Under the pieces are notes generated by a model. The model ran no database searches. It worked only from the letters and a program-made list of their open reading frames with translations, and was not told the DNA's origin. From NCBI RefSeq assembly GCF_014779555.2, contig NZ_CP094357.1:2604001-2668000 (forward strand): a stretch of DNA of 64,000 nt, written 5' to 3'. Origin of the DNA: Lysobacter capsici (lineage in GTDB: Bacteria; Pseudomonadota; Gammaproteobacteria; Xanthomonadales; Xanthomonadaceae). How positions within the stretch are numbered: position 1 is the first letter of the stretch; the number at the start of each line of letters is the position of its first letter. The translations under genes were made by a program, and so were the position numbers. This document shows positions 1 through 64,000 of the stretch, in pieces.

Positions 1-16
1 TGGGGTGATTCGTTAT

Positions 17-124
17 GGAGCGGTTGTTGGTGCAAGGAGGCGAGAGGGAGCGGTTGGCGCAGGGATGCGACAGGAATGGTCGGTGCAGGGACGCGAAAGC
101 AGTGGTCAGCGCGGGAGTGCGTCA
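17..124. repeat. Degenerate 26-bp tandem repeat
   Basis: Three adjacent 26-bp units (47-72, 73-98, 99-124) share the pattern GGAxxGGTxxGxGCxGGGAxGCG. A more diverged 30-bp copy precedes them (17-46). No function is evident. Confidence 0.5.
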
Positions 125-283
125 GGATGACGATAGGGCCATGGATGGCCGGGTAGGGCGCGAACATGGGAAAGGTTCATGCCTTGCGCAATTTCGAGGT
201 CGGGATTTATACGAAGGTGGGCCTGGTCTGCTTTGCTTTGACTAAGGCAAACATCCAGAGACTTCAGCGCCATCTCACCAGAA

Positions 284-351
284 CGTCATTCCCGATCTCA
301 TCAGAACGTCATTCCCGCGAAAGCGGAGCCCGCTTTCGCGGGAATGACGGT
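284..351. repeat. REP-like palindrome
   Basis: The arms CGTCATTCCCGCGAAAGCGG and the inverse ending GCGGGAATGACG (309-351) form a near-perfect inverted repeat, preceded by a half copy at 284. The same family recurs at 4.1, 25.9, 29.3, 47.6 and 61.6 kb in this window. Confidence 0.8.
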
Positions 352-466
352 AGGTAAGAGCGATGCGGCTGGGAGTGGTGTGGCTTCGGGGGGGGCGTTC
401 GGACTAGATGACTTGTGAATATGGGTGATTTGCGGAACCAGCAGAGACAGCGCGCTAGCCTCTATC

Positions 467-496
467 CGATTCCCGATTCCCGATTCCCGATTCCCC
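467..496. repeat. GATTCCC heptamer array
   Basis: Four tandem copies of CGATTCC/GATTCCC lie directly downstream of the minus-strand RES toxin gene, whose stop codon is at 500-502. In the sense of that gene the array reads GGGAATC. Confidence 0.8.
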
Positions 497-499
497 GCC

Positions 500-976
500 T
501 CAAGACGCCCGAAACACCACGTTGTACTGAAACTTCCTCCCCGTCGTAGCCCGCAGCTTCTTCGCATCGCGATGCTCGGGATTGATCAGTGCGTTGTATT
601 CCTCCGGCACGATCACCGACGGCACCAGCGCGATCGCCGAGGCCAGGCTGGTCAGCCATTGCGAACCGATGCGCACGCTGGCCATGCCCGCGGGCACCGC
701 GTCCCAGCCGCCGGGCAGATCCTGCGGGGTGAACTGGATGCGCGCCTTCCACACCGCGGCCGGCACTTCGATCGACACTACGTGCCGGTTCAACGGTAGG
801 CCGTGCGCATCGACATAAGCCGCCGTCTCCAGCGCCGCCAAGGCCAACGACGTGGCGGTGTAGAGCACGCGCTGGCCGTCGTCGTTCCAGCGTCCCGGAT
901 ACTTGGCCGCGCCCGCGCCGCTCATGTCGTCGGCGCGGTAGGCGCGGGTTTCGCCGGCGATTCGCCAAAGTTTCAT
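500..976 (-). CDS. RES-domain toxin (NAD+ phosphorylase family)
   Basis: This 158-residue protein matches the RES domain over its full length. The family signature GRWN followed by a glycine and VLYTATSLALAALE (about residues 28-50) is visible, as is a C-terminal N-PEH-D segment. Characterised RES toxins such as MbcT degrade NAD+ by phosphorolysis in the cytoplasm. It lies 34 bp downstream of a gene encoding a Xre/MbcA/ParS-like antitoxin on the same strand, the usual order for this type II toxin-antitoxin class. Family assignment is firm. Toxic activity is inferred. Confidence 0.88.
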   Translation of the reverse strand: MKLWRIAGETRAYRADDMSGAGAAKYPGRWNDDGQRVLYTATSLALAALETAAYVDAHGLPLNRHVVSIEVPAAVWKARIQFTPQDLPGGWDAVPAGMASVRIGSQWLTSLASAIALVPSVIVPEEYNALINPEHRDAKKLRATTGRKFQYNVVFRAS

Positions 977-1010
977 CGTTATGGCCTCGTCCTTGCGGCG
1001 TTGGCGCCGG

Positions 1011-1649
1011 TCATTGATAGGCGCCGCTTTGCAGCGAACCCAACAGGCGCGCGACCACGCTGTACCCGGTCGGCGTGTCGAGCAGATCGGCCGGACGCTG
1101 CCCGCCCAGCGCCGCCTGCGGCTGCTCGATCCAGCGGCCCAGCCACTTGGCCGAATCGAAATCCTGGATGGCGGTGTCGGTGCTTTCCTTGACGATGTCC
1201 TTGACGATCGCGAGCAGGCACAACACCCCCAGCGCGGCTTGACCGCTGGCGCCGGCGATCCGCGCCTGCTGCGCGGCCTTGCTTTCGGCGGTGGCCTTGG
1301 CGACGCCGAGGATGTTGAACATGCGCACCGCCGGGACGTCCATGCTGGTGGCCATGTGCTTGACCACCTGCGCCGGCACGCCTTCGCGCTCGGCCGCGAC
1401 CCGCTGCAACGGCGTCGCGGTGCGCAGATAGGCGATGTAGCCGTTCAAGGTGGCCGGCGCTTCGTGCAGCTCGAGCGGGGCGTTCTTCACCGACGCGCCA
1501 CGCCCGCGCTTGGACGATGGCGGATGCACGCGCGGCTCGCGCACGTCCAGTCGGCTTTCACGCGCGGAGGTCTTGCCGGGGCCGGACGGCTTGGCGGCGG
1601 CGCGGCCGGCGGCCTTGGCCGGGGCGGGCGTCTTGGCGGCTTTGCTCAT
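1011..1649 (-). CDS. Xre/MbcA/ParS-type antitoxin for the RES toxin
   Basis: The protein has 212 residues. The C-terminal half ends in the typical DUF2384 (MbcA/ParS toxin-binding) segment, with AALGGQRPADLLDTPTG near residues 185-200. The middle resembles the Xre-like helical region, and the first 65 residues are an Ala/Pro/Lys/Arg-rich tail longer than in most homologues. The ATG at 1649 is chosen because AGGACT precedes it and the reading frame upstream is low-complexity without family similarity. It probably neutralises the downstream RES toxin and autoregulates the pair. Confidence 0.83.
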   Translation of the reverse strand: MSKAAKTPAPAKAAGRAAAKPSGPGKTSARESRLDVREPRVHPPSSKRGRGASVKNAPLELHEAPATLNGYIAYLRTATPLQRVAAEREGVPAQVVKHMATSMDVPAVRMFNILGVAKATAESKAAQQARIAGASGQAALGVLCLLAIVKDIVKESTDTAIQDFDSAKWLGRWIEQPQAALGGQRPADLLDTPTGYSVVARLLGSLQSGAYQ

Positions 1650-1883
1650 GGCGAAGTCCTGTCTTGATCTGGACGGATCATAGCGCAGAAATATACGGTC
1701 GGGTCGCGGCCGCTGCGATGACGCCGGTCCACAATGGATCCGTGGCCCGCCGCGATCCGTATCTGTCGGGCGCGGACGACGCGACCGACACGCTGATCGC
1801 CATTTGCGGTTGCTATGCTTCGCCCCCGCCCCACGTCCCGCGTTGACCAGCGGCACCGAATACGTCTAATGCAAGGAGTCATC

Positions 1884-2333
1884 ATGAGTCGCAGATCGCA
1901 GATGTCCGGATCGAGCCTGAGCCTGACCAGCCTGGCCCTGATGCTCGCCATGGCCCCTGTGGCCCACGCGCAGAAGGACCGTCAGGTGTACGACGCTGCG
2001 ATGGCGCGCTCGGCCGAAGCCTGCCCAGACCATTCCACCGAGCGCACTCGCCCCGGAGTCACCGCGGTAGCGGCCGCGTCGCTGAAGGCGCTGGAAGAAC
2101 GCAAATTCGTCCTGTGCCCCGACCGCCGCCTGGACATCACCACGCCGGTGGTCTGGTACGGCCGCGAAGGCGTATTCGCCTGGAATCCCTCGGCCGGCGG
2201 CGCGGCCAAGCTGCTGGCGGGCAAGGTCACCGCCCAGGTGCGCAGCGGCGATTTCCCGTCGCAGACGGTGGTGTGGAAGTCCAACGGCAAGCTGGCCGAA
2301 GGCGCGCTGGTGCCGGCGTTCCGCCGCAAGTAA
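1884..2333 (+). CDS. Small exported protein of unknown function
   Basis: This 149-residue protein has a clear Sec signal peptide (hydrophobic run LTSLALMLAMAPVAHA, cleavage after AHA near residue 29). The mature part carries two cysteines about 37 residues apart (AEACPD and FVLCPD), which could form a disulfide. The start follows AAGGAG at 1873-1878 with good spacing. I recognise no domain. A periplasmic or secreted location is the only function-related inference. Its neighbours give no hint. Confidence 0.7.
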   Translation: MSRRSQMSGSSLSLTSLALMLAMAPVAHAQKDRQVYDAAMARSAEACPDHSTERTRPGVTAVAAASLKALEERKFVLCPDRRLDITTPVVWYGREGVFAWNPSAGGAAKLLAGKVTAQVRSGDFPSQTVVWKSNGKLAEGALVPAFRRK

Positions 2334-3011
2334 GGCGAGCGTCGCGAGGGCGTGGCGCTTATCGGCGCCCACGCCGGGCAGGGCGAGGCCGGATCGATCC
2401 GCGATCCGGCGAGCAGGCGTACAGGCCCCTTGCCGACAAGGATGATCGAGTGACGCGATGCCGCTGAGCCGGCGTCGCGAGCTTCCAGTGCAAGCCGCGC
2501 GCAAGTCGCGCTTGCATTGTTTCGGCTTGAGTCGGAGTCGGCATCGCATGCCGCACACGATCGAGCCTCGTGCCGATGGCTCGATTACACCGACACAGGT
2601 TCGTCCGCTGTCGACGAATAGTGAACGAACCCCCCATGGCGCATGCGAAACGAGGGTTCGCCAACGGAATTTTTATTCTCTGCCGGGCGCCTTGCTCTGT
2701 ATCGTCACGTTCGCCGATCGATGCAGGTCTCGCGGACGATCGCGGCTCGTCAGTTGCGCGGCAACGATGTTTAAGACCGTCGAGGTCGCGCCGAACGCCC
2801 GAATGAACGGATGCGACCGATGATGCCGCGCGCGCGGTCATCGTCATGTCCGTGTCGGGCCGCGCAAGTCCCGTGGTGTGCGTGTGCGGAGCATCAACCG
2901 ATAGAAAACCTGCCGGCCTGCGATGCGTTTCGGGTCGCGGCGGGCACGGCGTAGCCGCGTTCGCAACGACGCACCCAAGCATCCATCAGATCCGCCCACG
3001 GCGAAGGACGA
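2334..3011. other. Intergenic region, no gene seen
   Basis: The 678 bases between two plus-strand genes contain only short open frames in all frames without ribosome-binding sites. A few imperfect hairpins occur (for example around 2486-2518), but none has a terminator T-run. No recognisable RNA gene was found. Confidence 0.5.
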
Positions 3012-4040
3012 ATGAAGAAGGCAGCGCTTCCGCAGGACTTCTTCATCCATGTCGCCGCCGCGCTGATCGCCATCGCGTTCTGCCTGCTCAGCGGCTGGCT
3101 GTTGTTCCGGATGCCCGAACTGCCGTCGACCGCGCCGCCGCTGGAAGTGATCTATATCGAGCGTGTCGTCGCCGATACGCAGCCGTCGCCGTCGCCGCAA
3201 CGAGCGTCGATCGTGCCGTCGACGCAGACAACGCAGCCAACGCGAAGCCTTGCCCCCGAGGCGGCGACCTCGCCGAGTTCCGCTGCGCCTCGCAGCGAGC
3301 GGCTGCCCGATGTGCCGATACGCCCGGCGACGAATCCAACGACACCGCCGAACACCAGCCGGTTGTACGCGGCCGACGGACAGATCGTGCTGCCCGCGGG
3401 CGTCGCCGTGGACCCGATGCGCAAGCCCGACGGCGACCCGCCGGGCGGCGCCAACGATCGCGGCGTGAAACAGATGCAGGCGCTGCTGGAACGTCGCAAT
3501 CCGATCGCGCCCGAGGAAGCCAGCCGTTTCGGCGGCGAGTGGGAGAGCGACGGCACTTTGGGCGAAGTGGCGAACAAGAAACTGAAGACGGGCCTGAAAC
3601 GGGTGATCGCCAAACTGCCGCATCGCAAACAGGTGCAGGAAGTCCGCGCGCGGCCGCCGCCGGCGATCCGTTTCAATCCGGCCTTGCACGAACGTCCGTC
3701 CGACCTGGGCAGCGAAGCCACCGGTGATGCCTACAAGGCCGCGCCGATCGCGTTCGAGAAAGCGCCCGGCTTGGACGGCGAAGCGAGCCGGCGCGTGCGC
3801 AAGTGGGTCGGCGAACTCGAGGCGCGCGCCGCGGGCTGCGACCGGCAACGCTTGAAGGCATTGGTGGCGCCGGTGCTGACGCACTTGGCCGATCTGCAAC
3901 GCGCCGAATACGCCGCGGCGCGCGGCGGCGATCCGATTCAGATCGAGCAACTGCTGCCGCGCACGGCCGATATGGCGTACGACCAGGCGCGTCGCGCGGT
4001 GTGGTATGCGGATAAGAAGCTTTCGGATTGTGCGAAGTAG
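3012..4040 (+). CDS. Membrane-anchored periplasmic protein, unknown function
   Basis: This 342-residue protein opens with a positively charged start and one transmembrane helix (about residues 13-32, AAALIAIAFCLLSGWLLF). A Pro/Ser/Thr/Ala-rich linker follows (about 50-115), then a charged C-terminal region (about 155-342) with an ERRNP-APEEASRFGGEWESDGTLGEVANKK segment and two widely spaced cysteines (AAGCDRQ and SDCAK). The architecture resembles TonB- or energy-transducer-like proteins in outline only, and no TonB fold signature is visible. The function is unknown. Confidence 0.65.
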   Translation: MKKAALPQDFFIHVAAALIAIAFCLLSGWLLFRMPELPSTAPPLEVIYIERVVADTQPSPSPQRASIVPSTQTTQPTRSLAPEAATSPSSAAPRSERLPDVPIRPATNPTTPPNTSRLYAADGQIVLPAGVAVDPMRKPDGDPPGGANDRGVKQMQALLERRNPIAPEEASRFGGEWESDGTLGEVANKKLKTGLKRVIAKLPHRKQVQEVRARPPPAIRFNPALHERPSDLGSEATGDAYKAAPIAFEKAPGLDGEASRRVRKWVGELEARAAGCDRQRLKALVAPVLTHLADLQRAEYAAARGGDPIQIEQLLPRTADMAYDQARRAVWYADKKLSDCAK

Positions 4041-4089
4041 GAAGCACTTTTTCGAAGTTTCATCTGCATACCAGCATTGACGATCTGCA

Positions 4090-4206
4090 AGAACGTCATT
4101 CCCGCGAACGCGGGAACGACGCTCTGGAAGGATGACGCTGAAGTCTCTGGATGTTCGGCTACGCCGAAGTAAAGCGAAGCCCGCTTTGGCGGGAATGACG
4201 TTCTAG
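4090..4206. repeat. REP-like element with terminal inverted repeats
   Basis: AGAACGTCATTCCCGC at 4090 and its inverse GCGGGAATGACGTTCT at 4191-4206 bracket a 117-bp element. The left half contains its own GCGAACGCGGGAA palindrome. The middle carries the phrase GAAGTCTCTGGATGTTCGGC, also found in the clusters at 29.5 and 61.7 kb. Confidence 0.75.
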
Positions 4207-4324
4207 AAGACGACGCTGAAGTCACGTCGACTCGTCGTTACGGCAATCCCATCAGCTGCACAGCGCGAAGGCACCTCGTCCCCACATACGCCCCCGCAGC
4301 TTGTCCGCGCCGTACCCCGGCACT

Positions 4325-4540
4325 ACACTGCGCACGCCACAGGTGTCCTGCCGCCAAGCCATACCGGCGCGCAGGGTGAAACGGGAAGCCGGTGCGGACG
4401 GGATCGTCCAAGGCCGGCGCTGCCCCCGCAACGGTATGCGAGAAAACCCGACGTTTCACCACTGCGTTCGCGCGGGAAGGTGTCGGGGTGATGCAACGGC
4501 ATCGCTCGCAAGCCCGGAGACCGGCCCGTGGCGGGCATCG
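4325..4540 (+). promoter_or_regulatory. Cobalamin (AdoCbl) riboswitch
   Basis: The conserved blocks of the class I cobalamin riboswitch occur in order on the plus strand: ACAGGTGTCCTGCC (4339-4352), GGGAAGCCGGTGCGG (4383-4397), the near-invariant B12-box core GCTGCCCCCGCAACGGTA (4419-4436), and AAGCCCGGAGACCGGCC (4510-4526). It ends about 145 bases before the mmsA start. In most bacteria this RNA lowers expression when adenosylcobalamin binds. The direction of control here is inferred, not seen. Confidence 0.93.
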
Positions 4541-4549
4541 CATGCGATG
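4536..4549 (+). promoter_or_regulatory. Palindrome in the riboswitch expression platform
   Basis: CATCGCATGCGATG is a perfect 14-bp palindrome immediately after the riboswitch, followed by TCCTCC, which is complementary to a Shine-Dalgarno sequence. There is no U-run, so translational rather than terminator-type control is more likely. The role is inferred. Confidence 0.4.
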
Positions 4550-4683
4550 TCCTCCTCGGATGTTGCGGCGGGCAACCGGACGAGCTGATGCAGTCGGCCT
4601 GCGTTCGCCGTTGCCTCGTCTTGTCTTGTCTTGCGTCTCCGCGACATCCGCTTATCCGCGGGTGTGCGTTACGGAGAACGAGC

Positions 4684-6207
4684 ATGAACGAAATGCATCG
4701 CGTTGCGACCGAGGTCGCGACGGTCAAGCTTCTGATCGACGGCGAATTCGTCGAATCCACCACTACTCAATGGCGCGACGTCGTCAACCCGGCCACCCAG
4801 GTCGTGCTGGCGCGCGTGCCGATGGCCACGCGCGAGGAAGTCGACGCCGCCGTCGCCTCGGCCACGCACGCGTTCAAGAGCTGGCGCAAGACCGCGATCG
4901 GCACGCGCGCGCGCATCTTCCTCAAATACCAGCAGCTGATCCGCGAGCACATGAGCGAGCTCGCCGCGATCCTGACCGCCGAACAAGGCAAGACCTTGCC
5001 CGACGCCGAAGGCGATGTGTTCCGCGGCCTGGAAGTGATCGAACACGCCGCCGCGATCGGCAACCTGCAACTGGGCGAACTGGCCAACAACGTCGCCGGC
5101 GGCGTCGACACCTACACCTTGCTGCAACCGCTCGGCGTGTGCGCCGGCATCACCCCGTTCAATTTCCCGGCGATGATTCCGCTGTGGATGTTCCCGATGG
5201 CGATCGCCACCGGCAACACCTTCGTGCTCAAGCCGTCCGAGCAGGATCCGCTGGTGACGATGCGTCTGGTCGAACTGGCGCTGCAGGCCGGTATTCCGAA
5301 GGGCGTGCTCAACGTCGTCCACGGCGGCGAAGACGTGGTCAACGCGATCTGCGATCACGCCGACATCCGCGCGGTGTCGTTCGTCGGTTCGACCAAGGTC
5401 GGCACGCATGTCTATCAGCGTTCGTCGCTGGCCGGCAAGCGCGTGCAGTGCATGATGGGCGCGAAGAATCACGCCGTGGTGCTGGCCGACGCGAACAAGG
5501 AGCAGACCCTCAACGCCATGGCCGGCGCCGCGTTCGGCGCGGCCGGCCAACGCTGCATGGCCGCGTCGACCGCGGTGCTGGTGGGCGAGGCGCGGCACTG
5601 GATCGGCGATCTGGTCGCCAAGGCCAAGACCCTCAAGGTCAACGCCGGCACCGAGCCGGGCACCGATGTGGGTCCGGTGATTTCCTGCGCCGCGCGCGAA
5701 CGCGTCGAAGCCTTGATCGCCTCGGGCGTGGAGCAGGGCGCGAAGCTGGAACTCGACGGACGCAAGCCGTCGGTGCCGGGTTACGAACAAGGCAATTTCA
5801 TCGGCCCGACCGTGTTCTCCGGGGTCAAGCCGGGCATGCGCATCTACGACGAGGAAATCTTCGGCCCGGTGCTGGTGATCCTCGAAGCCGACACGCTCGA
5901 CGACGCGATCGCGCTGGTCAACGCCAATCCCAACGGCAACGGCACCGCGATCTTCACCCAGTCCGGCGCGGCGGCGCGCAGGTTCCAGGAAGAGATCGAC
6001 GTCGGCCAAGTCGGCATCAACCTGCCGATTCCGGTGCCGGTGCCGCTGTTCTCGTTCACCGGTTCGCGCGCGTCCAAGCTCGGCGACCTGGGTCCGTACG
6101 GCAAGCAGGCGGTGATGTTCTACACCCAGACCAAGACCGTCACCGCGCGCTGGTTCGACGAGGAGACCCCGAGCCACGGCGTCAACACCACGATCAGTCT
6201 CAAGTGA
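4684..6207 (+). CDS. mmsA: Methylmalonate-semialdehyde dehydrogenase (CoA-acylating)
   Basis: This 507-residue protein belongs to the aldehyde dehydrogenase superfamily and matches the usual MmsA length. It oxidises methylmalonate semialdehyde to propionyl-CoA, and malonate semialdehyde to acetyl-CoA, with NAD+ and CoA. The nucleophile is Cys291 in GQRCMA. The Rossmann segment [10 protein letters not shown] and the [13 protein letters not shown] block typical of MmsA are present. The start at 4684 follows GGAGAA, and frames reaching further upstream run into the riboswitch. It is the first gene of a six-gene operon behind a cobalamin riboswitch. Confidence 0.95.
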
Positions 6208-7397
6208 TGGCCGCGGTCATGAACTGGCAGGCCACCGCGGCCGCGCCGACCGGACTGAGCGAAGAACAGGCCGCCTACCGCGACGCGGCGCGCGATTTCG
6301 CGCTCGCGCAACTGGGCCCGCACGCCGCGCACTGGGATGCGCAATGCGTGTTCCCGCGCGAAGCGATCGCGCTGGCCGGCGAACTGGGCTTCTGCGGCCT
6401 GTACGTGGACGAAGCCGCCGGCGGTTCGGGCCTGACCCGGCTGGACGCGGCGATCGTGTTCGAGGAACTCGCCGCGATCGATCCGTCGACCGCGGCGTTC
6501 ATCAGCATCCACAACATGGCGACGTGGATGTTGACCGCGCACGCCAACGACGCGGTGCGCAGCGAGTGGGGCGCATCGCTGGCCAGCGGTCAGCGTCTGG
6601 CCTCGTACTGCCTGACCGAACCGGGCGCGGGATCGGACGCGGCCTCGCTGAAGACGCGCGCGGTGCGCGATGGCGATCACTACGTGCTCAACGGCGCGAA
6701 GGCCTTCATTTCCGGCGCCGGATCGACCGACGTACTGGTGGTGATGGCGCGCACCGGCGGCGAGGGCGCGCGCGGCATCAGCGCGTTCGCGGTCGCCGCC
6801 GACAGCGCCGGCATCGCGTACGGGCGCAAGGAAGAAAAGATGGGCTGGAACAGCCAGCCCACCCGCGGCATCAGCTTCGTCGACGTGCGGGTGCCGGCGC
6901 GCAATCTGCTCGGCCGCGAAGGCGACGGCTTCAAGATCGCGATGAAGGGCCTGGACGGCGGACGTCTGAACATCGCCAGCTGTTCGCTCGGCGCGGCCCA
7001 GGGCGCGCTCGACGCGGCGCGGCGCTACATGGGCGAGCGTCGTCAGTTCGGCAAGAAGCTCTCCGAGTTCCAGGCGCTGCAGTTCAAGCTCGCCGACATG
7101 GCCACGCAGTTGATCGCCTCGCGGCAGATGGTGCATACCGCCGCCCGCAAGGTCGACGCGGGCAGCCACGACGCCACCGTGTGGTGCGCGATGGCCAAGC
7201 GCTTCGCCACCGATGCCGGGTTTGCGATCTGCAACGAAGCGCTGCAGATCCACGGCGGCTACGGCTACATCCGCGAGTACCCGATCGAACGTCTGCTGCG
7301 CGACTGCCGGGTCCATCAGATCCTGGAAGGCACCAACGAAATCATGCGCGTGATCATCGCGCGCCATCTGCTGAACACCGACGAGGAATTGCGATGA
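6207..7397 (+). CDS. Acyl-CoA dehydrogenase (isobutyryl-CoA type)
   Basis: The gene encodes a 396-residue FAD flavoprotein with the full acyl-CoA dehydrogenase fold. YCLTEPGAGSDAAS (FAD-binding) lies near residue 135, the QIHGGYGYIREYPIERLLRD signature is near 355, and the catalytic Glu lies in ILEGTNEI. Its position between mmsA and an enoyl-CoA hydratase points to isobutyryl-CoA oxidation in valine breakdown. Propionyl-CoA oxidation to acrylyl-CoA is a possible alternative. The ATG overlaps the mmsA stop by one base (TGATG), which indicates translational coupling. A second in-frame ATG lies four codons in. Confidence 0.9.
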   Translation: MAAVMNWQATAAAPTGLSEEQAAYRDAARDFALAQLGPHAAHWDAQCVFPREAIALAGELGFCGLYVDEAAGGSGLTRLDAAIVFEELAAIDPSTAAFISIHNMATWMLTAHANDAVRSEWGASLASGQRLASYCLTEPGAGSDAASLKTRAVRDGDHYVLNGAKAFISGAGSTDVLVVMARTGGEGARGISAFAVAADSAGIAYGRKEEKMGWNSQPTRGISFVDVRVPARNLLGREGDGFKIAMKGLDGGRLNIASCSLGAAQGALDAARRYMGERRQFGKKLSEFQALQFKLADMATQLIASRQMVHTAARKVDAGSHDATVWCAMAKRFATDAGFAICNEALQIHGGYGYIREYPIERLLRDCRVHQILEGTNEIMRVIIARHLLNTDEELR

Positions 7398-8188
7398 GTC
7401 TTGCCGAGAAGTCCTACACCGGGTTGAAGCTGGAGATCGACGGCCACACCGCCATCGTGACCCTGAGCAATCCGCCGGCCAACACCTGGACGCGCGACAG
7501 CCTCGCCGCCTTGCGCGACCTGGTCCGCGATCTGGACGCGAAGCGCGAGGTGTACGCGTTGGTGATCACCGGCGAAGGCGAGAAGTTCTTTTCCGCCGGC
7601 GCCGATCTCAAGCAGTTCGCCAGCGGCGACAAGGCGCTGGCGCGCGACGCGGCGCGCCGCTTCGGCGAAGCCTTCGAAACCCTCAGCGCGTTTCGCGGCG
7701 TGTCGATCGCGGCGATCAACGGCTATGCGATGGGCGGCGGCCTGGAATGCGCGCTGGCCTGCGATCTGCGCATCGTCGAGGAACAGGCGCAACTGGCCTT
7801 GCCGGAAGCGACCGTCGGCCTGCTGCCGTGCGCGGGCGGCACCCAGAACCTGGCGCGGCTGGTCGGCGAAGGCTGGGCCAAGCGGATGATGCTGCTCGGC
7901 GAGCGCGTCGATGCGGCCACCGCGCTGCGCATCGGTCTGGTCGAGGACGTGGTCGGCAAGGGCGAATCGAAGGCGCGCGCGCTGGCCTGGGCCAAGGCGG
8001 CCGAGAAGCAGAGCCCGACCAGCGTGGCCGCGTGCAAGGCGCTGGTGCAGGCCACGCGTTCGCAATCGCACGCGACCGCGCTGGTCAGCGAGCGCGAGGC
8101 CTTCGTCGATCTGTTCGACAGCGCCGATCAGGTCGAAGGCGTGGCCGCGTTCCTGGAAAAGCGCGCGCCGCAATGGAAGAACGCATGA
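7394..8188 (+). CDS. Enoyl-CoA hydratase
   Basis: This 264-residue crotonase-superfamily protein hydrates methacrylyl-CoA (valine route) or acrylyl-CoA. The oxyanion-hole segments FSAGADLKQF (about 62-71) and GYAMGGGLECALACD (about 110-124) are visible. The catalytic glutamates correspond to LECA and the PEATVGLLP region. It overlaps the previous gene by four bases (ATGA). The length is normal. Substrate preference cannot be read from the sequence. Confidence 0.9.
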   Translation: MSLAEKSYTGLKLEIDGHTAIVTLSNPPANTWTRDSLAALRDLVRDLDAKREVYALVITGEGEKFFSAGADLKQFASGDKALARDAARRFGEAFETLSAFRGVSIAAINGYAMGGGLECALACDLRIVEEQAQLALPEATVGLLPCAGGTQNLARLVGEGWAKRMMLLGERVDAATALRIGLVEDVVGKGESKARALAWAKAAEKQSPTSVAACKALVQATRSQSHATALVSEREAFVDLFDSADQVEGVAAFLEKRAPQWKNA

Positions 8189-9360
8189 ACGCCTCGGTCC
8201 TGGAAGCTCCGGCGCAGGCGCCGGTGCTGTTCGAACAACGCGATGCAGTCGGCGGCAAACAGATCGGCATTGCCACGCTCAACGCGCCGGCCACGCTTAA
8301 CGGCCTGTCGCTGGAGATGGCGCAGTTGCTCGATGCGCAGCTGGCGGTATGGGCGCGCGACGATGCGATCGCGCTTGTGGTGTTGCAGGGCGCTGGCGAA
8401 AAGGCCTTCTGCGCGGGCGGCGATCTGCACGGTCTGTACCGCGGCATGCGCGAGCATCAGGCCAAGGGTGGCGGCGACATCCGCGACAACACCCAGGCCA
8501 CGGCGTTCTTCGCGACCGAATACCGCCTCGACTATCGCATCCACACCTATCCCAAGCCGGTGCTGTGCTGGGGCCACGGCATCGTCATGGGCGGCGGCAT
8601 CGGCCTGATGGCCGGCGCCAGCCATCGCGTCGTCAGCGAACGCTCGCGATTGGCATTTCCGGAAATCACTGTCGGCCTGTATCCGGATGTCGGCGGCAGC
8701 TGGTTGCTGCAGCGCGCGCCAGCGCGCAGCGGCTTGTTCCTGGCCCTGACCGGCGCGCCGTTGAATGCCGGCGATGCGATTCACGTGGGGCTGGCCGATC
8801 ACTTCGTGTCGCAGCAGCGCTACGACGCGGTGTTCGCAGCCTTGGCAGCGACGAAGTGGAGCGGCGACGGCGACGGCGATCGCGAGCTGCTGACTGAACT
8901 GCTGCAGGAACAGGCGCAATCCGCGCCGGCCGGGCCGCTGCAACAGCATGCGGCGCTGATCGCGCAGCTGTGCGACGCCGAAGACCTGGACACGATCGTC
9001 GCGCGCATCGAATCGATCGATCACGATGATCAGTGGCTGCAGACCGCGCGCAAGACCTTGGCCGCGGGCGCGCCGGGATCGGCGCGCTTGGGCTACGAAC
9101 TGCAACGGCGCGCGGCGACGCTGTCGTTGGCCGATACGTTCCGGCTCGAATACCTGGTGTCGCTGCATTGCGCCGCGCACGGCGATTTCGCCGAAGGCAT
9201 CCGCGCCTTGCTGATCGACAAGGACCGCAATCCGAAGTGGAACCCGGCCACGCTGGCCGAGGCCTCGGCGGCCTGGGTCGCGCCGTTCTTCGTCGCGCCG
9301 TGGCCGCGGGATGCGCATGCGCTGGCCGACCTCGAACGCAGTGTGGAGAACCCGGCATGA
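8185..9360 (+). CDS. 3-Hydroxyisobutyryl-CoA hydrolase
   Basis: This is a 391-residue crotonase-fold protein, longer than a hydratase and of the size of HIBCH-type thioesterases (EC 3.1.2.4). KAFCAGGDLHGLYRG (about 72-86) and WGHGIVMGGGIGLMAGASHRVV (split by the oxyanion glycines) are diagnostic, with PEITVGLYPDVGGSW following. It releases free 3-hydroxyisobutyrate or 3-hydroxypropionate from the CoA ester. The ATG at 8185 overlaps the preceding stop (ATGA). An in-frame ATG at 8173 is a less likely alternative. Confidence 0.9.
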   Translation: MNASVLEAPAQAPVLFEQRDAVGGKQIGIATLNAPATLNGLSLEMAQLLDAQLAVWARDDAIALVVLQGAGEKAFCAGGDLHGLYRGMREHQAKGGGDIRDNTQATAFFATEYRLDYRIHTYPKPVLCWGHGIVMGGGIGLMAGASHRVVSERSRLAFPEITVGLYPDVGGSWLLQRAPARSGLFLALTGAPLNAGDAIHVGLADHFVSQQRYDAVFAALAATKWSGDGDGDRELLTELLQEQAQSAPAGPLQQHAALIAQLCDAEDLDTIVARIESIDHDDQWLQTARKTLAAGAPGSARLGYELQRRAATLSLADTFRLEYLVSLHCAAHGDFAEGIRALLIDKDRNPKWNPATLAEASAAWVAPFFVAPWPRDAHALADLERSVENPA

Positions 9361-10247
9361 CCCGTATCGCTTTCATCGGTCTTGGCAACATGGGCGGCCC
9401 GATGGCCGCGAACCTGCTCAAGGCCGGCCACGAAGTGCAGGTGTTCGACCTGAGCGTCGCCGCGGTCGGCAGTGCGGTGGCCGCGGGCGCGCATGCGGCC
9501 GCCAGCGCGACGGCGGCGGTGGCCGGCGCGCAGATCGTGATCTCGATGCTGCCGGCGAGCCGGCATGTCGAGGGCTTGTACCTCGGCGACGCCGGCATTC
9601 TCGCGGCGATCGAGCCCGGCGCCTTGGTCATCGATTGCAGCACCATCGCGCCGGCATCGGCGCAGAAGGTCGCGGCCGCCGCGGCGGAGCGGGGCGTGAC
9701 GATGATCGACGCGCCGGTCTCCGGCGGCACCGCCGGCGCGGCGGCCGGCAGCCTGACCTTCATCGTCGGCGGCGACGCCGATGCGCTGGAACGCGCGCGT
9801 CCGATCCTGCAGGCGATGGGCAAGAACATCTTCCACGTCGGCGCGAACGGCGCCGGCCAGGTCGCCAAGCTGTGCAATAACATGGCGCTGGGCGTGATCA
9901 TGGCGGTGACCGGCGAGGCGTTGGCGCTGGGCGTCGCGCACGGCCTCGACCCGAAAGTGTTGTCGCAGATGATGGCGGTCAGCACCAGCCGCAGCTGGGC
10001 GACCGAAGTGTGCAACCCGTGGCCGGGCGTGCTCGACAACGCGCCGGCGTCGCGCGGCTACAGCGGCGGTTTCGGCAACGACCTCATGCTCAAGGATCTC
10101 GGTTTGGCCGCCGAAGCCGCCATGGGCGTCGGCGCCTCGATTCCGCTGGGCGAACTGGCGCGCAATCTGTATGCGATGAACAGCCGCGCCGGCCACGGCG
10201 GCCTGGATTTCTCCAGCGTGGTCAAGCTGGTCGCGCGGGGCGCATGA
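9357..10247 (+). CDS. mmsB: 3-Hydroxyisobutyrate dehydrogenase
   Basis: The protein has 296 residues with the N-terminal NAD-binding signature [20 protein letters not shown] of beta-hydroxyacid dehydrogenases, the substrate motif [17 protein letters not shown] (about 118-134), the catalytic-lysine helix [11 protein letters not shown], and [18 protein letters not shown] near the C-terminus. It oxidises 3-hydroxyisobutyrate to methylmalonate semialdehyde, the substrate of MmsA. Enzymes of this family can also accept 3-hydroxypropionate. It overlaps both neighbours by ATGA, so it is inside the same operon. Confidence 0.93.
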
Positions 10248-10915
10248 GCGGCGAGCGCAAGCGCCTGAGCCTGCCGGGCGAGGGCGGCAAACTGTTGCTG
10301 CATTCGTGCTGCGCGCCGTGTTCGGGCGAGTTGATGGAGGCCTTCGTCGAGTCGCAGATCGACTACACGGTGTTCTTCTACAACCCGAACATCCACCCGG
10401 TGAAGGAATACGAGCTGCGCAAGGAGGAAAACATCCGCTTCGCGCAGAAACACGGCGTGCCCTTCGTCGATGCCGACTACGACACCGATAACTGGTTCGC
10501 CCGCGCCAAGGGCATGGAGAACGAACCCGAGCGCGGCATCCGCTGCACCATGTGCTTCGACATGCGCTTCGAACGCAGCGCGCTGTATGCGCACGAGCAC
10601 AGGTTTCCGGTGATGACCACCTCGCTGGGTATTTCGCGCTGGAAGAACATGCAGCAGATCAACGACGCCGGCCGTCGCGCGGTCGCGCCGTATCCGCGGT
10701 TGAGCTACTGGGACTACAACTGGCGCAAGGACGGCGGCAGCCAGCGCATGATCGAGATCAGCAAGCGCGAACAGTTCTATCAGCAGGAATACTGCGGATG
10801 CGTGTATTCGCTGCGCGACACCAACCGTCATCGCAAGGCGCAGGGCCGCGAACGGATCAAGCTCGGGGTGATGTTCTACGGCGAAGACGGCGGCCGCGAA
10901 CCCGAGGCAAAGTGA
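10244..10915 (+). CDS. queH: Epoxyqueuosine reductase QueH (cobalamin-independent)
   Basis: The 223-residue protein matches the QueH (DUF208) family. [15 protein letters not shown] (about 17-31) holds the adjacent cysteines, [18 protein letters not shown] follows, [13 protein letters not shown] lies near 103, and a C-terminal YCGCVYS supplies further metal-binding cysteines. QueH reduces epoxyqueuosine to queuosine in tRNA without cobalamin and replaces the unrelated B12-dependent QueG. Its ATG overlaps the mmsB stop (ATGA), placing it last in the riboswitch-controlled operon. It has no metabolic link to valine breakdown. Confidence 0.9.
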
Positions 10916-10930
10916 CGGGTTCGCCGCGCG

Positions 10931-12178
10931 CTACAGCGTTTCCAGATAGGCCACGATCGCATCGAGCTCGGCGCGATGCAGGTCCAGCGGTTTGAGCAGC
11001 GGGTCGGGCTGCGGAAACAAGGGGTCGCCGACCTGCGCCGCGGTCGGCCGCGGCCGGGGCATGCCGACGTTGTACAGATTCATCACCCCGCGCAGATTGG
11101 CGAAGCGGCCGTTGTGCATCCACGGCCCGGTCCTGGCCACGTTGCGCAGCGACGGCGTCTTGAACTTGCCGGCGTCGGCGGCCAGGCCGGTGACCTCGTA
11201 ACGGCCCAGGTCCTGCAGTTTGCGGCCGTAGAAATGCAGTCCGAGGTTATGGAACGACTGATCGCTCAGGCTCGCGCCGCTGTGGCAGTTCATGCAGCCG
11301 GCGCGGGTGCGGAACAGGTGCAGACCCCACAGCTGGCGATCGTCGAGCAGATCGCGGCGGCCTTCCAGAAACCGGTCGAAGCGATTGGCGCGCGGCAGCA
11401 GACTGCGCTGAAAGGTGGCCAGCGCCTTGCTCACCTGATTCATGTCGATGCGCGATGAGCCGAACGCGGCGGCGAACGCTTTCGGGTAATCGGCGTCGCG
11501 GCGCAATCGCTTCAAAATCAGCGTCGGTTTCGCGGCCATTTCGCGCGGATCGGTGATCGGATGCAGGGCCTGCGCTTCCAGGGTCTGCGCACGGCCGTCC
11601 CAGAACAGCGGCTGCGACAGGCCGCTCATCGCGAGCGAGATCGCATTGCGGCGGCCGCTGCGGCGATCGTGGCCGAACGGCACGCTGCGGCCGTCGCCCC
11701 AGCCCAGTTCGCGATCGTGGCAGCTCGCGCAGGCGATCTGGCCGGAACCCGACAAGCGCGGATCCTCGAACAGCCGGCGCCCGAGCGCGAGTTTCTCCGC
11801 GCTCGGTGGATTGTCGGCCGGATACGGCGCGGCCTTTGGCAGCGGCGCGAACTCCGACCACACCGCGCCGGGCTCGAGCTGCGGCCGCGGCCATTGTTCG
11901 ATCGGCAGGCTGTAGATGCGGCGAAGGCAGTCGCGATCGATCTGCGCGCTGCTGACCGCGATGCGCTCGCGGCATTGCGTCAGGCTGGGCGATTGCGCGC
12001 CGCGCAGGGCGCCGACGTCCTGCGCGGAACTCGCTGGCGCCCACGACACCGCGCTTATTACGCCCGCGCCAAGCAGCCACGGCGCGGCCACGGAGGCGAG
12101 GCGCAAACGCAGACGCGCAGCCAACGAGCGCGGCGAATACGCGCTCGGCAACAGCAGCGAGCGCATCAACGCTCGCAC
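10931..12178 (-). CDS. Di-heme cytochrome c peroxidase (CcpA/MauG family)
   Basis: This 415-residue protein has an N-terminal membrane or signal segment (about 30-52, ending ASSAQ). Two c-type heme sites are visible, CASCH (about residue 150) and CMNCH (about 300), the hallmark of bacterial di-heme peroxidases. LFWDGRAQTLEAQALHPI and KTPSLRNVARTGPWMHNGRF are conserved family blocks. It is periplasmic by inference. It lies 31 bp downstream of a TonB-dependent receptor gene on the same strand and is probably co-transcribed. Related MauG/MbnH enzymes oxidise partner proteins rather than detoxify peroxide, so either role is possible. Confidence 0.88.
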   Translation of the reverse strand: MRALMRSLLLPSAYSPRSLAARLRLRLASVAAPWLLGAGVISAVSWAPASSAQDVGALRGAQSPSLTQCRERIAVSSAQIDRDCLRRIYSLPIEQWPRPQLEPGAVWSEFAPLPKAAPYPADNPPSAEKLALGRRLFEDPRLSGSGQIACASCHDRELGWGDGRSVPFGHDRRSGRRNAISLAMSGLSQPLFWDGRAQTLEAQALHPITDPREMAAKPTLILKRLRRDADYPKAFAAAFGSSRIDMNQVSKALATFQRSLLPRANRFDRFLEGRRDLLDDRQLWGLHLFRTRAGCMNCHSGASLSDQSFHNLGLHFYGRKLQDLGRYEVTGLAADAGKFKTPSLRNVARTGPWMHNGRFANLRGVMNLYNVGMPRPRPTAAQVGDPLFPQPDPLLKPLDLHRAELDAIVAYLETL

Positions 12179-12209
12179 GGCCGATTTCCTTGTGCGATCG
12201 CGATCATGC

Positions 12210-14738
12210 TCAGAACCGATACCCCAGTTCCAGCCAGTACGAGCGGCCGGGTTCGTAATACGTGGCGGTCGCGCTGGTGCTGCTGATCAGGTTGGCGCGG
12301 TTGGTCAGGTTCTGCACTTCGATGCGCGCATAGGTTTCCTGCCGATGCGGCAGGTCCAGGCTCCATTCGACGCTGGTGTCCCAGGTCCAGCTTTTCGGAT
12401 AGGCGATTTCCTCGATCACCGCGATCGATTCGCCGTTGTAGATCTCGCGGCCCAGCTCGCGCAGCCCGCGGTAACCGCCGCGATAACGCAGGAAGTTGCT
12501 CCACAATAGGCCGGCCTCGGGCAGCCGGGTCTGCGTGGCCAGACGCGCGGTCCACGGCCGATTGAACTCGCGCGCCGGGATGTCCCAGCGCCGCATGATC
12601 TTGCCGTCGTAGCGCACGTTGTCGTCGAAGGCGTCGCTGTAGGCGCTCTCGTAGTCGTTGTAGTTGCGGCGCACGTCGGTGTAGTCGAACGCCAGTTGCG
12701 CATTGGTGACGCTGCCGGCCCAGCGCAGCGGCGTCGCCGGGCCGACGCTGAGCGTGTAAGTCTGGCTGCGGCTTTGGCCGCGATTGGTGTAACGGCTGAT
12801 CCGGGTCGCGTACTGGCCGCTGGTGTCCAGGCTCGGGATCGATTCGCGCAGCACTTCGTCGCGGTTCTCGCGGCGCACGTATTTCAGGTTGAGGTCCAGC
12901 CCGGCCCAGCGCTGATTGACGCCCGCCGATACCTCGTCGCTGTAGGGAATGCGCAGCCGGTCGAAGCGATAATTGGTCGGGTACTGACGCACGTCGGTCC
13001 AGATCAGATTGCCGCTGCGGCGTTGTTCCAGCTGCAGACTTTCGCGGCCTTCGCGCAGTTTGTAGCTGAAGAAACTGCGGCCGTAATAGCGGTTGAGGCC
13101 GGCGGTGAACAAGGTGTCGCGGTCGCCGAACGCATCCCAGGACATCGCCAGTCGCGGCGCGAGCGTGGTCTTGCCCATCAGGCTATCGCCGTCGACGCGC
13201 ACGCCGGGGCGCAGGCTCCAGCGGCCCAGGCGCACGTCGTCCTGGGCGAACACGCTCCATTCGCGGTTGCTCGCGCCGAAGTAGCCTTTGCGATAGATGG
13301 CGCGGCGGCTGAAGTACTGGCCGCGTCCCTTGACCACGCCGTTGCCGGTCGCCAGCACCGGCGACAGCGAGCAGCCGTCGGTGTCGATCACACCGAGGCG
13401 ATCGGTGCAGGTGTTGGTCGCGACCGGATCGAGCCAACTGTAGTGATCGTTGAGGCGGTGGTACTCGGCCTTGCGGTCGCGGTATTCCAGGCCGTACTGC
13501 AGACGATGTTCGCTGCGGCCCAAGCGCAGCGCCTCGCGTTCCAGGCTCAGCTTGTAGCCGATGCTGCGGTCGCTCTGATCGATATTGCCCCAGCTGCCTT
13601 CGCCGCTGAGCGTGGTCACGCCCCAATCCATCTGGCTGGAACGCGCCCAGGATTTCCAGTAATCGACCTCGCTGCGGCGCGAGCTGTCGAGCTGGCTGTA
13701 GCTGAGCGAATTGCGCCAGGTCCAGGCGCCGTGTTGCCAGTTGATGCGGAAACTGGTGACCGGGCCGCCTTGCTTGAGGTCGTAGAAGCCGTTCTTGGCG
13801 TTGATGATGAAATAGCGCTCGTCGGTCGGCGCGTAGGTCACGCTGGCGCCGAGTTCCAGACCTTCGCCGTTGCTCCAGTCCGCGCGCAGGCTGGCGCTGG
13901 TGTTTTCGCGCACCTGCTCCTTGAGGTTGTCATCGCCGGGGCTGCTGCGCCCGGCGGTGTAGCCGCGCAGCGGAATCACCGAGCGCGTGCGCACGATGTT
14001 GCCGATCAGGCCCAGGCCGTTTTGGCTGCGGCCTTCGAGCGTCGCGCGCAGTTCGTACTTGTCGTAGTTCGGCTGCTGCGCTTCGGTCGCCGACTGCTGG
14101 AAATCGCCGAGCGCCGGTTCGGCGATATGCGCCTGGTTCCAGACCGAACGCGCCATGCGCAGCGCGACGCTGCCGGAAAACGCATCGCGCGCCTTGCGGC
14201 TTTCGGCCTCGACCACGCCGCCGTTGAAGCCGCCGTACGCTGCCGGCACGTTGCTGTCGTAGACGGTGAGGCTGCCGATCAGGCTGGTGTCGAGCGCGAT
14301 GCCCTGGGTATGGCTCGGCACGTCCTGAATATTCGCCGGCGACGACGGGCCGACCGGATCGAGGTCGTTGTTGAAGCTGGCGCCGTCGAGCAGGAACGAG
14401 TTCTGGTAGTACAGGCCGCCGTTGATGCTGATGTCGGCCGGGCGGATCTCGCCCATGTTGCGCGAGGTGCGCGAGGTCTCGTCGAACTGCACGTTCGGAT
14501 TGATCCGCAGCAGGCTGCCGATGTCGCCGTTGCCGCGGATCTGTTCGTCGATGTAGGCGCGGTCCAGCACCAGGCCTTCCTGATACGGGAACAGGCGTTG
14601 GCCGATCACCTTGACCGGATCGTAGGTGTAGACGGAAGCAGAGGGCGCCGGGACGGTTTGCGTAGCGGCCGGCGCGTCGTTCGCGCACAGCGGGCCAGCC
14701 GACAGCGCCAGGCCGATGGCCAGGGTCAGACGATTCAT
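12210..14738 (-). CDS. TonB-dependent outer-membrane receptor
   Basis: The gene encodes 842 residues with a signal peptide (about 1-19, ending LCAN). A TonB-box-like stretch follows near 40-50 (YDPVKVIGQRL), then a plug domain (GGLYYQNSFLLDGASFNNDLDP, about 108-130) and a 22-strand-type barrel ending in the outer-membrane signature ELGYRF. Ligand specificity is not recognisable. Co-location with a di-heme peroxidase suggests metal- or redox-linked uptake. The start codon sits one base after a perfect inverted repeat that could control translation. Confidence 0.9.
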   Translation of the reverse strand: MNRLTLAIGLALSAGPLCANDAPAATQTVPAPSASVYTYDPVKVIGQRLFPYQEGLVLDRAYIDEQIRGNGDIGSLLRINPNVQFDETSRTSRNMGEIRPADISINGGLYYQNSFLLDGASFNNDLDPVGPSSPANIQDVPSHTQGIALDTSLIGSLTVYDSNVPAAYGGFNGGVVEAESRKARDAFSGSVALRMARSVWNQAHIAEPALGDFQQSATEAQQPNYDKYELRATLEGRSQNGLGLIGNIVRTRSVIPLRGYTAGRSSPGDDNLKEQVRENTSASLRADWSNGEGLELGASVTYAPTDERYFIINAKNGFYDLKQGGPVTSFRINWQHGAWTWRNSLSYSQLDSSRRSEVDYWKSWARSSQMDWGVTTLSGEGSWGNIDQSDRSIGYKLSLEREALRLGRSEHRLQYGLEYRDRKAEYHRLNDHYSWLDPVATNTCTDRLGVIDTDGCSLSPVLATGNGVVKGRGQYFSRRAIYRKGYFGASNREWSVFAQDDVRLGRWSLRPGVRVDGDSLMGKTTLAPRLAMSWDAFGDRDTLFTAGLNRYYGRSFFSYKLREGRESLQLEQRRSGNLIWTDVRQYPTNYRFDRLRIPYSDEVSAGVNQRWAGLDLNLKYVRRENRDEVLRESIPSLDTSGQYATRISRYTNRGQSRSQTYTLSVGPATPLRWAGSVTNAQLAFDYTDVRRNYNDYESAYSDAFDDNVRYDGKIMRRWDIPAREFNRPWTARLATQTRLPEAGLLWSNFLRYRGGYRGLRELGREIYNGESIAVIEEIAYPKSWTWDTSVEWSLDLPHRQETYARIEVQNLTNRANLISSTSATATYYEPGRSYWLELGYRF

Positions 14739-14739
14739 A

Positions 14740-14798
14740 AGTTCTCACGAAGGATGATTCGGCTTTCGGTCGAAGGCCGATTCGCTGGCGTGAGAACT
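14740..14798 (-). promoter_or_regulatory. Leader hairpin covering the receptor start region
   Basis: In mRNA sense, AGTTCTCACG (14798-14789) pairs perfectly with CGTGAGAACT (14749-14740), which ends one base before the ATG of the receptor gene. An inner hairpin (GGC-TTCG against CGAA-GCC) lies between the arms. The 3' arm contains the only purine-rich ribosome-binding candidate (GTGAGA), so folding would hide it. A protein operator is an alternative. Confidence 0.6.
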
Positions 14799-15089
14799 CT
14801 GACGGACCCCTGATGCTCGCTGTGATTATCGTCTCAATTGGAGCTGAACGAGTCAACCGGGCGAAGACCGGCGAGCGCCGATCGCGATCGAGTGCGCGTT
14901 GCGTCCATCGTGTTCGCCGCATGGCCCGCGCGAAAACGCGAGGACCCGCATCAAGGTGTGGCGATGACAATCGACGATCGCGGCTGCGGCCGACACGAAT
15001 AAAACAGTCGCTCGAACCGATGCCGCCGCCGCGTCGAACCAGACCCCGGGCGAGCCGGGGTCTGGGCAGGACTTACTGCGTTTGCGTTT
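14799..15089. other. Intergenic region, no gene seen
   Basis: This stretch between the receptor start and the end of the large secreted protein gene contains no convincing gene, RNA or clear terminator. It probably holds the promoter of the receptor-peroxidase pair. Confidence 0.45.
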
Positions 15090-17561
15090 TCATTGCGCTG
15101 CCTTGGCCAGCGTGGACGGCGAAACCGAGCAATGACCCGGACCGGTGCTGCCCTCGTTGTATGCAGCGAGAATGCCGGCCAGATTGATCGCGGTGTCGCG
15201 CGCGGGTCCCTTCGGCGCCGCGCTGCTGCGTCCGGTGAACCACGCGGTCGCCTGCGCGATCGCGCTGCTCACCTGCGACGGAGCACTCGCGCCCGCTTCC
15301 ACATTCAACCGCGCCGCCATGTATTGGTGGGCGAGGATGTAGTAAGCGTTGCCGCCCTTCGGCGGAGTCCAGAACACCGCGTACCACGTCTGTCCGGAGC
15401 TGAAGAACAGCGTGTTTTCGCCGATCTTCGCCCAGGTCGCGTCGTAGGGCGCGGGGCCGTACTTGGAGTGGGTCTTCCAGTAGCCCTGGGTGTAGGTGCA
15501 GCCCGCGCTCGCGCACAGTTGCGGCACGCGCACGCTCAGCACCGCCTCGTCGCTCTTGCTCGCGCCGTTGTCGGTCGCCAGCGTGAGCAGGTTGGGCACC
15601 ATGAACTCACAGGTGTTGCCCGCGCCGATCTGGCTCGCAGGCAGCCACGAAGCGAGCACGTCCACGCTGCGGACGATGCCCGGATCGGGGTCGACGTCGC
15701 CGGTCACGAACTGGGCGAAGCTGCCGCACAACAGCGGCTGCACGGTCCAGCCGAAGCCGGTGCCGAGGTTGAGCCCGGCGGTGCCGTTGAACAGATCGGT
15801 CAGCAGCACGCAACGGTCGGTCTCCACGTTGGGCTCGCCGTAGGACAACGCGGCCTGATTGGAGGTGTAGGCCTGCAGTCCGCAATCGCTGGCGTTGCCG
15901 TTGGCGTCGTAGCACTGCTTCACGCGCTGGATGATCGCTTCGTTGTAGCCGTCCAGCTTGCCGCTCAACGCGGCCTGGTAGCTGCAATGCAGCGAGGTGG
16001 CGCCTTGCGCGTCGCAGGTCGGCGCGACAGACTGGGTCGTTCCGCCGGCGAAGTGCAGGGTGTCGCTGGGCGCGGACGGACTGAACAACGGCGTCACGTC
16101 GGCCGGCCATCCGATCTGGATGTCGCCGGACACGGCGAAGCCGCTCTCCGATTCGATGCCGCGGGTCGCGGCGAGCCGGTACACGGTCTCGTAACTGCCG
16201 CCGGTGTTGAGCATGACGTCGACGTCGTCGCACAGGTAATTGCCCGCGTAGTCGCCGCTGACGATCGGATCGGGCAGGCAGCCCTGCATCGCGGTGACCT
16301 TGGCGTCGGCCGGCGACACCACGATGTGCTTGTCCGGCGTCCAGCCGTAGTCGCGCTCGTAGCGGGTCTGCGCGGTCTTGGAGATCGAGACCGTGCGGCA
16401 GGCCACGTTGACGTTGGCCGAATCGCTGGCGCTGGCGTTGCTGTTCGCGCCGGTGCTCCAGGTGCCGGTGGCGGTGTTGCCGTGCGAGCCCTGATCGGCG
16501 CCGCACACGAACGGCTGCGCGCGCGGATAGGTCCACACGTACGGACCGTCGCCGAGATTGAAGCTGTGGTCGACCGCGTTGGGCAGCATGGAGTCGTCGA
16601 TCGCGAAGCTGTCGCCGTAGCTCTGCGCCGGGTTGGCCGGGATCGAGAAGTTGGCGGTGGCCGCGAAGGTGTAGCTCTGCGCGCCGCCCTGCAGTTGCGC
16701 GGTGATGCCCGCGGCGTTGACGCCGCCGCTCGCGCTCGACAGGAACGGATAGCTCAGGCTGCTCAGATCGAACGCGTAACTGCAGTTGAGGATGATCTTC
16801 TGCGCGTTAGGCGCCGGCTTGGCGCAATCCAGGGTGTCGGTGTCGCCGCCCTGCGAGGTCCACTGCGCGATGAACTGATTCGGCGCGTTGCCGAACTGCA
16901 TGGTGTCGACCACCGCGGTGGCTTTCCAGCCGAAGTCGAACGGGTCCTTGACCGTGATCGTGCCGGCGATGCGGTACAGCCCGCGGGTGAGCGGGGTGGC
17001 GGTCACGGTGTATTCGACCTGGTGGCTGTCGCCGTCGAACATGGTGATCTGCTCGGGCACTACGCGCTTGTCGATGCTCCAGTCGCTGTAGCGCTGCCAG
17101 CTGGCGTCGGCGGTCTTCTCGCCGGTGGGCTTGGGCACGAAGCAGAAGGTGACGTGGCTGACGCCGGCGGGTTGGCCGCTGCCGTTGTCGGGCGAATACA
17201 GGTTGATGTCGCTCGACATGCCCGGAACGTAGTGGAACACGTTGTAGGCGTTGCCGCCTTTGACCACGATGTAGTCCATCGGCATGGTCGCGTTGAAGCC
17301 GATGTACTGGTTCTGCGAGGACGGCGTGTAGTTGAAGGTGATGGTCTGGCCGGCGACGCCCAGGTTGTAGCTCTGGCCGTTGATCGGCGCGCTGCCGGTG
17401 CTGTAGCCCAGACCGCCCCAGGTGGCGACACCGGGCAGGTCGTCGCAGCTGGTGAAGTTGCCCGGATAGGTGGTCGGTTGCACCGAGGCCGCCCAGGCCG
17501 CGGAGGATGCGAGCAATAGCGCCGCTGTCAGCAGCGGTCGCCAACGTCGTTGAGTGGACAT
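15090..17561 (-). CDS. Large secreted protein with TQGYWKTH motif
   Basis: The 823-residue protein begins with a typical Sec signal peptide (PLLTAALLLASSAAWA, cleavage near residue 24). Two segments (RYSDWSIDKRVVP near 195 and RYERDYGWTPDKHIVVSP near 395) look like copies of the same beta-sandwich repeat. It contains many cysteines. The C-terminal part has CTYTQGYWKTHSKYGP, a motif seen in many large secreted proteins of unknown role. The ATG at 17561 follows GGAG. An adhesin or surface protein is possible. No enzyme signature is seen. Confidence 0.7.
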   Translation of the reverse strand: MSTQRRWRPLLTAALLLASSAAWAASVQPTTYPGNFTSCDDLPGVATWGGLGYSTGSAPINGQSYNLGVAGQTITFNYTPSSQNQYIGFNATMPMDYIVVKGGNAYNVFHYVPGMSSDINLYSPDNGSGQPAGVSHVTFCFVPKPTGEKTADASWQRYSDWSIDKRVVPEQITMFDGDSHQVEYTVTATPLTRGLYRIAGTITVKDPFDFGWKATAVVDTMQFGNAPNQFIAQWTSQGGDTDTLDCAKPAPNAQKIILNCSYAFDLSSLSYPFLSSASGGVNAAGITAQLQGGAQSYTFAATANFSIPANPAQSYGDSFAIDDSMLPNAVDHSFNLGDGPYVWTYPRAQPFVCGADQGSHGNTATGTWSTGANSNASASDSANVNVACRTVSISKTAQTRYERDYGWTPDKHIVVSPADAKVTAMQGCLPDPIVSGDYAGNYLCDDVDVMLNTGGSYETVYRLAATRGIESESGFAVSGDIQIGWPADVTPLFSPSAPSDTLHFAGGTTQSVAPTCDAQGATSLHCSYQAALSGKLDGYNEAIIQRVKQCYDANGNASDCGLQAYTSNQAALSYGEPNVETDRCVLLTDLFNGTAGLNLGTGFGWTVQPLLCGSFAQFVTGDVDPDPGIVRSVDVLASWLPASQIGAGNTCEFMVPNLLTLATDNGASKSDEAVLSVRVPQLCASAGCTYTQGYWKTHSKYGPAPYDATWAKIGENTLFFSSGQTWYAVFWTPPKGGNAYYILAHQYMAARLNVEAGASAPSQVSSAIAQATAWFTGRSSAAPKGPARDTAINLAGILAAYNEGSTGPGHCSVSPSTLAKAAQ

Positions 17562-18043
17562 GTCAGAACTCCATGAGCGGGGCGTGGTCGCCCGTTCGAT
17601 GCGCTCGGTAGCTCGGCCGTGCCGGCGTGGGACCGGTACCCGGAGGCTTTGCGACGCCGGCTCTCGCCGGGTGTGCCTTTTTCGAGTCCTGGGTGATGCG
17701 GCGTGGTGTTTAGTTTCCCCAAATGCACGTCGTCTGCGGAGCCGCCTGGTCCATGCGGTAGTGAACACGGCATCCGATGCGGGCGAATATACGCTCGGCA
17801 TCGGGCTTGTCGATGTTTCAATAACGAAACAGTCGTGGCGGCGCGCGGGCCTGGGGATCAGCCGGTTCGCTGCGGTGCGGGTCCCGCGGCGAAAGCGTGA
17901 AATGTGAACGTATTCACGCGTTTGACCCGCTATTAATGCAATTCAGCAAATGCCGCACCGCAGCATGTTTGTGACGGATTTGGCAAATAGAGTCGTGCGG
18001 CGACCACACCCGGTCGCCAGCCAATACCTCAAGGTACCAGCCA
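17562..18043. other. Divergent intergenic region
   Basis: The 482 bases separate two divergently transcribed exported proteins and should contain both promoters. An AT-richer patch (17900-17960, with TTGACC and TATTAATGC) is the best promoter candidate for the subtilase gene, but I cannot assign -10 and -35 boxes confidently. No gene is seen. Confidence 0.4.
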
Positions 18044-19408
18044 ATGAAGTCATCGTTCCGTATCGCTTTGCTGTGTGGCGCGGTCGTGTCCGCGCTTGGC
18101 GTTTCGTCCACCGCTTTCGCCGGCGGCCGTCCCGATCTGGTGCTGGCTGGTCTCAAGGCCGGGCGCGCGCATCAGGCCGACGAACTGCTGGTGAAGTACC
18201 GCGACGGCACCAGCGCCGTGCAGCAATCCTCGGCGCGCCAGGCCTTCGGCCTGCAGAAAATCGAAACCCTGCGCGGCGGCAACGGCAAGCGCGGCGAACT
18301 GGCGCTGATGCGGGTGCCGGCCGGTCGCGATCTGGCGGCGACCGTGTACGAACTGAACAAGGATCCCAGCGTCGAATACGCCGAGCCGAACTGGCAGTAC
18401 CAGCATCAGACCGCGTCCAACGACACCTACTACACCAACGGTTCGCTGTGGGGCATGTACGGCTCGGGTTCGAGCCCGGCCAACCCGTACGGCTCGCAGG
18501 CCGCGCTCGCCTGGGCCGGCGGCCACACCGATTGCAGCAACGTCGTGGTCGGCATCATCGACGAAGGCTACATGTACTCGCATCCGGATCTGGCCGCGAA
18601 CGCGTGGACCAATCCCTACGATCCGGTCGACGGCGTCGACAACGACGGCAACGGCTACATCGACGACGTGCACGGCTGGGATTTCGAAGGCAACGACAAT
18701 CAGGTCTTCGACGGCGCCGGCGACGATCACGGCACCCATGTCGCGGGCACCATCGCCGGCGCCGGCGGCAACGGCCAGGGCGTGGCCGGCGTGTGCTGGA
18801 GCGGCGTCAAGCTGATCAGCGGCAAGTTCCTCGGCCGCCGCAGCGGCAGCACCGCCGACGCGATCAAGGCCATCGATTATTTCAACGACCTCAAGTCGCG
18901 CCACGGCCTCAACATCGTCGCCACCAACAACTCCTGGGGCGGCGGCGGTTTTTCGCAGGCGCTGCAGGACGCGATCGGCCGCGCCAACACCGCAGGCATC
19001 CTGTTCGTGGTCGCCGCCGGCAATGCCGGCGTGAACTGCGAGACGTCCGACTGCTATCCGGCCGAGTATCCGAACCCGAACGTGCTTTCGGTCACCGCGC
19101 TGCGCTCGGACGGTTCGCAGATCTACAGCTACGGCTCGACCACCATCGACATCGGCGCGCCGGGCTACGGCATCTGGTCGACGGTGCCGGTGTCTTCGAA
19201 GGGCCAGGTCGTGCCGAGCTACGCCAGCTACAACGGCACCTCGATGGCGACGCCGCACGTCACCGGCGCGGTCGCGTTGTACGCGTCCTCGCATCCGGGC
19301 GCGACCGCGGCCGACATCAAGAGCGCGATCATGAGCTCGGCGATCGCGACCCCCTCGCTGAGCGGCAAGACCGTCAGCGGCGGCCGGCTCAACGCCTCCG
19401 GCTTCTAA
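18044..19408 (+). CDS. Secreted subtilisin-like serine protease (S8)
   Basis: This 454-residue preproenzyme has a signal peptide (about 1-26, ending STAFA), an inhibitor-I9-like propeptide (about 45-115, HQADELLVKYRDGT to VEYAEPNW) and a catalytic domain. The triad is visible: Asp173 (GIIDEGY), His229 (HGTHVAG) and Ser400 (NGTSMATPH), with the oxyanion Asn in VVAAGNAG. Unlike many Lysobacter subtilases it lacks a C-terminal P-proprotein or pre-peptidase domain and ends soon after the catalytic core. It probably acts extracellularly in proteolysis of prey or substrates. A metalloprotease gene follows 41 bp downstream. Confidence 0.93.
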   Translation: MKSSFRIALLCGAVVSALGVSSTAFAGGRPDLVLAGLKAGRAHQADELLVKYRDGTSAVQQSSARQAFGLQKIETLRGGNGKRGELALMRVPAGRDLAATVYELNKDPSVEYAEPNWQYQHQTASNDTYYTNGSLWGMYGSGSSPANPYGSQAALAWAGGHTDCSNVVVGIIDEGYMYSHPDLAANAWTNPYDPVDGVDNDGNGYIDDVHGWDFEGNDNQVFDGAGDDHGTHVAGTIAGAGGNGQGVAGVCWSGVKLISGKFLGRRSGSTADAIKAIDYFNDLKSRHGLNIVATNNSWGGGGFSQALQDAIGRANTAGILFVVAAGNAGVNCETSDCYPAEYPNPNVLSVTALRSDGSQIYSYGSTTIDIGAPGYGIWSTVPVSSKGQVVPSYASYNGTSMATPHVTGAVALYASSHPGATAADIKSAIMSSAIATPSLSGKTVSGGRLNASGF

Positions 19409-19449
19409 GCGCGCGCAACCAACTCTTGTTGAATTTCGAGGGGAACACG

Positions 19450-20550
19450 ATGAAAAAATTCGTTTTGATGCCGACGATCGCGGGCGGCATGGTGCTGGCC
19501 GGCGCGATCGCCTCGGTCACCGCGGCGCCGCCGGCCGATCGCGTCAGCCCGCTGCGCGTGGGCCTGATGGCGGTGGCCGATCCGGCCGGCGGTTTCCAGG
19601 GCCAGGTCGAAGTCACGGTGACCAACACCAGCCGCCACACCGCGCGCGTGCCCAAGTGGCAGCTGCCGTCGAATCTGGTCGAATCCAAGCTGTTCCAGAT
19701 CAGTCGCGACGGCGCGACGGTGGCCTATCAAGGTCCGATGATCAAACGCGGCCTGCCGCAGGCCGAGGACTTCGTGATCCTGCGCGCCGGCGAAACCTTG
19801 CGCAGCGTCGTCGACCTGTCGAAGGCCTACGATTTCAGCCGCGGCGGCCAGTACGTCATCGCACTGGATTCGGCCCTGCAGTTCGCCTCCTTGTCCGACG
19901 GCAGCGCGTTGAAGCAGAGCAACGGCTTGCCGCAGATCGCCAGGAGCGCGCCCTTGAGTCTGTGGGTCGCGGGCAAGGGTGCCAACGTCGGCGTCCAGGG
20001 CAAGCCCAGCGGCGGTGGCGGCAGTTCGGTCGTGGGCGGAGTGTCGTACAAGAGCTGCAGCGCGACCCAGATCGACAGCATCGGCGGCGCGGTCAACGCC
20101 GCGCGCGGCTATGCCGAAAACGCCAAGGGCTATCTCAACGCCGGCACGGTCGGCCCGCGTTACACGACGTGGTTCGGCGGCTACACCTCCTCGCGCTACG
20201 CCACCGCCAGCCAGCACTTCGTCGCCATCGACGCGGCGCTGGACCAGAGCAACGGCGAGATCACGGTCAACTGCGGCTGCAACCAGAAGTATTACGCCTA
20301 CGTCTATCCGAACCAGCCGTACGAGATCTACGTCTGCCGTGCGTTCTGGACCGCGCCGTTGACCGGCACCGACTCCAAGGCCGGCACCTTGATCCACGAG
20401 ACCAGCCACTTCACCGCGGTGGCCGGTACCGACGATCACGTCTACGGCCAGTCCGGCGCCAAGAGCCTGGCCATCAGCGATCCGGCCAGCGCCCTGGACA
20501 ACGCCGACAGTCACGAGTATTTCGCCGAAAACAAGCCTTCGCAGAACTGA
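19450..20550 (+). CDS. Secreted M35 peptidyl-Lys metalloendopeptidase
   Basis: This 366-residue preproenzyme has a signal peptide (ending VTAAP near 26), a long propeptide (about 27-195) and a catalytic domain beginning near SYKSCSATQ. The aspzincin signature is complete: HETSH (His316, Glu317, His320), followed by GTDDHVYG, which supplies the third zinc ligand Asp. Characterised members cut before lysine. The start follows GAGGGGAAC. It shares a transcript direction with the upstream subtilase and ends at a strong terminator, so the two proteases may be co-expressed. Confidence 0.92.
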   Translation: MKKFVLMPTIAGGMVLAGAIASVTAAPPADRVSPLRVGLMAVADPAGGFQGQVEVTVTNTSRHTARVPKWQLPSNLVESKLFQISRDGATVAYQGPMIKRGLPQAEDFVILRAGETLRSVVDLSKAYDFSRGGQYVIALDSALQFASLSDGSALKQSNGLPQIARSAPLSLWVAGKGANVGVQGKPSGGGGSSVVGGVSYKSCSATQIDSIGGAVNAARGYAENAKGYLNAGTVGPRYTTWFGGYTSSRYATASQHFVAIDAALDQSNGEITVNCGCNQKYYAYVYPNQPYEIYVCRAFWTAPLTGTDSKAGTLIHETSHFTAVAGTDDHVYGQSGAKSLAISDPASALDNADSHEYFAENKPSQN

Positions 20551-20563
20551 GCGGGGTGTCGGG

Positions 20564-20591
20564 AAGGCCCCGGGTGACCGGGGCCTTTTTG
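20564..20591 (+). terminator. Rho-independent terminator
   Basis: The stem AAGGCCCCGG/CCGGGGCCTT with a GTGA loop is followed by a T-run. It lies 14 bases after the metalloprotease stop codon and ends the protease unit. Confidence 0.9.
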
Positions 20592-20730
20592 TTTGCGGGC
20601 GGTGGCGATGCGGCGCAGCGCGTTGCGCGGAATTCAAGCGCTCGTGGTTTGTACCGGCGCGGACGCGTGGCCGGCGCCTTGAGGAAGAACCCGCATTGGC
20701 TGGCTCTTCCTGGTGTGCTTCAAGTCCGGC

Positions 20731-20955
20731 TTACGGCGCTTGGCAACCGTTCGCGACCAGGCAGTCGCTCCAATCCTGGAAGCAGTGCTGGTATTCGGCA
20801 TCGGTCATCTCGCCATCGGCACGCGCGTCGGTGATGCAGGCCTTGTAATTGCTGCCGCAGCGCGCGCTCTGGCAGGCAGCGAACACGGTGGCCGAGAAAC
20901 CGAACAGGGCGATGGCTGTGAGCAACACAGTGCGACGGGCGAAGGTGCTTTTCAT
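20731..20955 (-). CDS. Small Cys-rich exported peptide
   Basis: This 74-residue precursor has a clear signal peptide (RRTVLLTAIALFGFSATVFA, cleavage near residue 26). The mature peptide of about 48 residues has six cysteines at spacings consistent with three disulfides (CQSARC, ACITD, HCFQDWSDC, GCQAP). The ATG at 20955 is preceded by AAGGAAAG. No family is recognised. It is transcribed toward the protease terminator, convergent with the metalloprotease gene. It could be a secreted effector, inhibitor or envelope peptide. Confidence 0.65.
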   Translation of the reverse strand: MKSTFARRTVLLTAIALFGFSATVFAACQSARCGSNYKACITDARADGEMTDAEYQHCFQDWSDCLVANGCQAP

Positions 20956-21495
20956 AAGTGCTTTCCTTGTCGATGAGTGGGAACTGCCGCGGAACAACGC
21001 CAGCGCGATGGCGCAGGCTTGACCGCGTTGGCGCAGGATCGGTTCGAGCCTTCGATCCTGATCGCCGCATGCATTCTGGCCGCATGAGCGTCGCACGTCG
21101 TGCGCGTGAGGCACTGCCGACCAGTCTTGCCAGGTCCAAAGCGTGATCGCGATTGCAAGCCGGGCAAAACCTCTGCTCCGGTGGGGCTGACAGTGCTCCA
21201 AAGGCATTGGATAGCAAGTCAGACCCCATCGAAAATGATGAAGTTGTCGCCATCGAACACCTTCACTTTTCCCGGCCACTCAGGCCGCGCCTTGAAGGTG
21301 GTGTTGGCTTTTGATGCGGCCCATCTAGGCTGGCGACAGGGCCTGTAAAAAGCCATGTTCGGTGGCGTTCGGAAGATGGACGAGTTCTTCGGCGCCGCGA
21401 ACCGCTGCAGCGAGGGCGCAACATCGGCTGGCATCGAGCAACGCATGCACGGCGCTCGATCAGAACCTCACCAGCGCAGACAGTTCGAACAGGCA
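20956..21495. other. Intergenic region with a possible gene remnant
   Basis: No intact gene is seen. On the minus strand, codons from about 21300 to 21219 read as a plausible protein C-terminus (RPEWPGKVKVFDGDNF, then a hydrophobic end) without a convincing N-terminal part. The base composition is lower in GC than in neighbours. It may be the tail of a gene lost next to ssrA. Confidence 0.35.
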
Positions 21496-21532
21496 CAAAA
21501 AAGGCCGAAGTCCTGATTGGGAACTTCGGCCT
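21496..21532 (-). terminator. Terminator of ssrA
   Basis: AGGCCGAAG (21502-21510) pairs with CTTCGGCCT (21524-21532). On the minus strand the stem is followed by a run of six T. It lies 13 bases beyond the CCA end of tmRNA. Confidence 0.88.
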
Positions 21533-21544
21533 GATCTGTTGAGA

Positions 21545-21898
21545 TGGTGGAGGTGGGGGGAATCGAACCCCCGTCCGAAGGCACTCCATCCCCGGTACTA
21601 CATGCTTAGCGCTCCGTTAGATCTCGTTCCCGAACAGCACGGTGCGCGAAGCGCATCCAGGAACCAGCCTGTTAGAGGTTAACCGGGCGCTGACAGGCAG
21701 CCGCTCCCGACGATTCCGTGATAATGACTCTACGCTGCGAGCACGGACACAAGCAGTTTCGAGGCTTACGCCTTAAGCGGCGAGAGCGTAGTTGTCGTCG
21801 TTGGCAACTAGAGTTTTGCAGCTGGATTAACGAGGAAAGCTACCCCCTCGGCATGCACCAGGCGATTTCGCGACCCCCGTCGAAGCCAGTGCACCCCC
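21545..21898 (-). ncRNA. ssrA: tmRNA (ssrA)
   Basis: The 354-nt RNA carries a tRNA-like end: 5' GGGGGTG pairs with 3' CACCTCC-ACCA, and GGTTCGATTCC forms the T arm. The 5' part contains the conserved CTGGCTTCGACGGGGGT. The tag reading frame at 21805-21773 starts at the resume codon GCC and encodes ANDDNYALAA followed by TAA. It rescues stalled ribosomes together with SmpB, whose gene lies about 5 kb away. A sigma-70-like promoter and a terminator flank it. Confidence 0.97.
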
Positions 21899-21925
21899 GG
21901 GGACAGCTGTTTCGCTGACAGGTTC

Positions 21926-21953
21926 AGTATAGGGCCTGACGCCGCGTTCTCAA
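21926..21953 (-). promoter_or_regulatory. Promoter of ssrA
   Basis: On the minus strand a -35 TTGAGA and a -10 TATACT are separated by 16 bases. The -10 box is about 27 bases upstream of the mature tmRNA 5' end, which leaves a short leader for 5' processing. Confidence 0.75.
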
Positions 21954-21990
21954 GCCTTGCGTGTGTTCGACGCGGCGACCGATTCAGTTG

Positions 21991-22076
21991 GCGCGCGTGG
22001 CGCGCGGGCGTTCGCCGCGCGCGTGGCGCGCGGGCGTTCGCCGCGCGCGTGGCGCGCGGGCGTTCGCCGCGCGCGG
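21991..22076. repeat. Perfect 26-bp tandem repeat
   Basis: Three identical 26-bp copies (21991, 22017, 22043), each containing GCGTGGCGCGCGGGCGTTCG, are followed by a partial fourth. The unit is very GC-rich and partly self-complementary. It lies between the ssrA promoter and a phage-type repressor gene. Confidence 0.9.
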
Positions 22077-22180
22077 TTGGCCGCGTGTCGCGCTTGCGTC
22101 CGAGCGCATGAGCGCGCGCGGCGCGCGCTCGCCCGAGGCGTCGCCGGTTCCGGCACGACGCGCATGAAAACCCGAAAACC

Positions 22181-22552
22181 TCAGTTGCCGTCGAGCAGTT
22201 CGATCAGCGCGCGACGCTTCTTGCGCGACAGCTTGCGCATCAGGCCCATCAGCCGCAGCTCGTCGGGATCGCTGTATTTGGCCGCGTTTTCGCGCACCGA
22301 CAGCGATTTGCCTTCGATCGTGCCGCGGCCGGTGGCGAGCCATTCGAAGCTCACGTGCTGCTGCACCGCGATCTGCAGCATGCGTTCGAGCTCCGGCAGC
22401 GCCAGGCCGACCAGCCATTTGCGAGCGGTCTCGCGGCTGACGTCGTAGTAGGCGGAGAGGGCACCGGTGCGGGCTCGGCCTTTGGCGAATCCGGAGAAGT
22501 CGAGCGCCTGGTGCAGCCGATTGGCGAATTCTTGATGGGGAGCGTTGGTCAT
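22181..22552 (-). CDS. Phage-type repressor-like HTH regulator
   Basis: The protein has 123 residues with an N-terminal lambda-repressor-like helix-turn-helix (about 8-60: ANRLHQALDFSGF, ALSAYYDVSRETARKWLVG, LPELERMLQIA). EWLATGRG is typical of the C-terminal edge of this domain in prophage repressors. No peptidase S24 domain is present, so it is not a LexA-type self-cleaving repressor. It is divergent from a Cro-like gene, with palindromes between them. It may control a mobile element or be its domesticated remnant. Confidence 0.8.
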   Translation of the reverse strand: MTNAPHQEFANRLHQALDFSGFAKGRARTGALSAYYDVSRETARKWLVGLALPELERMLQIAVQQHVSFEWLATGRGTIEGKSLSVRENAAKYSDPDELRLMGLMRKLSRKKRRALIELLDGN

Positions 22553-22629
22553 AGGTCTCGCCGGAGCATCCTGCAGGGCTGAAACGTGGGCGGCCGCTCG
22601 TCCCCGACCGTCTGCCGGGGCGAGGATAG

Positions 22630-22646
22630 CGCAACTCATTGTTGCG
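22630..22646. promoter_or_regulatory. Operator-like palindrome 1
   Basis: CGCAAC-TCATT-GTTGCG is a 17-bp inverted repeat with perfect 6-bp arms, between the divergent repressor and Cro-like genes. It is a candidate regulator-binding site. Confidence 0.6.
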
Positions 22647-22655
22647 TACCCCCTT

Positions 22656-22677
22656 GCAAAAAGATCACTCTTTTTGC
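22656..22677. promoter_or_regulatory. Operator-like palindrome 2
   Basis: GCAAAAAG-ATCACT-CTTTTTGC is a 22-bp inverted repeat with perfect 8-bp arms just upstream of the -35 box of the Cro-like gene. It is a candidate operator for one of the two flanking regulators. Confidence 0.65.
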
Positions 22678-22680
22678 TGG

Positions 22681-22709
22681 TTGAAAAGAGCAATTTCGAA
22701 TGGTATTTT
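22681..22709 (+). promoter_or_regulatory. Predicted promoter of the Cro-like gene
   Basis: TTGAAA (22681-22686) and TATTTT (22704-22709) are separated by 17 bases. The start codon is 30 bases further on. The low GC content here contrasts with the flanks. Confidence 0.6.
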
Positions 22710-22739
22710 TTTCTGGCATGGATGCCCGATGGAGAGGTT

Positions 22740-23153
22740 ATGGATCGACCGAATCGATTGATAGGCAATACCCGGCCGGATGGTCGGGCGAATGTGGGAC
22801 CGGGTTCGCGTCCTGCAACATCGGCCGCAATCCGCGCCGCCGCCGAGACGGATTCGCCGAATGGCGGTGGTGGATCGGATCGCTCCGGCCGCTCGGGGAC
22901 CTCGCCGCCGGGCGCCGCGCCGCACCCCGATCCGCTGCCGCCGCGCCGGCCCAATCCGGTCGAACGCTATATCGCCTGTTTCCCGACCGCGCGCGCGGCG
23001 GCCGAGGCGGCCGGCATCTCGACCGCGATGCTGCGGCGCATGCGCAGCCGCGGTTATGTGTCTACGCGCCAGCGCGCCTTGCTGATGGCCCAGGCCTGCC
23101 GCTTCAAGGTCAAGGCGGCCGAGTTGCTGGCATTGACCCGCGGAGGCTGGTGA
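22740..23153 (+). CDS. Cro/YdaS-like DNA-binding protein
   Basis: The protein has 137 residues: a disordered Gly/Ser/Pro/Arg-rich N-terminal half (about 1-75) followed by a helix-turn-helix resembling YdaS/Cro proteins (NPVERYIACFPTARAAAEAA, GISTAMLRRMRSRGYVST, then QRALLMAQACRFKV). The ATG follows GGAGAGG. It lies opposite the repressor-like gene and overlaps the next gene by one base. The role as an antagonist of the repressor is inferred from layout. Confidence 0.72.
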   Translation: MDRPNRLIGNTRPDGRANVGPGSRPATSAAIRAAAETDSPNGGGGSDRSGRSGTSPPGAAPHPDPLPPRRPNPVERYIACFPTARAAAEAAGISTAMLRRMRSRGYVSTRQRALLMAQACRFKVKAAELLALTRGGW

Positions 23154-23524
23154 TGGTCGGGCTGATCGCGGCGCTGGCGAATCTGTGGCCGGATGCCGGC
23201 TCGCCGTGGCCGTACCTGCTGCTGGCCGGCCTGGTGCTGGCGCTGGCGGTGCTGCTGGCATGGCTGTTGCACTGGCTGCGGTCGCGCTCGAGCCGCGAAG
23301 CGATGGCGCGGCGCGCCGATCGCAACGGCATGGCATTGCTGGCGCTGGCCGACGAGATGGAGTGCTATCTGTACGAGCTGGCCCTGCGCGGCTATCCGGT
23401 CCGGCAGCAACGGCATTGGCCGCGTCTGTGCCGGCGTCTGGCGATGGACCATCTGGAGTGCATCAACTGGCTGATGCTGGACGAGCGCGTGCGCGAGCCC
23501 GCGCCGCGCGATCCACCCGCGTAG
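23153..23524 (+). CDS. Small membrane protein, unknown function
   Basis: This 123-residue protein has one transmembrane helix (about 20-42, YLLLAGLVLALAVLLAWLL) and a charged cytoplasmic tail rich in Arg, with paired cysteines in the C-terminal third (MECYL, RLCRR, LECIN). Its ATG overlaps the stop of the Cro-like gene (TGATG) and GGAGG lies upstream, so translation is coupled. No family is recognised. It may be an accessory gene of the same small module. Confidence 0.6.
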   Translation: MVGLIAALANLWPDAGSPWPYLLLAGLVLALAVLLAWLLHWLRSRSSREAMARRADRNGMALLALADEMECYLYELALRGYPVRQQRHWPRLCRRLAMDHLECINWLMLDERVREPAPRDPPA

Positions 23525-23591
23525 CCGCCTCCGCGGCAGCGGGGCGGCATTGTCGACGTGCCCCGCACGACGCGCCTTGTATGCTGCGCCC

Positions 23592-25823
23592 ATGACGACG
23601 AACGATCCGGCCGCACGCGCCGCGCCGCCGCACGACCCGGCCGCCTATTCCGACTTATCGGGCCTGACCCCGCGACGCGGCTATCTGCTCGCCTTCATCG
23701 TATTCATCGTCGCCCTGGTGCTGGTGCTGACCGCGTGGCGGATCGCGCGCGATCGCGAGCAGCGTTCGGCCCAGGCCGAATTCGTCGCCCAGACCGTGCA
23801 GGTCACCGAGTTGATCCAGCAGCGTCTGGTCAACTACGAACTGGTCGCGCGCGGCGGCGTGTCGTTGTTCGCCTCGGTGCAGCGGCCGACCGCGGCGCAG
23901 TGGAAGGCCTATGTCGAGGGCATGAACCTGCAGCGCCGGTTTCCGGCGACGCTCGGGCTGGGATTCACCGGCTACGTGCCGCAGCGCCTGCTGGTGCAGT
24001 TGCAGAACGAATGGCGCGACGCCGGGTACGGCCTGCTGACGGTGCGGCCGTTCGGCCAGCGCGAGATCTACGGGCCGGTCCTGTACCTGGAGCCCAAGAC
24101 GCCGGCCAATGTCGAAACGATCGGTTACGACATGTTCTCCGAGGCCACCCGGCACGCGGCGATGGAGGCGGCGCTGGAATCGGGCCAGGCGCGGCTGTCG
24201 GGCAAGATCCAGTTGCTGCAGGACAAGCGCGAGGGCGTGACCAGCACCGGCATGATCCTGGTGCTGCCGGTCTACCTCGGCGGCGGCCGGCCGCTCAATC
24301 CGAGCCTGCGCCGCGCCGAGATGCAAGGCTGGGTGTACGTGCCGTTCCGGATGGAGAAATTCGTCGAGATGTCGCTCGGCAAGAGCCATCGCGAGATGCG
24401 CTTTCGCATCTACGACGACAGCGCCGGCGGCGACACCTTGCTGTTCCGCACCGCGGGGCCGGCGCCGACCCAGCCGGCGGCGTTCGTGCACAAGGCGACG
24501 TTCGACGTGTACGGGCGCACCTGGCGCATCGAATACGAATCGCCGCCGATCGAGGAAGCCGCGCCGCGCATGCAGGGCCTGCGCAATCTGTTCGCGCTGG
24601 GCATTTTCACGTCCTTGCTGTTGTACGGCATCGCCCTGGTGCTGGCGCATACCGAATCGCGCGCGCGCCAGATCGCCTCGCGCATGACCGAGGATTTCCG
24701 CCGCAGCGAAACCCGCTTCCGCAGCGCCATGCAGTATTCGGCGATCGGCAAGGCGCTGCTCGACAGCGAGGGCCGCATCGTCGACGCCAATCCGGCGTTG
24801 GCGGCGATCGTCGGCATGGAGTTGCCGCGCCTGCTCGACCAGCGTTTCGACACCTTGCTGGAGGACGAGGACGGCGAGTCGCCGGCGCATGGCCGCGGCA
24901 GCAGCGACGAGGACGGGGTGCTGCGCGCGACCCGCCGCCTGCGTCGCCAGCACGGCGTCGCGCGACAGGTCCAGCTGACTTATTCGCCGGTGCCGGGCAA
25001 GGTCGGGCAGGACATCACCGGCCTGGTCCAGGTCGAGGACGTGACCGAGCGGCTGCGCGCGGAAGCGCGCGTGCACGCGCTCAACCGCACCCTGGAGGCG
25101 CGCGTCGCGCTGCGCACGCGCGAGCTCAGTCAGGCCAATCAGGAGCTGGAGGCGTTCGCCTACAGCGTCTCGCACGACCTGCGCGCGCCGCTGCGCGCGA
25201 TCGACGGCTTCAGCCGCATCCTCGGCGAGAAGTACGCCGACCGTCTCGACGAATCCGGCAGCGGCTATCTGGCGCGGGTGCGCAAGGCCGCCGCGCGCAT
25301 GGGCGACTTGATCGACGCGTTGCTGAAGATGTCGCGGGTGACCCGCAGCGAACTCAAGCACGAGAGCGTCGACCTGAGCCGCGTCGCCAACGAATTGATC
25401 GAGGAGTTGCGCATGGGCGATGCGCAGCGCGAGGTCGAGGCGCGGATCGAACCGGGCCTGGAGGTGGTCGGCGATGCGTCGTTGCTGCGCAACCTATTGG
25501 GCAATCTGCTCGGCAACGCGTGGAAGTTCACCCGCGATCGCACCCCGGGGCTGATCGAATTCGGCACGGCCGACGCGCCCGGCGGCGGCCGCGAATTCTT
25601 CGTGCGCGACAACGGCACGGGGTTTCCGCAGGCCTATGTCGACAAACTGTTCCGGCCGTTCCAGCGCCTGCACAGCGTCGAGGATTACGCCGGCCACGGC
25701 ATCGGCCTGGCCTCGGTCAAGCGCATCGTCGAACGTCATGGCGGGACGATCCGCGCCGAGGGGCGCGAAGGCGAGGGCGCTACGTTCTATTTCACGCTGC
25801 CGCGTGAAGGTGGGCATGCTTGA
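23592..25823 (+). CDS. CHASE-PAS sensor histidine kinase
   Basis: This 743-residue membrane kinase has TM1 at about 31-48, a periplasmic CHASE domain (about 80-300, with GLGFTGYVP and IYGPVLYLEP), TM2 at about 333-353, a PAS domain (about 375-490), a HisKA domain with the phospho-acceptor His528 in SVSHDLRAPLRA, and a HATPase domain (N box NLLGNAWKFTRD, DNGTGF, GHGIGLASVKRIV). CHASE domains bind small extracellular ligands. No response regulator gene is adjacent, so the partner is elsewhere. The ribosome-binding site is weak. Confidence 0.92.
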   Translation: MTTNDPAARAAPPHDPAAYSDLSGLTPRRGYLLAFIVFIVALVLVLTAWRIARDREQRSAQAEFVAQTVQVTELIQQRLVNYELVARGGVSLFASVQRPTAAQWKAYVEGMNLQRRFPATLGLGFTGYVPQRLLVQLQNEWRDAGYGLLTVRPFGQREIYGPVLYLEPKTPANVETIGYDMFSEATRHAAMEAALESGQARLSGKIQLLQDKREGVTSTGMILVLPVYLGGGRPLNPSLRRAEMQGWVYVPFRMEKFVEMSLGKSHREMRFRIYDDSAGGDTLLFRTAGPAPTQPAAFVHKATFDVYGRTWRIEYESPPIEEAAPRMQGLRNLFALGIFTSLLLYGIALVLAHTESRARQIASRMTEDFRRSETRFRSAMQYSAIGKALLDSEGRIVDANPALAAIVGMELPRLLDQRFDTLLEDEDGESPAHGRGSSDEDGVLRATRRLRRQHGVARQVQLTYSPVPGKVGQDITGLVQVEDVTERLRAEARVHALNRTLEARVALRTRELSQANQELEAFAYSVSHDLRAPLRAIDGFSRILGEKYADRLDESGSGYLARVRKAAARMGDLIDALLKMSRVTRSELKHESVDLSRVANELIEELRMGDAQREVEARIEPGLEVVGDASLLRNLLGNLLGNAWKFTRDRTPGLIEFGTADAPGGGREFFVRDNGTGFPQAYVDKLFRPFQRLHSVEDYAGHGIGLASVKRIVERHGGTIRAEGREGEGATFYFTLPREGGHA

Positions 25824-26335
25824 GTAAGCTGAGGGGGCGTGCTCGAGGGCGCGCGCTTGAGGGGGCGTGCTTGTGACGGGGCATGCGCGAGTGGAGCGGC
25901 GTGAGGCTCGTCGATGAGGCGAGCTGAGGTGAGGCCACCTTGCTCGTCATCCCCGCGAAGGCGGGGATCCAGAGACTTCAGCGCGATCCATCAAGGTCGT
26001 CATTCCCGCGAAGGCGGCAATTCAGAGACTTCAGCGTCATCCTTCCAGATCGTCATTCCCGCGAATGCGGGAATCCATAGACTTCAGCGCCATTCTTCCA
26101 GATCGTCATTCCCGCGAAGGCGGGAATCCAGTGCCTTTCGTGCGAGAACGCCTGAAGTCACTGGATTCCCGCCTTCGCGGGAATGACGGTAGGAGGTGGC
26201 CAGGCGGCTCGAGCGTGGCGTTGCTTCGAGTGCCTTGCAAATAGGCATCCGTGAAAGTGGATGGCTTGAGCGTTAGCAGAGCTGGAGCAGTAGCCAGGCT
26301 TGCGCTGTGGCACAGCCAGATCACTACGCTCTGAT
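25824..26335. repeat. REP-like palindrome cluster
   Basis: At least five copies or half-copies of the GTCATTCCCGCGAAGGCGGGAA family lie between about 25946 and 26188. They are linked by the phrase CCAGAGACTTCAGCG and end in an inverted copy (GCGGGAATGACGG). A degenerate GGGGCGTGCTTGAG repeat (25830-25880) precedes the cluster. No gene is seen in this gap. Confidence 0.8.
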
Positions 26336-26460
26336 CGATTCCCGATTCCCGATTCCCGATTCCCGATTCCCGATTCCCGAATCCCGATTCCCGAATCCCG
26401 ATTCCCGAATCCCGATTCCCGAATCCCGAATCCCGAATCCCGAATCCCGAATCCCGAATC
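26336..26460. repeat. Long GATTCCC/GAATCCC heptamer array
   Basis: About 18 head-to-tail 7-bp units span 125 bp, first GATTCCC and then increasingly GAATCCC. The last unit overlaps the stop codon of smpB (26459-26461). In the sense of smpB it reads GGGATTC, with GGG every seven bases. Confidence 0.93.
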
Positions 26461-26971
26461 AAGCGTTGCGGTTATGCCGCCGCATCACCTGCTGCTTCTG
26501 ACGCGCCCAGTCGCGATCCTTGCTGGCTTCGCGCTTGTCGTGGTCCTGCTTGCCCTTCGCCAGCGCGATCTCGACCTTGACCTTATTGCCTTTCCAGTAC
26601 AGCGCGGTCGGCACGAGGGTGTAGCCGTCGCGCTGCACCCGGCCGATCAGGTTGTCGATCTCGCGCTTGTGCAGCAGCAGCTTGCGGCTGCGGCGTTCCT
26701 CGGCGACGACGTGGGTCGAGGCCGAGATCAGCGGGGTCATCTGCGAGCCGATCAGGAAGATTTCGCCACGCAGGACGACCGCGTAGCTTTCGGTGATGTT
26801 CGCGCGTCCGGCGCGGATGGACTTGAGCTCCCAGCCCTGCAGGGCCAGGCCGGCCTCGAAGCGTTCCTCGAGGTGGTACTCGTGGCGGGCGCGCTTGTGC
26901 AGCGCGATGGTGCCGCCGGCGGCGCCCTTTCCTTTATCCTTGCCGGCCTTGTTGTTTGTATTTTTAGCCAT
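26459..26971 (-). CDS. smpB: SsrA-binding protein SmpB
   Basis: The 170-residue protein binds tmRNA and delivers it to stalled ribosomes. Conserved blocks include [44 protein letters not shown], and the basic tail [14 protein letters not shown], which enters the mRNA channel. The first 20 residues are Lys/Gly-rich. The frame is open further upstream, but the ATG at 26971 matches the family start. The stop codon lies within a heptamer repeat array. ssrA is about 5 kb upstream in this window. Confidence 0.96.
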
Positions 26972-27152
26972 GAGTGATTGTCCACGATCCGAAGGCGGTT
27001 TGAGTAGCCACCCGCGACTATTGCTGCAATGCGATGCCCGATCCGAAGCTGAAACGCGAAAAACCCCAGGTTCGGACCTGCCGGAACTCCCGCGCGACAC
27101 GCCGCGACCCTTGGCTTGAATTCCCCACCGCGGCCCCAATTGCGATAGCCAC

Positions 27153-27629
27153 ATGCCTACGATCCGCCGTTCCGCCCTGGTCGAACACTCCGCCGCGCGC
27201 ATGTTCGCGCTGGTCAACGATGTCGCCGCCTATCCGCGCCGCTTCGACTGGTGCGAGCAGGCGCAGGTGCTGGAGGCCGACGAGCGCCACATGGTCGCGC
27301 GCCTGGACCTGGGCCTGGGCGCGCTGCGGACCTGGTTCACCACCCACAACACCTTGACGCCGCCGCACCACATCGAGCTGAAACTGGTCGACGGGCCGTT
27401 TCGCAAGCTCGGCGGGCGTTGGGAATTCCATGCGCTCGACGAGTCGGCCTGCAAGGTCACCCTGACCCTGGAATTCGAACCGGCGATCAAGCTGCTCGGG
27501 CCGGCGATGGCGGTCGGCTTCCAGAGCCTGGCCGACCGCATGGTCGACGACTTCGTCCGCGTCGCCGATCGCGGCGCGGAACCGGCGGTGCCGACCGCGA
27601 CGCCGGCCGACGGCGCGGCGTCGGCGTGA
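27153..27629 (+). CDS. ratA: RatA / Coq10-like START-domain protein
   Basis: This 158-residue SRPBCC-fold protein has the family start [30 protein letters not shown] and the [17 protein letters not shown] block. E. coli RatA was reported to block 70S assembly, while related Coq10 proteins bind ubiquinone, and the second role may be the more general one. It is followed by rnfH with overlapping GTGA, the usual ratAB arrangement, and lies divergent from smpB as in many gammaproteobacteria. Confidence 0.92.
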
Positions 27630-27892
27630 AGGTCGAGGTCGTCCGCGCCTGGCCGCAACGGTTCCAAGCGCTGACGCTGGAACTGGCCGACGGCGCGGTG
27701 CTGGGCGACGCGGTCGCCGCGGCCGGCTGGCAGGACGACGCGCAGATCAGCGGTTACGCGGTTTTTGGCGTCAAGGCGCTCGCCGACACGCCGTTGCGCG
27801 ATGGTGACCGGGTCGAATTGCTGCGGCCGTTGCAGGTCGATCCCAAGGACGCGCGCAGGCGCCGCGCGGCCGATCGGCCGCTGAAGAAATAG
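27626..27892 (+). CDS. rnfH: RnfH family ubiquitin-fold protein (RatB)
   Basis: The protein has 88 residues with a beta-grasp fold typical of RnfH/YfjF: VEVVRAWPQRFQALTLEL, GDAVAAAGW, GYAVFGVKALADTPLRDGDRVELLRPLQVDPKDARR. Translation probably starts at the GTG at 27626, which overlaps the ratA stop. No in-frame ATG fits the conserved N-terminus. Its function is poorly defined in all bacteria. Confidence 0.9.
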   Translation: MKVEVVRAWPQRFQALTLELADGAVLGDAVAAAGWQDDAQISGYAVFGVKALADTPLRDGDRVELLRPLQVDPKDARRRRAADRPLKK

Positions 27893-28012
27893 ACGGGCAG
27901 GGCGATCAGCGCGAAGCGGTTCGAACCTGATCGTTCGAGCAGGGCCGCTTAAGCGCTGAGCGAGTCGCCGAGATGTCGGGTCAGGGCGCGACGGATCGCC
28001 GCGCCGCCAGGA

Positions 28013-28414
28013 TCAGCGCCGGCGGCGCTTGTCCTTTTCCTTGTCGCGGGCCAGGTTGCGGCCGAACTGCTTGACCGAGGCCTTGGCGATCTGTTCGTCC
28101 TGCTCGGGGAAGTAGTCGCCTTCCCACTTGGTCAGGGCGTCGTTTTCGAACCACAGGGTCAGGTTCTTGCGCTGGGTGGTGCCGAGGCGGTCGACGCGCT
28201 GGGTCGAGGTGTAGTCCCAGCGGTTCTGATGGAACGGGTCTTCGATCGACGGCGTGCCGATCAGCACCTGCACCTGCTGCTTGCTCATGCCGGTCTGGAG
28301 CTGGTCGACGGCGGTCTTCTCGAGCAGATTGCCCTGGTAGATCGGCTGCTTGTAGATGATGCCGCAGCCAGCGGTGAGCAGGGAGATCGAGAGAACGAGC
28401 AGGAGCTTACGCAT
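28013..28414 (-). CDS. bamE: Outer-membrane assembly lipoprotein BamE
   Basis: This 133-residue lipoprotein has a lipobox LLTAGC with the acylated Cys17. The SmpA/OmlA fold is visible in YQGNLLEKTAVDQLQTGMSK, VLIGTPSIEDPFHQNRWDY and LTLWFENDALTKWEGDYFP. BamE stabilises the BamABCD complex that inserts outer-membrane barrels. The C-terminal tail is unusually basic (KEKDKRRRR). It is divergent from fur, the conserved arrangement in Xanthomonadaceae. Confidence 0.95.
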   Translation of the reverse strand: MRKLLLVLSISLLTAGCGIIYKQPIYQGNLLEKTAVDQLQTGMSKQQVQVLIGTPSIEDPFHQNRWDYTSTQRVDRLGTTQRKNLTLWFENDALTKWEGDYFPEQDEQIAKASVKQFGRNLARDKEKDKRRRR

Positions 28415-28634
28415 CGTATGAGGGTCTGCGGCAGTCGAAGGCAACGGGGCCGATGATACACTGAAGCCAGACCTCACCAAGGGCGGATCGCAGCGTCGGC
28501 AACCCCCGCGCGTTCATCCGCCATTCCGGCCCGCCCGCTCCGTCCGCCCAGTGCGCAGCCCTCGCGGCGACGGCCAGCCGGTCAACACCTCCGGTCCGGC
28601 CCGTGCCGGGCCGCACAGCTCAAGGGAAGTACCC

Positions 28635-29036
28635 ATGGAATCGCAGGACCTGCGCAACGTCGGCCTCAAGGTCACCCACCCGCGCATGCGGATTCTGGAA
28701 CTGCTCGAGCAGGCCAAGCCGCGGCACATGACCGCCGAAGACATCTACCGGATGCTGCTGGAAAAAGGCGAGGACATCGGCCTGGCCACGGTGTACCGCG
28801 TGCTGACCCAGTTCGAGTCGGCGGGGCTGGTGCTCAAGCACAACTTCGAGGCCGGCCAGTCGGTGTACGAGCTCGATCGCGGCCATCACCACGATCACAT
28901 GGTCGATATCGAAAGCGGCAAGATCATCGAGTTCGAAAGCCCGGAGATCGAGGAATTGCAGCGCAAGGTCGCGGCCAAGCACGGCTACGAGATCGAGGAG
29001 CATTCGTTGGTGTTGTATGTGCGCAAGAAGCGGTGA
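28635..29036 (+). CDS. fur: Ferric uptake regulator Fur
   Basis: This 133-residue iron-responsive repressor has a winged-helix N-terminus (GLKVTHPRMRILELLEQ, GLATVYRVLTQFE) and metal sites in HHHDHM and later His/Glu residues. The protein contains no cysteine. The structural-zinc CxxC of E. coli Fur is replaced (DIES), which fits the Xanthomonadaceae subtype. The start follows AAGGGAAG. A GGGATTT-type repeat begins only a few bases after the stop codon. Confidence 0.96.
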   Translation: MESQDLRNVGLKVTHPRMRILELLEQAKPRHMTAEDIYRMLLEKGEDIGLATVYRVLTQFESAGLVLKHNFEAGQSVYELDRGHHHDHMVDIESGKIIEFESPEIEELQRKVAAKHGYEIEEHSLVLYVRKKR

Positions 29037-29039
29037 GAT

Positions 29040-29190
29040 TTGGGATTTGAAAGCCGGGATTTGAAAGCTGGGATTTGAGATTCGGGATTCGGGATTTGGG
29101 ATTTGGGATTGGTTGAGCCCGGGAGTCGCGATTCGGGATTTTGGGATTGGTTGAGGCCAAGAGTCGCGCTTCGGGATTGGTGAGAAGCCA
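29040..29190. repeat. GGGATTT/GGGATTC degenerate array after fur
   Basis: About 12 imperfect units of GGGATTTGA, GGGATTCG and GGGATTGG follow the fur stop codon directly. The G-rich strand is the fur sense strand. Confidence 0.8.
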
Positions 29191-29248
29191 GGATGGATCG
29201 CGGTTGCTGGTGGTTTGAAGTTGCCGGTGATTTGAATCGAAATGCACG

Positions 29249-29280
29249 AAGGCCCGCCAATGGCGGGCCTTTGCTTTTTT
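29249..29280 (+). terminator. Rho-independent terminator after fur
   Basis: AAGGCCCGCC/GGCGGGCCTT with a 3-base loop is followed by TTGCTTTTTT. It lies about 210 bases after fur, beyond the repeat array, so the array would be transcribed. Confidence 0.85.
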
Positions 29281-29317
29281 GTGGGGTGTGAAGAGCCTTT
29301 AGCGCCATCCCTCCAGG

Positions 29318-29670
29318 CCGTCATTCCCGCGAAGGCGGGGATCCAGAGGCTTCAGCGTCATCCCACCAGACCGTCATTCCCGCGAACATGGGAATCCAGT
29401 GACTTCAGCGTCGTCCCACTAGGACGTCATCCCCGCGAGGGCGAGGATCCAGAAGCTTCAGCGTCATCCCACCAGGACGTCATTCCCGCGAAAGCGGGCT
29501 CTGCTTTACTTCGGCGAAGCCGAACATCCAGAGACTTCAGCGTCGTCCCACCAGACCGTCATTCCCGCGAACGCGGGAATCCAGTGACTTCAAACGTTCT
29601 CGCACGAAAGGCCCTGGATGTTCGGCTTCGCCGAAGTAAAGCAGAGCCCGCCTTCGCGGGAATGACGGTA
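29318..29670. repeat. REP-like palindrome cluster
   Basis: Six or more GTCATTCCCGCGAA elements are separated by a regular spacer (GGGATCCAGAGGCTTCAGCGTCATCCC type) and end in an inverted copy at 29646-29667. One unit is the composite form containing CTTTACTTCGGCGAAGCCGA. No gene is seen from 29281 to 29902. Confidence 0.85.
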
Positions 29671-29902
29671 GGAAGGAGCGAGGCGGCTGGTGGGGCGCTG
29701 CTTCGGCTGCCTTGTGAAATATGCGTCTGTGGAAATGCATGGCCTGCGACGTAGGACAGCTAGCGGAGGGCCTTGCGCAGCGATGGAGCAGCGGAGTGCA
29801 GGGCTTGCGCAGCAGCGGAGCGGCAGGTCTTGCATAGCGGCAGAGCAAGAGCAGTAGCAGAGCTAGGCCGCTACGCTCTGACCGATTCCCGAATCCCGGC
29901 TC

Positions 29903-31585
29903 TCAACCCACATCCGCCAGCAACCGCTTGGCCGCCGCGCGCACTTCCTTGGTCAGTTCGACGCCGCCGAGCATGCGCGCCAGTTCCTCTTCGCGCTGCT
30001 TGGCCGCGAGCACCTGCACGGCGCTCTGGGTGACGCCTTCGCTGGCGGCCTTGCTGACCCGGTAGTGGGCGTGGCCCTGGGCGGCGACCTGGGCCAGGTG
30101 GGTCACGCACAGCACCTGGCGGCTGGCGCCGAGCGCGCGCAGTTTCTGGCCGACGATCTCGGCCACCGCGCCGCCGATGCCGGAGTCGACTTCGTCGAAC
30201 ACCATGGTCGGCACCGCGTCCATGCCGAACGCGGCCACTTCGATCGCCAGCGAGATGCGCGACAACTCGCCGCCGGAGGCGACCTTGCGCAGCGCGCGCG
30301 CGGGCTGACCGGGGTTGGCCGCGACCAAAAATTCGATGCGTTCGCCGCCGTTCGGATCGGGCCGGTCTTCGTCGAGCGGTTCGATCGCGACGTCGAAACG
30401 GCCGCCGCCCATGCCCAGTTCGCCGATCAGTTCGGTGGTCTTGGACGACAGTGATTTGGCCGCGTCGCGGCGGGCCTTGCCGAGCACGTCGGCGGCCTTG
30501 CGCCAGCCCTTGCGCGCGGTTTCGATTTCCAGGTCCAGCGTTTCCAGGCGCACGCCGGCGCCGCGCAGCATCTCCAGCTCGGCGGCGATGCCGTCGCGGG
30601 TCGCGGCCAGTTGTTCGGGGGCGATGCGGTGCTTGCGCGCCAGTTCGTGCAGGCGGCCGATCCGGCTTTCGATCTGTTCGAACGCGGACGGGTCCAGGTC
30701 GAGGTCGTCGCGGACCCGGTCTAGCAGGACCAGGGCTTCGTCGATCTGGATCGCGGCGTTGTCGAGCATGGCGTCGACCTCGCCCAGGCGCGGTTCGTGC
30801 TCGGTCACGCGCTGCAGTTCGCCGCGCACCTGCTGCAGGGTGCGGGTCAGCGAGGGGCCTTCGTCGCCGCCGATGCGCGCGAACGCGGCTTCGCAGGCGG
30901 CGATCAGGCCGGCGGCGTGGGCGTGGCGGCGATGGTCGGCGGTGAGCTTGGCCAGCGCCTCGGGGTCGAGCGCTTCGCGTTCGAGTTCGCGGTGCTGGTG
31001 TTCGAGCCAGCCGATCCGGTCGGACACGTCGCCTTGCGCCATCAGCGTGTCGCGCTCGCGCAGCAGCGCGCTCCAGGCGCGCGCGGCGGCCTCGACCGCG
31101 CCGCGCGCGGCGTCGGTGCGTCCGTAGGCGTCGAGCAGGGTCAGCTGGCTGGCCTTGGCCATCAGCGCCTGGTGTTCGTGCTGGCCGTGGATTTCGACCA
31201 GACGCCCGGCCAGTTCGCCGAGCTGGCCCAGGGTGACGGGACGGCCGTTGACCCAGGCGCGCGAACCGCCGTCGGCGCGGATCACCCGGCGGATCTGGCA
31301 GACCGGCGTATCGCCGTCGCCGGTTTCGTCGAGTTCGTTGTCGCGCAGCCAGTCGGCGGCTTGCGGGGCGTCGTCGAGGGTGAAGTCGGCGACCAGTTCG
31401 GCGCGGTCGGCGCCGTGGCGGACCACGCCGCTGTCGGCGCGCAGGCCCGACAACAGGCCAAGGGCGTCGACCAGCAGCGACTTGCCGGCGCCGGTTTCGC
31501 CGGAGATCACGGTGAGGCCGGGTCCGAAACTGAGTTCGGCGGCGCTGACGACGGCGAATTGCTTGAGCGAGAGGTGGGCGAGCAT
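29903..31585 (-). CDS. recN: DNA repair protein RecN
   Basis: This 560-residue SMC-like ATPase acts in double-strand break repair. Walker A GETGAGKS (29-36), a long coiled-coil middle with a RAELVADF/EIHGQHEHQ region, and the C-terminal ASGGELSRISLAIE signature plus Walker B PTMVFDEVDSGIGG are all present. The ATG at 31585 gives the conserved N-terminus (MLAHLSLKQFAVVSAAEL). Two heptamer copies lie directly after its stop codon. It is divergent from hrcA, the common order in this family. Confidence 0.96.
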   Translation of the reverse strand: MLAHLSLKQFAVVSAAELSFGPGLTVISGETGAGKSLLVDALGLLSGLRADSGVVRHGADRAELVADFTLDDAPQAADWLRDNELDETGDGDTPVCQIRRVIRADGGSRAWVNGRPVTLGQLGELAGRLVEIHGQHEHQALMAKASQLTLLDAYGRTDAARGAVEAAARAWSALLRERDTLMAQGDVSDRIGWLEHQHRELEREALDPEALAKLTADHRRHAHAAGLIAACEAAFARIGGDEGPSLTRTLQQVRGELQRVTEHEPRLGEVDAMLDNAAIQIDEALVLLDRVRDDLDLDPSAFEQIESRIGRLHELARKHRIAPEQLAATRDGIAAELEMLRGAGVRLETLDLEIETARKGWRKAADVLGKARRDAAKSLSSKTTELIGELGMGGGRFDVAIEPLDEDRPDPNGGERIEFLVAANPGQPARALRKVASGGELSRISLAIEVAAFGMDAVPTMVFDEVDSGIGGAVAEIVGQKLRALGASRQVLCVTHLAQVAAQGHAHYRVSKAASEGVTQSAVQVLAAKQREEELARMLGGVELTKEVRAAAKRLLADVG

Positions 31586-31984
31586 GCGGCGGCGATTGTG
31601 CCTTGAGCGAGCGGGGCTGGGAATGGGAGCGGCGGCGGGGGCGAGCGTAGGAGTGGGGTGGATCATGGGGTGAGACTGGGGCTGAGGGTGGGCTGGCTTG
31701 GGTTTGCGGGTCGGTCCTCGTTGGTTTTGTCAGTCAGGGCCTTGTTGGTTTTTGCTGGACGGGCCGCGTTGCTTTTGCTCGTCACTTCCGCGAATGACGA
31801 GCAAAAGCAAAAGGCGGGCCTCGTCAGATTGCAGACCGATCGCGTCATGCTCTTTACGATTCCCGATTCCCGATTCCCGATTCCCGATTCCCGAAGCTTT
31901 CCCCCAATCCCGAATCCCGAATCCCCAATCCCGGCTTCCAACCAACCCTTGCACCTTCCCCCACCGGCGCTTATATCCACACTC
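31586..31984. other. recN-hrcA divergent region
   Basis: No gene is seen. A heptamer repeat block (31857-31945: GATTCCC then AATCCCG units) ends about 40 bases before hrcA. I found no CIRCE element (TTAGCACTC-N9-GAGTGCTAA) and no clear sigma-32 promoter in this gap. Confidence 0.6.
31857..31945. repeat. Heptamer repeat block upstream of hrcA
   Basis: Five GATTCCC units (31857-31895) are followed by AATCCCGA/AATCCCC units (31906-31945). Here the C-rich strand is the hrcA sense strand, the opposite of the arrays found after stop codons. Confidence 0.85.
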
Positions 31985-33034
31985 ATGAACCGCCGCCCCG
32001 ATCCCAGCCTTGACCCGCGCGCGCGCCAATTGCTGCGCACGCTGATCGGCCGCTACATCCACAGCGGCGAGCCGGTCGGGTCGCAGACTCTGGCCAAGCA
32101 CGCCGGGCTGGACGTCAGCGCGGCGACCATCCGCAACATCCTTGGCGATCTGGAAGACGCCGGCCTGCTCAGCGCGCCGCATGCCTCGGCCGGGCGCATC
32201 CCGACCTCGCAGGGCTATCGCCTGTTCGTCGACTCGCTGCTGCAGGTGCGGCCGCTGCCGGAAGGCGATCTCGCGCGCCTGCGCAGCGAGCTGCCGTCGG
32301 GCACCGGCACCCAGGCCCTGCTCGGCAGCGCCTCGGAACTGCTGTCGGCGATGACCCACTTCGTCGGCGTGGTCAGCGTGCCCAAGCGCGAGCAGTTCGC
32401 GTTCCGGCGCATCGATTTCGTGCCGCTGGACGCGCAGCGGGTGCTGGCGATCCTGGTCTTCGCCGATCAGGACGTGCAGAACCGCATCATCCAGACCCGC
32501 CGTCCGTACGAGGCCGGCGAGCTGGAGCGGGTCGGCAACTACCTCAACGCACATTTCGCCGGCCGGCCGGTCTCGGAGATCCGCGACGTGCTGCTGCTGG
32601 AACTGCGCAACGCCCAGTCCGAAATGCAGACGCTGCTGGCGCAGTCGGTCGAACTGGCCGAGCAGGTGCTGATTCCGGACAACGACGACATGGTCCTGGC
32701 CGGGCAGACCCGGCTGATGGGCGTGCAGGAGCTGGCCGATCTGGACCGGCTGCGCGAGCTGTTCGAAGCCTTCGCGCGCAAGCGCGAGATACTGCAACTG
32801 CTCGAGCGCACCGTGCGCGCGCCGGGCGTGCGCATCTTCATCGGCGAGGAAACCGGGCTGGCGCCGCTGGAAGGGGTGTCGCTGGTGACCGCGCCGTACA
32901 CCTCGGGCGGTCGCGTGCTCGGCGTGCTCGGGGTGATCGGGCCGACCCGGATGGCCTACGACCGGGTGATCCCGGTGGTGCAGGCGGCGGCCGACGCGCT
33001 GGGCAATGCGTTCGGGGCGCCCGACGCCGAATAA
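31985..33034 (+). CDS. hrcA: Heat-inducible transcription repressor HrcA
   Basis: This 349-residue repressor binds CIRCE operators. It has a winged-helix N-terminus (RQLLRTLIGRYIHSGEPVGS, VSAATIRNILGDLEDAGLL, HASAGRIPTSQGYRLFVD) and a GAF-like C-terminal domain ending LGVIGPTRMAYDRVIPVV. It heads the hrcA-grpE-dnaK-dnaJ cluster. No CIRCE box was found in the window, so its targets, probably groESL, lie elsewhere. Confidence 0.96.
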   Translation: MNRRPDPSLDPRARQLLRTLIGRYIHSGEPVGSQTLAKHAGLDVSAATIRNILGDLEDAGLLSAPHASAGRIPTSQGYRLFVDSLLQVRPLPEGDLARLRSELPSGTGTQALLGSASELLSAMTHFVGVVSVPKREQFAFRRIDFVPLDAQRVLAILVFADQDVQNRIIQTRRPYEAGELERVGNYLNAHFAGRPVSEIRDVLLLELRNAQSEMQTLLAQSVELAEQVLIPDNDDMVLAGQTRLMGVQELADLDRLRELFEAFARKREILQLLERTVRAPGVRIFIGEETGLAPLEGVSLVTAPYTSGGRVLGVLGVIGPTRMAYDRVIPVVQAAADALGNAFGAPDAE

Positions 33035-33066
33035 GGCCGGGCCTTCGCGTCTGTGGGGCGGGCCCG

Positions 33067-33201
33067 TGTAGGAGCGGCGCGAGCCGCGACCGCGAATCCC
33101 GTCTTCCCGCGCAGGATTGGTTACGTCGGGTAACCCTCACGGCATGCCCAGGCTGGCGCCGGGTTTGTCGTGGCGCGGTCGCGGCTCGCGCCGCTCCTAC
33201 A
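33067..33201. repeat. Inverted pair of 28-bp REP sequences (REPIN-like)
   Basis: A 28-bp sequence beginning TGTAGGAGCGGCGCGAGC (33067-33094) is repeated as its exact reverse complement at 33174-33201, with 79 bp between. Paired REP sequences of this kind are known from pseudomonads and xanthomonads. It sits between hrcA and the grpE promoter. Confidence 0.9.
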
Positions 33202-33323
33202 GGGGGCGGCCCCACGATCGACGCAGCGGCTGGCATCGCCTTGGGCGCACCGCGATTGTCCCGAAACGCCCCCGCTCGCCGCAACTGAGCGCCGATCCCG
33301 CACGATCGCCGCAGATCCCGGCA

Positions 33324-33349
33324 CTTGAATGGTCCGGCCGCGGCCCCAT
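33324..33349 (+). promoter_or_regulatory. Sigma-32 promoter of grpE
   Basis: CTTGAA (33324-33329), a 14-base spacer and CCCCAT (33344-33349) match the heat-shock consensus exactly. The grpE start codon is 37 bases downstream. Confidence 0.88.
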
Positions 33350-33385
33350 AGCTGGCCTGTCGCGGAAAAACCGCCAGGACCCAGC

Positions 33386-33898
33386 ATGAGCCAAAACGAC
33401 CCCAATCCCGAACTGAACCTCGACGACCAAGCCGCCCCGGCGAGCGCCGAGCCGACCGAGGTCGAGAGCCTGCGCGCCGAGTTGACCCGGCTGCGCGAAG
33501 ACTCGCTGCGCGAACGCGCCGAACTCGACAACCAGCGCAAGCGCGTGGCCCGCGATATCGACATGGCCCGCAAGTTCGCCAACGAGCGCCTGCTCGGCGA
33601 CCTGCTGCCGGTGATCGACAGCCTCGAAGCCGGGCTGAACCTGGCCGGCGGCGAGCCCAACGCGCTGCGCGAAGGCATGGAACTGACCCTGCGCCAGCTG
33701 CTCAAGGTCGCCGGCGACAACGGCCTGGTCGCGGTCGACCCGGTCGGCCAGCCGTTCAACCCCGAGCACCATCAGGCGATGAGCCTGGTGCCCGCGCCGG
33801 GCGTCGCGCCGAACCACGTGGTCCAGGTCTACCAGAAGGGCTGGCTGCTCAACGAGCGCCTGCTGCGTCCGGCCCTGGTCGTGGTCAGCCAGGACTGA
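33386..33898 (+). CDS. grpE: Nucleotide exchange factor GrpE
   Basis: This 170-residue DnaK cochaperone promotes ADP release. An acidic disordered start (1-30) precedes a long coiled coil ([20 protein letters not shown], then [20 protein letters not shown]) and the beta-domain with [15 protein letters not shown] and the C-terminal [16 protein letters not shown]. The ATG at 33386 is downstream of a consensus sigma-32 promoter. dnaK follows but has its own heat-shock promoter. Confidence 0.96.
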
Positions 33899-33983
33899 GC
33901 GGAACCCCGTAATCGCAAGCGGCGGGACGGCCATCGGCCTGGCCCGCGAAGTTCACCAGACGTTAAAGGGCAGGGCACGGGCG

Positions 33984-34010
33984 CTTGAACTGCCCGGCAC
34001 CGAGCCCCAG
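33984..34010 (+). promoter_or_regulatory. Sigma-32 promoter of dnaK
   Basis: CTTGAA (33984-33989), a 15-base spacer and CCCCAG-AT (34005-34010) closely match the heat-shock consensus, 74 bases upstream of the dnaK start. Confidence 0.8.
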
Positions 34011-34083
34011 ATATCGCACATCGGCGGCCTGCAGCAATCGCGCCGCCCCCAACATTGAAGCATTGAGAGAGGGAGCAACATCC

Positions 34084-36003
34084 ATGGGCAAGATCATCGG
34101 CATCGACCTGGGCACGACCAATTCCTGCGTTTCGATCATGGAAGGCGGCAAGGCCAAGGTCATCGAAAACTCCGAAGGCGACCGCACCACCCCGTCGATC
34201 GTCGCGTTCACCAAGGACGGCGAAGTCCTGGTCGGCGCGTCGGCCAAGCGCCAGGCGGTCACCAACCCGAAGAACACCTTCTACGCGGTCAAGCGCCTGA
34301 TCGGCCGCAAGATGACCGACGCCGAAGTGCAGAAGGACCTCGGCCTGGTGCCGTACGCGATCGTCCCGCACGACAACGGCGACGCCTGGGTCGCGACCCA
34401 GGACGGCAAGAAGATGGCGCCGCAGCAGATCTCGGCCGAAGTGCTCGGCAAGATGAAGAAGACCGCCGAAGCCTACCTGGGCGAGCCGGTCACCGAAGCG
34501 GTCATTACTGTGCCGGCCTACTTCAACGACAGCCAGCGCCAGGCGACCAAGGACGCGGGCAAGATCGCCGGCCTCGAGGTCAAGCGCATCATCAACGAAC
34601 CCACCGCGGCCGCGCTGGCCTACGGCATGGACAAGAAGGGCGGCGACCGCAAGGTCGCGGTCTATGACCTCGGCGGCGGCACCTTCGACGTGTCGATCAT
34701 CGAGATCGCTTCGGTCGACGGCGAAATGCAGGTCGAAGTGTTGTCGACCAACGGCGACACCTTCCTCGGCGGCGAAGACTTCGACAAGCGCGTCATCGAC
34801 TACTTGGTCGAAGAGTTCCAGAAGGACCAGGGCATCGACCTGCGCAAGGATCCGCTGGCCCTGCAGCGCCTGAAGGACGCGGCCGAGCGCGCCAAGATCG
34901 AGCTGTCGTCCTCGCAGCAGACCGAAGTCAACCTGCCGTACGTCACCGCCGACGCGTCGGGCCCGAAGCACCTCAACATCAAGCTGACCCGCGCCAAGCT
35001 GGAGTCGCTGGTCGAGGATCTGGTCAAGAAGACGATCGAGCCGTGCCGCATCGCGCTCAACGACGCGGGCCTGCGCGCCAGCGACGTGGCCGAGGTGATC
35101 CTGGTCGGCGGTCAGACCCGCATGCCCAAGGTCAGCCAGGCCGTGGCCGAGTTCTTCGGCAAGGAACCGCGCAAGGACGTCAACCCGGATGAAGCCGTCG
35201 CCGTCGGCGCCGCGATCCAGGGCGGCGTGCTGGCCGGCGACGTCAAGGACGTGCTGCTGCTCGACGTGACCCCGCTGAGCCTGGGCATCGAAACCCTGGG
35301 CGGCGTATTCACCAAGATCATCGAGAAGAACACCACGGTGCCGACCAAGGCCTCGCAGACCTTCTCGACCGCCGAGGACAACCAGTCCGCGGTGACCGTG
35401 CACGTGCTGCAGGGCGAGCGCGATCAGGCCCGCTTCAACAAGTCGCTGGCCCGCTTCGATCTGTCCGGCATCGAGCCCTCGCCGCGCGGCATGCCGCAGG
35501 TCGAGGTGTCGTTCGACATTGACGCCAACGGCATCATCCACGTCAGCGCCAAGGACAAGAAGACCAACAAGGAACAGAAGGTCGAGATCAAGGGCGGCTC
35601 GGGCCTGTCCGAGGAAGAGATCGCCAAGATGGTCGCCGACGCGGAGGCCAATCGCGAGGAAGACCAGAAGTTCCAGGAACTGGTGCAGGCGCGCAACCAC
35701 GCCGACGGCCTGATCCACATGACCCGCAGCACGATCAAGGAGCACGGCGAGAAGTTGCCGGGCGACCAGATCGGCCGCGCTGAAGCCGCCATCTCGGAGC
35801 TGGAAACGGCGATGAAGGGCGACGACAAGGGCCAGATCGAAGCCAAGTCGAAGGCGCTGGAAGAGGCCGCGCAGTCGCTGTTCGCGGCGGCCAACGCCGG
35901 TCAGCCGGGCGAAGGCGCCCCGGCTGGCGACAGCGGCGCATCGGCGAAGGCCGACGACGTGGTCGATGCGGAGTTCACTGAAGTGAAGGACGAGAAGAAG
36001 TAA
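34084..36003 (+). CDS. dnaK: Chaperone DnaK (Hsp70)
   Basis: This 639-residue Hsp70 is of standard length. The ATPase domain has [14 protein letters not shown] (3-16), [12 protein letters not shown] and [12 protein letters not shown] signatures, and the substrate-binding domain and lid end in [13 protein letters not shown], the usual C-terminal acidic motif. GAGAGGGAGC lies before the ATG. It works with GrpE and DnaJ encoded next to it. A short heptamer array begins three bases after its stop codon. Confidence 0.98.
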
Positions 36004-36006
36004 GCC

Positions 36007-36167
36007 GAGAATCGGGAATGGGGAATCGGGAATGGCGGCGCGATCTGACGTGTGGTTCGCCCAGTACCCGGTTCCCCGTTCTTGTATCCGTAGCGGGCGA
36101 CAGCCGTCCTGACGCGTCGCCCGTTTTTGATTTGACGATTCCCGACTCCCAATTCCCGATTCCCGAA
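36007..36167. repeat. Opposed heptamer arrays in the dnaK-dnaJ gap
   Basis: GAATCGG/GGGAATG units (36007-36035) follow the dnaK stop codon, and CGATTCCC/CAATTCCC units (36135-36167) precede the dnaJ start. The two blocks are inverted relative to each other and could pair in the mRNA across about 100 bases. Confidence 0.75.
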
Positions 36168-36175
36168 CCCAGCCC

Positions 36176-37306
36176 ATGAGCAAACGCGACTACTACGAAG
36201 TGCTGGGCGTTGCGCGCAACGCCAGCGACGACGACCTCAAGAAGGCCTATCGCCGCTGCGCGATGAAACATCACCCGGACCGCAATCCGGGCGACGCGGC
36301 CGCCGAGGCCGCGTTCAAGGAGTGCAAGGAGGCCTACGAGATCCTGGCCGACGCCAACAAGCGCCGCGCCTACGATCAGCACGGCCATGCCGCGTTCGAG
36401 CACGGCAACGGCGGCGGCGCCGGCGGTCCGGGGTTCTCGGACATGGGCGACATTTTCGGCGACATCTTCGGCAATATCTTCGGAGGTGGCGGCGGCGGTG
36501 CGCGCGGTCCGCGTCGCGGCGCCGACATCGGCTACGTGATGGAGCTGTCGCTGGAGGAAGCGGTCGGCGGGGTCGAGAAGCAGATCGAAATCCCGACCCT
36601 CGACGCCTGCGACACCTGCAACGGCACAGGTTCGGCCGACGGCAAGGTCGAAACCTGCGGCACCTGCAAGGGCCACGGCCAGGTGCGCATCCAGCGCGGC
36701 ATCTTCTCGATGCAGCAAAGCTGCCCGCACTGCAACGGCAGCGGCAAGACCATCGCCAACCCTTGCGCCGATTGCCACGGCCAGGGCCGGGTCGAACGCA
36801 CCAAGACCTTGCAGGTCAAGATTCCGGCCGGCGTCGACAACGGCGACCGCATCCGCCTGACCGGCGAAGGCGAGGCCGGCCCGACCGGTTCGCCGCCGGG
36901 CGACCTGTACGTGGAAGTGCGCGTGCGCGAGCACGAGATCTTCCAGCGCGACGGCGACGACCTGCATTGCGACGTGCCGATCCGCATCTCGCAGGCCGCG
37001 CTCGGCGACACCATCCGGGTGCCGACCCTCGGCGGCGAAGTCGAGTTGCGCATTCCCTTCGAAACCCAGAGCGGCAAGCTGTTCCGCCTGCGCGACAAGG
37101 GCGTCAAGTCGGTGCGCAGCCGCAAGACCGGCGACCTGTACTGCCGCGTCGTGGTCGAGACGCCGGTCAATCTCACAACGGAACAACGCGAGCTTCTGGA
37201 GAAATTCGAAGCGACGTTCGTGGGTGAGGGGGCGCGAAAGCACTCGCCACGGTCCTCCACCTTTCTGGACGGGGTCAAGGGATTCTGGGATCGGATGACC
37301 TCCTGA
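36176..37306 (+). CDS. dnaJ: Chaperone DnaJ (Hsp40)
   Basis: This 376-residue type I J-protein has a J domain (1-70, with [16 protein letters not shown] holding the HPD motif), a Gly/Phe-rich linker (75-120), and four zinc-finger repeats ([32 protein letters not shown]; about 145-205). The C-terminal substrate-binding domains follow. Next to dnaK with no separate heat-shock promoter visible, it is probably read through from dnaK. Tandem hairpins and a T-run terminate transcription after it. Confidence 0.97.
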
Positions 37307-37330
37307 TCGCGGCGGCGCGCATCGCGCCCG

Positions 37331-37389
37331 ACGCGTCGCGCGAGAGGCGCGACGCGTGTTCGGACAAGGGGGCTTCGGCCCCCTTTTTC
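37331..37389 (+). terminator. Tandem hairpins and terminator after dnaJ
   Basis: ACGCGTCGCGC/GCGCGACGCGT (perfect 11-bp stem, loop GAGAG, 37331-37357) is followed by AAGGGGGC-TTCG-GCCCCCTT (37366-37385) with a T-run. The second hairpin is a classic intrinsic terminator. Confidence 0.9.
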
Positions 37390-37632
37390 GTGGGCGGCGC
37401 CTACGTTTTTTCGCGTCCGTCGACACCGCGCGTCGGCCGCCCGGTTCGCGGCCGCGCACCCGCGATCGGCGCGCCGCGACGCCCGGGTTTGCGCTCGCCG
37501 TGATCGCCAACTCCGGCACGCCGGGGATGTGGTAGAACGTTTGCGCGCCGACGCTCGGCGCGACGGCGCCGGTCCGCGATCGCGCGGCCGTCCACCACGC
37601 AGGGCTGTCCAACAGGAATGGGGGAAGAAAGG

Positions 37633-39567
37633 ATGCGCATCGCGATGCAGCGGCTGTCGGCCGCGGTTTGTCTTGCACTCATCGGCGGCGCGGCGTTCGC
37701 GCAGAGCGCGCCGCCCGATCGCGCCGCCGCCGCGCCGGCGGCCAGCGCCACGCCCGCCGCGGCCGCCGTCTCGGACGACCCGATCCGCCGGGAGCGTTCG
37801 TATCTGAGCTACACCGTGCAGGCCGACGGCAGCTACGTCGAGCAGCACGAAACCGCGTTCAAGGTGCTCGATGAACGCGCGATCGAATACGCCAAGCACG
37901 AATCGATCGGCTACAGCGCCAGCATCCAGACCCTCGACGTGATCGAGGCCTACACCCGCAAGGCCGACGGCCGCCGCATCGACGTGCCCAAGTCGAACTT
38001 CCAGGTCGAGACCAACGACGGTCGCGAAGGCGGCGGACCGGCATTTTCGGATGTGGCCACCACCAGCCTCGTGTTCCCCGACGTCGCGGTCGGCGACACG
38101 GTGGTGCTGAATTACCGGCTGGTCGGCAAGAAGGCGATGTTCGACGGGCATTTTTCCGACATCACCAGTTTCTCCGACAACGCCTACATGGGCGATCTGC
38201 GGATCAAGATCGACCTGCCCGCCGGGCTGTGGACCCAGCAGCAGACCTTCGGCAAGCTCAAGCAGGTGCGCGACGAAACCGTCGGCGGCCGTCACATCGT
38301 CGAGTGGACCTACCAGAACCTGAGCCCGGTCAAGCGCGAATCCGACCCGGCCACGATCTTCGATCTCGAACGCTACAACGGCTACGCCCTGTCGACCTTC
38401 CGCAGCTACGGCGACATCGCCAAGGCCTACGGCGAACGCGCGCTGCCCAAGGCGGTGCCGACCGCGCGGGTGCGCAAGCTCGCCGACGAAATCGCCGCCG
38501 GCAAGACCGACCAGCGCGCGGTCGCGCAGGCGCTGTACGAATGGGTGTCGACCAACATCAACTATGCCGGCAACTGCATCGGCCTGGGCGCGGTGGTGCC
38601 GCGCGATCAGGAGTTCGTGCTCGACAATCGCATCGGCGACTGCAAGGACCACGCGACCTTGCTGCAGGCGCTGTTCGCGGCCAAGGGCATCGAGGCGACC
38701 CAGGCGCTGATCAACGCCGGCAACGTCTACACCCTGCCCAAGGTGCCGGTGGCGTCGAGCGTCAACCACGTGCTCAATTACCTGCCGGGTCTGGACCTGT
38801 ACGTCGATGCGACCGCCAAGGGCATTCCGTTCGGCGAACTGCCGGCGCAGATCGCCGGCAAGCCGGTGCTGCGCGTGGACCGGCCCGAACTCAAGGCGTC
38901 CACGCCGGGCTTCGTCAAACTGCACAACCGCCAGCGCATGGAAACCCGCCTGACCGTGCTCGAGGACGGCTCGATGAAGGGCACGGTCGAGGTCGAACTC
39001 AGCGGCATGCCGGCCATCTCGATGCGCGCGAGCCTGCGCGAGCTCAGCGCCGACGACGCCAAGGACATGGTCAAGAACGTGTTCAAGCGCGGCGGCCTGC
39101 AGGCCGAAGGCAGCTTCACCCAGGACGATCCCAAGCCGCTGCGCGGCGAGCATCGTTACCGCGCGCAGTTCGAGGTCAAGCAGGCCTTGCCGGTGCCCGG
39201 CGCGTTCGCGCTCGGGCCGAGTTTCTTCAGCCCGATGCCGGTCAGCGCGCTGGTCGGCAGCGGCACCGCGGAAATCGACAAGGACGAAGGCGACGGCACC
39301 TGCGGCGGCGGACGTTCGGAGGAAACCTATCGGATCGAATTCCCGGCGACGATGAAGGTGATCGCGGTGCCGCCGAACCTGAGCCTGGAGTCCGGCGGTT
39401 CGCGCTACACCGCGACCTATACGCTCAAGGGCAACGTGCTCGAAGCCAGCCGGGTGATCGAGGACGCGACCCTGGGGCCGGTCTGCACCGCCGATTACAA
39501 CCGCGCCTATCAGGCGTTCGCGAAGAAAGTGCTGCCCAATCTCAAGGCGCAGTTGGTGTATCAGTAA
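37633..39567 (+). CDS. Exported DUF3857/transglutaminase-like protein
   Basis: This 644-residue protein has a signal peptide (about 1-24, ending AFAQ), an Ala-rich spacer, a DUF3857 domain (about 50-235) and a transglutaminase-like core. Its probable triad is Cys in NRIGDCKDHATLL (about 337), His in SSVNHVLNY and Asp in LYVDATAK. The substrate is unknown. Such proteins are common in Xanthomonadaceae and Bacteroidetes. The ATG at 37633 is preferred because GGGGAAGAAAGG precedes it. An ATG five codons upstream is possible. Confidence 0.82.
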   Translation: MRIAMQRLSAAVCLALIGGAAFAQSAPPDRAAAAPAASATPAAAAVSDDPIRRERSYLSYTVQADGSYVEQHETAFKVLDERAIEYAKHESIGYSASIQTLDVIEAYTRKADGRRIDVPKSNFQVETNDGREGGGPAFSDVATTSLVFPDVAVGDTVVLNYRLVGKKAMFDGHFSDITSFSDNAYMGDLRIKIDLPAGLWTQQQTFGKLKQVRDETVGGRHIVEWTYQNLSPVKRESDPATIFDLERYNGYALSTFRSYGDIAKAYGERALPKAVPTARVRKLADEIAAGKTDQRAVAQALYEWVSTNINYAGNCIGLGAVVPRDQEFVLDNRIGDCKDHATLLQALFAAKGIEATQALINAGNVYTLPKVPVASSVNHVLNYLPGLDLYVDATAKGIPFGELPAQIAGKPVLRVDRPELKASTPGFVKLHNRQRMETRLTVLEDGSMKGTVEVELSGMPAISMRASLRELSADDAKDMVKNVFKRGGLQAEGSFTQDDPKPLRGEHRYRAQFEVKQALPVPGAFALGPSFFSPMPVSALVGSGTAEIDKDEGDGTCGGGRSEETYRIEFPATMKVIAVPPNLSLESGGSRYTATYTLKGNVLEASRVIEDATLGPVCTADYNRAYQAFAKKVLPNLKAQLVYQ

Positions 39568-39570
39568 GCC

Positions 39571-40173
39571 ATGGCGCGCAGTTACGAATCCTTGCGGCCG
39601 TTGCTGCAGCCCTGGGGCGAACTGCGCTCGCAGCCGGCGTCGCAGTGGCAGGGCGACATCGCCCTGCCGCCGACGCTGGAGGCGTTCTACCGCGAACTCG
39701 GCCCGTGGGGCGAAACCCTTCACGAGTCGGTCGGGCCGATCGGGCTGAGCCTCGACGCCGGCGGCAACCCGGTCGACATCCCGCCGCTGCACAAGCTGTG
39801 GTCGTTGCAGGCGGGGTATCGCTGGCATGGCCTGAGCGGTGAACGCTTGCCCGCGTGGAAGGACGAATGGCTGACGGTCGCGATGGAAGGCGGCAATCCC
39901 TTCATTCTCGACATGCGCAGCGGCCAGGTGCTGTTCGACCTCGTCGGCGGCCCGTGGTCGCCGCGACCGATCGCCGACGACCTGGCCACCGCGTTCGGCG
40001 CGATCGCCACGGTGGCCAATGCCTATACCGCGCTCGGGGACGAGGCATTGGACGAAGACGACGACCTGCGTCCGCAGGCGAGGGCGCGGGTGCGCGATGC
40101 GCTCGCCGATTTTCTCGATGGCCACCGGCGAGGTGCCGACGCCTTGCTCGCGGCCTGGCGCTGGTACGAATAA
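39571..40173 (+). CDS. SMI1/KNR4 (SUKH)-like protein
   Basis: This 200-residue cytoplasmic protein resembles the SUKH superfamily in IALPPTLEAFYRELGPWGE (about 28-46), GNPFILDMRSGQVLFDLVGG and the WSPRPIADDLATAFGAI helix. SUKH proteins often serve as immunity proteins against toxins, but many are general. It starts three bases after the transglutaminase-like gene, so the two are probably co-transcribed. Function is unknown. Confidence 0.7.
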   Translation: MARSYESLRPLLQPWGELRSQPASQWQGDIALPPTLEAFYRELGPWGETLHESVGPIGLSLDAGGNPVDIPPLHKLWSLQAGYRWHGLSGERLPAWKDEWLTVAMEGGNPFILDMRSGQVLFDLVGGPWSPRPIADDLATAFGAIATVANAYTALGDEALDEDDDLRPQARARVRDALADFLDGHRRGADALLAAWRWYE

Positions 40174-40183
40174 GGACGTTTCG

Positions 40184-40675
40184 ATGCGCTGTGCGATGCC
40201 GTTGATAGCGCTCGTCGCCGCCGGCCTGCTGGCTGGCGCCGGCGATGCGCGCGCCGCCTGCCTGGGCGATACGCCGGTCGCGACGGCCGGCGCGTTTTAC
40301 CGCGATCACTACACCTTCTGGAACGACCCGCTGCCGAGCTTGGAGCGGATCGTCTCGGCGCGATTGCTGCGCCTGCTGAAGCAAGACCGCGCCTGCGGCG
40401 ACGGCGGCGAAGTCTGCGCGATCAATGCCGATCCCTGGCTGGACGCGCAGGACGGCGAGGCGCTCGATCCCCGGTTCGTCGCGCAGGGCCAGAACGTGGT
40501 GCAGGTGCGCTATCGGTTCGTGCTCGGGGACGCACAGCCGTCGCAGCCGCAAGTGGCGCGCCTGCGGCTCGCGCGCGAAGGCGGTTGCTGGCGGGTCGAC
40601 GATCTGGTCGGTCCGAACGGCGGCTCGCTGCGCGACGCGCTTGCGCGTTTTCACGACGGCACGGGTAGCCACTAA
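40184..40675 (+). CDS. Exported protein, DUF3828-like
   Basis: The 163-residue precursor has a signal peptide (LIALVAAGLLAGAGDARA, cleavage near 25). The mature part (AGAFYRDHYTFWNDPLPSLERIVSARLL and VVQVRYRFVLGD) resembles DUF3828 lumen or periplasm proteins. Four cysteines remain in the mature part (AACLGD, RACGDG, EVCAIN, GGCWRV), consistent with disulfides. AAGGA precedes the ATG. It follows the SUKH-like gene by 10 bases and is likely the third gene of that unit. Confidence 0.65.
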   Translation: MRCAMPLIALVAAGLLAGAGDARAACLGDTPVATAGAFYRDHYTFWNDPLPSLERIVSARLLRLLKQDRACGDGGEVCAINADPWLDAQDGEALDPRFVAQGQNVVQVRYRFVLGDAQPSQPQVARLRLAREGGCWRVDDLVGPNGGSLRDALARFHDGTGSH

Positions 40676-40798
40676 GCGCGGCCGCGGCGAGCTTATCGGC
40701 ATCGTCGATGCGCGAATCGCGCGCCATGCGCGCGCGGATATGTGAGCCGGGCGAAGTCCGAGCTTGTCGCCGCCGGATTGCGCCGCTAGCCTGATCGC

Positions 40799-41524
40799 AT
40801 GAGCGAAATCACCCGACTGTTGATACACGGCGCCTCCGGCCGCATGGGCCAGGCCTTGCTGCGGCTCGCCGCCGAACGCCAGGACCTGCGCGTGGTCGCC
40901 GCCTATTCGCGTTCGCAGCCCGCGCAGCGGGTGATCGACGGCGTGCCGCACTTCGCCGTCTCCGAATTGAACGGCGCGCCCGAGTTCGACGTGGCGATCG
41001 ATTTCAGCCTGCCCGACGGCTTCGACCCGGTGCTCGCGCTGTGCGCGCAGCGCGGCAAGGCCCTGGTCTCGGGCACCACCGGCCTGAGTTCGGCGCAGAA
41101 CACCGCGATCAACGACGCCGCCGCGCGCATCGCGGTGGTGTGGGCGGCCAATTACAGCCTCGGCGTGGTGGTATTGACCGAACTGGTGCGCCGCGCCGCG
41201 GCCGCCTTACCGGGCTGGGACTGCGACGTGATCGAGGCCCACCACACCCGCAAGCTCGACGCGCCGTCGGGCACCGCGCTGCACCTGGGCGCGGCCGCCG
41301 CGATCGGTCGCGGCGACGAGCCGCATTACGCCAGCCTGCGCGCCGGCGACATCGTCGGCGAACACACCGTCCAGTTCGCCGCGGCCGGCGAGCGGCTGGA
41401 ACTGATCCACCGCGCCAGCAACCGCGACATCTTCGCGCGCGGCGCGCTCGAGGCGGCGCTGCGCGTCGCCCATCAGGCGCCGGGGCGTTACGGGCTGGCG
41501 GAGCTGATGTTTCCGAATCTCTGA
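40799..41524 (+). CDS. dapB: 4-Hydroxy-tetrahydrodipicolinate reductase
   Basis: The 241-residue enzyme belongs to the lysine/diaminopimelate pathway. The NAD(P)-binding start LIHGASGRMGQALLRL, VSGTTGLSS, ANYSLGVVVLTELV and the catalytic EAHHTRKLDAPSGTAL (about 142-157) are all present. It precedes carA, the conserved dapB-carA-carB order in many proteobacteria. The N-terminus is short and fits the family. Confidence 0.97.
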   Translation: MSEITRLLIHGASGRMGQALLRLAAERQDLRVVAAYSRSQPAQRVIDGVPHFAVSELNGAPEFDVAIDFSLPDGFDPVLALCAQRGKALVSGTTGLSSAQNTAINDAAARIAVVWAANYSLGVVVLTELVRRAAAALPGWDCDVIEAHHTRKLDAPSGTALHLGAAAAIGRGDEPHYASLRAGDIVGEHTVQFAAAGERLELIHRASNRDIFARGALEAALRVAHQAPGRYGLAELMFPNL

Positions 41525-41554
41525 ACGGGGCCGCGGGCGGTAGCGCGGCGGCAG

Positions 41555-41755
41555 AGCAAATCCCCTCGATCCCCCTCTACAAAAGGGGGAAGAACAGCAG
41601 GGCTGTCGCTAATTGGGGCTTGTTCGCCCACTGAAACGGCCCCGTTACCGCTCTGCTTAGAGCCACAACGCCCTGGCCGAAGCGATATTCCGGCCCATTT
41701 ACCGAACCCCAAGACGCCTCCTCCCGTTGAAAAATGGGGGCAGGGAGGATTTGCT
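41555..41755. repeat. Short element with imperfect terminal inverted repeats (MITE-like)
   Basis: AGCAAATCC at 41555 and GGATTTGCT at 41747-41755 are exact inverted ends. Similarity continues inward for about 35 bases, including a TCCCCCT/AGGGGGA hairpin at 41570-41590. The 201-bp element encodes nothing. The rest of the 484-bp dapB-carA gap shows no gene. Confidence 0.6.
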
Positions 41756-42008
41756 TCCAAGCCACCCCGACCTGAACACCCCCACCAAACCACCGCCCAA
41801 ACCTGAAGCGCCGCCACGCCCCAACACCCGAATTGCCGCCTGCGGCCACATTGAGGCTGGCGCCCGAGGCCCATCGCCGCTAGAATTCCGGCTCGCCTGA
41901 ATCCCGCACGCCGGACCGGTCCCGCACCGCGTCCGTGTTTTGCTGCAAGTCGGTTTTGCCGATGTCGCGCACGGGATCAGATCCTTTGGCAGCCAAGGCG
42001 ATCCCCCC

Positions 42009-43138
<1,130 letters not shown>

Positions 43139-43139
<1 letters not shown>

Positions 43140-43585
43140 TGAGCGCGGCGCCGGCCACGCCGACGCGTCGACGCCGCTGGCGTTCGCGTGCATTGGCGTT
43201 GCTGGCGTTGCTCGGCGCGTATCCCGCCTTCGTGATGATCGCGGTCTACACGCAATGGTTCGCCGCCGATCTTCCCGGCGGACGCAACGGCCCGGCCGAT
43301 GCTTACCGGCATAGCCTGGCCAGCGCGATCGTGGCCTACACCTTGTCGCCGCGGTGCGTCGACTGGGTGACCGCGGTGATGGAGCGGGGTGGACAAGGCA
43401 ATGCGAGCCGGGCGATGGACGCCCACAACAACCGCATCGGCGCGCGCCTGGGCGCCGCCGCTGAAAACTGGACCGCGATGCAGCGCGAGGTTCGCGCCGC
43501 GGTCGACCACGGCGCGATCGATGCGCGATCGCCCGAGCAAATCACCTGGCGCGCGCCTTCATCCTGGCAGGACCGGCTGTACTGA
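43139..43585 (+). CDS. Membrane-anchored protein between carA and carB
   Basis: The protein has 148 residues with one N-terminal transmembrane helix (about 18-40) and an exported domain carrying NGPADAYRHSLASAIVAY and AMDAHNNRIGARLG. This N-DAxRH-A and HNNxxG pattern resembles a DUF6973-like fold of unknown function. It overlaps carA by one base, so it is translated in coupling with it. It has no evident link to carbamoyl phosphate. Confidence 0.65.
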
Positions 43586-43586
43586 C

Positions 43587-44282
43587 ATGACATCCCTACG
43601 ATTGCCGCAACGTCGGATCGGAGCCATGCGGTGGGCCGGTCTGCTGATCGGCGCGCTGGCGATGAGCCAGGCTGCGGCCGCCGAGCCGTCGGCGGCGTCC
43701 GAGGCCGCCCGTAGCGATCGACTGGCCGACCTGATCGTCAGGATGATTCCGCTCGGCCCGCAGTTCGATGCCGCGGCCGCGGCCGATCCGCGTTGGCCCT
43801 TGCAATCGATCGCGGCCGAGGATCTCGAGCCGCAGTGGTTGAGCTGCGCTCGCGAGAAATTGTCGACGCGCGGCTACCGCGAATTCAGGCGCGCGGAAAT
43901 GGCCGATTACGCGAAAACGTATCCGCAGTTGGTCGATGCCGACCTGGCGGTATTGTCGGCCGGCGCCGCCGATGTCTTCGCGAAGCTGTCCGATCTCGCG
44001 ATCGAGGCAGGCAAGAAACATCCGGGTGCATCCGATTCGAAAGCGCTGTTGCAACAAGTGATCGCGACAACCGATCCGCGGCAACACGAGGCGGTCACCG
44101 CGTTCGTCTCGCGCGATGAACATCAGCTGCTGCGCCGTTTGACCGGCATCGAATCGGTCTACGGCAACTTCCCCAACGCGAAAGAACTGTTCGGCGATGG
44201 AATCGTGCAGGGCGTCATGCGCGAGGCGGTCGAAAGCTGCCAGATACCGAAATACTTATTTTCACGGCCCGCGAGCGGATGA
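43587..44282 (+). CDS. Exported protein of unknown function
   Basis: This 231-residue precursor has a signal peptide (MRWAGLLIGALAMSQAAAA, starting at residue 14, so an in-frame ATG at 43626 is an alternative start). The mature part is helical, with SDRLADLIVRMIPLGPQFD and a C-terminal ESCQIPKYLF. It has some resemblance to DUF2059-like periplasmic proteins, but this is weak. It follows the previous gene by one base and precedes carB by 88. Confidence 0.6.
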   Translation: MTSLRLPQRRIGAMRWAGLLIGALAMSQAAAAEPSAASEAARSDRLADLIVRMIPLGPQFDAAAAADPRWPLQSIAAEDLEPQWLSCAREKLSTRGYREFRRAEMADYAKTYPQLVDADLAVLSAGAADVFAKLSDLAIEAGKKHPGASDSKALLQQVIATTDPRQHEAVTAFVSRDEHQLLRRLTGIESVYGNFPNAKELFGDGIVQGVMREAVESCQIPKYLFSRPASG

Positions 44283-44370
44283 GCGATGTGGCGCGCGCAT
44301 GAAAGATGCCGCGACGAATGATTCTCCCGAGCGGTCGCTCCAACCAAATAGCCATTACGAGTAACTACCG

Positions 44371-47616
<3,246 letters not shown>

Positions 47617-47634
47617 GGGGCCACGCGCGCGCTC

Positions 47635-47980
47635 AGACCGTCATTTGCGCGTTCGCGCGAATGACGGACTTGGGATGTCGCGCTGAAGTCTCTGGGTCCC
47701 CGCCTTCGCGGGGATGACGGTCTTGCTTCGCGAGGATGACCGCTTTAGATGGACGTGGTTATGGCATCCCATAACCGTTTCCACCGCGGCATGGACCGGC
47801 TCTGCAATTTAACTTGCCGCGTCGCCCCCAGACCGTCATTCCCGCGAAGGCGGGAATCCAGAGACTTCAGCGAGTTCTCTCCAGAACGTCATTCCCGCGA
47901 AGGCGGGAATCCAGTGCCTTTCGTGCGAGAACGCTCGAAGTCACTGGATTCCCGCCTTCGCGGGAATGACGGTCTGAAAG
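47635..47980. repeat. REP-like palindrome cluster
   Basis: GTCATTTGCGCGTTCGCGCGAATGACGG (split palindrome, 47640-47666), GGGGATGACGG (47711), and copies at 47826-47850, 47886-47910 and inverted at 47946-47972 form a cluster between carB and greA. The last pair flanks CAGTGCCTTTCGTGCGAG. No gene is seen from 47617 to 48150. Confidence 0.8.
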
Positions 47981-48150
47981 AGTGGGTTAGGTTTCAGCGA
48001 TGCCTTGACATCCGCCCGAATCCCAGCGCCCGACCCAGCCCCATCCCTCCCGGGATGCCTTCCGCCCAGGTTCCCGGCACAATGGGGCCAACCCAGCATT
48101 CAACATGCCGGCGTCCGGCCGAAAAGGACGCGTTACCGAGGAAGCAAGGA

Positions 48151-48630
48151 ATGAGACCACCCATCACGGCCCAGGGCGCGCAGCGTTTGCGCGCGGAGCT
48201 GGAAGAACTCAAGTCGGTCAAGCGGCCGGCGGTGATCAACGCGATCGCCGAAGCGCGCGCCCACGGCGATCTCAAGGAGAACGCCGAGTACCACGCCGCG
48301 CGCGAGCAGCAGGGCTTCATCGAAGGCCGGATCAAGCAGCTCGAAGCCGAGCTGTCGCACGCCCAGGTCATCGACATCAGCACGCTCAACGCCGGCTCCA
48401 AGGTCGTGTTCGGCGCCACCGTCGAGCTGATCGACGTGGACACCGAGGAAGAGCGCAAGTACCAGATCGTCGGCGACCTGGAAGCCGACATCAAACTCGG
48501 CCTGATCGCGATCTCCTCGCCGGTCGCGCGCGCGCTGATCGGCAAGAACGAGGGCGACAGCGTCGTCATCGACGCGCCGGGCGGCACCCACGAGTACGAA
48601 ATCGTCGGCGTCAGCTACAGCGCCGGATGA
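48151..48630 (+). CDS. greA: Transcription elongation factor GreA
   Basis: The 159-residue factor rescues backtracked RNA polymerase. An N-terminal coiled coil carries the acidic tip ([20 protein letters not shown], about 33-52), followed by an FKBP-like C-terminal domain ([38 protein letters not shown]). The ATG at 48151 follows GAGGAAGCAAGGA. The tip residues needed for cleavage stimulation (Asp and Glu in GDLKENAEY) are intact. Confidence 0.97.
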
Positions 48631-48661
48631 TCAGCCGGCGTTCGCGCATGAGCCGTCAGCC

Positions 48662-49603
48662 ATGAACAGCGTCACCGTGCTGTTGCCCGAGCGCGCGCGC
48701 TTCGGCGGCCAGCGTCTGGGCGAAACCTTCGGGCTGCGGCTCGGCCGCGCCGACCGCAGCGTCGAGGCGGCCGATCAGGCTGCTCGCGTGTTCGACATCC
48801 TGCCGCGCGGCTGGCCGATCGCGGCGGTGTCGCGGCAGCGCGATGTCGGCGATGCCGCCTACGGCGCGTGGCTGCGCGCCGACCCGGCCTATGTGCGGCC
48901 CGACATCAACGGCGCGCGCCTGCTCGCCTACGGTCAGGCGCTGTCGTTGAGCGAGCGCGACAGCGCGGCGTTGCTGCCGGCATTGCGGCCTTTGTTCGGC
49001 GACGCCGGTTTTCCGATCGACGCGCCGCACCCGAGCCGCTGGTACCTCGCGTTGCCGCGCGAAAGCCGCTTGCCGAAATTCGCCTCGCCCGAACAGGCGC
49101 TGGGCGAGGACATGTTCCAGCACCTGCCGGGCATGGACAACGAAGGCAGCGAAGGCCGCCGCTGGCGTTCGCTGCTCAGCGAGGCGCAGATCGTCCTGCA
49201 CAACCATCCGCACAACGCCCAGCGCATCGCCGCCGGGCTGGCGCCGATCAATTCGCTGTGGTTCTGGGGCGGCGGCGTGCTGCCCGATCACGTGCGCACG
49301 AATTACCAGCAGGTCTACAGCGACGACGAAGGCCTGACCGCGTTCGGCGCGCAGGCCGGCATCGCCGCCACCGCGCTGCCGCCGCAATGGCCGGCGGGCG
49401 AGGGCGAACGCCTGTTCGACCTGCGCGCCGCGCGCGACCTGACCGTGGTGCAGCGCGATTGGCTCGAGCCGATCGCGCGCGCGCTCGATGCGGGAACGCT
49501 GGAGCGCGCGGTGCTGGCGTTCGCCGACGGCGAGCGTTTCGAACTGGCGCGTTCGCAGCGCTGGCGTTTCTGGCGCAAGTCGCTGCGCTCGCTGCAAGCT
49601 TGA
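48662..49603 (+). CDS. Conserved protein, phosphoglycerate-mutase-like
   Basis: This 313-residue cytoplasmic protein is of the type found between greA and recJ in Xanthomonadaceae. Relatives are often labelled cofactor-independent phosphoglycerate mutase, but the resemblance to alkaline-phosphatase-fold enzymes is slight here. Recognisable blocks are GWPIAAVSRQRDVGDAAYG, VRPDINGARLLAYGQAL, GAPINSLWFWGGGVLP-like and RSQRWRFWRKSLRSL at the end. Function is unproven. It probably shares a transcript with recJ. Confidence 0.65.
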   Translation: MNSVTVLLPERARFGGQRLGETFGLRLGRADRSVEAADQAARVFDILPRGWPIAAVSRQRDVGDAAYGAWLRADPAYVRPDINGARLLAYGQALSLSERDSAALLPALRPLFGDAGFPIDAPHPSRWYLALPRESRLPKFASPEQALGEDMFQHLPGMDNEGSEGRRWRSLLSEAQIVLHNHPHNAQRIAAGLAPINSLWFWGGGVLPDHVRTNYQQVYSDDEGLTAFGAQAGIAATALPPQWPAGEGERLFDLRAARDLTVVQRDWLEPIARALDAGTLERAVLAFADGERFELARSQRWRFWRKSLRSLQA

Positions 49604-49684
49604 GCAAGCCATGACGTTGTTGCGCATCTATCCATCGGCTCCGCATTGGCCGAACGCGGGCCGTTTGCGTTCGGGCGGACGCCG

Positions 49685-51403
49685 ATGAAACCGGTCGCGC
49701 GCCTGCGCCGCCGCGAAGTCGCCGATGCCGGGTTGTGGCCGGATTCGATCCCGCCGCTGCTGCGCCGGGTCTACGCCGCGCGCGGCGCGAATTGCGTCGA
49801 GCAGGCGCAGCCGCGGCTGGCGCAGTTGCTGCCGCCCGACGGCATGCTCGGGCTCGACGCCGCGACTGAATTGCTCGCCGATGCGATCGCCGCCGATCGC
49901 CACATCCTGGTGGTCGGCGATTTCGACTGCGACGGCGCCACCGCCTGCGCGGTCGGCGTGCGCGGCCTGCGTCTGCTCGGCGCCAGGCGGGTGTCGCATG
50001 CGGTGCCTAACCGGATCGTGCACGGCTACGGTCTGTCGCCGGCGTTGGTGGAGGAGTTGGCGAAGCTCGAACCGGATCTGTTGGTCACCGTCGATCACGG
50101 CATCGCCTGCCATGCCGGCATCGCCGCGGCGCGCGCGCGCGGCTGGAAAGTGCTGGTCACCGATCACCATCTGCCCGGCGAACACTTGCCGCCGGCCGAT
50201 GCGATCGTCGATCCAAATCAGCCCGGCGATGGGTTTCCGAGCAAGATGCTCGCCGGCGTCGGGGTCATGTTCTACGTGCTGTTGGCCTTGCGCCGGCGGC
50301 TGCGCGAAGCCGGCGCGTTCGGCGCCGACAGCGTGCCGGATCTGAGCGTGCTGCTCGATCTGGTCGCGGTCGGCACCGTCGCCGATCTGGTGCCGCTGGA
50401 CGCGAACAACCGCGCGCTGGTCGCCGCCGGCCTGCGCCGTCTGCGCGCGGGCCAGGGCGGCGCCGGATTGCGCGCCTTGATCGAAGTCTCGCAACGCGAT
50501 TACCGGCGCTTGACCGCGGCCGATATCGGCTACGCGGTCGCGCCGCGCCTCAACGCCGCCGGGCGGTTGGAGGACATGGCGCTCGGCATCGAATGCCTGT
50601 TGACCGAAAACGCCGCGCAGGCGCGCGATATCGCCTCCACCCTCAACGAGATCAACGCCGAACGCCGCGCCGTGCAGCAGCAGATGACCGACGAAGCGCA
50701 GGCCGCGTTCGCGCGGGTGTCGATCGACACGCAGGCCGCGCCGATGGCGCTGTGTCTGTTCGACAACGACTGGCATCCCGGCGTGGTCGGTCTGGTCGCG
50801 TCGAAGATGAAGGAACGCCTGCACCGGCCGGTGATCGCGTTCGCCCCGGCCGAACCCGGTAGCCGGCAATTGCGCGGCTCGGCGCGTTCGATTCCCGGTT
50901 TTCATATCCGCGATGCGCTGGCCGACGTCGCCGCGCGTCATCCCGATCTGATCGAACGCTTCGGCGGCCACGCGATGGCCGCCGGTCTGTCGCTGCGCCT
51001 GGACGCGTTCGACGCCTTCCGCGATGCGTTCGAACACTGCGCGCGATTGGCGCTGACCCCGGAACTGCTGCAGGCCGACGTGCTCAGCGACGGCGAACTG
51101 CACGCGGCCGAGTTCGATCGCGCGCACGCCGAATCGCTGCGCGACGGCGGGCCGTGGGGCCAGGGCTTCGCCGAACCGCAGTTCGACGGCGAATTCGAAG
51201 TGCTGTCCTGGCGCGTGGTCGGCGAGCGCCATCTCAAGCTGGAACTGGGCCGCGACGGCCTGCGCCTCAACGCGATCGAGTTCGGCGGCTGGGACGGCAA
51301 CACGCCGCCGCCGTGGGTGCGCATCGCCTATCGCCTGGAGCCCGACGACTATCGCGGCGGCACGGCGGTGCAACTGGTGGTCACGCATCGCGAAGCGTTG
51401 TAG
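49685..51403 (+). CDS. recJ: Single-strand DNA exonuclease RecJ
   Basis: The 572-residue 5'-3' exonuclease belongs to the DHH phosphoesterase family. The manganese-binding motifs are visible in order: VVGDFDCDGATA (about 77-88), TVDHGIAC, VTDHHLPG (the DHH motif), and DLVAVGTVADLVPL. The DHHA1 domain contains RFGGHAMAAGLSL. It acts in recombination and mismatch repair. The ATG at 49685 matches the family N-terminus. In-frame sequence upstream is unlikely to be translated. Confidence 0.95.
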   Translation: MKPVARLRRREVADAGLWPDSIPPLLRRVYAARGANCVEQAQPRLAQLLPPDGMLGLDAATELLADAIAADRHILVVGDFDCDGATACAVGVRGLRLLGARRVSHAVPNRIVHGYGLSPALVEELAKLEPDLLVTVDHGIACHAGIAAARARGWKVLVTDHHLPGEHLPPADAIVDPNQPGDGFPSKMLAGVGVMFYVLLALRRRLREAGAFGADSVPDLSVLLDLVAVGTVADLVPLDANNRALVAAGLRRLRAGQGGAGLRALIEVSQRDYRRLTAADIGYAVAPRLNAAGRLEDMALGIECLLTENAAQARDIASTLNEINAERRAVQQQMTDEAQAAFARVSIDTQAAPMALCLFDNDWHPGVVGLVASKMKERLHRPVIAFAPAEPGSRQLRGSARSIPGFHIRDALADVAARHPDLIERFGGHAMAAGLSLRLDAFDAFRDAFEHCARLALTPELLQADVLSDGELHAAEFDRAHAESLRDGGPWGQGFAEPQFDGEFEVLSWRVVGERHLKLELGRDGLRLNAIEFGGWDGNTPPPWVRIAYRLEPDDYRGGTAVQLVVTHREAL

Positions 51404-51616
51404 GCGAGTTTCGGCGAGGGCGCCTGGATGCGCGCTGATCGGTACGCACGCGCGGATATCGCTGCGCGATTGAATGCACGGATTTGCGACCTGGGTCGGT
51501 TTTAACCGGCGCCATGGCCTCCGGCGTGGCCGAGGACGCGCGCTTTATGCGTTGGTTTGGGCGATTTCGTCGTGCCGCGCAGCGTGGCACGTCCTCAACC
51601 CAAGGAGCACGGGACG

Positions 51617-53152
51617 ATGTCCGATCCGAATCCCAAAGTACCCAAGACCTCGATCTTCGACAGCATCGGCGGTGCCTTCAATCGATGGACCACGCGGTTC
51701 GAAGCGAGCGCGCGCGATCCCGATTCGATGCTCAGTTCGTTCACCCGTCACCATCGCGACGACGGCAATCAGTTCGAACCCGCGCACGGTGTCGAACGCA
51801 ACAACGCCGCGCCGCTGGCGACGCCGTCCACCGCGCCGGGCGCCGTGGCGCCGCGCGCGGCGATGCCCTCGGCCGCGCCGCACACCATGCCGCCGATCGG
51901 GCCTCGCATGTATGCGCGAGTGGGCAATCCCTTCGACGAATCGTTTACCGCGCCCGAACACGATGCGCCCATCGCCACGTCGTCGACGACGCGCGATGCC
52001 GTACCCGATACGCGCGCGGCGTCGACCGCGTCGAGGGGATTCGCCATGGACGGCGTGAACGCGGTGTTTCCGCGCCACGACCTCGCGCCGCCCGGCGCGT
52101 CGTCCTCTTCGCCCGCGCCGCCGCGCGCGGCGAGCCTGGACCCCACCGTCGCCGCGGCGATCATGCGCGACGGATATGCCGACCGCAGCGAGGCCGATCT
52201 GAGCGGCTGGAAGCGCGTCGGCGACGCCGAACTGCTGGCGCATGGCCTGAATCCGAAAGATTTCCACGATACCGCCAGTGGCCTGCGCGCCGATCTGTAC
52301 CGCAAGGACGATCAGTTCGTGCTGAATTTTCGCGGCACCGACAAGGGCAGCGACTGGATCACCAACGTCGGCCAGGGCGGCGGTTTCGGCAGCGCGCAGT
52401 ACGACGGCGCCGTGCAGTTGACCCAGCAGGTGCAGAAGGCATTGCCCGATGGCCTGCACGCGGTGGTCGGCCATTCCAAGGGCGGTGGTCAGGCCTATCT
52501 GGCCGCGCAGGTGTGCAACGTCGAATGCGTGGTCGCCAATCCGGCATGGCCGAACCGCGCCACCTTGCTCAAGCACAGCCTCGCCGCCGACAAACTCGAG
52601 CAAGGTCCGGCGACCACCGAACTGGTGGTGAAGGGCGAGCCGCTGCACGGTCTGCAATCGCTGGGCTTCGTGCCGCTGTTGCGGCCGCACGGCGTCAAGA
52701 TCGAACTGGACGGCCCTCCGTTCGCGCCCGGACCGCATCCGGTCCTGAGCCGGCACGTGCGCGGGTTGGAGCAGGATTTCGATCAGGCCGAGTTGATGCT
52801 CAAGGCCATGGATTTCGGCGGCCACCAACTGACTCAGCACGGCATGAAGTCGGTCGTCGACGCGACGCTCGATCGCCGAGCCGGCGAGTTGGCGGAACTG
52901 GCGCGGTCGAAAGGCCTCAAGCAGGTCGATCACATCGTCAAGGCCGAGGGCCCGGACGGCGGCGGTTTCCTGGTGCAGGGCGAATTGAAAAATCCGGCGT
53001 CGTTGCAGGTGAAGTTCAGTGGTTCGGTGCCGAGCGCGAGCGAAGTGAACGAGATGATGAGCCGGGTCAATCGTGAGATCGCGCCGGCGCCGGCGCAGGG
53101 CGCGCATGAAGCGGAGCAGGCGGTGAGGGTCGGGCGGCCGCCGGGGCTGTAG
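51617..53152 (+). CDS. Lipase-like putative type IV secretion effector
   Basis: This 511-residue protein has no signal peptide. Residues 1-180 are low-complexity. Residues about 185-330 form a Mbeg1/DUF2974-like alpha/beta hydrolase: LNFRGTDKGSDWITNVGQG and the nucleophile elbow GHSKGG with Ser287. The last 120 residues resemble the XVIPCD recruitment domain of Xanthomonadales T4SS effectors (GLKQVDHIV near 460 and FLVQGEL near 478). AAGGAG precedes the ATG. No obvious immunity gene is adjacent. Hydrolase fold is fairly sure, secretion signal moderately so. Confidence 0.68.
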   Translation: MSDPNPKVPKTSIFDSIGGAFNRWTTRFEASARDPDSMLSSFTRHHRDDGNQFEPAHGVERNNAAPLATPSTAPGAVAPRAAMPSAAPHTMPPIGPRMYARVGNPFDESFTAPEHDAPIATSSTTRDAVPDTRAASTASRGFAMDGVNAVFPRHDLAPPGASSSSPAPPRAASLDPTVAAAIMRDGYADRSEADLSGWKRVGDAELLAHGLNPKDFHDTASGLRADLYRKDDQFVLNFRGTDKGSDWITNVGQGGGFGSAQYDGAVQLTQQVQKALPDGLHAVVGHSKGGGQAYLAAQVCNVECVVANPAWPNRATLLKHSLAADKLEQGPATTELVVKGEPLHGLQSLGFVPLLRPHGVKIELDGPPFAPGPHPVLSRHVRGLEQDFDQAELMLKAMDFGGHQLTQHGMKSVVDATLDRRAGELAELARSKGLKQVDHIVKAEGPDGGGFLVQGELKNPASLQVKFSGSVPSASEVNEMMSRVNREIAPAPAQGAHEAEQAVRVGRPPGL

Positions 53153-53323
53153 CGCATCCCGTCGGGACCGGCGGTCATCGGCGGTGCGTACCGGTTCGTG
53201 CACTCGCGCGCGTTTCATGGCCTGTGCCGGATCGGTTTCGCGCCGCGCGCGCTTGCGTACGCCGCACGCCGCCGCTAGCGTGTGGCCGGTCCGCGCTGCG
53301 CGCGCCAAGCACCGAAGACCGCC

Positions 53324-54409
53324 ATGACCTCACGCCGCCGTTTCCTGCAAAGCTCTGTGCTGGCGGCGTCCGCCGCGGCCCTGCCATCGTTGGCCGCGTC
53401 CGCGCGTGACACGACACCGGGTGCGGTCAAGGGCGCGGACACCGCGCCCGAGTCGATCAAAAGCGCGAATACCGCGCCCGGTGCGATCAAAGGCGCGCGC
53501 GTGGTTTCGACCTGGGACTTCGGCGTCGGCGCCAACCAGGCCGCCTGGCCGGTGCTCGCGGCCGGCGGTTCCGCGCTCGACGCGGTCGAAGCCGGCGCGC
53601 GCTGGGCCGAGGCCGATCTGTGCAACAGCACGGTCGGGCGCTGCGGCAACCCCGATCGCGACGGTGTGCTGACTCTGGACGCGAGCATCATGGACGGCGA
53701 CGGCCGCTGCGGCGCGGTCGCCGCGCTGGAGGACATCGCCCATCCGATCAGCGTCGCGCGCCGGGTCATGGAATGCACTCCGCACGTGTTGCTGGTCGGC
53801 GCGGGCGCGCAGCAGTTCGCGATCGAGCAGGGATTCCCCAAGCAGCCGCTGCTGACCGACAAGGCGCGCGCGGCCTGGAACGAATGGCGCAAGACCTCCA
53901 AGTACCAGCCGCAGATCAACGCCGAACGCCTCGATAACGCCAGGCCCGGCGACAAATCCAATCACGACACCTTGGGCATGCTCGCCATCGACGCCAGCGG
54001 CAAACTCGCCGGCGCCTGCACCACCAGCGGCATGGCCTGGAAAATGCACGGCCGGGTCGGCGACAGCCCGATCATCGGCGCCGGCCTGTACGTCGACAAC
54101 GAAGTCGGCGCCGCCACCGCGTCGGGCGTCGGCGAAGAAATGCTGCGCAATGCCGCGAGCTTCCTGGTGGTCGAACTGATGCGCCAGGGCCGCAGTCCCG
54201 ATGAAGCCTGCCGCGAAGCGATCGATCGCGTCGTGCGCAAGCGCCCGCAGGCCAGCAAGACCTTGCAGGTATGTTTCCTCGCGATCAACAAGCACGGCGA
54301 AGTCGGCGCGCACGCGCTGCATCGCGGCTTCGTCTACGCGGTGTGCGATGCGGGCCAGCGCGACGCGCTGCTCGACTCGCGTTCGGTCTACACGACCCAG
54401 CAGACGTGA
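53324..54409 (+). CDS. N4-(beta-N-acetylglucosaminyl)-L-asparaginase
   Basis: The 361-residue Ntn-hydrolase splits GlcNAc-asparagine, the last step of N-glycoprotein breakdown. It has a Tat signal (SRRRFLQSS), a three-unit 10-residue repeat (about 29-58), and the catalytic domain. The autocleavage site is Thr216 in NHDTLGM, with GRVGDSPIIGAGLYVDNEVG following as in bacterial glycosylasparaginases. The Tat signal indicates export of the folded enzyme to the periplasm. It heads a region with a TonB receptor, GH92 and GH20 enzymes. Confidence 0.93.
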   Translation: MTSRRRFLQSSVLAASAAALPSLAASARDTTPGAVKGADTAPESIKSANTAPGAIKGARVVSTWDFGVGANQAAWPVLAAGGSALDAVEAGARWAEADLCNSTVGRCGNPDRDGVLTLDASIMDGDGRCGAVAALEDIAHPISVARRVMECTPHVLLVGAGAQQFAIEQGFPKQPLLTDKARAAWNEWRKTSKYQPQINAERLDNARPGDKSNHDTLGMLAIDASGKLAGACTTSGMAWKMHGRVGDSPIIGAGLYVDNEVGAATASGVGEEMLRNAASFLVVELMRQGRSPDEACREAIDRVVRKRPQASKTLQVCFLAINKHGEVGAHALHRGFVYAVCDAGQRDALLDSRSVYTTQQT

Positions 54410-54417
54410 GCGCGGCG

Positions 54418-55146
54418 ATGAGCGCGCGCGTGCTGGAAATCTCGGCCAATTCCCTGGGTTCGGCGCTGGCCGCGCAGGCCGGCGGCGCGGATCGGGTCGA
54501 ACTGTGCGAAAACCTCGGCGAGGGCGGCACCACGCCGTCCTACGGCAGCATCGCGGTCGCGCGCGATCGTTTGCGCATAGCGCTGTATGTGCTGATCCGG
54601 CCGCGCGCCGGCGATTTTCTGTTTGACGAATCCGAATGCGCAGTGATGCGCGCCGACATCGAAAACTGCGTGCGCCTGGGCTGCGACGGGGTCGTGATCG
54701 GCGCCCTTGATGCGCGCGGCGATATCGATACCGCGCTGTGCCGCGAACTGATCGCCGCGGCCGGGCCGCTCGGCGTGACCTTTCATCGCGCCTTCGATGC
54801 GGCGCGCGATCAGTCGACCGCGCTGGAAGCGGCGATCGGCCTGGGCTGCGAGCGCATCCTGACCTCCGGCGGCGCGAACGACGCCTGGAGCGGCGCCGAC
54901 CGCATCGCCGCCCTGAGCGAACAGGCCGGTGGCCGCATCGCCTTGATGGCCGGCGCCGGCGTGACCGCGCACAACATCGTCGCGCTCGCGCAGCGCGCGA
55001 AAGTGCATGAGCTGCATGCCTCGGCGAAAGCGCCCCGACGCTCGGCGATGGCGTATCGCAACGAGGCCCTGGCCGGCCTGTCGCCCGACTGGGTGCAAAG
55101 CGACGCGCAACGGGTGGCCGAGCTGGTGGCCGCCTTACGCGGCTGA
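54418..55146 (+). CDS. cutC: CutC family protein
   Basis: This 242-residue TIM-barrel protein of the CutC family was linked historically to copper homeostasis. Signatures are VLEISANSLGSALAAQAGGADRVELCENLGEGGTTPSYG (split across the first strand and helix), LIRPRAGDFLFDE, GVTFHRAFDAARD, LTSGG and VHELHASAK. In N-glycan loci of related bacteria CutC is frequently a passenger with unclear role. An in-frame GTG at 54406 overlaps the upstream stop and is an alternative start. The two genes are probably co-transcribed. Confidence 0.92.
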   Translation: MSARVLEISANSLGSALAAQAGGADRVELCENLGEGGTTPSYGSIAVARDRLRIALYVLIRPRAGDFLFDESECAVMRADIENCVRLGCDGVVIGALDARGDIDTALCRELIAAAGPLGVTFHRAFDAARDQSTALEAAIGLGCERILTSGGANDAWSGADRIAALSEQAGGRIALMAGAGVTAHNIVALAQRAKVHELHASAKAPRRSAMAYRNEALAGLSPDWVQSDAQRVAELVAALRG

Positions 55147-55178
55147 TCGCGGTCGATTCGCGCAAGACGAGCGAGACG

Positions 55179-55499
55179 ATGGGCTACGAATACGACGCGA
55201 TCCCGAACGATGTCGATGACTATCGGCGGCGGCGCGACACGCTGCCGCTCGAATTCGAATCGTTGCCGACATTCAATCGTAGCGTCGGCGCCCATGAAGT
55301 CTGGCTCAGCGATCCGCAGCGGCCCGAGGGCGGCTGGGAGGAAGTGCAACTGGTGTTCGGCCAGGACGGCGTGCGCCTGACCTGCATGACCGCGTTGAGC
55401 GCGTCGGTACGCCAGGATTTGCGCGTCGTGCTGGCGTCGATCGGCGGCGCGGGCGGGGCGCGTTATGTCGACGACGACGGCGAGCCGGCTGCGTTCTGA
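55179..55499 (+). CDS. Hypothetical protein
   Basis: The 106-residue acidic cytoplasmic protein has no signal or membrane segment and no recognised domain. A central WLSDPQRPEGGWEEVQLVFG and a VRQDLRVVLASIGG segment suggest a small alpha/beta fold. It follows cutC by 32 bases. GACGAGCGAGACG before the ATG contains a weak ribosome-binding site. It may be part of the same transcript. Confidence 0.55.
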   Translation: MGYEYDAIPNDVDDYRRRRDTLPLEFESLPTFNRSVGAHEVWLSDPQRPEGGWEEVQLVFGQDGVRLTCMTALSASVRQDLRVVLASIGGAGGARYVDDDGEPAAF

Positions 55500-56069
55500 T
55501 TCGGGGTATCGGCGTTTGCGCCGTGTCCTGGCTTGGTCGATGGCGAGAGGTTGGGGCGGAGGTGGGGAAGGGCGCGGATCGTCCGCTCGAACCGCCAGGG
55601 CTGAAACCCCGCCAATTTGCGATCGATCCCCGCGCGATCGAGGCGCATCGCCAGCGGCGCCCGGCCGCGCCAGTCATCGCCCGCGCCATGCTGCGCCGCA
55701 CTCACGGACCGGCCATGCATCACGAATCGGCGCGGGGCGGTCCCGATCGCGGACGCCGCGCGATCGGGACAGATCCCGGCCCGGGCCCTACGCCAGATTC
55801 GGCAAAACAATCACTTAGCGATTCTTCTCGCGCCTCGGGCGCTTTCGGGCCGGCTCGGGCCTGCCGCATAGCACAGGATCATTGCTGCGCCGCGTCATGC
55901 ATCGGCCACCCCTCTGTGGTTAATTTAGATCGATCCAATTTGGGGATTGGATGTGCCAGGGCCGCTCATGATCGCGGTCCGGGCGTCACAACTTAGATCG
56001 AGTTAAAAGCTATTCGGGGCCAGGGACAGGTCGCTCGCAGTCAATTTTTAAAAGGGGAGCACCGCCAAG
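55500..56069. other. Intergenic region upstream of the TonB receptor
   Basis: The first 400 bases show no convincing gene. The last 150 bases are more AT-rich and contain a repeated TTAGATCGA (55925-55933 and 55993-56001). They probably form the promoter and operator region of the receptor gene. AAAAGGGGAG precedes the receptor start. Confidence 0.5.
55925..56001 (+). promoter_or_regulatory. Repeated TTAGATCGA sites
   Basis: TTAGATCGA occurs twice, 68 bases apart. The first copy lies in the palindromic GATCGATC context, and the second is flanked by AACT/AGTT. They may be binding sites for a sugar-responsive regulator. Assignment is speculative. Confidence 0.35.
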
Positions 56070-59000
56070 ATGAGCCATTCCACTGTGCGACGCAGCGCGC
56101 TGACCTGCGCCTTGCTGTCGGTCCTGTTCGCGCCGCATGCGCGGGCCGCCGATGCGCAGCCCGATCCGTCCGCCGATCGATCCCTCGCCGAGCAATCCCA
56201 GGCTGAGCCGGCGCCGTCGTCCGATCAGGCCGGCAATGCGCGCAAGCCGACCGAGATCGACAAAGTCACCGTCACCGGTTCGCGGATCAAGCGCGCCGAA
56301 ATCGAAGGCCCGGCGCCGGTATTCACCATCACCGCCGCGCAGATCGAGAAAGAAGGCTTCAACACCGTCTACGACGCGCTGACCACGCTGACCGAAGCGA
56401 TGGGCACGGTCGAATCCGATATCGCCTGGGGCCAACACACGGTCAACGCCAGCCCGCTCAACCTGCGCAACATGGGCCCGGGCCGCAGCCTGCTGCTGAT
56501 CAACGGCCGCCGCGTGGTCGATTACCCGCTGCCGTACCAGGGCAAGAGCAACTTCGCGAACTTCAACAACATCCCGACCGCGATCGTCGAGCGGATCGAA
56601 GTGCTGGCCAGCGGCGCTTCGGCGATCTACGGCTCCGACGCGGTCGCCGGTGTGATCAACGTCATTCTCAAGAAGGAATTCCAGGGCGATCAGGTCAAGA
56701 TCCGCGGCGGCACCTCGACCCGCGGCGGCCGCGACGCGATGGACCTGTCTTGGGCCGGCGGCCGCAGCGGCGACAACTGGTCGGTGACTTACGCGCTGCA
56801 GTATTTCAAGCGCGAAGCGTTGCCGGCGGGCGAGCGTCCGTTCATGGATTCGGATTTCGATGCGCCGCCGCGTTCGCTCAATCCGCAGGACCGCACCACC
56901 GGCATCCTGCCGTCGACCGGCATCCGCATGCTCAACACCGACACCGGCATGCGCCTGGCGCCGCCGCCGGGCGCCTGCGACCAGTTCGGCGGCGAGTTCT
57001 TCCTGCAGAACCGCCGCACCTACAACCGCAACAGCAACACCATCAACAACACCGGCTGGCAGTGCGGGCAGAGCGCGGTGTTCCAGCACTGGACCTTGCG
57101 CAACGGCAGCGAGGACCGTTCCGGCTATCTGTACGCCAATTACGATTTCGAAAACGGCATGCAGGGCTGGGCGACCCTGGGCGTGTGGAGCTCGCGCGGC
57201 ACCAACATGACCTTCATGCCGGCCTGGAGTTCCAGCGGCAGCTATTTCGATCGGGGCGTCGGCGCCAATCTGGACCTGGTGCGTTACTTCACGCCGCAGG
57301 AAATCGGCGGCGCCGAAAACGGCTACACCCATTCCGATGAGTTGTCCTGGGACGCGTCGGCCGGCCTGCGCGGCAAGTTCGGCGATCGCTTCGACTGGGA
57401 TTTCAGCATCGGCCGCGCCGAATACCGCGTCGACGAAAAATTCCCGGCGGTGCTGACCGCCGAGGCCGACCGGTTCTTCCTCGGCGCCAATCGCGACCGG
57501 GTCGACCAGGGCCGCTTGTGGAACCCGATCTCGCCGCAGGATTACGCCTCGATCACCACCCGTGGCAAGAACCGCGCCGAATCGTGGCTGACCTCGGCCA
57601 ACTTCATCGTCAGCGGCGATCTGTTCGAAGGCTGGGCCGGTCCGATCGGTTTCGCCGGCCAGCTCGAAGCGGCCAAGCAGGGCTATCGCCTCGCGCCGGA
57701 CGCGAACACGCTCGGCGACGATCGCCGGTACGAGCAGACCGCCAACATCGATCTGGGCTCGGGCTCGCGTAATCACTACGCGGCCGGCGTCGAGTTCAAG
57801 ATTCCGTTGTTGAAGTCGTTGACCGCTTCGGTGGCCGGTCGTTACGACAAGTACGACGCGGTTTCCGGGGATGCGGCCAGCACCTACAACGCCGGCCTGG
57901 AATGGCGGCCTTTCAGCAATCTGCTGGTGCGCGGCACCTACGCGACCAGTTTCCGCGCGCCGGACATGCATTTCGTCTACGCCACGCCGAGCACCTCGGT
58001 GTCGGACCAGACCGATTACCTCAACTGCCTGCGCGCCGGCCAACAGGGCAATTGCACCTGGGATTCGGGCTTCAAGGTCGAGGACGCGGAGATTTCGCGT
58101 CAGGGCACGCCGAACCTGAAGTACGAAACCGGCAATTCGTGGACCGCCGGTTTCGTCTGGGACATCGCCGAGGGTCTGTCGGTGTCGACCGACTACTGGC
58201 GGATCGAACTGGAAGACGAGATCGACGACATCGGCGCCGACGACGTGCTGCTCGACGAGGCCTACTGCCTGACCGGCAAGACGCCGACCGGCGAACGCCG
58301 GGTCAGCCCGCCCAGCTCGGATCGCTGCAAGCTGCAGCTCAGCCGCGTCACCCGCGGCGCCGATCCCGATGGCGCCGGTCCCTTGCTCGGCCCGGTCACC
58401 GAGATCCGCACCGGTCCGATCAATCGCGCCGCGCGCAACGTCGAGGGCATCGATGCCTCGCTCAAATACCGTTTCAGCACCGCGCGCTGGGGCGATTTCA
58501 GCGTCGGCCTGAACTACACCAACCTGCTCAAGCTGGAAACCCAGAGCGACGGCAGCGCCGAGATGGAAGACAAGCGCACCGACGAACCGCGCAGCAAGTT
58601 CCGCGGCAGCGTCAACTGGCAGCGCGACAAGTGGAATGCGACCGTCTACGCCGACCGCGTCGGCAGCGTGCCGAGCGTGCGTTTCGGCGGCTGCCGCGAA
58701 TTCGCCGACGGCTACGTGCCCAGCTCGGACGATTGCGTGGACAACGACGCCGCCAGCCCGACCTTCGGCCAGAAGACCGGTAAGTACTACGGCCGCGTGG
58801 GACCTGCGATCACCTGGAACCTGAGCGCGGGCTATCAGATCACCGACAAGGCCAAGGTCAACGTCTACGTCAGCAACGTGTTCGACGAAGTCAACGAAGA
58901 CAAGGACCCGTACAAGAAGGACTTCGCCTTCATCGCCGACCGCATCTTCAGCCCGGTCGGCCGCGAAGTCGCGATCGAGTACGTGCTCGACTTCAATTGA
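56070..59000 (+). CDS. TonB-dependent receptor (probable glycan importer)
   Basis: The 976-residue outer-membrane receptor has a signal peptide (ALLSVLFAPHARA, about 26), a linker, a TonB-box-like EIDKVTVTGSRIKRAE (about 63-78), a plug with SLLLINGRRVVDYPLP and YGSDAVAGVINVILKK, and a large barrel ending YVLDFN. It belongs to the sugar-type receptors common in Xanthomonadaceae. Its place before GH92 and GH20 genes suggests uptake of N-glycan fragments. A strong terminator follows the gene. Confidence 0.92.
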   Translation: MSHSTVRRSALTCALLSVLFAPHARAADAQPDPSADRSLAEQSQAEPAPSSDQAGNARKPTEIDKVTVTGSRIKRAEIEGPAPVFTITAAQIEKEGFNTVYDALTTLTEAMGTVESDIAWGQHTVNASPLNLRNMGPGRSLLLINGRRVVDYPLPYQGKSNFANFNNIPTAIVERIEVLASGASAIYGSDAVAGVINVILKKEFQGDQVKIRGGTSTRGGRDAMDLSWAGGRSGDNWSVTYALQYFKREALPAGERPFMDSDFDAPPRSLNPQDRTTGILPSTGIRMLNTDTGMRLAPPPGACDQFGGEFFLQNRRTYNRNSNTINNTGWQCGQSAVFQHWTLRNGSEDRSGYLYANYDFENGMQGWATLGVWSSRGTNMTFMPAWSSSGSYFDRGVGANLDLVRYFTPQEIGGAENGYTHSDELSWDASAGLRGKFGDRFDWDFSIGRAEYRVDEKFPAVLTAEADRFFLGANRDRVDQGRLWNPISPQDYASITTRGKNRAESWLTSANFIVSGDLFEGWAGPIGFAGQLEAAKQGYRLAPDANTLGDDRRYEQTANIDLGSGSRNHYAAGVEFKIPLLKSLTASVAGRYDKYDAVSGDAASTYNAGLEWRPFSNLLVRGTYATSFRAPDMHFVYATPSTSVSDQTDYLNCLRAGQQGNCTWDSGFKVEDAEISRQGTPNLKYETGNSWTAGFVWDIAEGLSVSTDYWRIELEDEIDDIGADDVLLDEAYCLTGKTPTGERRVSPPSSDRCKLQLSRVTRGADPDGAGPLLGPVTEIRTGPINRAARNVEGIDASLKYRFSTARWGDFSVGLNYTNLLKLETQSDGSAEMEDKRTDEPRSKFRGSVNWQRDKWNATVYADRVGSVPSVRFGGCREFADGYVPSSDDCVDNDAASPTFGQKTGKYYGRVGPAITWNLSAGYQITDKAKVNVYVSNVFDEVNEDKDPYKKDFAFIADRIFSPVGREVAIEYVLDFN

Positions 59001-59007
59001 TCGATCC

Positions 59008-59043
59008 GCCCGCTGCGATGCTTGCCATCGCAGCGGGCTTTCT
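59008..59043 (+). terminator. Terminator-like hairpin after the receptor gene
   Basis: GCCCGCTGCGATG pairs perfectly with CATCGCAGCGGGC around a 5-base loop and is followed by TTTCTCCTCTC. Some transcription may read through to the GH92 gene 28 bases downstream. Confidence 0.75.
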
Positions 59044-59070
59044 CCTCTCACTGGCAGGGCAAAGGCAACG

Positions 59071-61557
59071 ATGACTCGCAATCCGGCACGGCGCAGGCAT
59101 GACTTGGTTTCGGTGATGGGCGCGCGCGCGCGGCCGCTCGGCGCGGCGTTGACGTTCGCGCTCACCGTGGCCCTGGCCGCGGCGAGCGCGCAGGCCGTCA
59201 CGCCCGCGCGCGATCCGGTGCGCGAGGTCAACACCTTCATCGGCAGCAAGGACGACGGCAACACCTTTCCCGGCGCATCGGCGCCGTTCGGCCTGATCCA
59301 GGTCAGCCCGATCGGCGATCACTACACCGGCTGGCGCTACGACGATCCGAAGATCCGCGGCTTCGGCCATTCCTTCCTGTCCGGCGCCGGTTGCTGGGAG
59401 CAGGGCGGCCAGTTGTCGGTGTTGCCGACCACCGGCGAAATCGGGCCGGGCAAGCGTTTCGACACGAAGGAGTTCAAGTCCTTCGACCAGAAAAACTATG
59501 CATCGAGCTACAGCCACGACGGCGAAGTCGGCGAGGCGGGCTATTACAAGGTGCGTCTGACCGGCGAAGCCGGCGGCGACATCGAGGCCGAAGCGACCGC
59601 GCTGACGCGCGCGGCGGCCGAGCGCTACACGTTCCCCGCCGGAGCGAAGCAGGGCACGATCCTGGTCAACACCGGCCAGGCCAACGAGCGGCATATGGTG
59701 ATCGGCAGCACGGTCCAGGTGATCGGCGATCGCGCGGTCGAAGGCAGCATCACCACCAAGAGTTTCTGCGGAGGCCAGCAGTACACGACCTGGTACCGCA
59801 TGGAATTCGACCGGCCGTTCGCGAGCCACGGTACCTGGGACGAAACCGGCGGCCATCCCGGCGGCAGCAACAGCATGCAGGGCGACACGCGGCCGCACGG
59901 CGCGTGGTTCACTTTCGATACCGCCAAGGGGCGCGCGGTCACGGCGATCAGCGCGATCTCGCACGTCGACGCCGAAGGCGCGCGGCGTAATCTGCGCGAC
60001 GAGGCGATGAAGAACGGCAAGGCGCTGAGCTTCGATGCGATGCGCAAGCAGGCGCAGGCGGTTTGGCGCAAGGAACTCGATTCGGTGCGCGTCACCGGCG
60101 GCAGCGGCGACGACCGCACCGTGTTCTACACCGCGCTGTACCACTCGCTGCTGCAGCCGTTGACCGGCAGCGACAGCGACGGCCGTTATCGCGGCTACGA
60201 CACCCAGATCCACAAAGCCGAGGGCTGGACCTATTACGAGTATTTCTCGCTGTGGGACACCTACCGTTCGCAGAACCAGTTGCTGGCGATGCTGCGTCCG
60301 CAGCGCGCGCGCGACATCGCGAACTCGGTGCTGAAGATCCACGAGCAGAACGGTTGGCTGCCGCGCTGGGGCTATGCGAATTTCGACAGCAACGTGATGA
60401 CCGGCGACCCGGTCACGCCGTTCCTGGTCGATCTGTGGCGTTTCGGCGCGCTCGAAGGCCGCGAGCAGTCGGCGTATGCGGCCTTGCGCGAGAATGCGTA
60501 CGGCACGCCGCCGGCCTTGGTGCGCAGCCAGGGCCGCGCCGGCAATCCGAGTTATCTGAAGAACGGTTTCGTCCAGTACGACCGCGCGTTCCCGGCCAAG
60601 AGCATGGACGTGGACCCGCATCACGGCGGCTCGTCGACGCTCGAATACGCGCTGGCCGATTGCTCGCTGTCGCAGATGGCGCAGGCGCTGGGCCACAAGG
60701 ACGACGCGGCGACCTTGCGCGCGCGCGGCGGCAACTGGCGCAAGGTCTGGGACAGCGACGCCGTCGACGCCGAGCTGGGTTTCAAGGGCTTTCCGCGTCC
60801 GCGCCTGGACGACGGCGGCTTCTATTCGGAAACCGACGGCCGCTACAGCCCGCGTTCGCATCACGGCTTCCACGAAGGCACGGCCTGGCAATACCAGTGG
60901 CTGACCCAACAGGACGTGCCCGGCGTGGTCGCGGCGATGGGCGGCGCGGAACAGACCGGCAAGCGCCTGGATGCGTTCTTCGCTTACGACGCGCTGGTCG
61001 CCGATCCGCTCAACGCGGCGCGCAAGCAGTGGGTGGTCGGGCCGTACAGCTATTACAACCAGTACCGCTACAACCCCAATAACGAACCCGATCTGCACAG
61101 CCCGTGGATGTACACGCTGATCGGCCAGCCGTGGAAGACCGCGACCGTGCTGCGTTCGGCCCAGGCCTTGTTCACCAACGCGCCCAACGGCGTGACCGGC
61201 AACGACGATCTGGGCACGATGTCGGCCTGGTATCTGTTCAGTGCGATCGGCCTGTACCCGGCGGTGCCGGGCAGCGGCGAATTGCTGCTGCACACGCCGC
61301 GGTTCGAGAAGGTCGAATTGGACCTGGGGCAGGGCAAGACCTTGATCATCGAAGCGCCGGGCGCGGATGGGCGCGCGCTGCAGTACGTGCAGGGCGTGAG
61401 TTTCGACGGCAAGGCGCAGGACAAGGTCTGGCTGGATTGGTCGGCCTTGCGCGATGGCGGGCGTTTGCATTTCGCGCTGGACAAGAAGCCGGCGGTGGGT
61501 GGGTGGGGTACGCAGGCGGCGAGTCTGCCGGTGTCGGCGTGTGCGTCGGTGCAGTGA
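59071..61557 (+). CDS. GH92 alpha-1,2-mannosidase
   Basis: The 828-residue exported glycoside hydrolase removes alpha-mannose residues from high-mannose N-glycans. An Arg-rich N-region precedes the signal core (ALTFALTVALAAASAQA). GH92 hallmarks include NTFIGSKDDGNTFPGASAPFG (split near the metal site), the acid Glu602 in HEGTAWQYQW and the Asp pair 712-713 in GNDDLGTMSAW. Length is typical. AAAGG precedes the ATG. An in-frame ATG at 59116 is a possible alternative. Confidence 0.94.
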   Translation: MTRNPARRRHDLVSVMGARARPLGAALTFALTVALAAASAQAVTPARDPVREVNTFIGSKDDGNTFPGASAPFGLIQVSPIGDHYTGWRYDDPKIRGFGHSFLSGAGCWEQGGQLSVLPTTGEIGPGKRFDTKEFKSFDQKNYASSYSHDGEVGEAGYYKVRLTGEAGGDIEAEATALTRAAAERYTFPAGAKQGTILVNTGQANERHMVIGSTVQVIGDRAVEGSITTKSFCGGQQYTTWYRMEFDRPFASHGTWDETGGHPGGSNSMQGDTRPHGAWFTFDTAKGRAVTAISAISHVDAEGARRNLRDEAMKNGKALSFDAMRKQAQAVWRKELDSVRVTGGSGDDRTVFYTALYHSLLQPLTGSDSDGRYRGYDTQIHKAEGWTYYEYFSLWDTYRSQNQLLAMLRPQRARDIANSVLKIHEQNGWLPRWGYANFDSNVMTGDPVTPFLVDLWRFGALEGREQSAYAALRENAYGTPPALVRSQGRAGNPSYLKNGFVQYDRAFPAKSMDVDPHHGGSSTLEYALADCSLSQMAQALGHKDDAATLRARGGNWRKVWDSDAVDAELGFKGFPRPRLDDGGFYSETDGRYSPRSHHGFHEGTAWQYQWLTQQDVPGVVAAMGGAEQTGKRLDAFFAYDALVADPLNAARKQWVVGPYSYYNQYRYNPNNEPDLHSPWMYTLIGQPWKTATVLRSAQALFTNAPNGVTGNDDLGTMSAWYLFSAIGLYPAVPGSGELLLHTPRFEKVELDLGQGKTLIIEAPGADGRALQYVQGVSFDGKAQDKVWLDWSALRDGGRLHFALDKKPAVGGWGTQAASLPVSACASVQ

Positions 61558-61626
61558 GGCGATGACCATGACGGCGACCACAACCGCAACCACTAGCGTA
61601 ACTATCTTGCCGATAGCGTCGAATCT

Positions 61627-61743
61627 CCCAGGTCGTCATTCCCGCGAACGCGGGAATCCAGCGACTTTCGTGCAGATCGCGTCAAAGACACTGGATGCTC
61701 GGCTGACGCCGAGTAAAAGCGGAGCCCGCGTTCGCGGGAATGA
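61627..61743. repeat. REP-like composite element
   Basis: CGTCATTCCCGCGAACGCGGGAA (split palindrome, 61634-61656) and the inverse CGTTCGCGGGAATGACGG at 61729-61746 flank a spacer with GACACTGGATGCTCGGCTGACGCCGAG. It separates the GH92 and GH20 genes. Confidence 0.75.
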
Positions 61744-61791
61744 CGGCAGGAAGTGGCGCGGCTTTCCGAGCGCGAACGCTTCGGACAACCG

Positions 61792-64000
61792 ATGAAAATC
61801 ACTCTGGCGAAGCTGCGACTTTCGAAGCTGCGACTGGCCGTAACCGGCCTGGTCGGCGCGGCGATCGGTTTCGCGCCGCTGGCTCATGCCGCTGGCGACG
61901 TCGCCGGTGCGCAAGCCTCCACCGGTGCAACGCAAGCAGCGAGCACGCCCGAGCTGGTGCCACGCCCCGCCCAAGTCCACCGCGCCGACGGCGAATTCGT
62001 TCTCGACGCCAGCACCACGCTCTACGCCAACAACGCCGAGGCGCGCGCGGTCGCCGCGCTGTTCCGCGATGAACTCGCCCGCGTCCAGGGCCTGGAACTG
62101 AACCTGCGCAGCGGCGCGCCGCGCGCGCGTAAGCATCAGGTCGATCCCAGCGGCTACGTGCAATTCGTCGCCGAGCCGGTCGCGGCCGGCGCCAATGCGA
62201 AGGCGAACGAACGCTACACGCTGGATGTCACCGCCAACGGCATTCGCCTCGCCGGATCGCCGGCGGGCCTGTTCTACGGTTACCAGACCTTGCGCCAGCT
62301 GCTGCCGGCGACATCCGGCGAACGCGCGTTGCGGGTGCCGGCGCTCAGCATCGACGACCAGCCACGCTTCGTCTATCGCGGCATGCACCTGGATGTCGGC
62401 CGTCATCTGTACCCGGTCGATTTCATCAAGCGCTATCTCGACCTGATGGCGCGCTACAAGCTCAACACCTTCCATTGGCACCTGACCGAGGACCAGGGCT
62501 GGCGCATCGAGATCAAGCGCTATCCCAAGCTCACCAGCGTCGGTTCCAAGCGCAAGGAAACCGTGCTCGGCCGCAACATCGATCCCTACGTCGGCGACGG
62601 CAAGCCCTACGGCGGCTTCTACACCCAGGACCAAGTACGCGACGTGGTCGCGTATGCGCGCGCCCGCCACATCATGGTGATCCCGGAAATCGAGATGCCG
62701 GGGCATTCGCTCGCCGCCTTGTCCGCGTATCCCGAACTGGCCTGCACGCCCGGGCCGTTCGAGGTCGGCACCAATTGGGGCGTGTACGACGACATCTATT
62801 GCCCGTCGGAGGCAACCTTCAAGTTCCTGGAGAACGTGCTCGACGAAGTGGTCGCGCTGTTCCCCGCGCCCTACCTGCACGTCGGCGGCGACGAAGCGCC
62901 GAAGACGCGCTGGAAGAGCAGCGAGGTCGCGCAGGCGGTGATGCGCCGCGAGGGGCTGAAGGACGAGCACGAGCTGCAGAGCTATTTCATCCAGCGCATG
63001 GAGAAGTTCTTGCATTCGCGCGGCAAACGCATCATCGGCTGGGACGAAATCCTCGAAGGCGGCCTCGCCGCCGATGCGACGGTGATGTCCTGGCGCGGCG
63101 AAGCCGGCGGGATCGCGGCCGCGCAGCAGGGCCACGACGTGATCATGACCCCGACCCAGTGCTGCTATTTCGATTACGGCCAGGGCCCGGCCGAGCACGA
63201 GCAGTGGAACCTCGGCGGCGAACTGAGCCTGGACAAGGTCTACGCCTACGACCCGGTGCCCCAGGTGCTCGATGCGGCGCAGGCGCGGCATGTGCTGGGC
63301 GTGCAGGGCAATGTCTGGAGCGAATACCTCAAGACCCCAGCGATGGTCGAGTACATGGTGGTTCCGCGCATGCTCGCGCTGGCCGAGGTCGCGTGGACGC
63401 CGCAGGCCGATCGCGACTACGCCGATTTCCAGCATCGCCTGCGCGCGCAGTTGCCGCATCTGGATCGCGAACAGGTCGGTTATCGGATTTCCAAGCCGCT
63501 CGGTCTGGACGATGTCGTGCAGGTGCAGGAAAACGGCGAGCCCGCGCATTACACCCATCGCTACATACTGACGGCCTCCGCACCCGGCGCGAGCATCCAC
63601 TACACCGTCGACGGCAGCGAGCCCGACGAGCGCTCGCCGGTCTACCAAGGCCCGATCGAACTCGAGGTGCCGCTCGACGGCAGCCGCAGCCTGCGCACGA
63701 TCACCGTGCTCGAAAACGGTCGCCGTAGTGGGGTGCACAGCGCCAGCGTGCGTTATCGCAGCTATCGGCCGGCGACCGCGAAACCGAAACGCGCGAGCAT
63801 GGGACTGAGTTATCGCCTGTACGACGGCCTGTATTCGAGCCTGGACGAATTCGAACGGGCGGCCACGCCGCAGCAACGCGGCGCGGCCACCGACTTCGCG
63901 GTCGACCGCTTCGGCCGCAGCCGCCGCTTCGGCCTGCAGTACGAGGGCTATGTCGAAGTCCCGGCCGACGGCGTGTATCGCTTCGCGATCCAGGGCGACG
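61792..64000 (+). CDS. GH20 beta-N-acetylhexosaminidase (truncated by window end)
   Basis: At least 736 residues are visible, and the frame is open to the window edge. A signal peptide (LAVTGLVGAAIGFAPLAHA) is followed by the GH20b domain (about 55-190) and the catalytic barrel (FVYRGMHLDVGRHLYPVDF, NTFHWHLTEDQGWRIEIK). The catalytic pair is Asp367-Glu368 in HVGGDEAPKTRW. A chitobiase-type Fn3-like segment (YTVDGSEPDE, about 605) and the start of a PA14 module (about 665 on) follow. It releases GlcNAc from glycans or chitin fragments. Confidence 0.93.
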   Translation, partial: MKITLAKLRLSKLRLAVTGLVGAAIGFAPLAHAAGDVAGAQASTGATQAASTPELVPRPAQVHRADGEFVLDASTTLYANNAEARAVAALFRDELARVQGLELNLRSGAPRARKHQVDPSGYVQFVAEPVAAGANAKANERYTLDVTANGIRLAGSPAGLFYGYQTLRQLLPATSGERALRVPALSIDDQPRFVYRGMHLDVGRHLYPVDFIKRYLDLMARYKLNTFHWHLTEDQGWRIEIKRYPKLTSVGSKRKETVLGRNIDPYVGDGKPYGGFYTQDQVRDVVAYARARHIMVIPEIEMPGHSLAALSAYPELACTPGPFEVGTNWGVYDDIYCPSEATFKFLENVLDEVVALFPAPYLHVGGDEAPKTRWKSSEVAQAVMRREGLKDEHELQSYFIQRMEKFLHSRGKRIIGWDEILEGGLAADATVMSWRGEAGGIAAAQQGHDVIMTPTQCCYFDYGQGPAEHEQWNLGGELSLDKVYAYDPVPQVLDAAQARHVLGVQGNVWSEYLKTPAMVEYMVVPRMLALAEVAWTPQADRDYADFQHRLRAQLPHLDREQVGYRISKPLGLDDVVQVQENGEPAHYTHRYILTASAPGASIHYTVDGSEPDERSPVYQGPIELEVPLDGSRSLRTITVLENGRRSGVHSASVRYRSYRPATAKPKRASMGLSYRLYDGLYSSLDEFERAATPQQRGAATDFAVDRFGRSRRFGLQYEGYVEVPADGVYRFAIQGD

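Follow-up and report, generated by a model that had tools for sequence, protein, structure and literature searches.

The cobalamin riboswitch upstream of mmsA in Lysobacter capsici is likely to select between two routes for valine-derived isobutyryl-CoA. When B12 is present, IcmF would convert this intermediate to butyryl-CoA, and the riboswitch would shut the downstream operon off. When B12 is short, IcmF would be left without its cofactor and the riboswitch would open the operon; the acyl-CoA dehydrogenase, hydratase, HIBCH, MmsB and MmsA would then take isobutyryl-CoA to propionyl-CoA by the classical distal valine route. Propionyl-CoA from this route would enter the B12-independent methylcitrate cycle, and QueH would take over from the B12-dependent QueG. 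Comparison of related genomes suggests that the operon provides B12-free stand-ins for isobutyryl-CoA mutase and QueG, and the B12-dependent activity backed up by the valine genes is more likely the mutase than a propionate step. For Streptomyces, PMC8176718 describes a bypass in which a mutase turns isobutyryl-CoA from valine into butyryl-CoA. The features of the locus are collected in Table 1; the window is the whole stretch of 64,000 nucleotides that was analyzed.

Table 1. Features of the riboswitched operon, in window coordinates.
Feature	Position	Strand	Evidence
Cobalamin riboswitch aptamer RF00174	4324..4543	+	cmscan 104.5 bits, E 4.2e-25, model 1-189 of 189
Short hairpin GTTGC-GGCGG-GCAAC	4562..4576	+	directly 3' of aptamer; GTTGCGGNGGGC shared by 19 of the 20 riboswitched leaders aligned
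Shine-Dalgarno-like GGAG of mmsA	4673..4676	+	predicted pairing with upstream leader, not above shuffled controls
mmsA, CoA-acylating methylmalonate-semialdehyde dehydrogenase	4684..6207	+	TIGR01722 731 bits, cut-off 448.5
Acyl-CoA dehydrogenase, ACAD8-like	6207..7397	+	Pfam acyl-CoA dehydrogenase domains; PDB 1rx0
ech, enoyl-CoA hydratase	7394..8188	+	NF006566 445 bits, cut-off 286
hibch, 3-hydroxyisobutyryl-CoA hydrolase	8185..9360	+	NF004127 338 bits, cut-off 274
mmsB, 3-hydroxyisobutyrate dehydrogenase (HIBADH)	9357..10247	+	TIGR01692 399 bits, cut-off 291.6
queH, B12-independent epoxyqueuosine reductase	10244..10915	+	PF02677 219 bits; PDB QueH 7lc5 91 bits

The cobalamin riboswitch that a preliminary description of this DNA had placed upstream of mmsA was confirmed by covariance search, which matched the full RF00174 model with 104.5 bits, where the gathering score is 31.5. 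An RF00174 search of the whole L. capsici genome recovered the same aptamer at contig positions 2608324-2608543. The search of relatives that the preliminary description had proposed revealed that RF00174 also precedes this operon in 19 further genomes, from which the leaders were aligned; because the pairing of riboswitch and operon recurs in all of these, it is more than a chance arrangement. Regex detection missed many true copies of the riboswitch, and an HMM built from the Rfam-found copies was used instead, checked by cmscan in 11 of the 12 loci L031-L042 (all but L041) and by the whole-genome RF00174 search.

Cobalamin presumably lowers expression of the operon, the OFF direction being deduced from the target genes. 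The hairpin that follows the aptamer is likely P13/L13 of the expression platform; part of its 5' arm is missing in a single leader (G075) of the 20 riboswitched leaders aligned. Hairpins covering the GGAG were predicted in most leaders, with a mean pairing of the Shine-Dalgarno motif of 0.82 in 20 riboswitched leaders versus 0.65 in 28 riboswitch-free ones, after 5 of 33 leaders with no such motif were dropped. Shine-Dalgarno occlusion was not supported as the expression platform, since pairing did not exceed that in leaders whose upstream part had been shuffled. Almost no structure emerged when the platform was folded as a consensus, and no sigma-70-like promoter was seen within positions 4000-11000.

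From mmsA through queH, successive genes overlap by 1, 4, 4, 4 and 4 bases, and the family assignments bear out the overlapping gene set described earlier. Its reading as valine catabolism is also supported, with MmsA, HIBCH and HIBADH reaching curated cut-offs (TIGR01722, NF004127 and TIGR01692). The acyl-CoA dehydrogenase passed no NCBIfam cut-off; among solved structures it scored 452 bits against human ACAD8 (isobutyryl-CoA dehydrogenase, 1rx0), with the next best at 317, and it is probably an isobutyryl-CoA dehydrogenase. The ech product, whose NF006566 score refers to a sequence scanned from 7397, one codon short of the start at 7394, is a putative methacrylyl-CoA hydratase. Solved relatives of HIBCH were 3ju1 (top), 4hdt and 3bpt, and QueH gave no NCBIfam match.

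Both PF01642 matches of the L. capsici genome fall in one ORF, an IcmF-type protein. A methylmalonyl-CoA mutase (MCM) was not found in this genome with PF01642, leaving IcmF as its sole acyl-CoA mutase. The protein is a 1204-aa single chain with B12-binding, MeaB (G-protein) and mutase domains, and scored 1313 bits against Cupriavidus metallidurans IcmF (4xc6) versus at most 266 against HCM and MCM entries. By alignment, its two specificity sites in the pocket hold Phe665 (in MFAGEG) and Gln852 (in QNTCIF), which we take to be the IcmF residues; MCM has Tyr and Arg there, according to the available part of PMC7238569. The L. capsici mutase is thus classed as IcmF, a B12-dependent fused mutase with predicted activity on isobutyryl-CoA, and we infer that it acts as a catabolic enzyme in this species. 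The genome also contains prpB, prpC and prpE; with these genes and no MCM, the propionyl-CoA route apparently needs no B12.

The genome encodes a second B12-dependent counterpart of the operon, QueG (499 bits), in keeping with the earlier claim that QueH stands in for a B12-dependent enzyme. Of the four further riboswitches in the genome, two lie ahead of TonB receptors, one ahead of nrdAB (class I-type RNR) and one ahead of metE, which is the usual transport-and-isozyme regulon. The co-occurrence of QueG and the position of these riboswitches support the general idea, already put forward in the preliminary description, of B12-independent alternatives under a B12 switch.

Across the 198 genomes of the family, the mutase was found in 163, the operon in 35 (counted by mmsA, with the identical 35 genomes recovered by HIBCH) and both in 9, a complementary distribution with a Fisher p of 1.3e-17 when kinship is ignored. 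The riboswitch was located before mmsA in all 9 genomes that have mutase and operon and in none of the 26 with the operon alone, the latter result being repeated with RF00174; 25 of these 26 mutase-less genomes still carry a cobalamin riboswitch elsewhere. The riboswitch was absent from all 68 loci L043-L110. Counting against a link between riboswitch and IcmF, Comamonadaceae 2FH (L067), from outside the order, combines the operon, an IcmF-like 1129-aa ORF and MCM with no riboswitch, and two loci (L066 and L074) each showed a second mutase match, which is unclassified.

In a tree of mmsA and the dehydrogenase that takes in all 58 rows, the riboswitched operons formed a single clade (support 99/95), with 2 riboswitch changes and 3 IcmF changes. 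A weaker tree of mmsA only, from which 12 of the 58 rows were filtered out, gave 4 of each. One clade with few changes means few independent events, and a sign test is therefore unable to reach 0.05. Two members of the riboswitched clade lack IcmF. In Luteibacter GAK28 the aptamer is cleanly deleted and both flanks are retained, although this genome is a MAG, so that the absent IcmF could reflect incompleteness. In Stenotrophomonas mori, where IcmF was not found, the riboswitch is still recognisable (76 bits), and its aptamer core reads CGCCG where 98 of 101 distinct riboswitches have CACT[GA]; this change is not proof of decay, because the riboswitches L002 and L005 also lack CACT[GA] and score 119-120 bits.

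It appears unlikely that the riboswitch serves queH, with the valine genes as passengers of an operon that recruited queH, or vice versa. The association of the two is close: queH follows mmsB by 0-18 bases in 14 of 17 riboswitched loci examined (17 of 20 once the coordinates of G006, G015 and G017 are added) and is adjacent to it in none of 12 loci that have neither riboswitch nor scar. S. mori retains both riboswitch and queH with IcmF not found, and in one genome (G020) a riboswitch lies upstream of a MetE-core-like gene and queH. However, the riboswitch is retained with no queH in the operon in G005, G075 and Luteibacter OK325, GAK28 has kept queH and lost the aptamer, and queH is the final gene of the operon. 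Moreover, the riboswitch follows IcmF, whereas QueG is present almost everywhere (78 of 80 above the cut-off).

Shared ancestry with no functional link, in which the riboswitched valine operon arose once and spread by chance among genomes with IcmF, is quite improbable. The single clade and the few changes on the tree fit it, as does the commonness of IcmF in the family noted above. Yet an irrelevant IcmF would put most riboswitch-free operons in IcmF genomes, where 0 of 26 were observed, and in the riboswitched clade the aptamer is deleted in one of the two genomes lacking IcmF and mutated in the other.

Least probable by far is the C. elegans-type propionate shunt of the preliminary description, in which the operon at low B12 would oxidise propionyl-CoA via acrylyl-CoA, 3-hydroxypropionate and malonate semialdehyde to acetyl-CoA in place of the methylmalonyl-CoA route: the available part of PMC4951191 reports similar enzyme classes in the worm and human homologues of shunt enzymes acting on valine intermediates, and broad substrate use by the operon enzymes is possible, but with no MCM found by PF01642, and so no B12-dependent propionate step seen to replace, and with the prp genes present, it was rejected as the main reading; the dehydrogenase is nearest ACAD8, MmsB is HIBADH whereas the worm 3-hydroxypropionate step is of the ADHFE1 type (HPHD-1), and the riboswitch follows IcmF in the family genomes.

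Returning to a riboswitch that selects between IcmF and the classical route, we lean, on balance, towards a wider view in which B12 supply sets the exit of valine carbon: butyryl-CoA by way of IcmF, or propionyl-CoA by the classical route. The riboswitched operon would then be a mobile B12-independence cassette, gained by genomes with IcmF, whose aptamer would be lost after IcmF loss. To our knowledge, the cellular role of IcmF in proteobacteria is unsettled. If the proposed selection holds, IcmF acquires a concrete physiological role in valine catabolism, because 189 of the 198 family genomes keep the mutase, the classical route, or both with the B12 switch. An entire pathway, not a single isozyme, would be kept as a B12-free backup under a riboswitch, and the B12 dependence of valine use would become annotatable in Lysobacter-like and related bacteria. 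An icmF-less strain should fail on valine or isobutyrate with B12 and should use them without it.

Several known systems resemble parts of this arrangement. The L. capsici mutase shares the fused architecture and the aligned pocket residues with C. metallidurans IcmF and differs in its setting: icmF lies about 1 Mb from the operon and adjoins a leucine-dehydrogenase-like gene, with no riboswitch within the surrounding 16 kb (locus L181). The same neighbour was seen in 15 of 19 additional genomes, which favours the two-route reading. The five enzymes of the distal valine operon (mmsA-acd-ech-hibch-mmsB) and their order match those of loci L033, L038 and L039 from Xanthomonas and S. maltophilia. 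In contrast, these loci lack both riboswitch and adjacent queH, and a search of their genomes yielded no mutase. The C. elegans shunt, as far as the available part of its description goes, is likewise a low-B12, beta-oxidation-like route made of valine-type enzymes; it is under transcriptional control, whereas RNA control is proposed for the L. capsici operon, which has HIBADH instead of HPHD-1 and for which no MCM route to replace was found.

Among the matches listed in full-text searches of open papers, there was no report of a cobalamin riboswitch on a valine operon, nor does such a target appear in the available parts of PMC3766115 and PMC9600662. A close likeness is to the 'isozymes of B12-dependent enzymes', a class of cobalamin riboswitch targets that includes metE and class I RNR (available part of PMC3766115). 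There, as before metE and nrdAB of L. capsici itself, RF00174 precedes genes that replace a B12-dependent enzyme; the mmsA operon differs in offering a five-enzyme alternative pathway for one mutase, together with queH.

In the window, a cobalamin riboswitch precedes six overlapping genes, mmsA, an acyl-CoA dehydrogenase, ech, hibch, mmsB and queH, with successive overlaps of 1, 4, 4, 4 and 4 bases. The preliminary description of riboswitch and genes was right, and the feature is real and mostly explained: we read the operon as a putative B12-free stand-in for IcmF (a fused isobutyryl-CoA mutase) and QueG. Family matches of mmsA, ech, hibch and mmsB exceed curated cut-offs, queH matches its Pfam family, and the dehydrogenase, which reached no NCBIfam cut-off, has its nearest named relatives in Stenotrophomonas nitritireducens and Luteibacter. 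The hairpin adjoining the aptamer is probably P13. Aptamer, genes, partner enzymes and distribution are seen in the sequences; judging from the targets, cobalamin would lower operon expression. Predicted SD occlusion was no better than in shuffled controls, which leaves translational control unproven.

Features of the window
Feature	Position	Strand	Remarks
Cobalamin riboswitch	4324-4543	+	RF00174, 104.5 bits, whole model
Hairpin directly 3' of aptamer	4562-4576		in 19/20 aligned leaders
ech	start 7394
MauG/MbnH-like di-haem enzyme	10931-12178	-	convergent with operon
Large ORF	12210-14738	-	without NCBIfam match; convergent with operon
ORF	15090-17801	-
c-di-GMP-I riboswitch	17604-17687	-	RF01051, 44.4 bits; within 5' part of preceding ORF
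Palindromic CATTCCCGCG-GCGGGAATGACG repeats, REP-like	4094-4121, 25998-26188, 29319-29584, 47639-47971, 61634-61661	both	22 matches with at most 3 mismatches vs 0.02 expected; many palindromes counted twice

Elsewhere in the window, the ORF overlapping the c-di-GMP-I riboswitch probably starts downstream of it, and one of the palindromic repeats lies about 200 bases upstream of the cobalamin riboswitch.

The L. capsici genome has a single PF01642 mutase, 1204 aa long, which joins a B12-binding, a MeaB and a mutase domain in one chain. It scores 1313 bits to Cupriavidus metallidurans IcmF versus at most 266 to HCM and methylmalonyl-CoA mutase (MCM) structures, and its two aligned specificity sites are occupied by Phe and Gln. 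A divergent gene 1.7 kb away has leucine dehydrogenases as its best solved relatives (459 bits; the best NCBIfam model, tryptophan dehydrogenase, stays under cut-off). Of 19 other genomes, 15 have such a leucine-dehydrogenase-like gene no more than about 3.5 kb from IcmF; the IcmF regions of G075, G040, G049 and G048 yielded none. The L. capsici IcmF (L181:8586-12200, minus strand) also carries a linker insert at residues ~494-545, SPHPSPLPQAGEGAG..., mostly missing from the G098 protein and possibly a translated interspersed repeat.

The operon had previously been proposed to be a B12-independent propionate shunt of the Caenorhabditis elegans type. This proposal is unlikely: MCM was not found in the L. 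capsici genome, and a stretch of about 6 kb carries prpC, prpB and prpE (a SUFU-domain gene separating prpB from prpE), probably permitting propionyl-CoA use without B12, so that the motive for B12 control of a shunt is gone. Moreover, the nearest solved family member of the operon dehydrogenase is human ACAD8 (452 bits versus 317 for the next).

Five cobalamin riboswitches occur in this single-contig, 6.24-Mb genome, four of them among the matches listed by the RF00174 genome search and the fifth probably the second match in region L112. The other four precede two TonB receptors, nrdAB and metE (1064 bits to TIGR01371), which makes the operon part of a regulon of uptake and B12-free alternatives. 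A second MmsA paralogue (L241 ~4923-6299, minus strand; TIGR01722, 707 bits) is 49% identical to the operon copy, and the other operon genes were not found near it.

Across 198 family genomes, a mutase match was found in 163, counting any profile match. Most of the matches listed begin around profile position 144-154 and lie in long ORFs, as in the L. capsici protein; three genomes (G117, G168, G167) each show a single match beginning at position 24, and none has the start at position 1-3 that is seen in true MCMs. By mmsA the operon is present in 35 genomes, and HIBCH picks out the same 35 (in G036:C10:169130-170284, the HIBCH match contains one in-frame TGA). Both operon and mutase occur in 9 genomes, the operon alone in 26, the mutase alone in 154 and neither in 9, of which the five among those listed by name are all less than 90% complete.

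A riboswitch precedes mmsA in 9/9 genomes with operon and mutase and in 0/26 with the operon alone. This absence is local, since 25 of the 26 have a cobalamin riboswitch somewhere, the nearest at least 3.7 kb off and none upstream in the same direction; whole-genome searches of 38 operon carriers (the 26 plus 12 named) detected at least one in 37. IcmF and riboswitch also coincide in the same-genus genomes G001, G002, G004, G005, G007 and G009, and in G075 from another family. Among twelve named loci (L031-L042), S. nitritireducens, two Luteibacter and S. mori have the riboswitch; the first three genomes have a mutase, the other nine none. One of these records (L040), titled Bacillus subtilis SK7B5, has a Stenotrophomonas-like valine operon, groups with Stenotrophomonas on the tree and is probably mislabelled or contaminated.

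Fisher tests gave p = 1.3e-17 for IcmF versus operon, 1.4e-8 for riboswitch versus IcmF and 0.0035 by genus (3 against 10). These values are descriptive, because on the mmsA plus dehydrogenase tree (58 rows) all 20 riboswitched operons and that of Luteibacter GAK28 form one clade (99/95), with two riboswitch changes and three IcmF changes; no more than two pairs are independent. As an exclusion the pattern is strong, the family sample containing no genome with mutase and riboswitch-free operon; as an event count it is weak.

Two exceptions are informative. The S. mori riboswitch (L042) is the weakest, with 79 bits by custom HMM versus 99-123 in the other 19 (76 by RF00174), and it has CGCCG at the core site at which CACT[GA] stands in 98 of 101 distinct riboswitches. 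The aptamer may therefore be decayed, although the other two lacking the motif (L002, L005) score well. In GAK28 (L037), without IcmF, the aptamer is missing relative to two other Luteibacter, and both flanks persist (leader start, P13 hairpin end and the stretch leading up to the start codon). As GAK28 is a MAG, this may reflect faulty assembly or incompleteness; a motif search of the other 33 riboswitch-free leaders revealed no similar scar.

QueG exceeded its cut-off in 78 of 80 relatives; QueH is present in 13 of the 80, G036 having QueH and no QueG. Of the 20 riboswitched operons, 17 have queH after mmsB (14 among 17 loci examined directly, plus G006, G015 and G017 by coordinates), as does the GAK28 operon. 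It adjoins mmsB in none of 12 riboswitch-free loci examined, lying 3.7 kb on in G036. This arrangement fits queH as a second B12-free stand-in under the same riboswitch. In G098, the queH match is split in two (L236 856-1492, minus strand), the gene being probably broken or affected by sequencing error. The G020 genome, which has no IcmF, carries genes for a MetE-core-like protein (PF01717, 455 aa) and QueH behind a cobalamin riboswitch (L114 6044-8163, minus strand), by sequence another B12-free pair sharing one operon.

Outside the order, the riboswitch was found in none of 68 loci (L043-L110), some holding only part of the operon. Among 18 of these genomes searched for mutase, riboswitch-free L067 has an IcmF-like ORF plus MCM, and L066 and L074 each have a second mutase profile match in a shorter ORF; the regulatory link is thus not universal.

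Among the matches listed by full-text searches of open papers, no report of this riboswitch target was found. The stand-in reading makes a physiological prediction that merits a test. That riboswitches control B12-free isozymes is in itself established (PMC3766115, PMC9600662), and the IcmF reaction is given in PMC10481361. For Streptomyces albus, PMC8176718 describes a bypass in which a valine-induced mutase takes valine-derived isobutyryl-CoA to butyryl-CoA.
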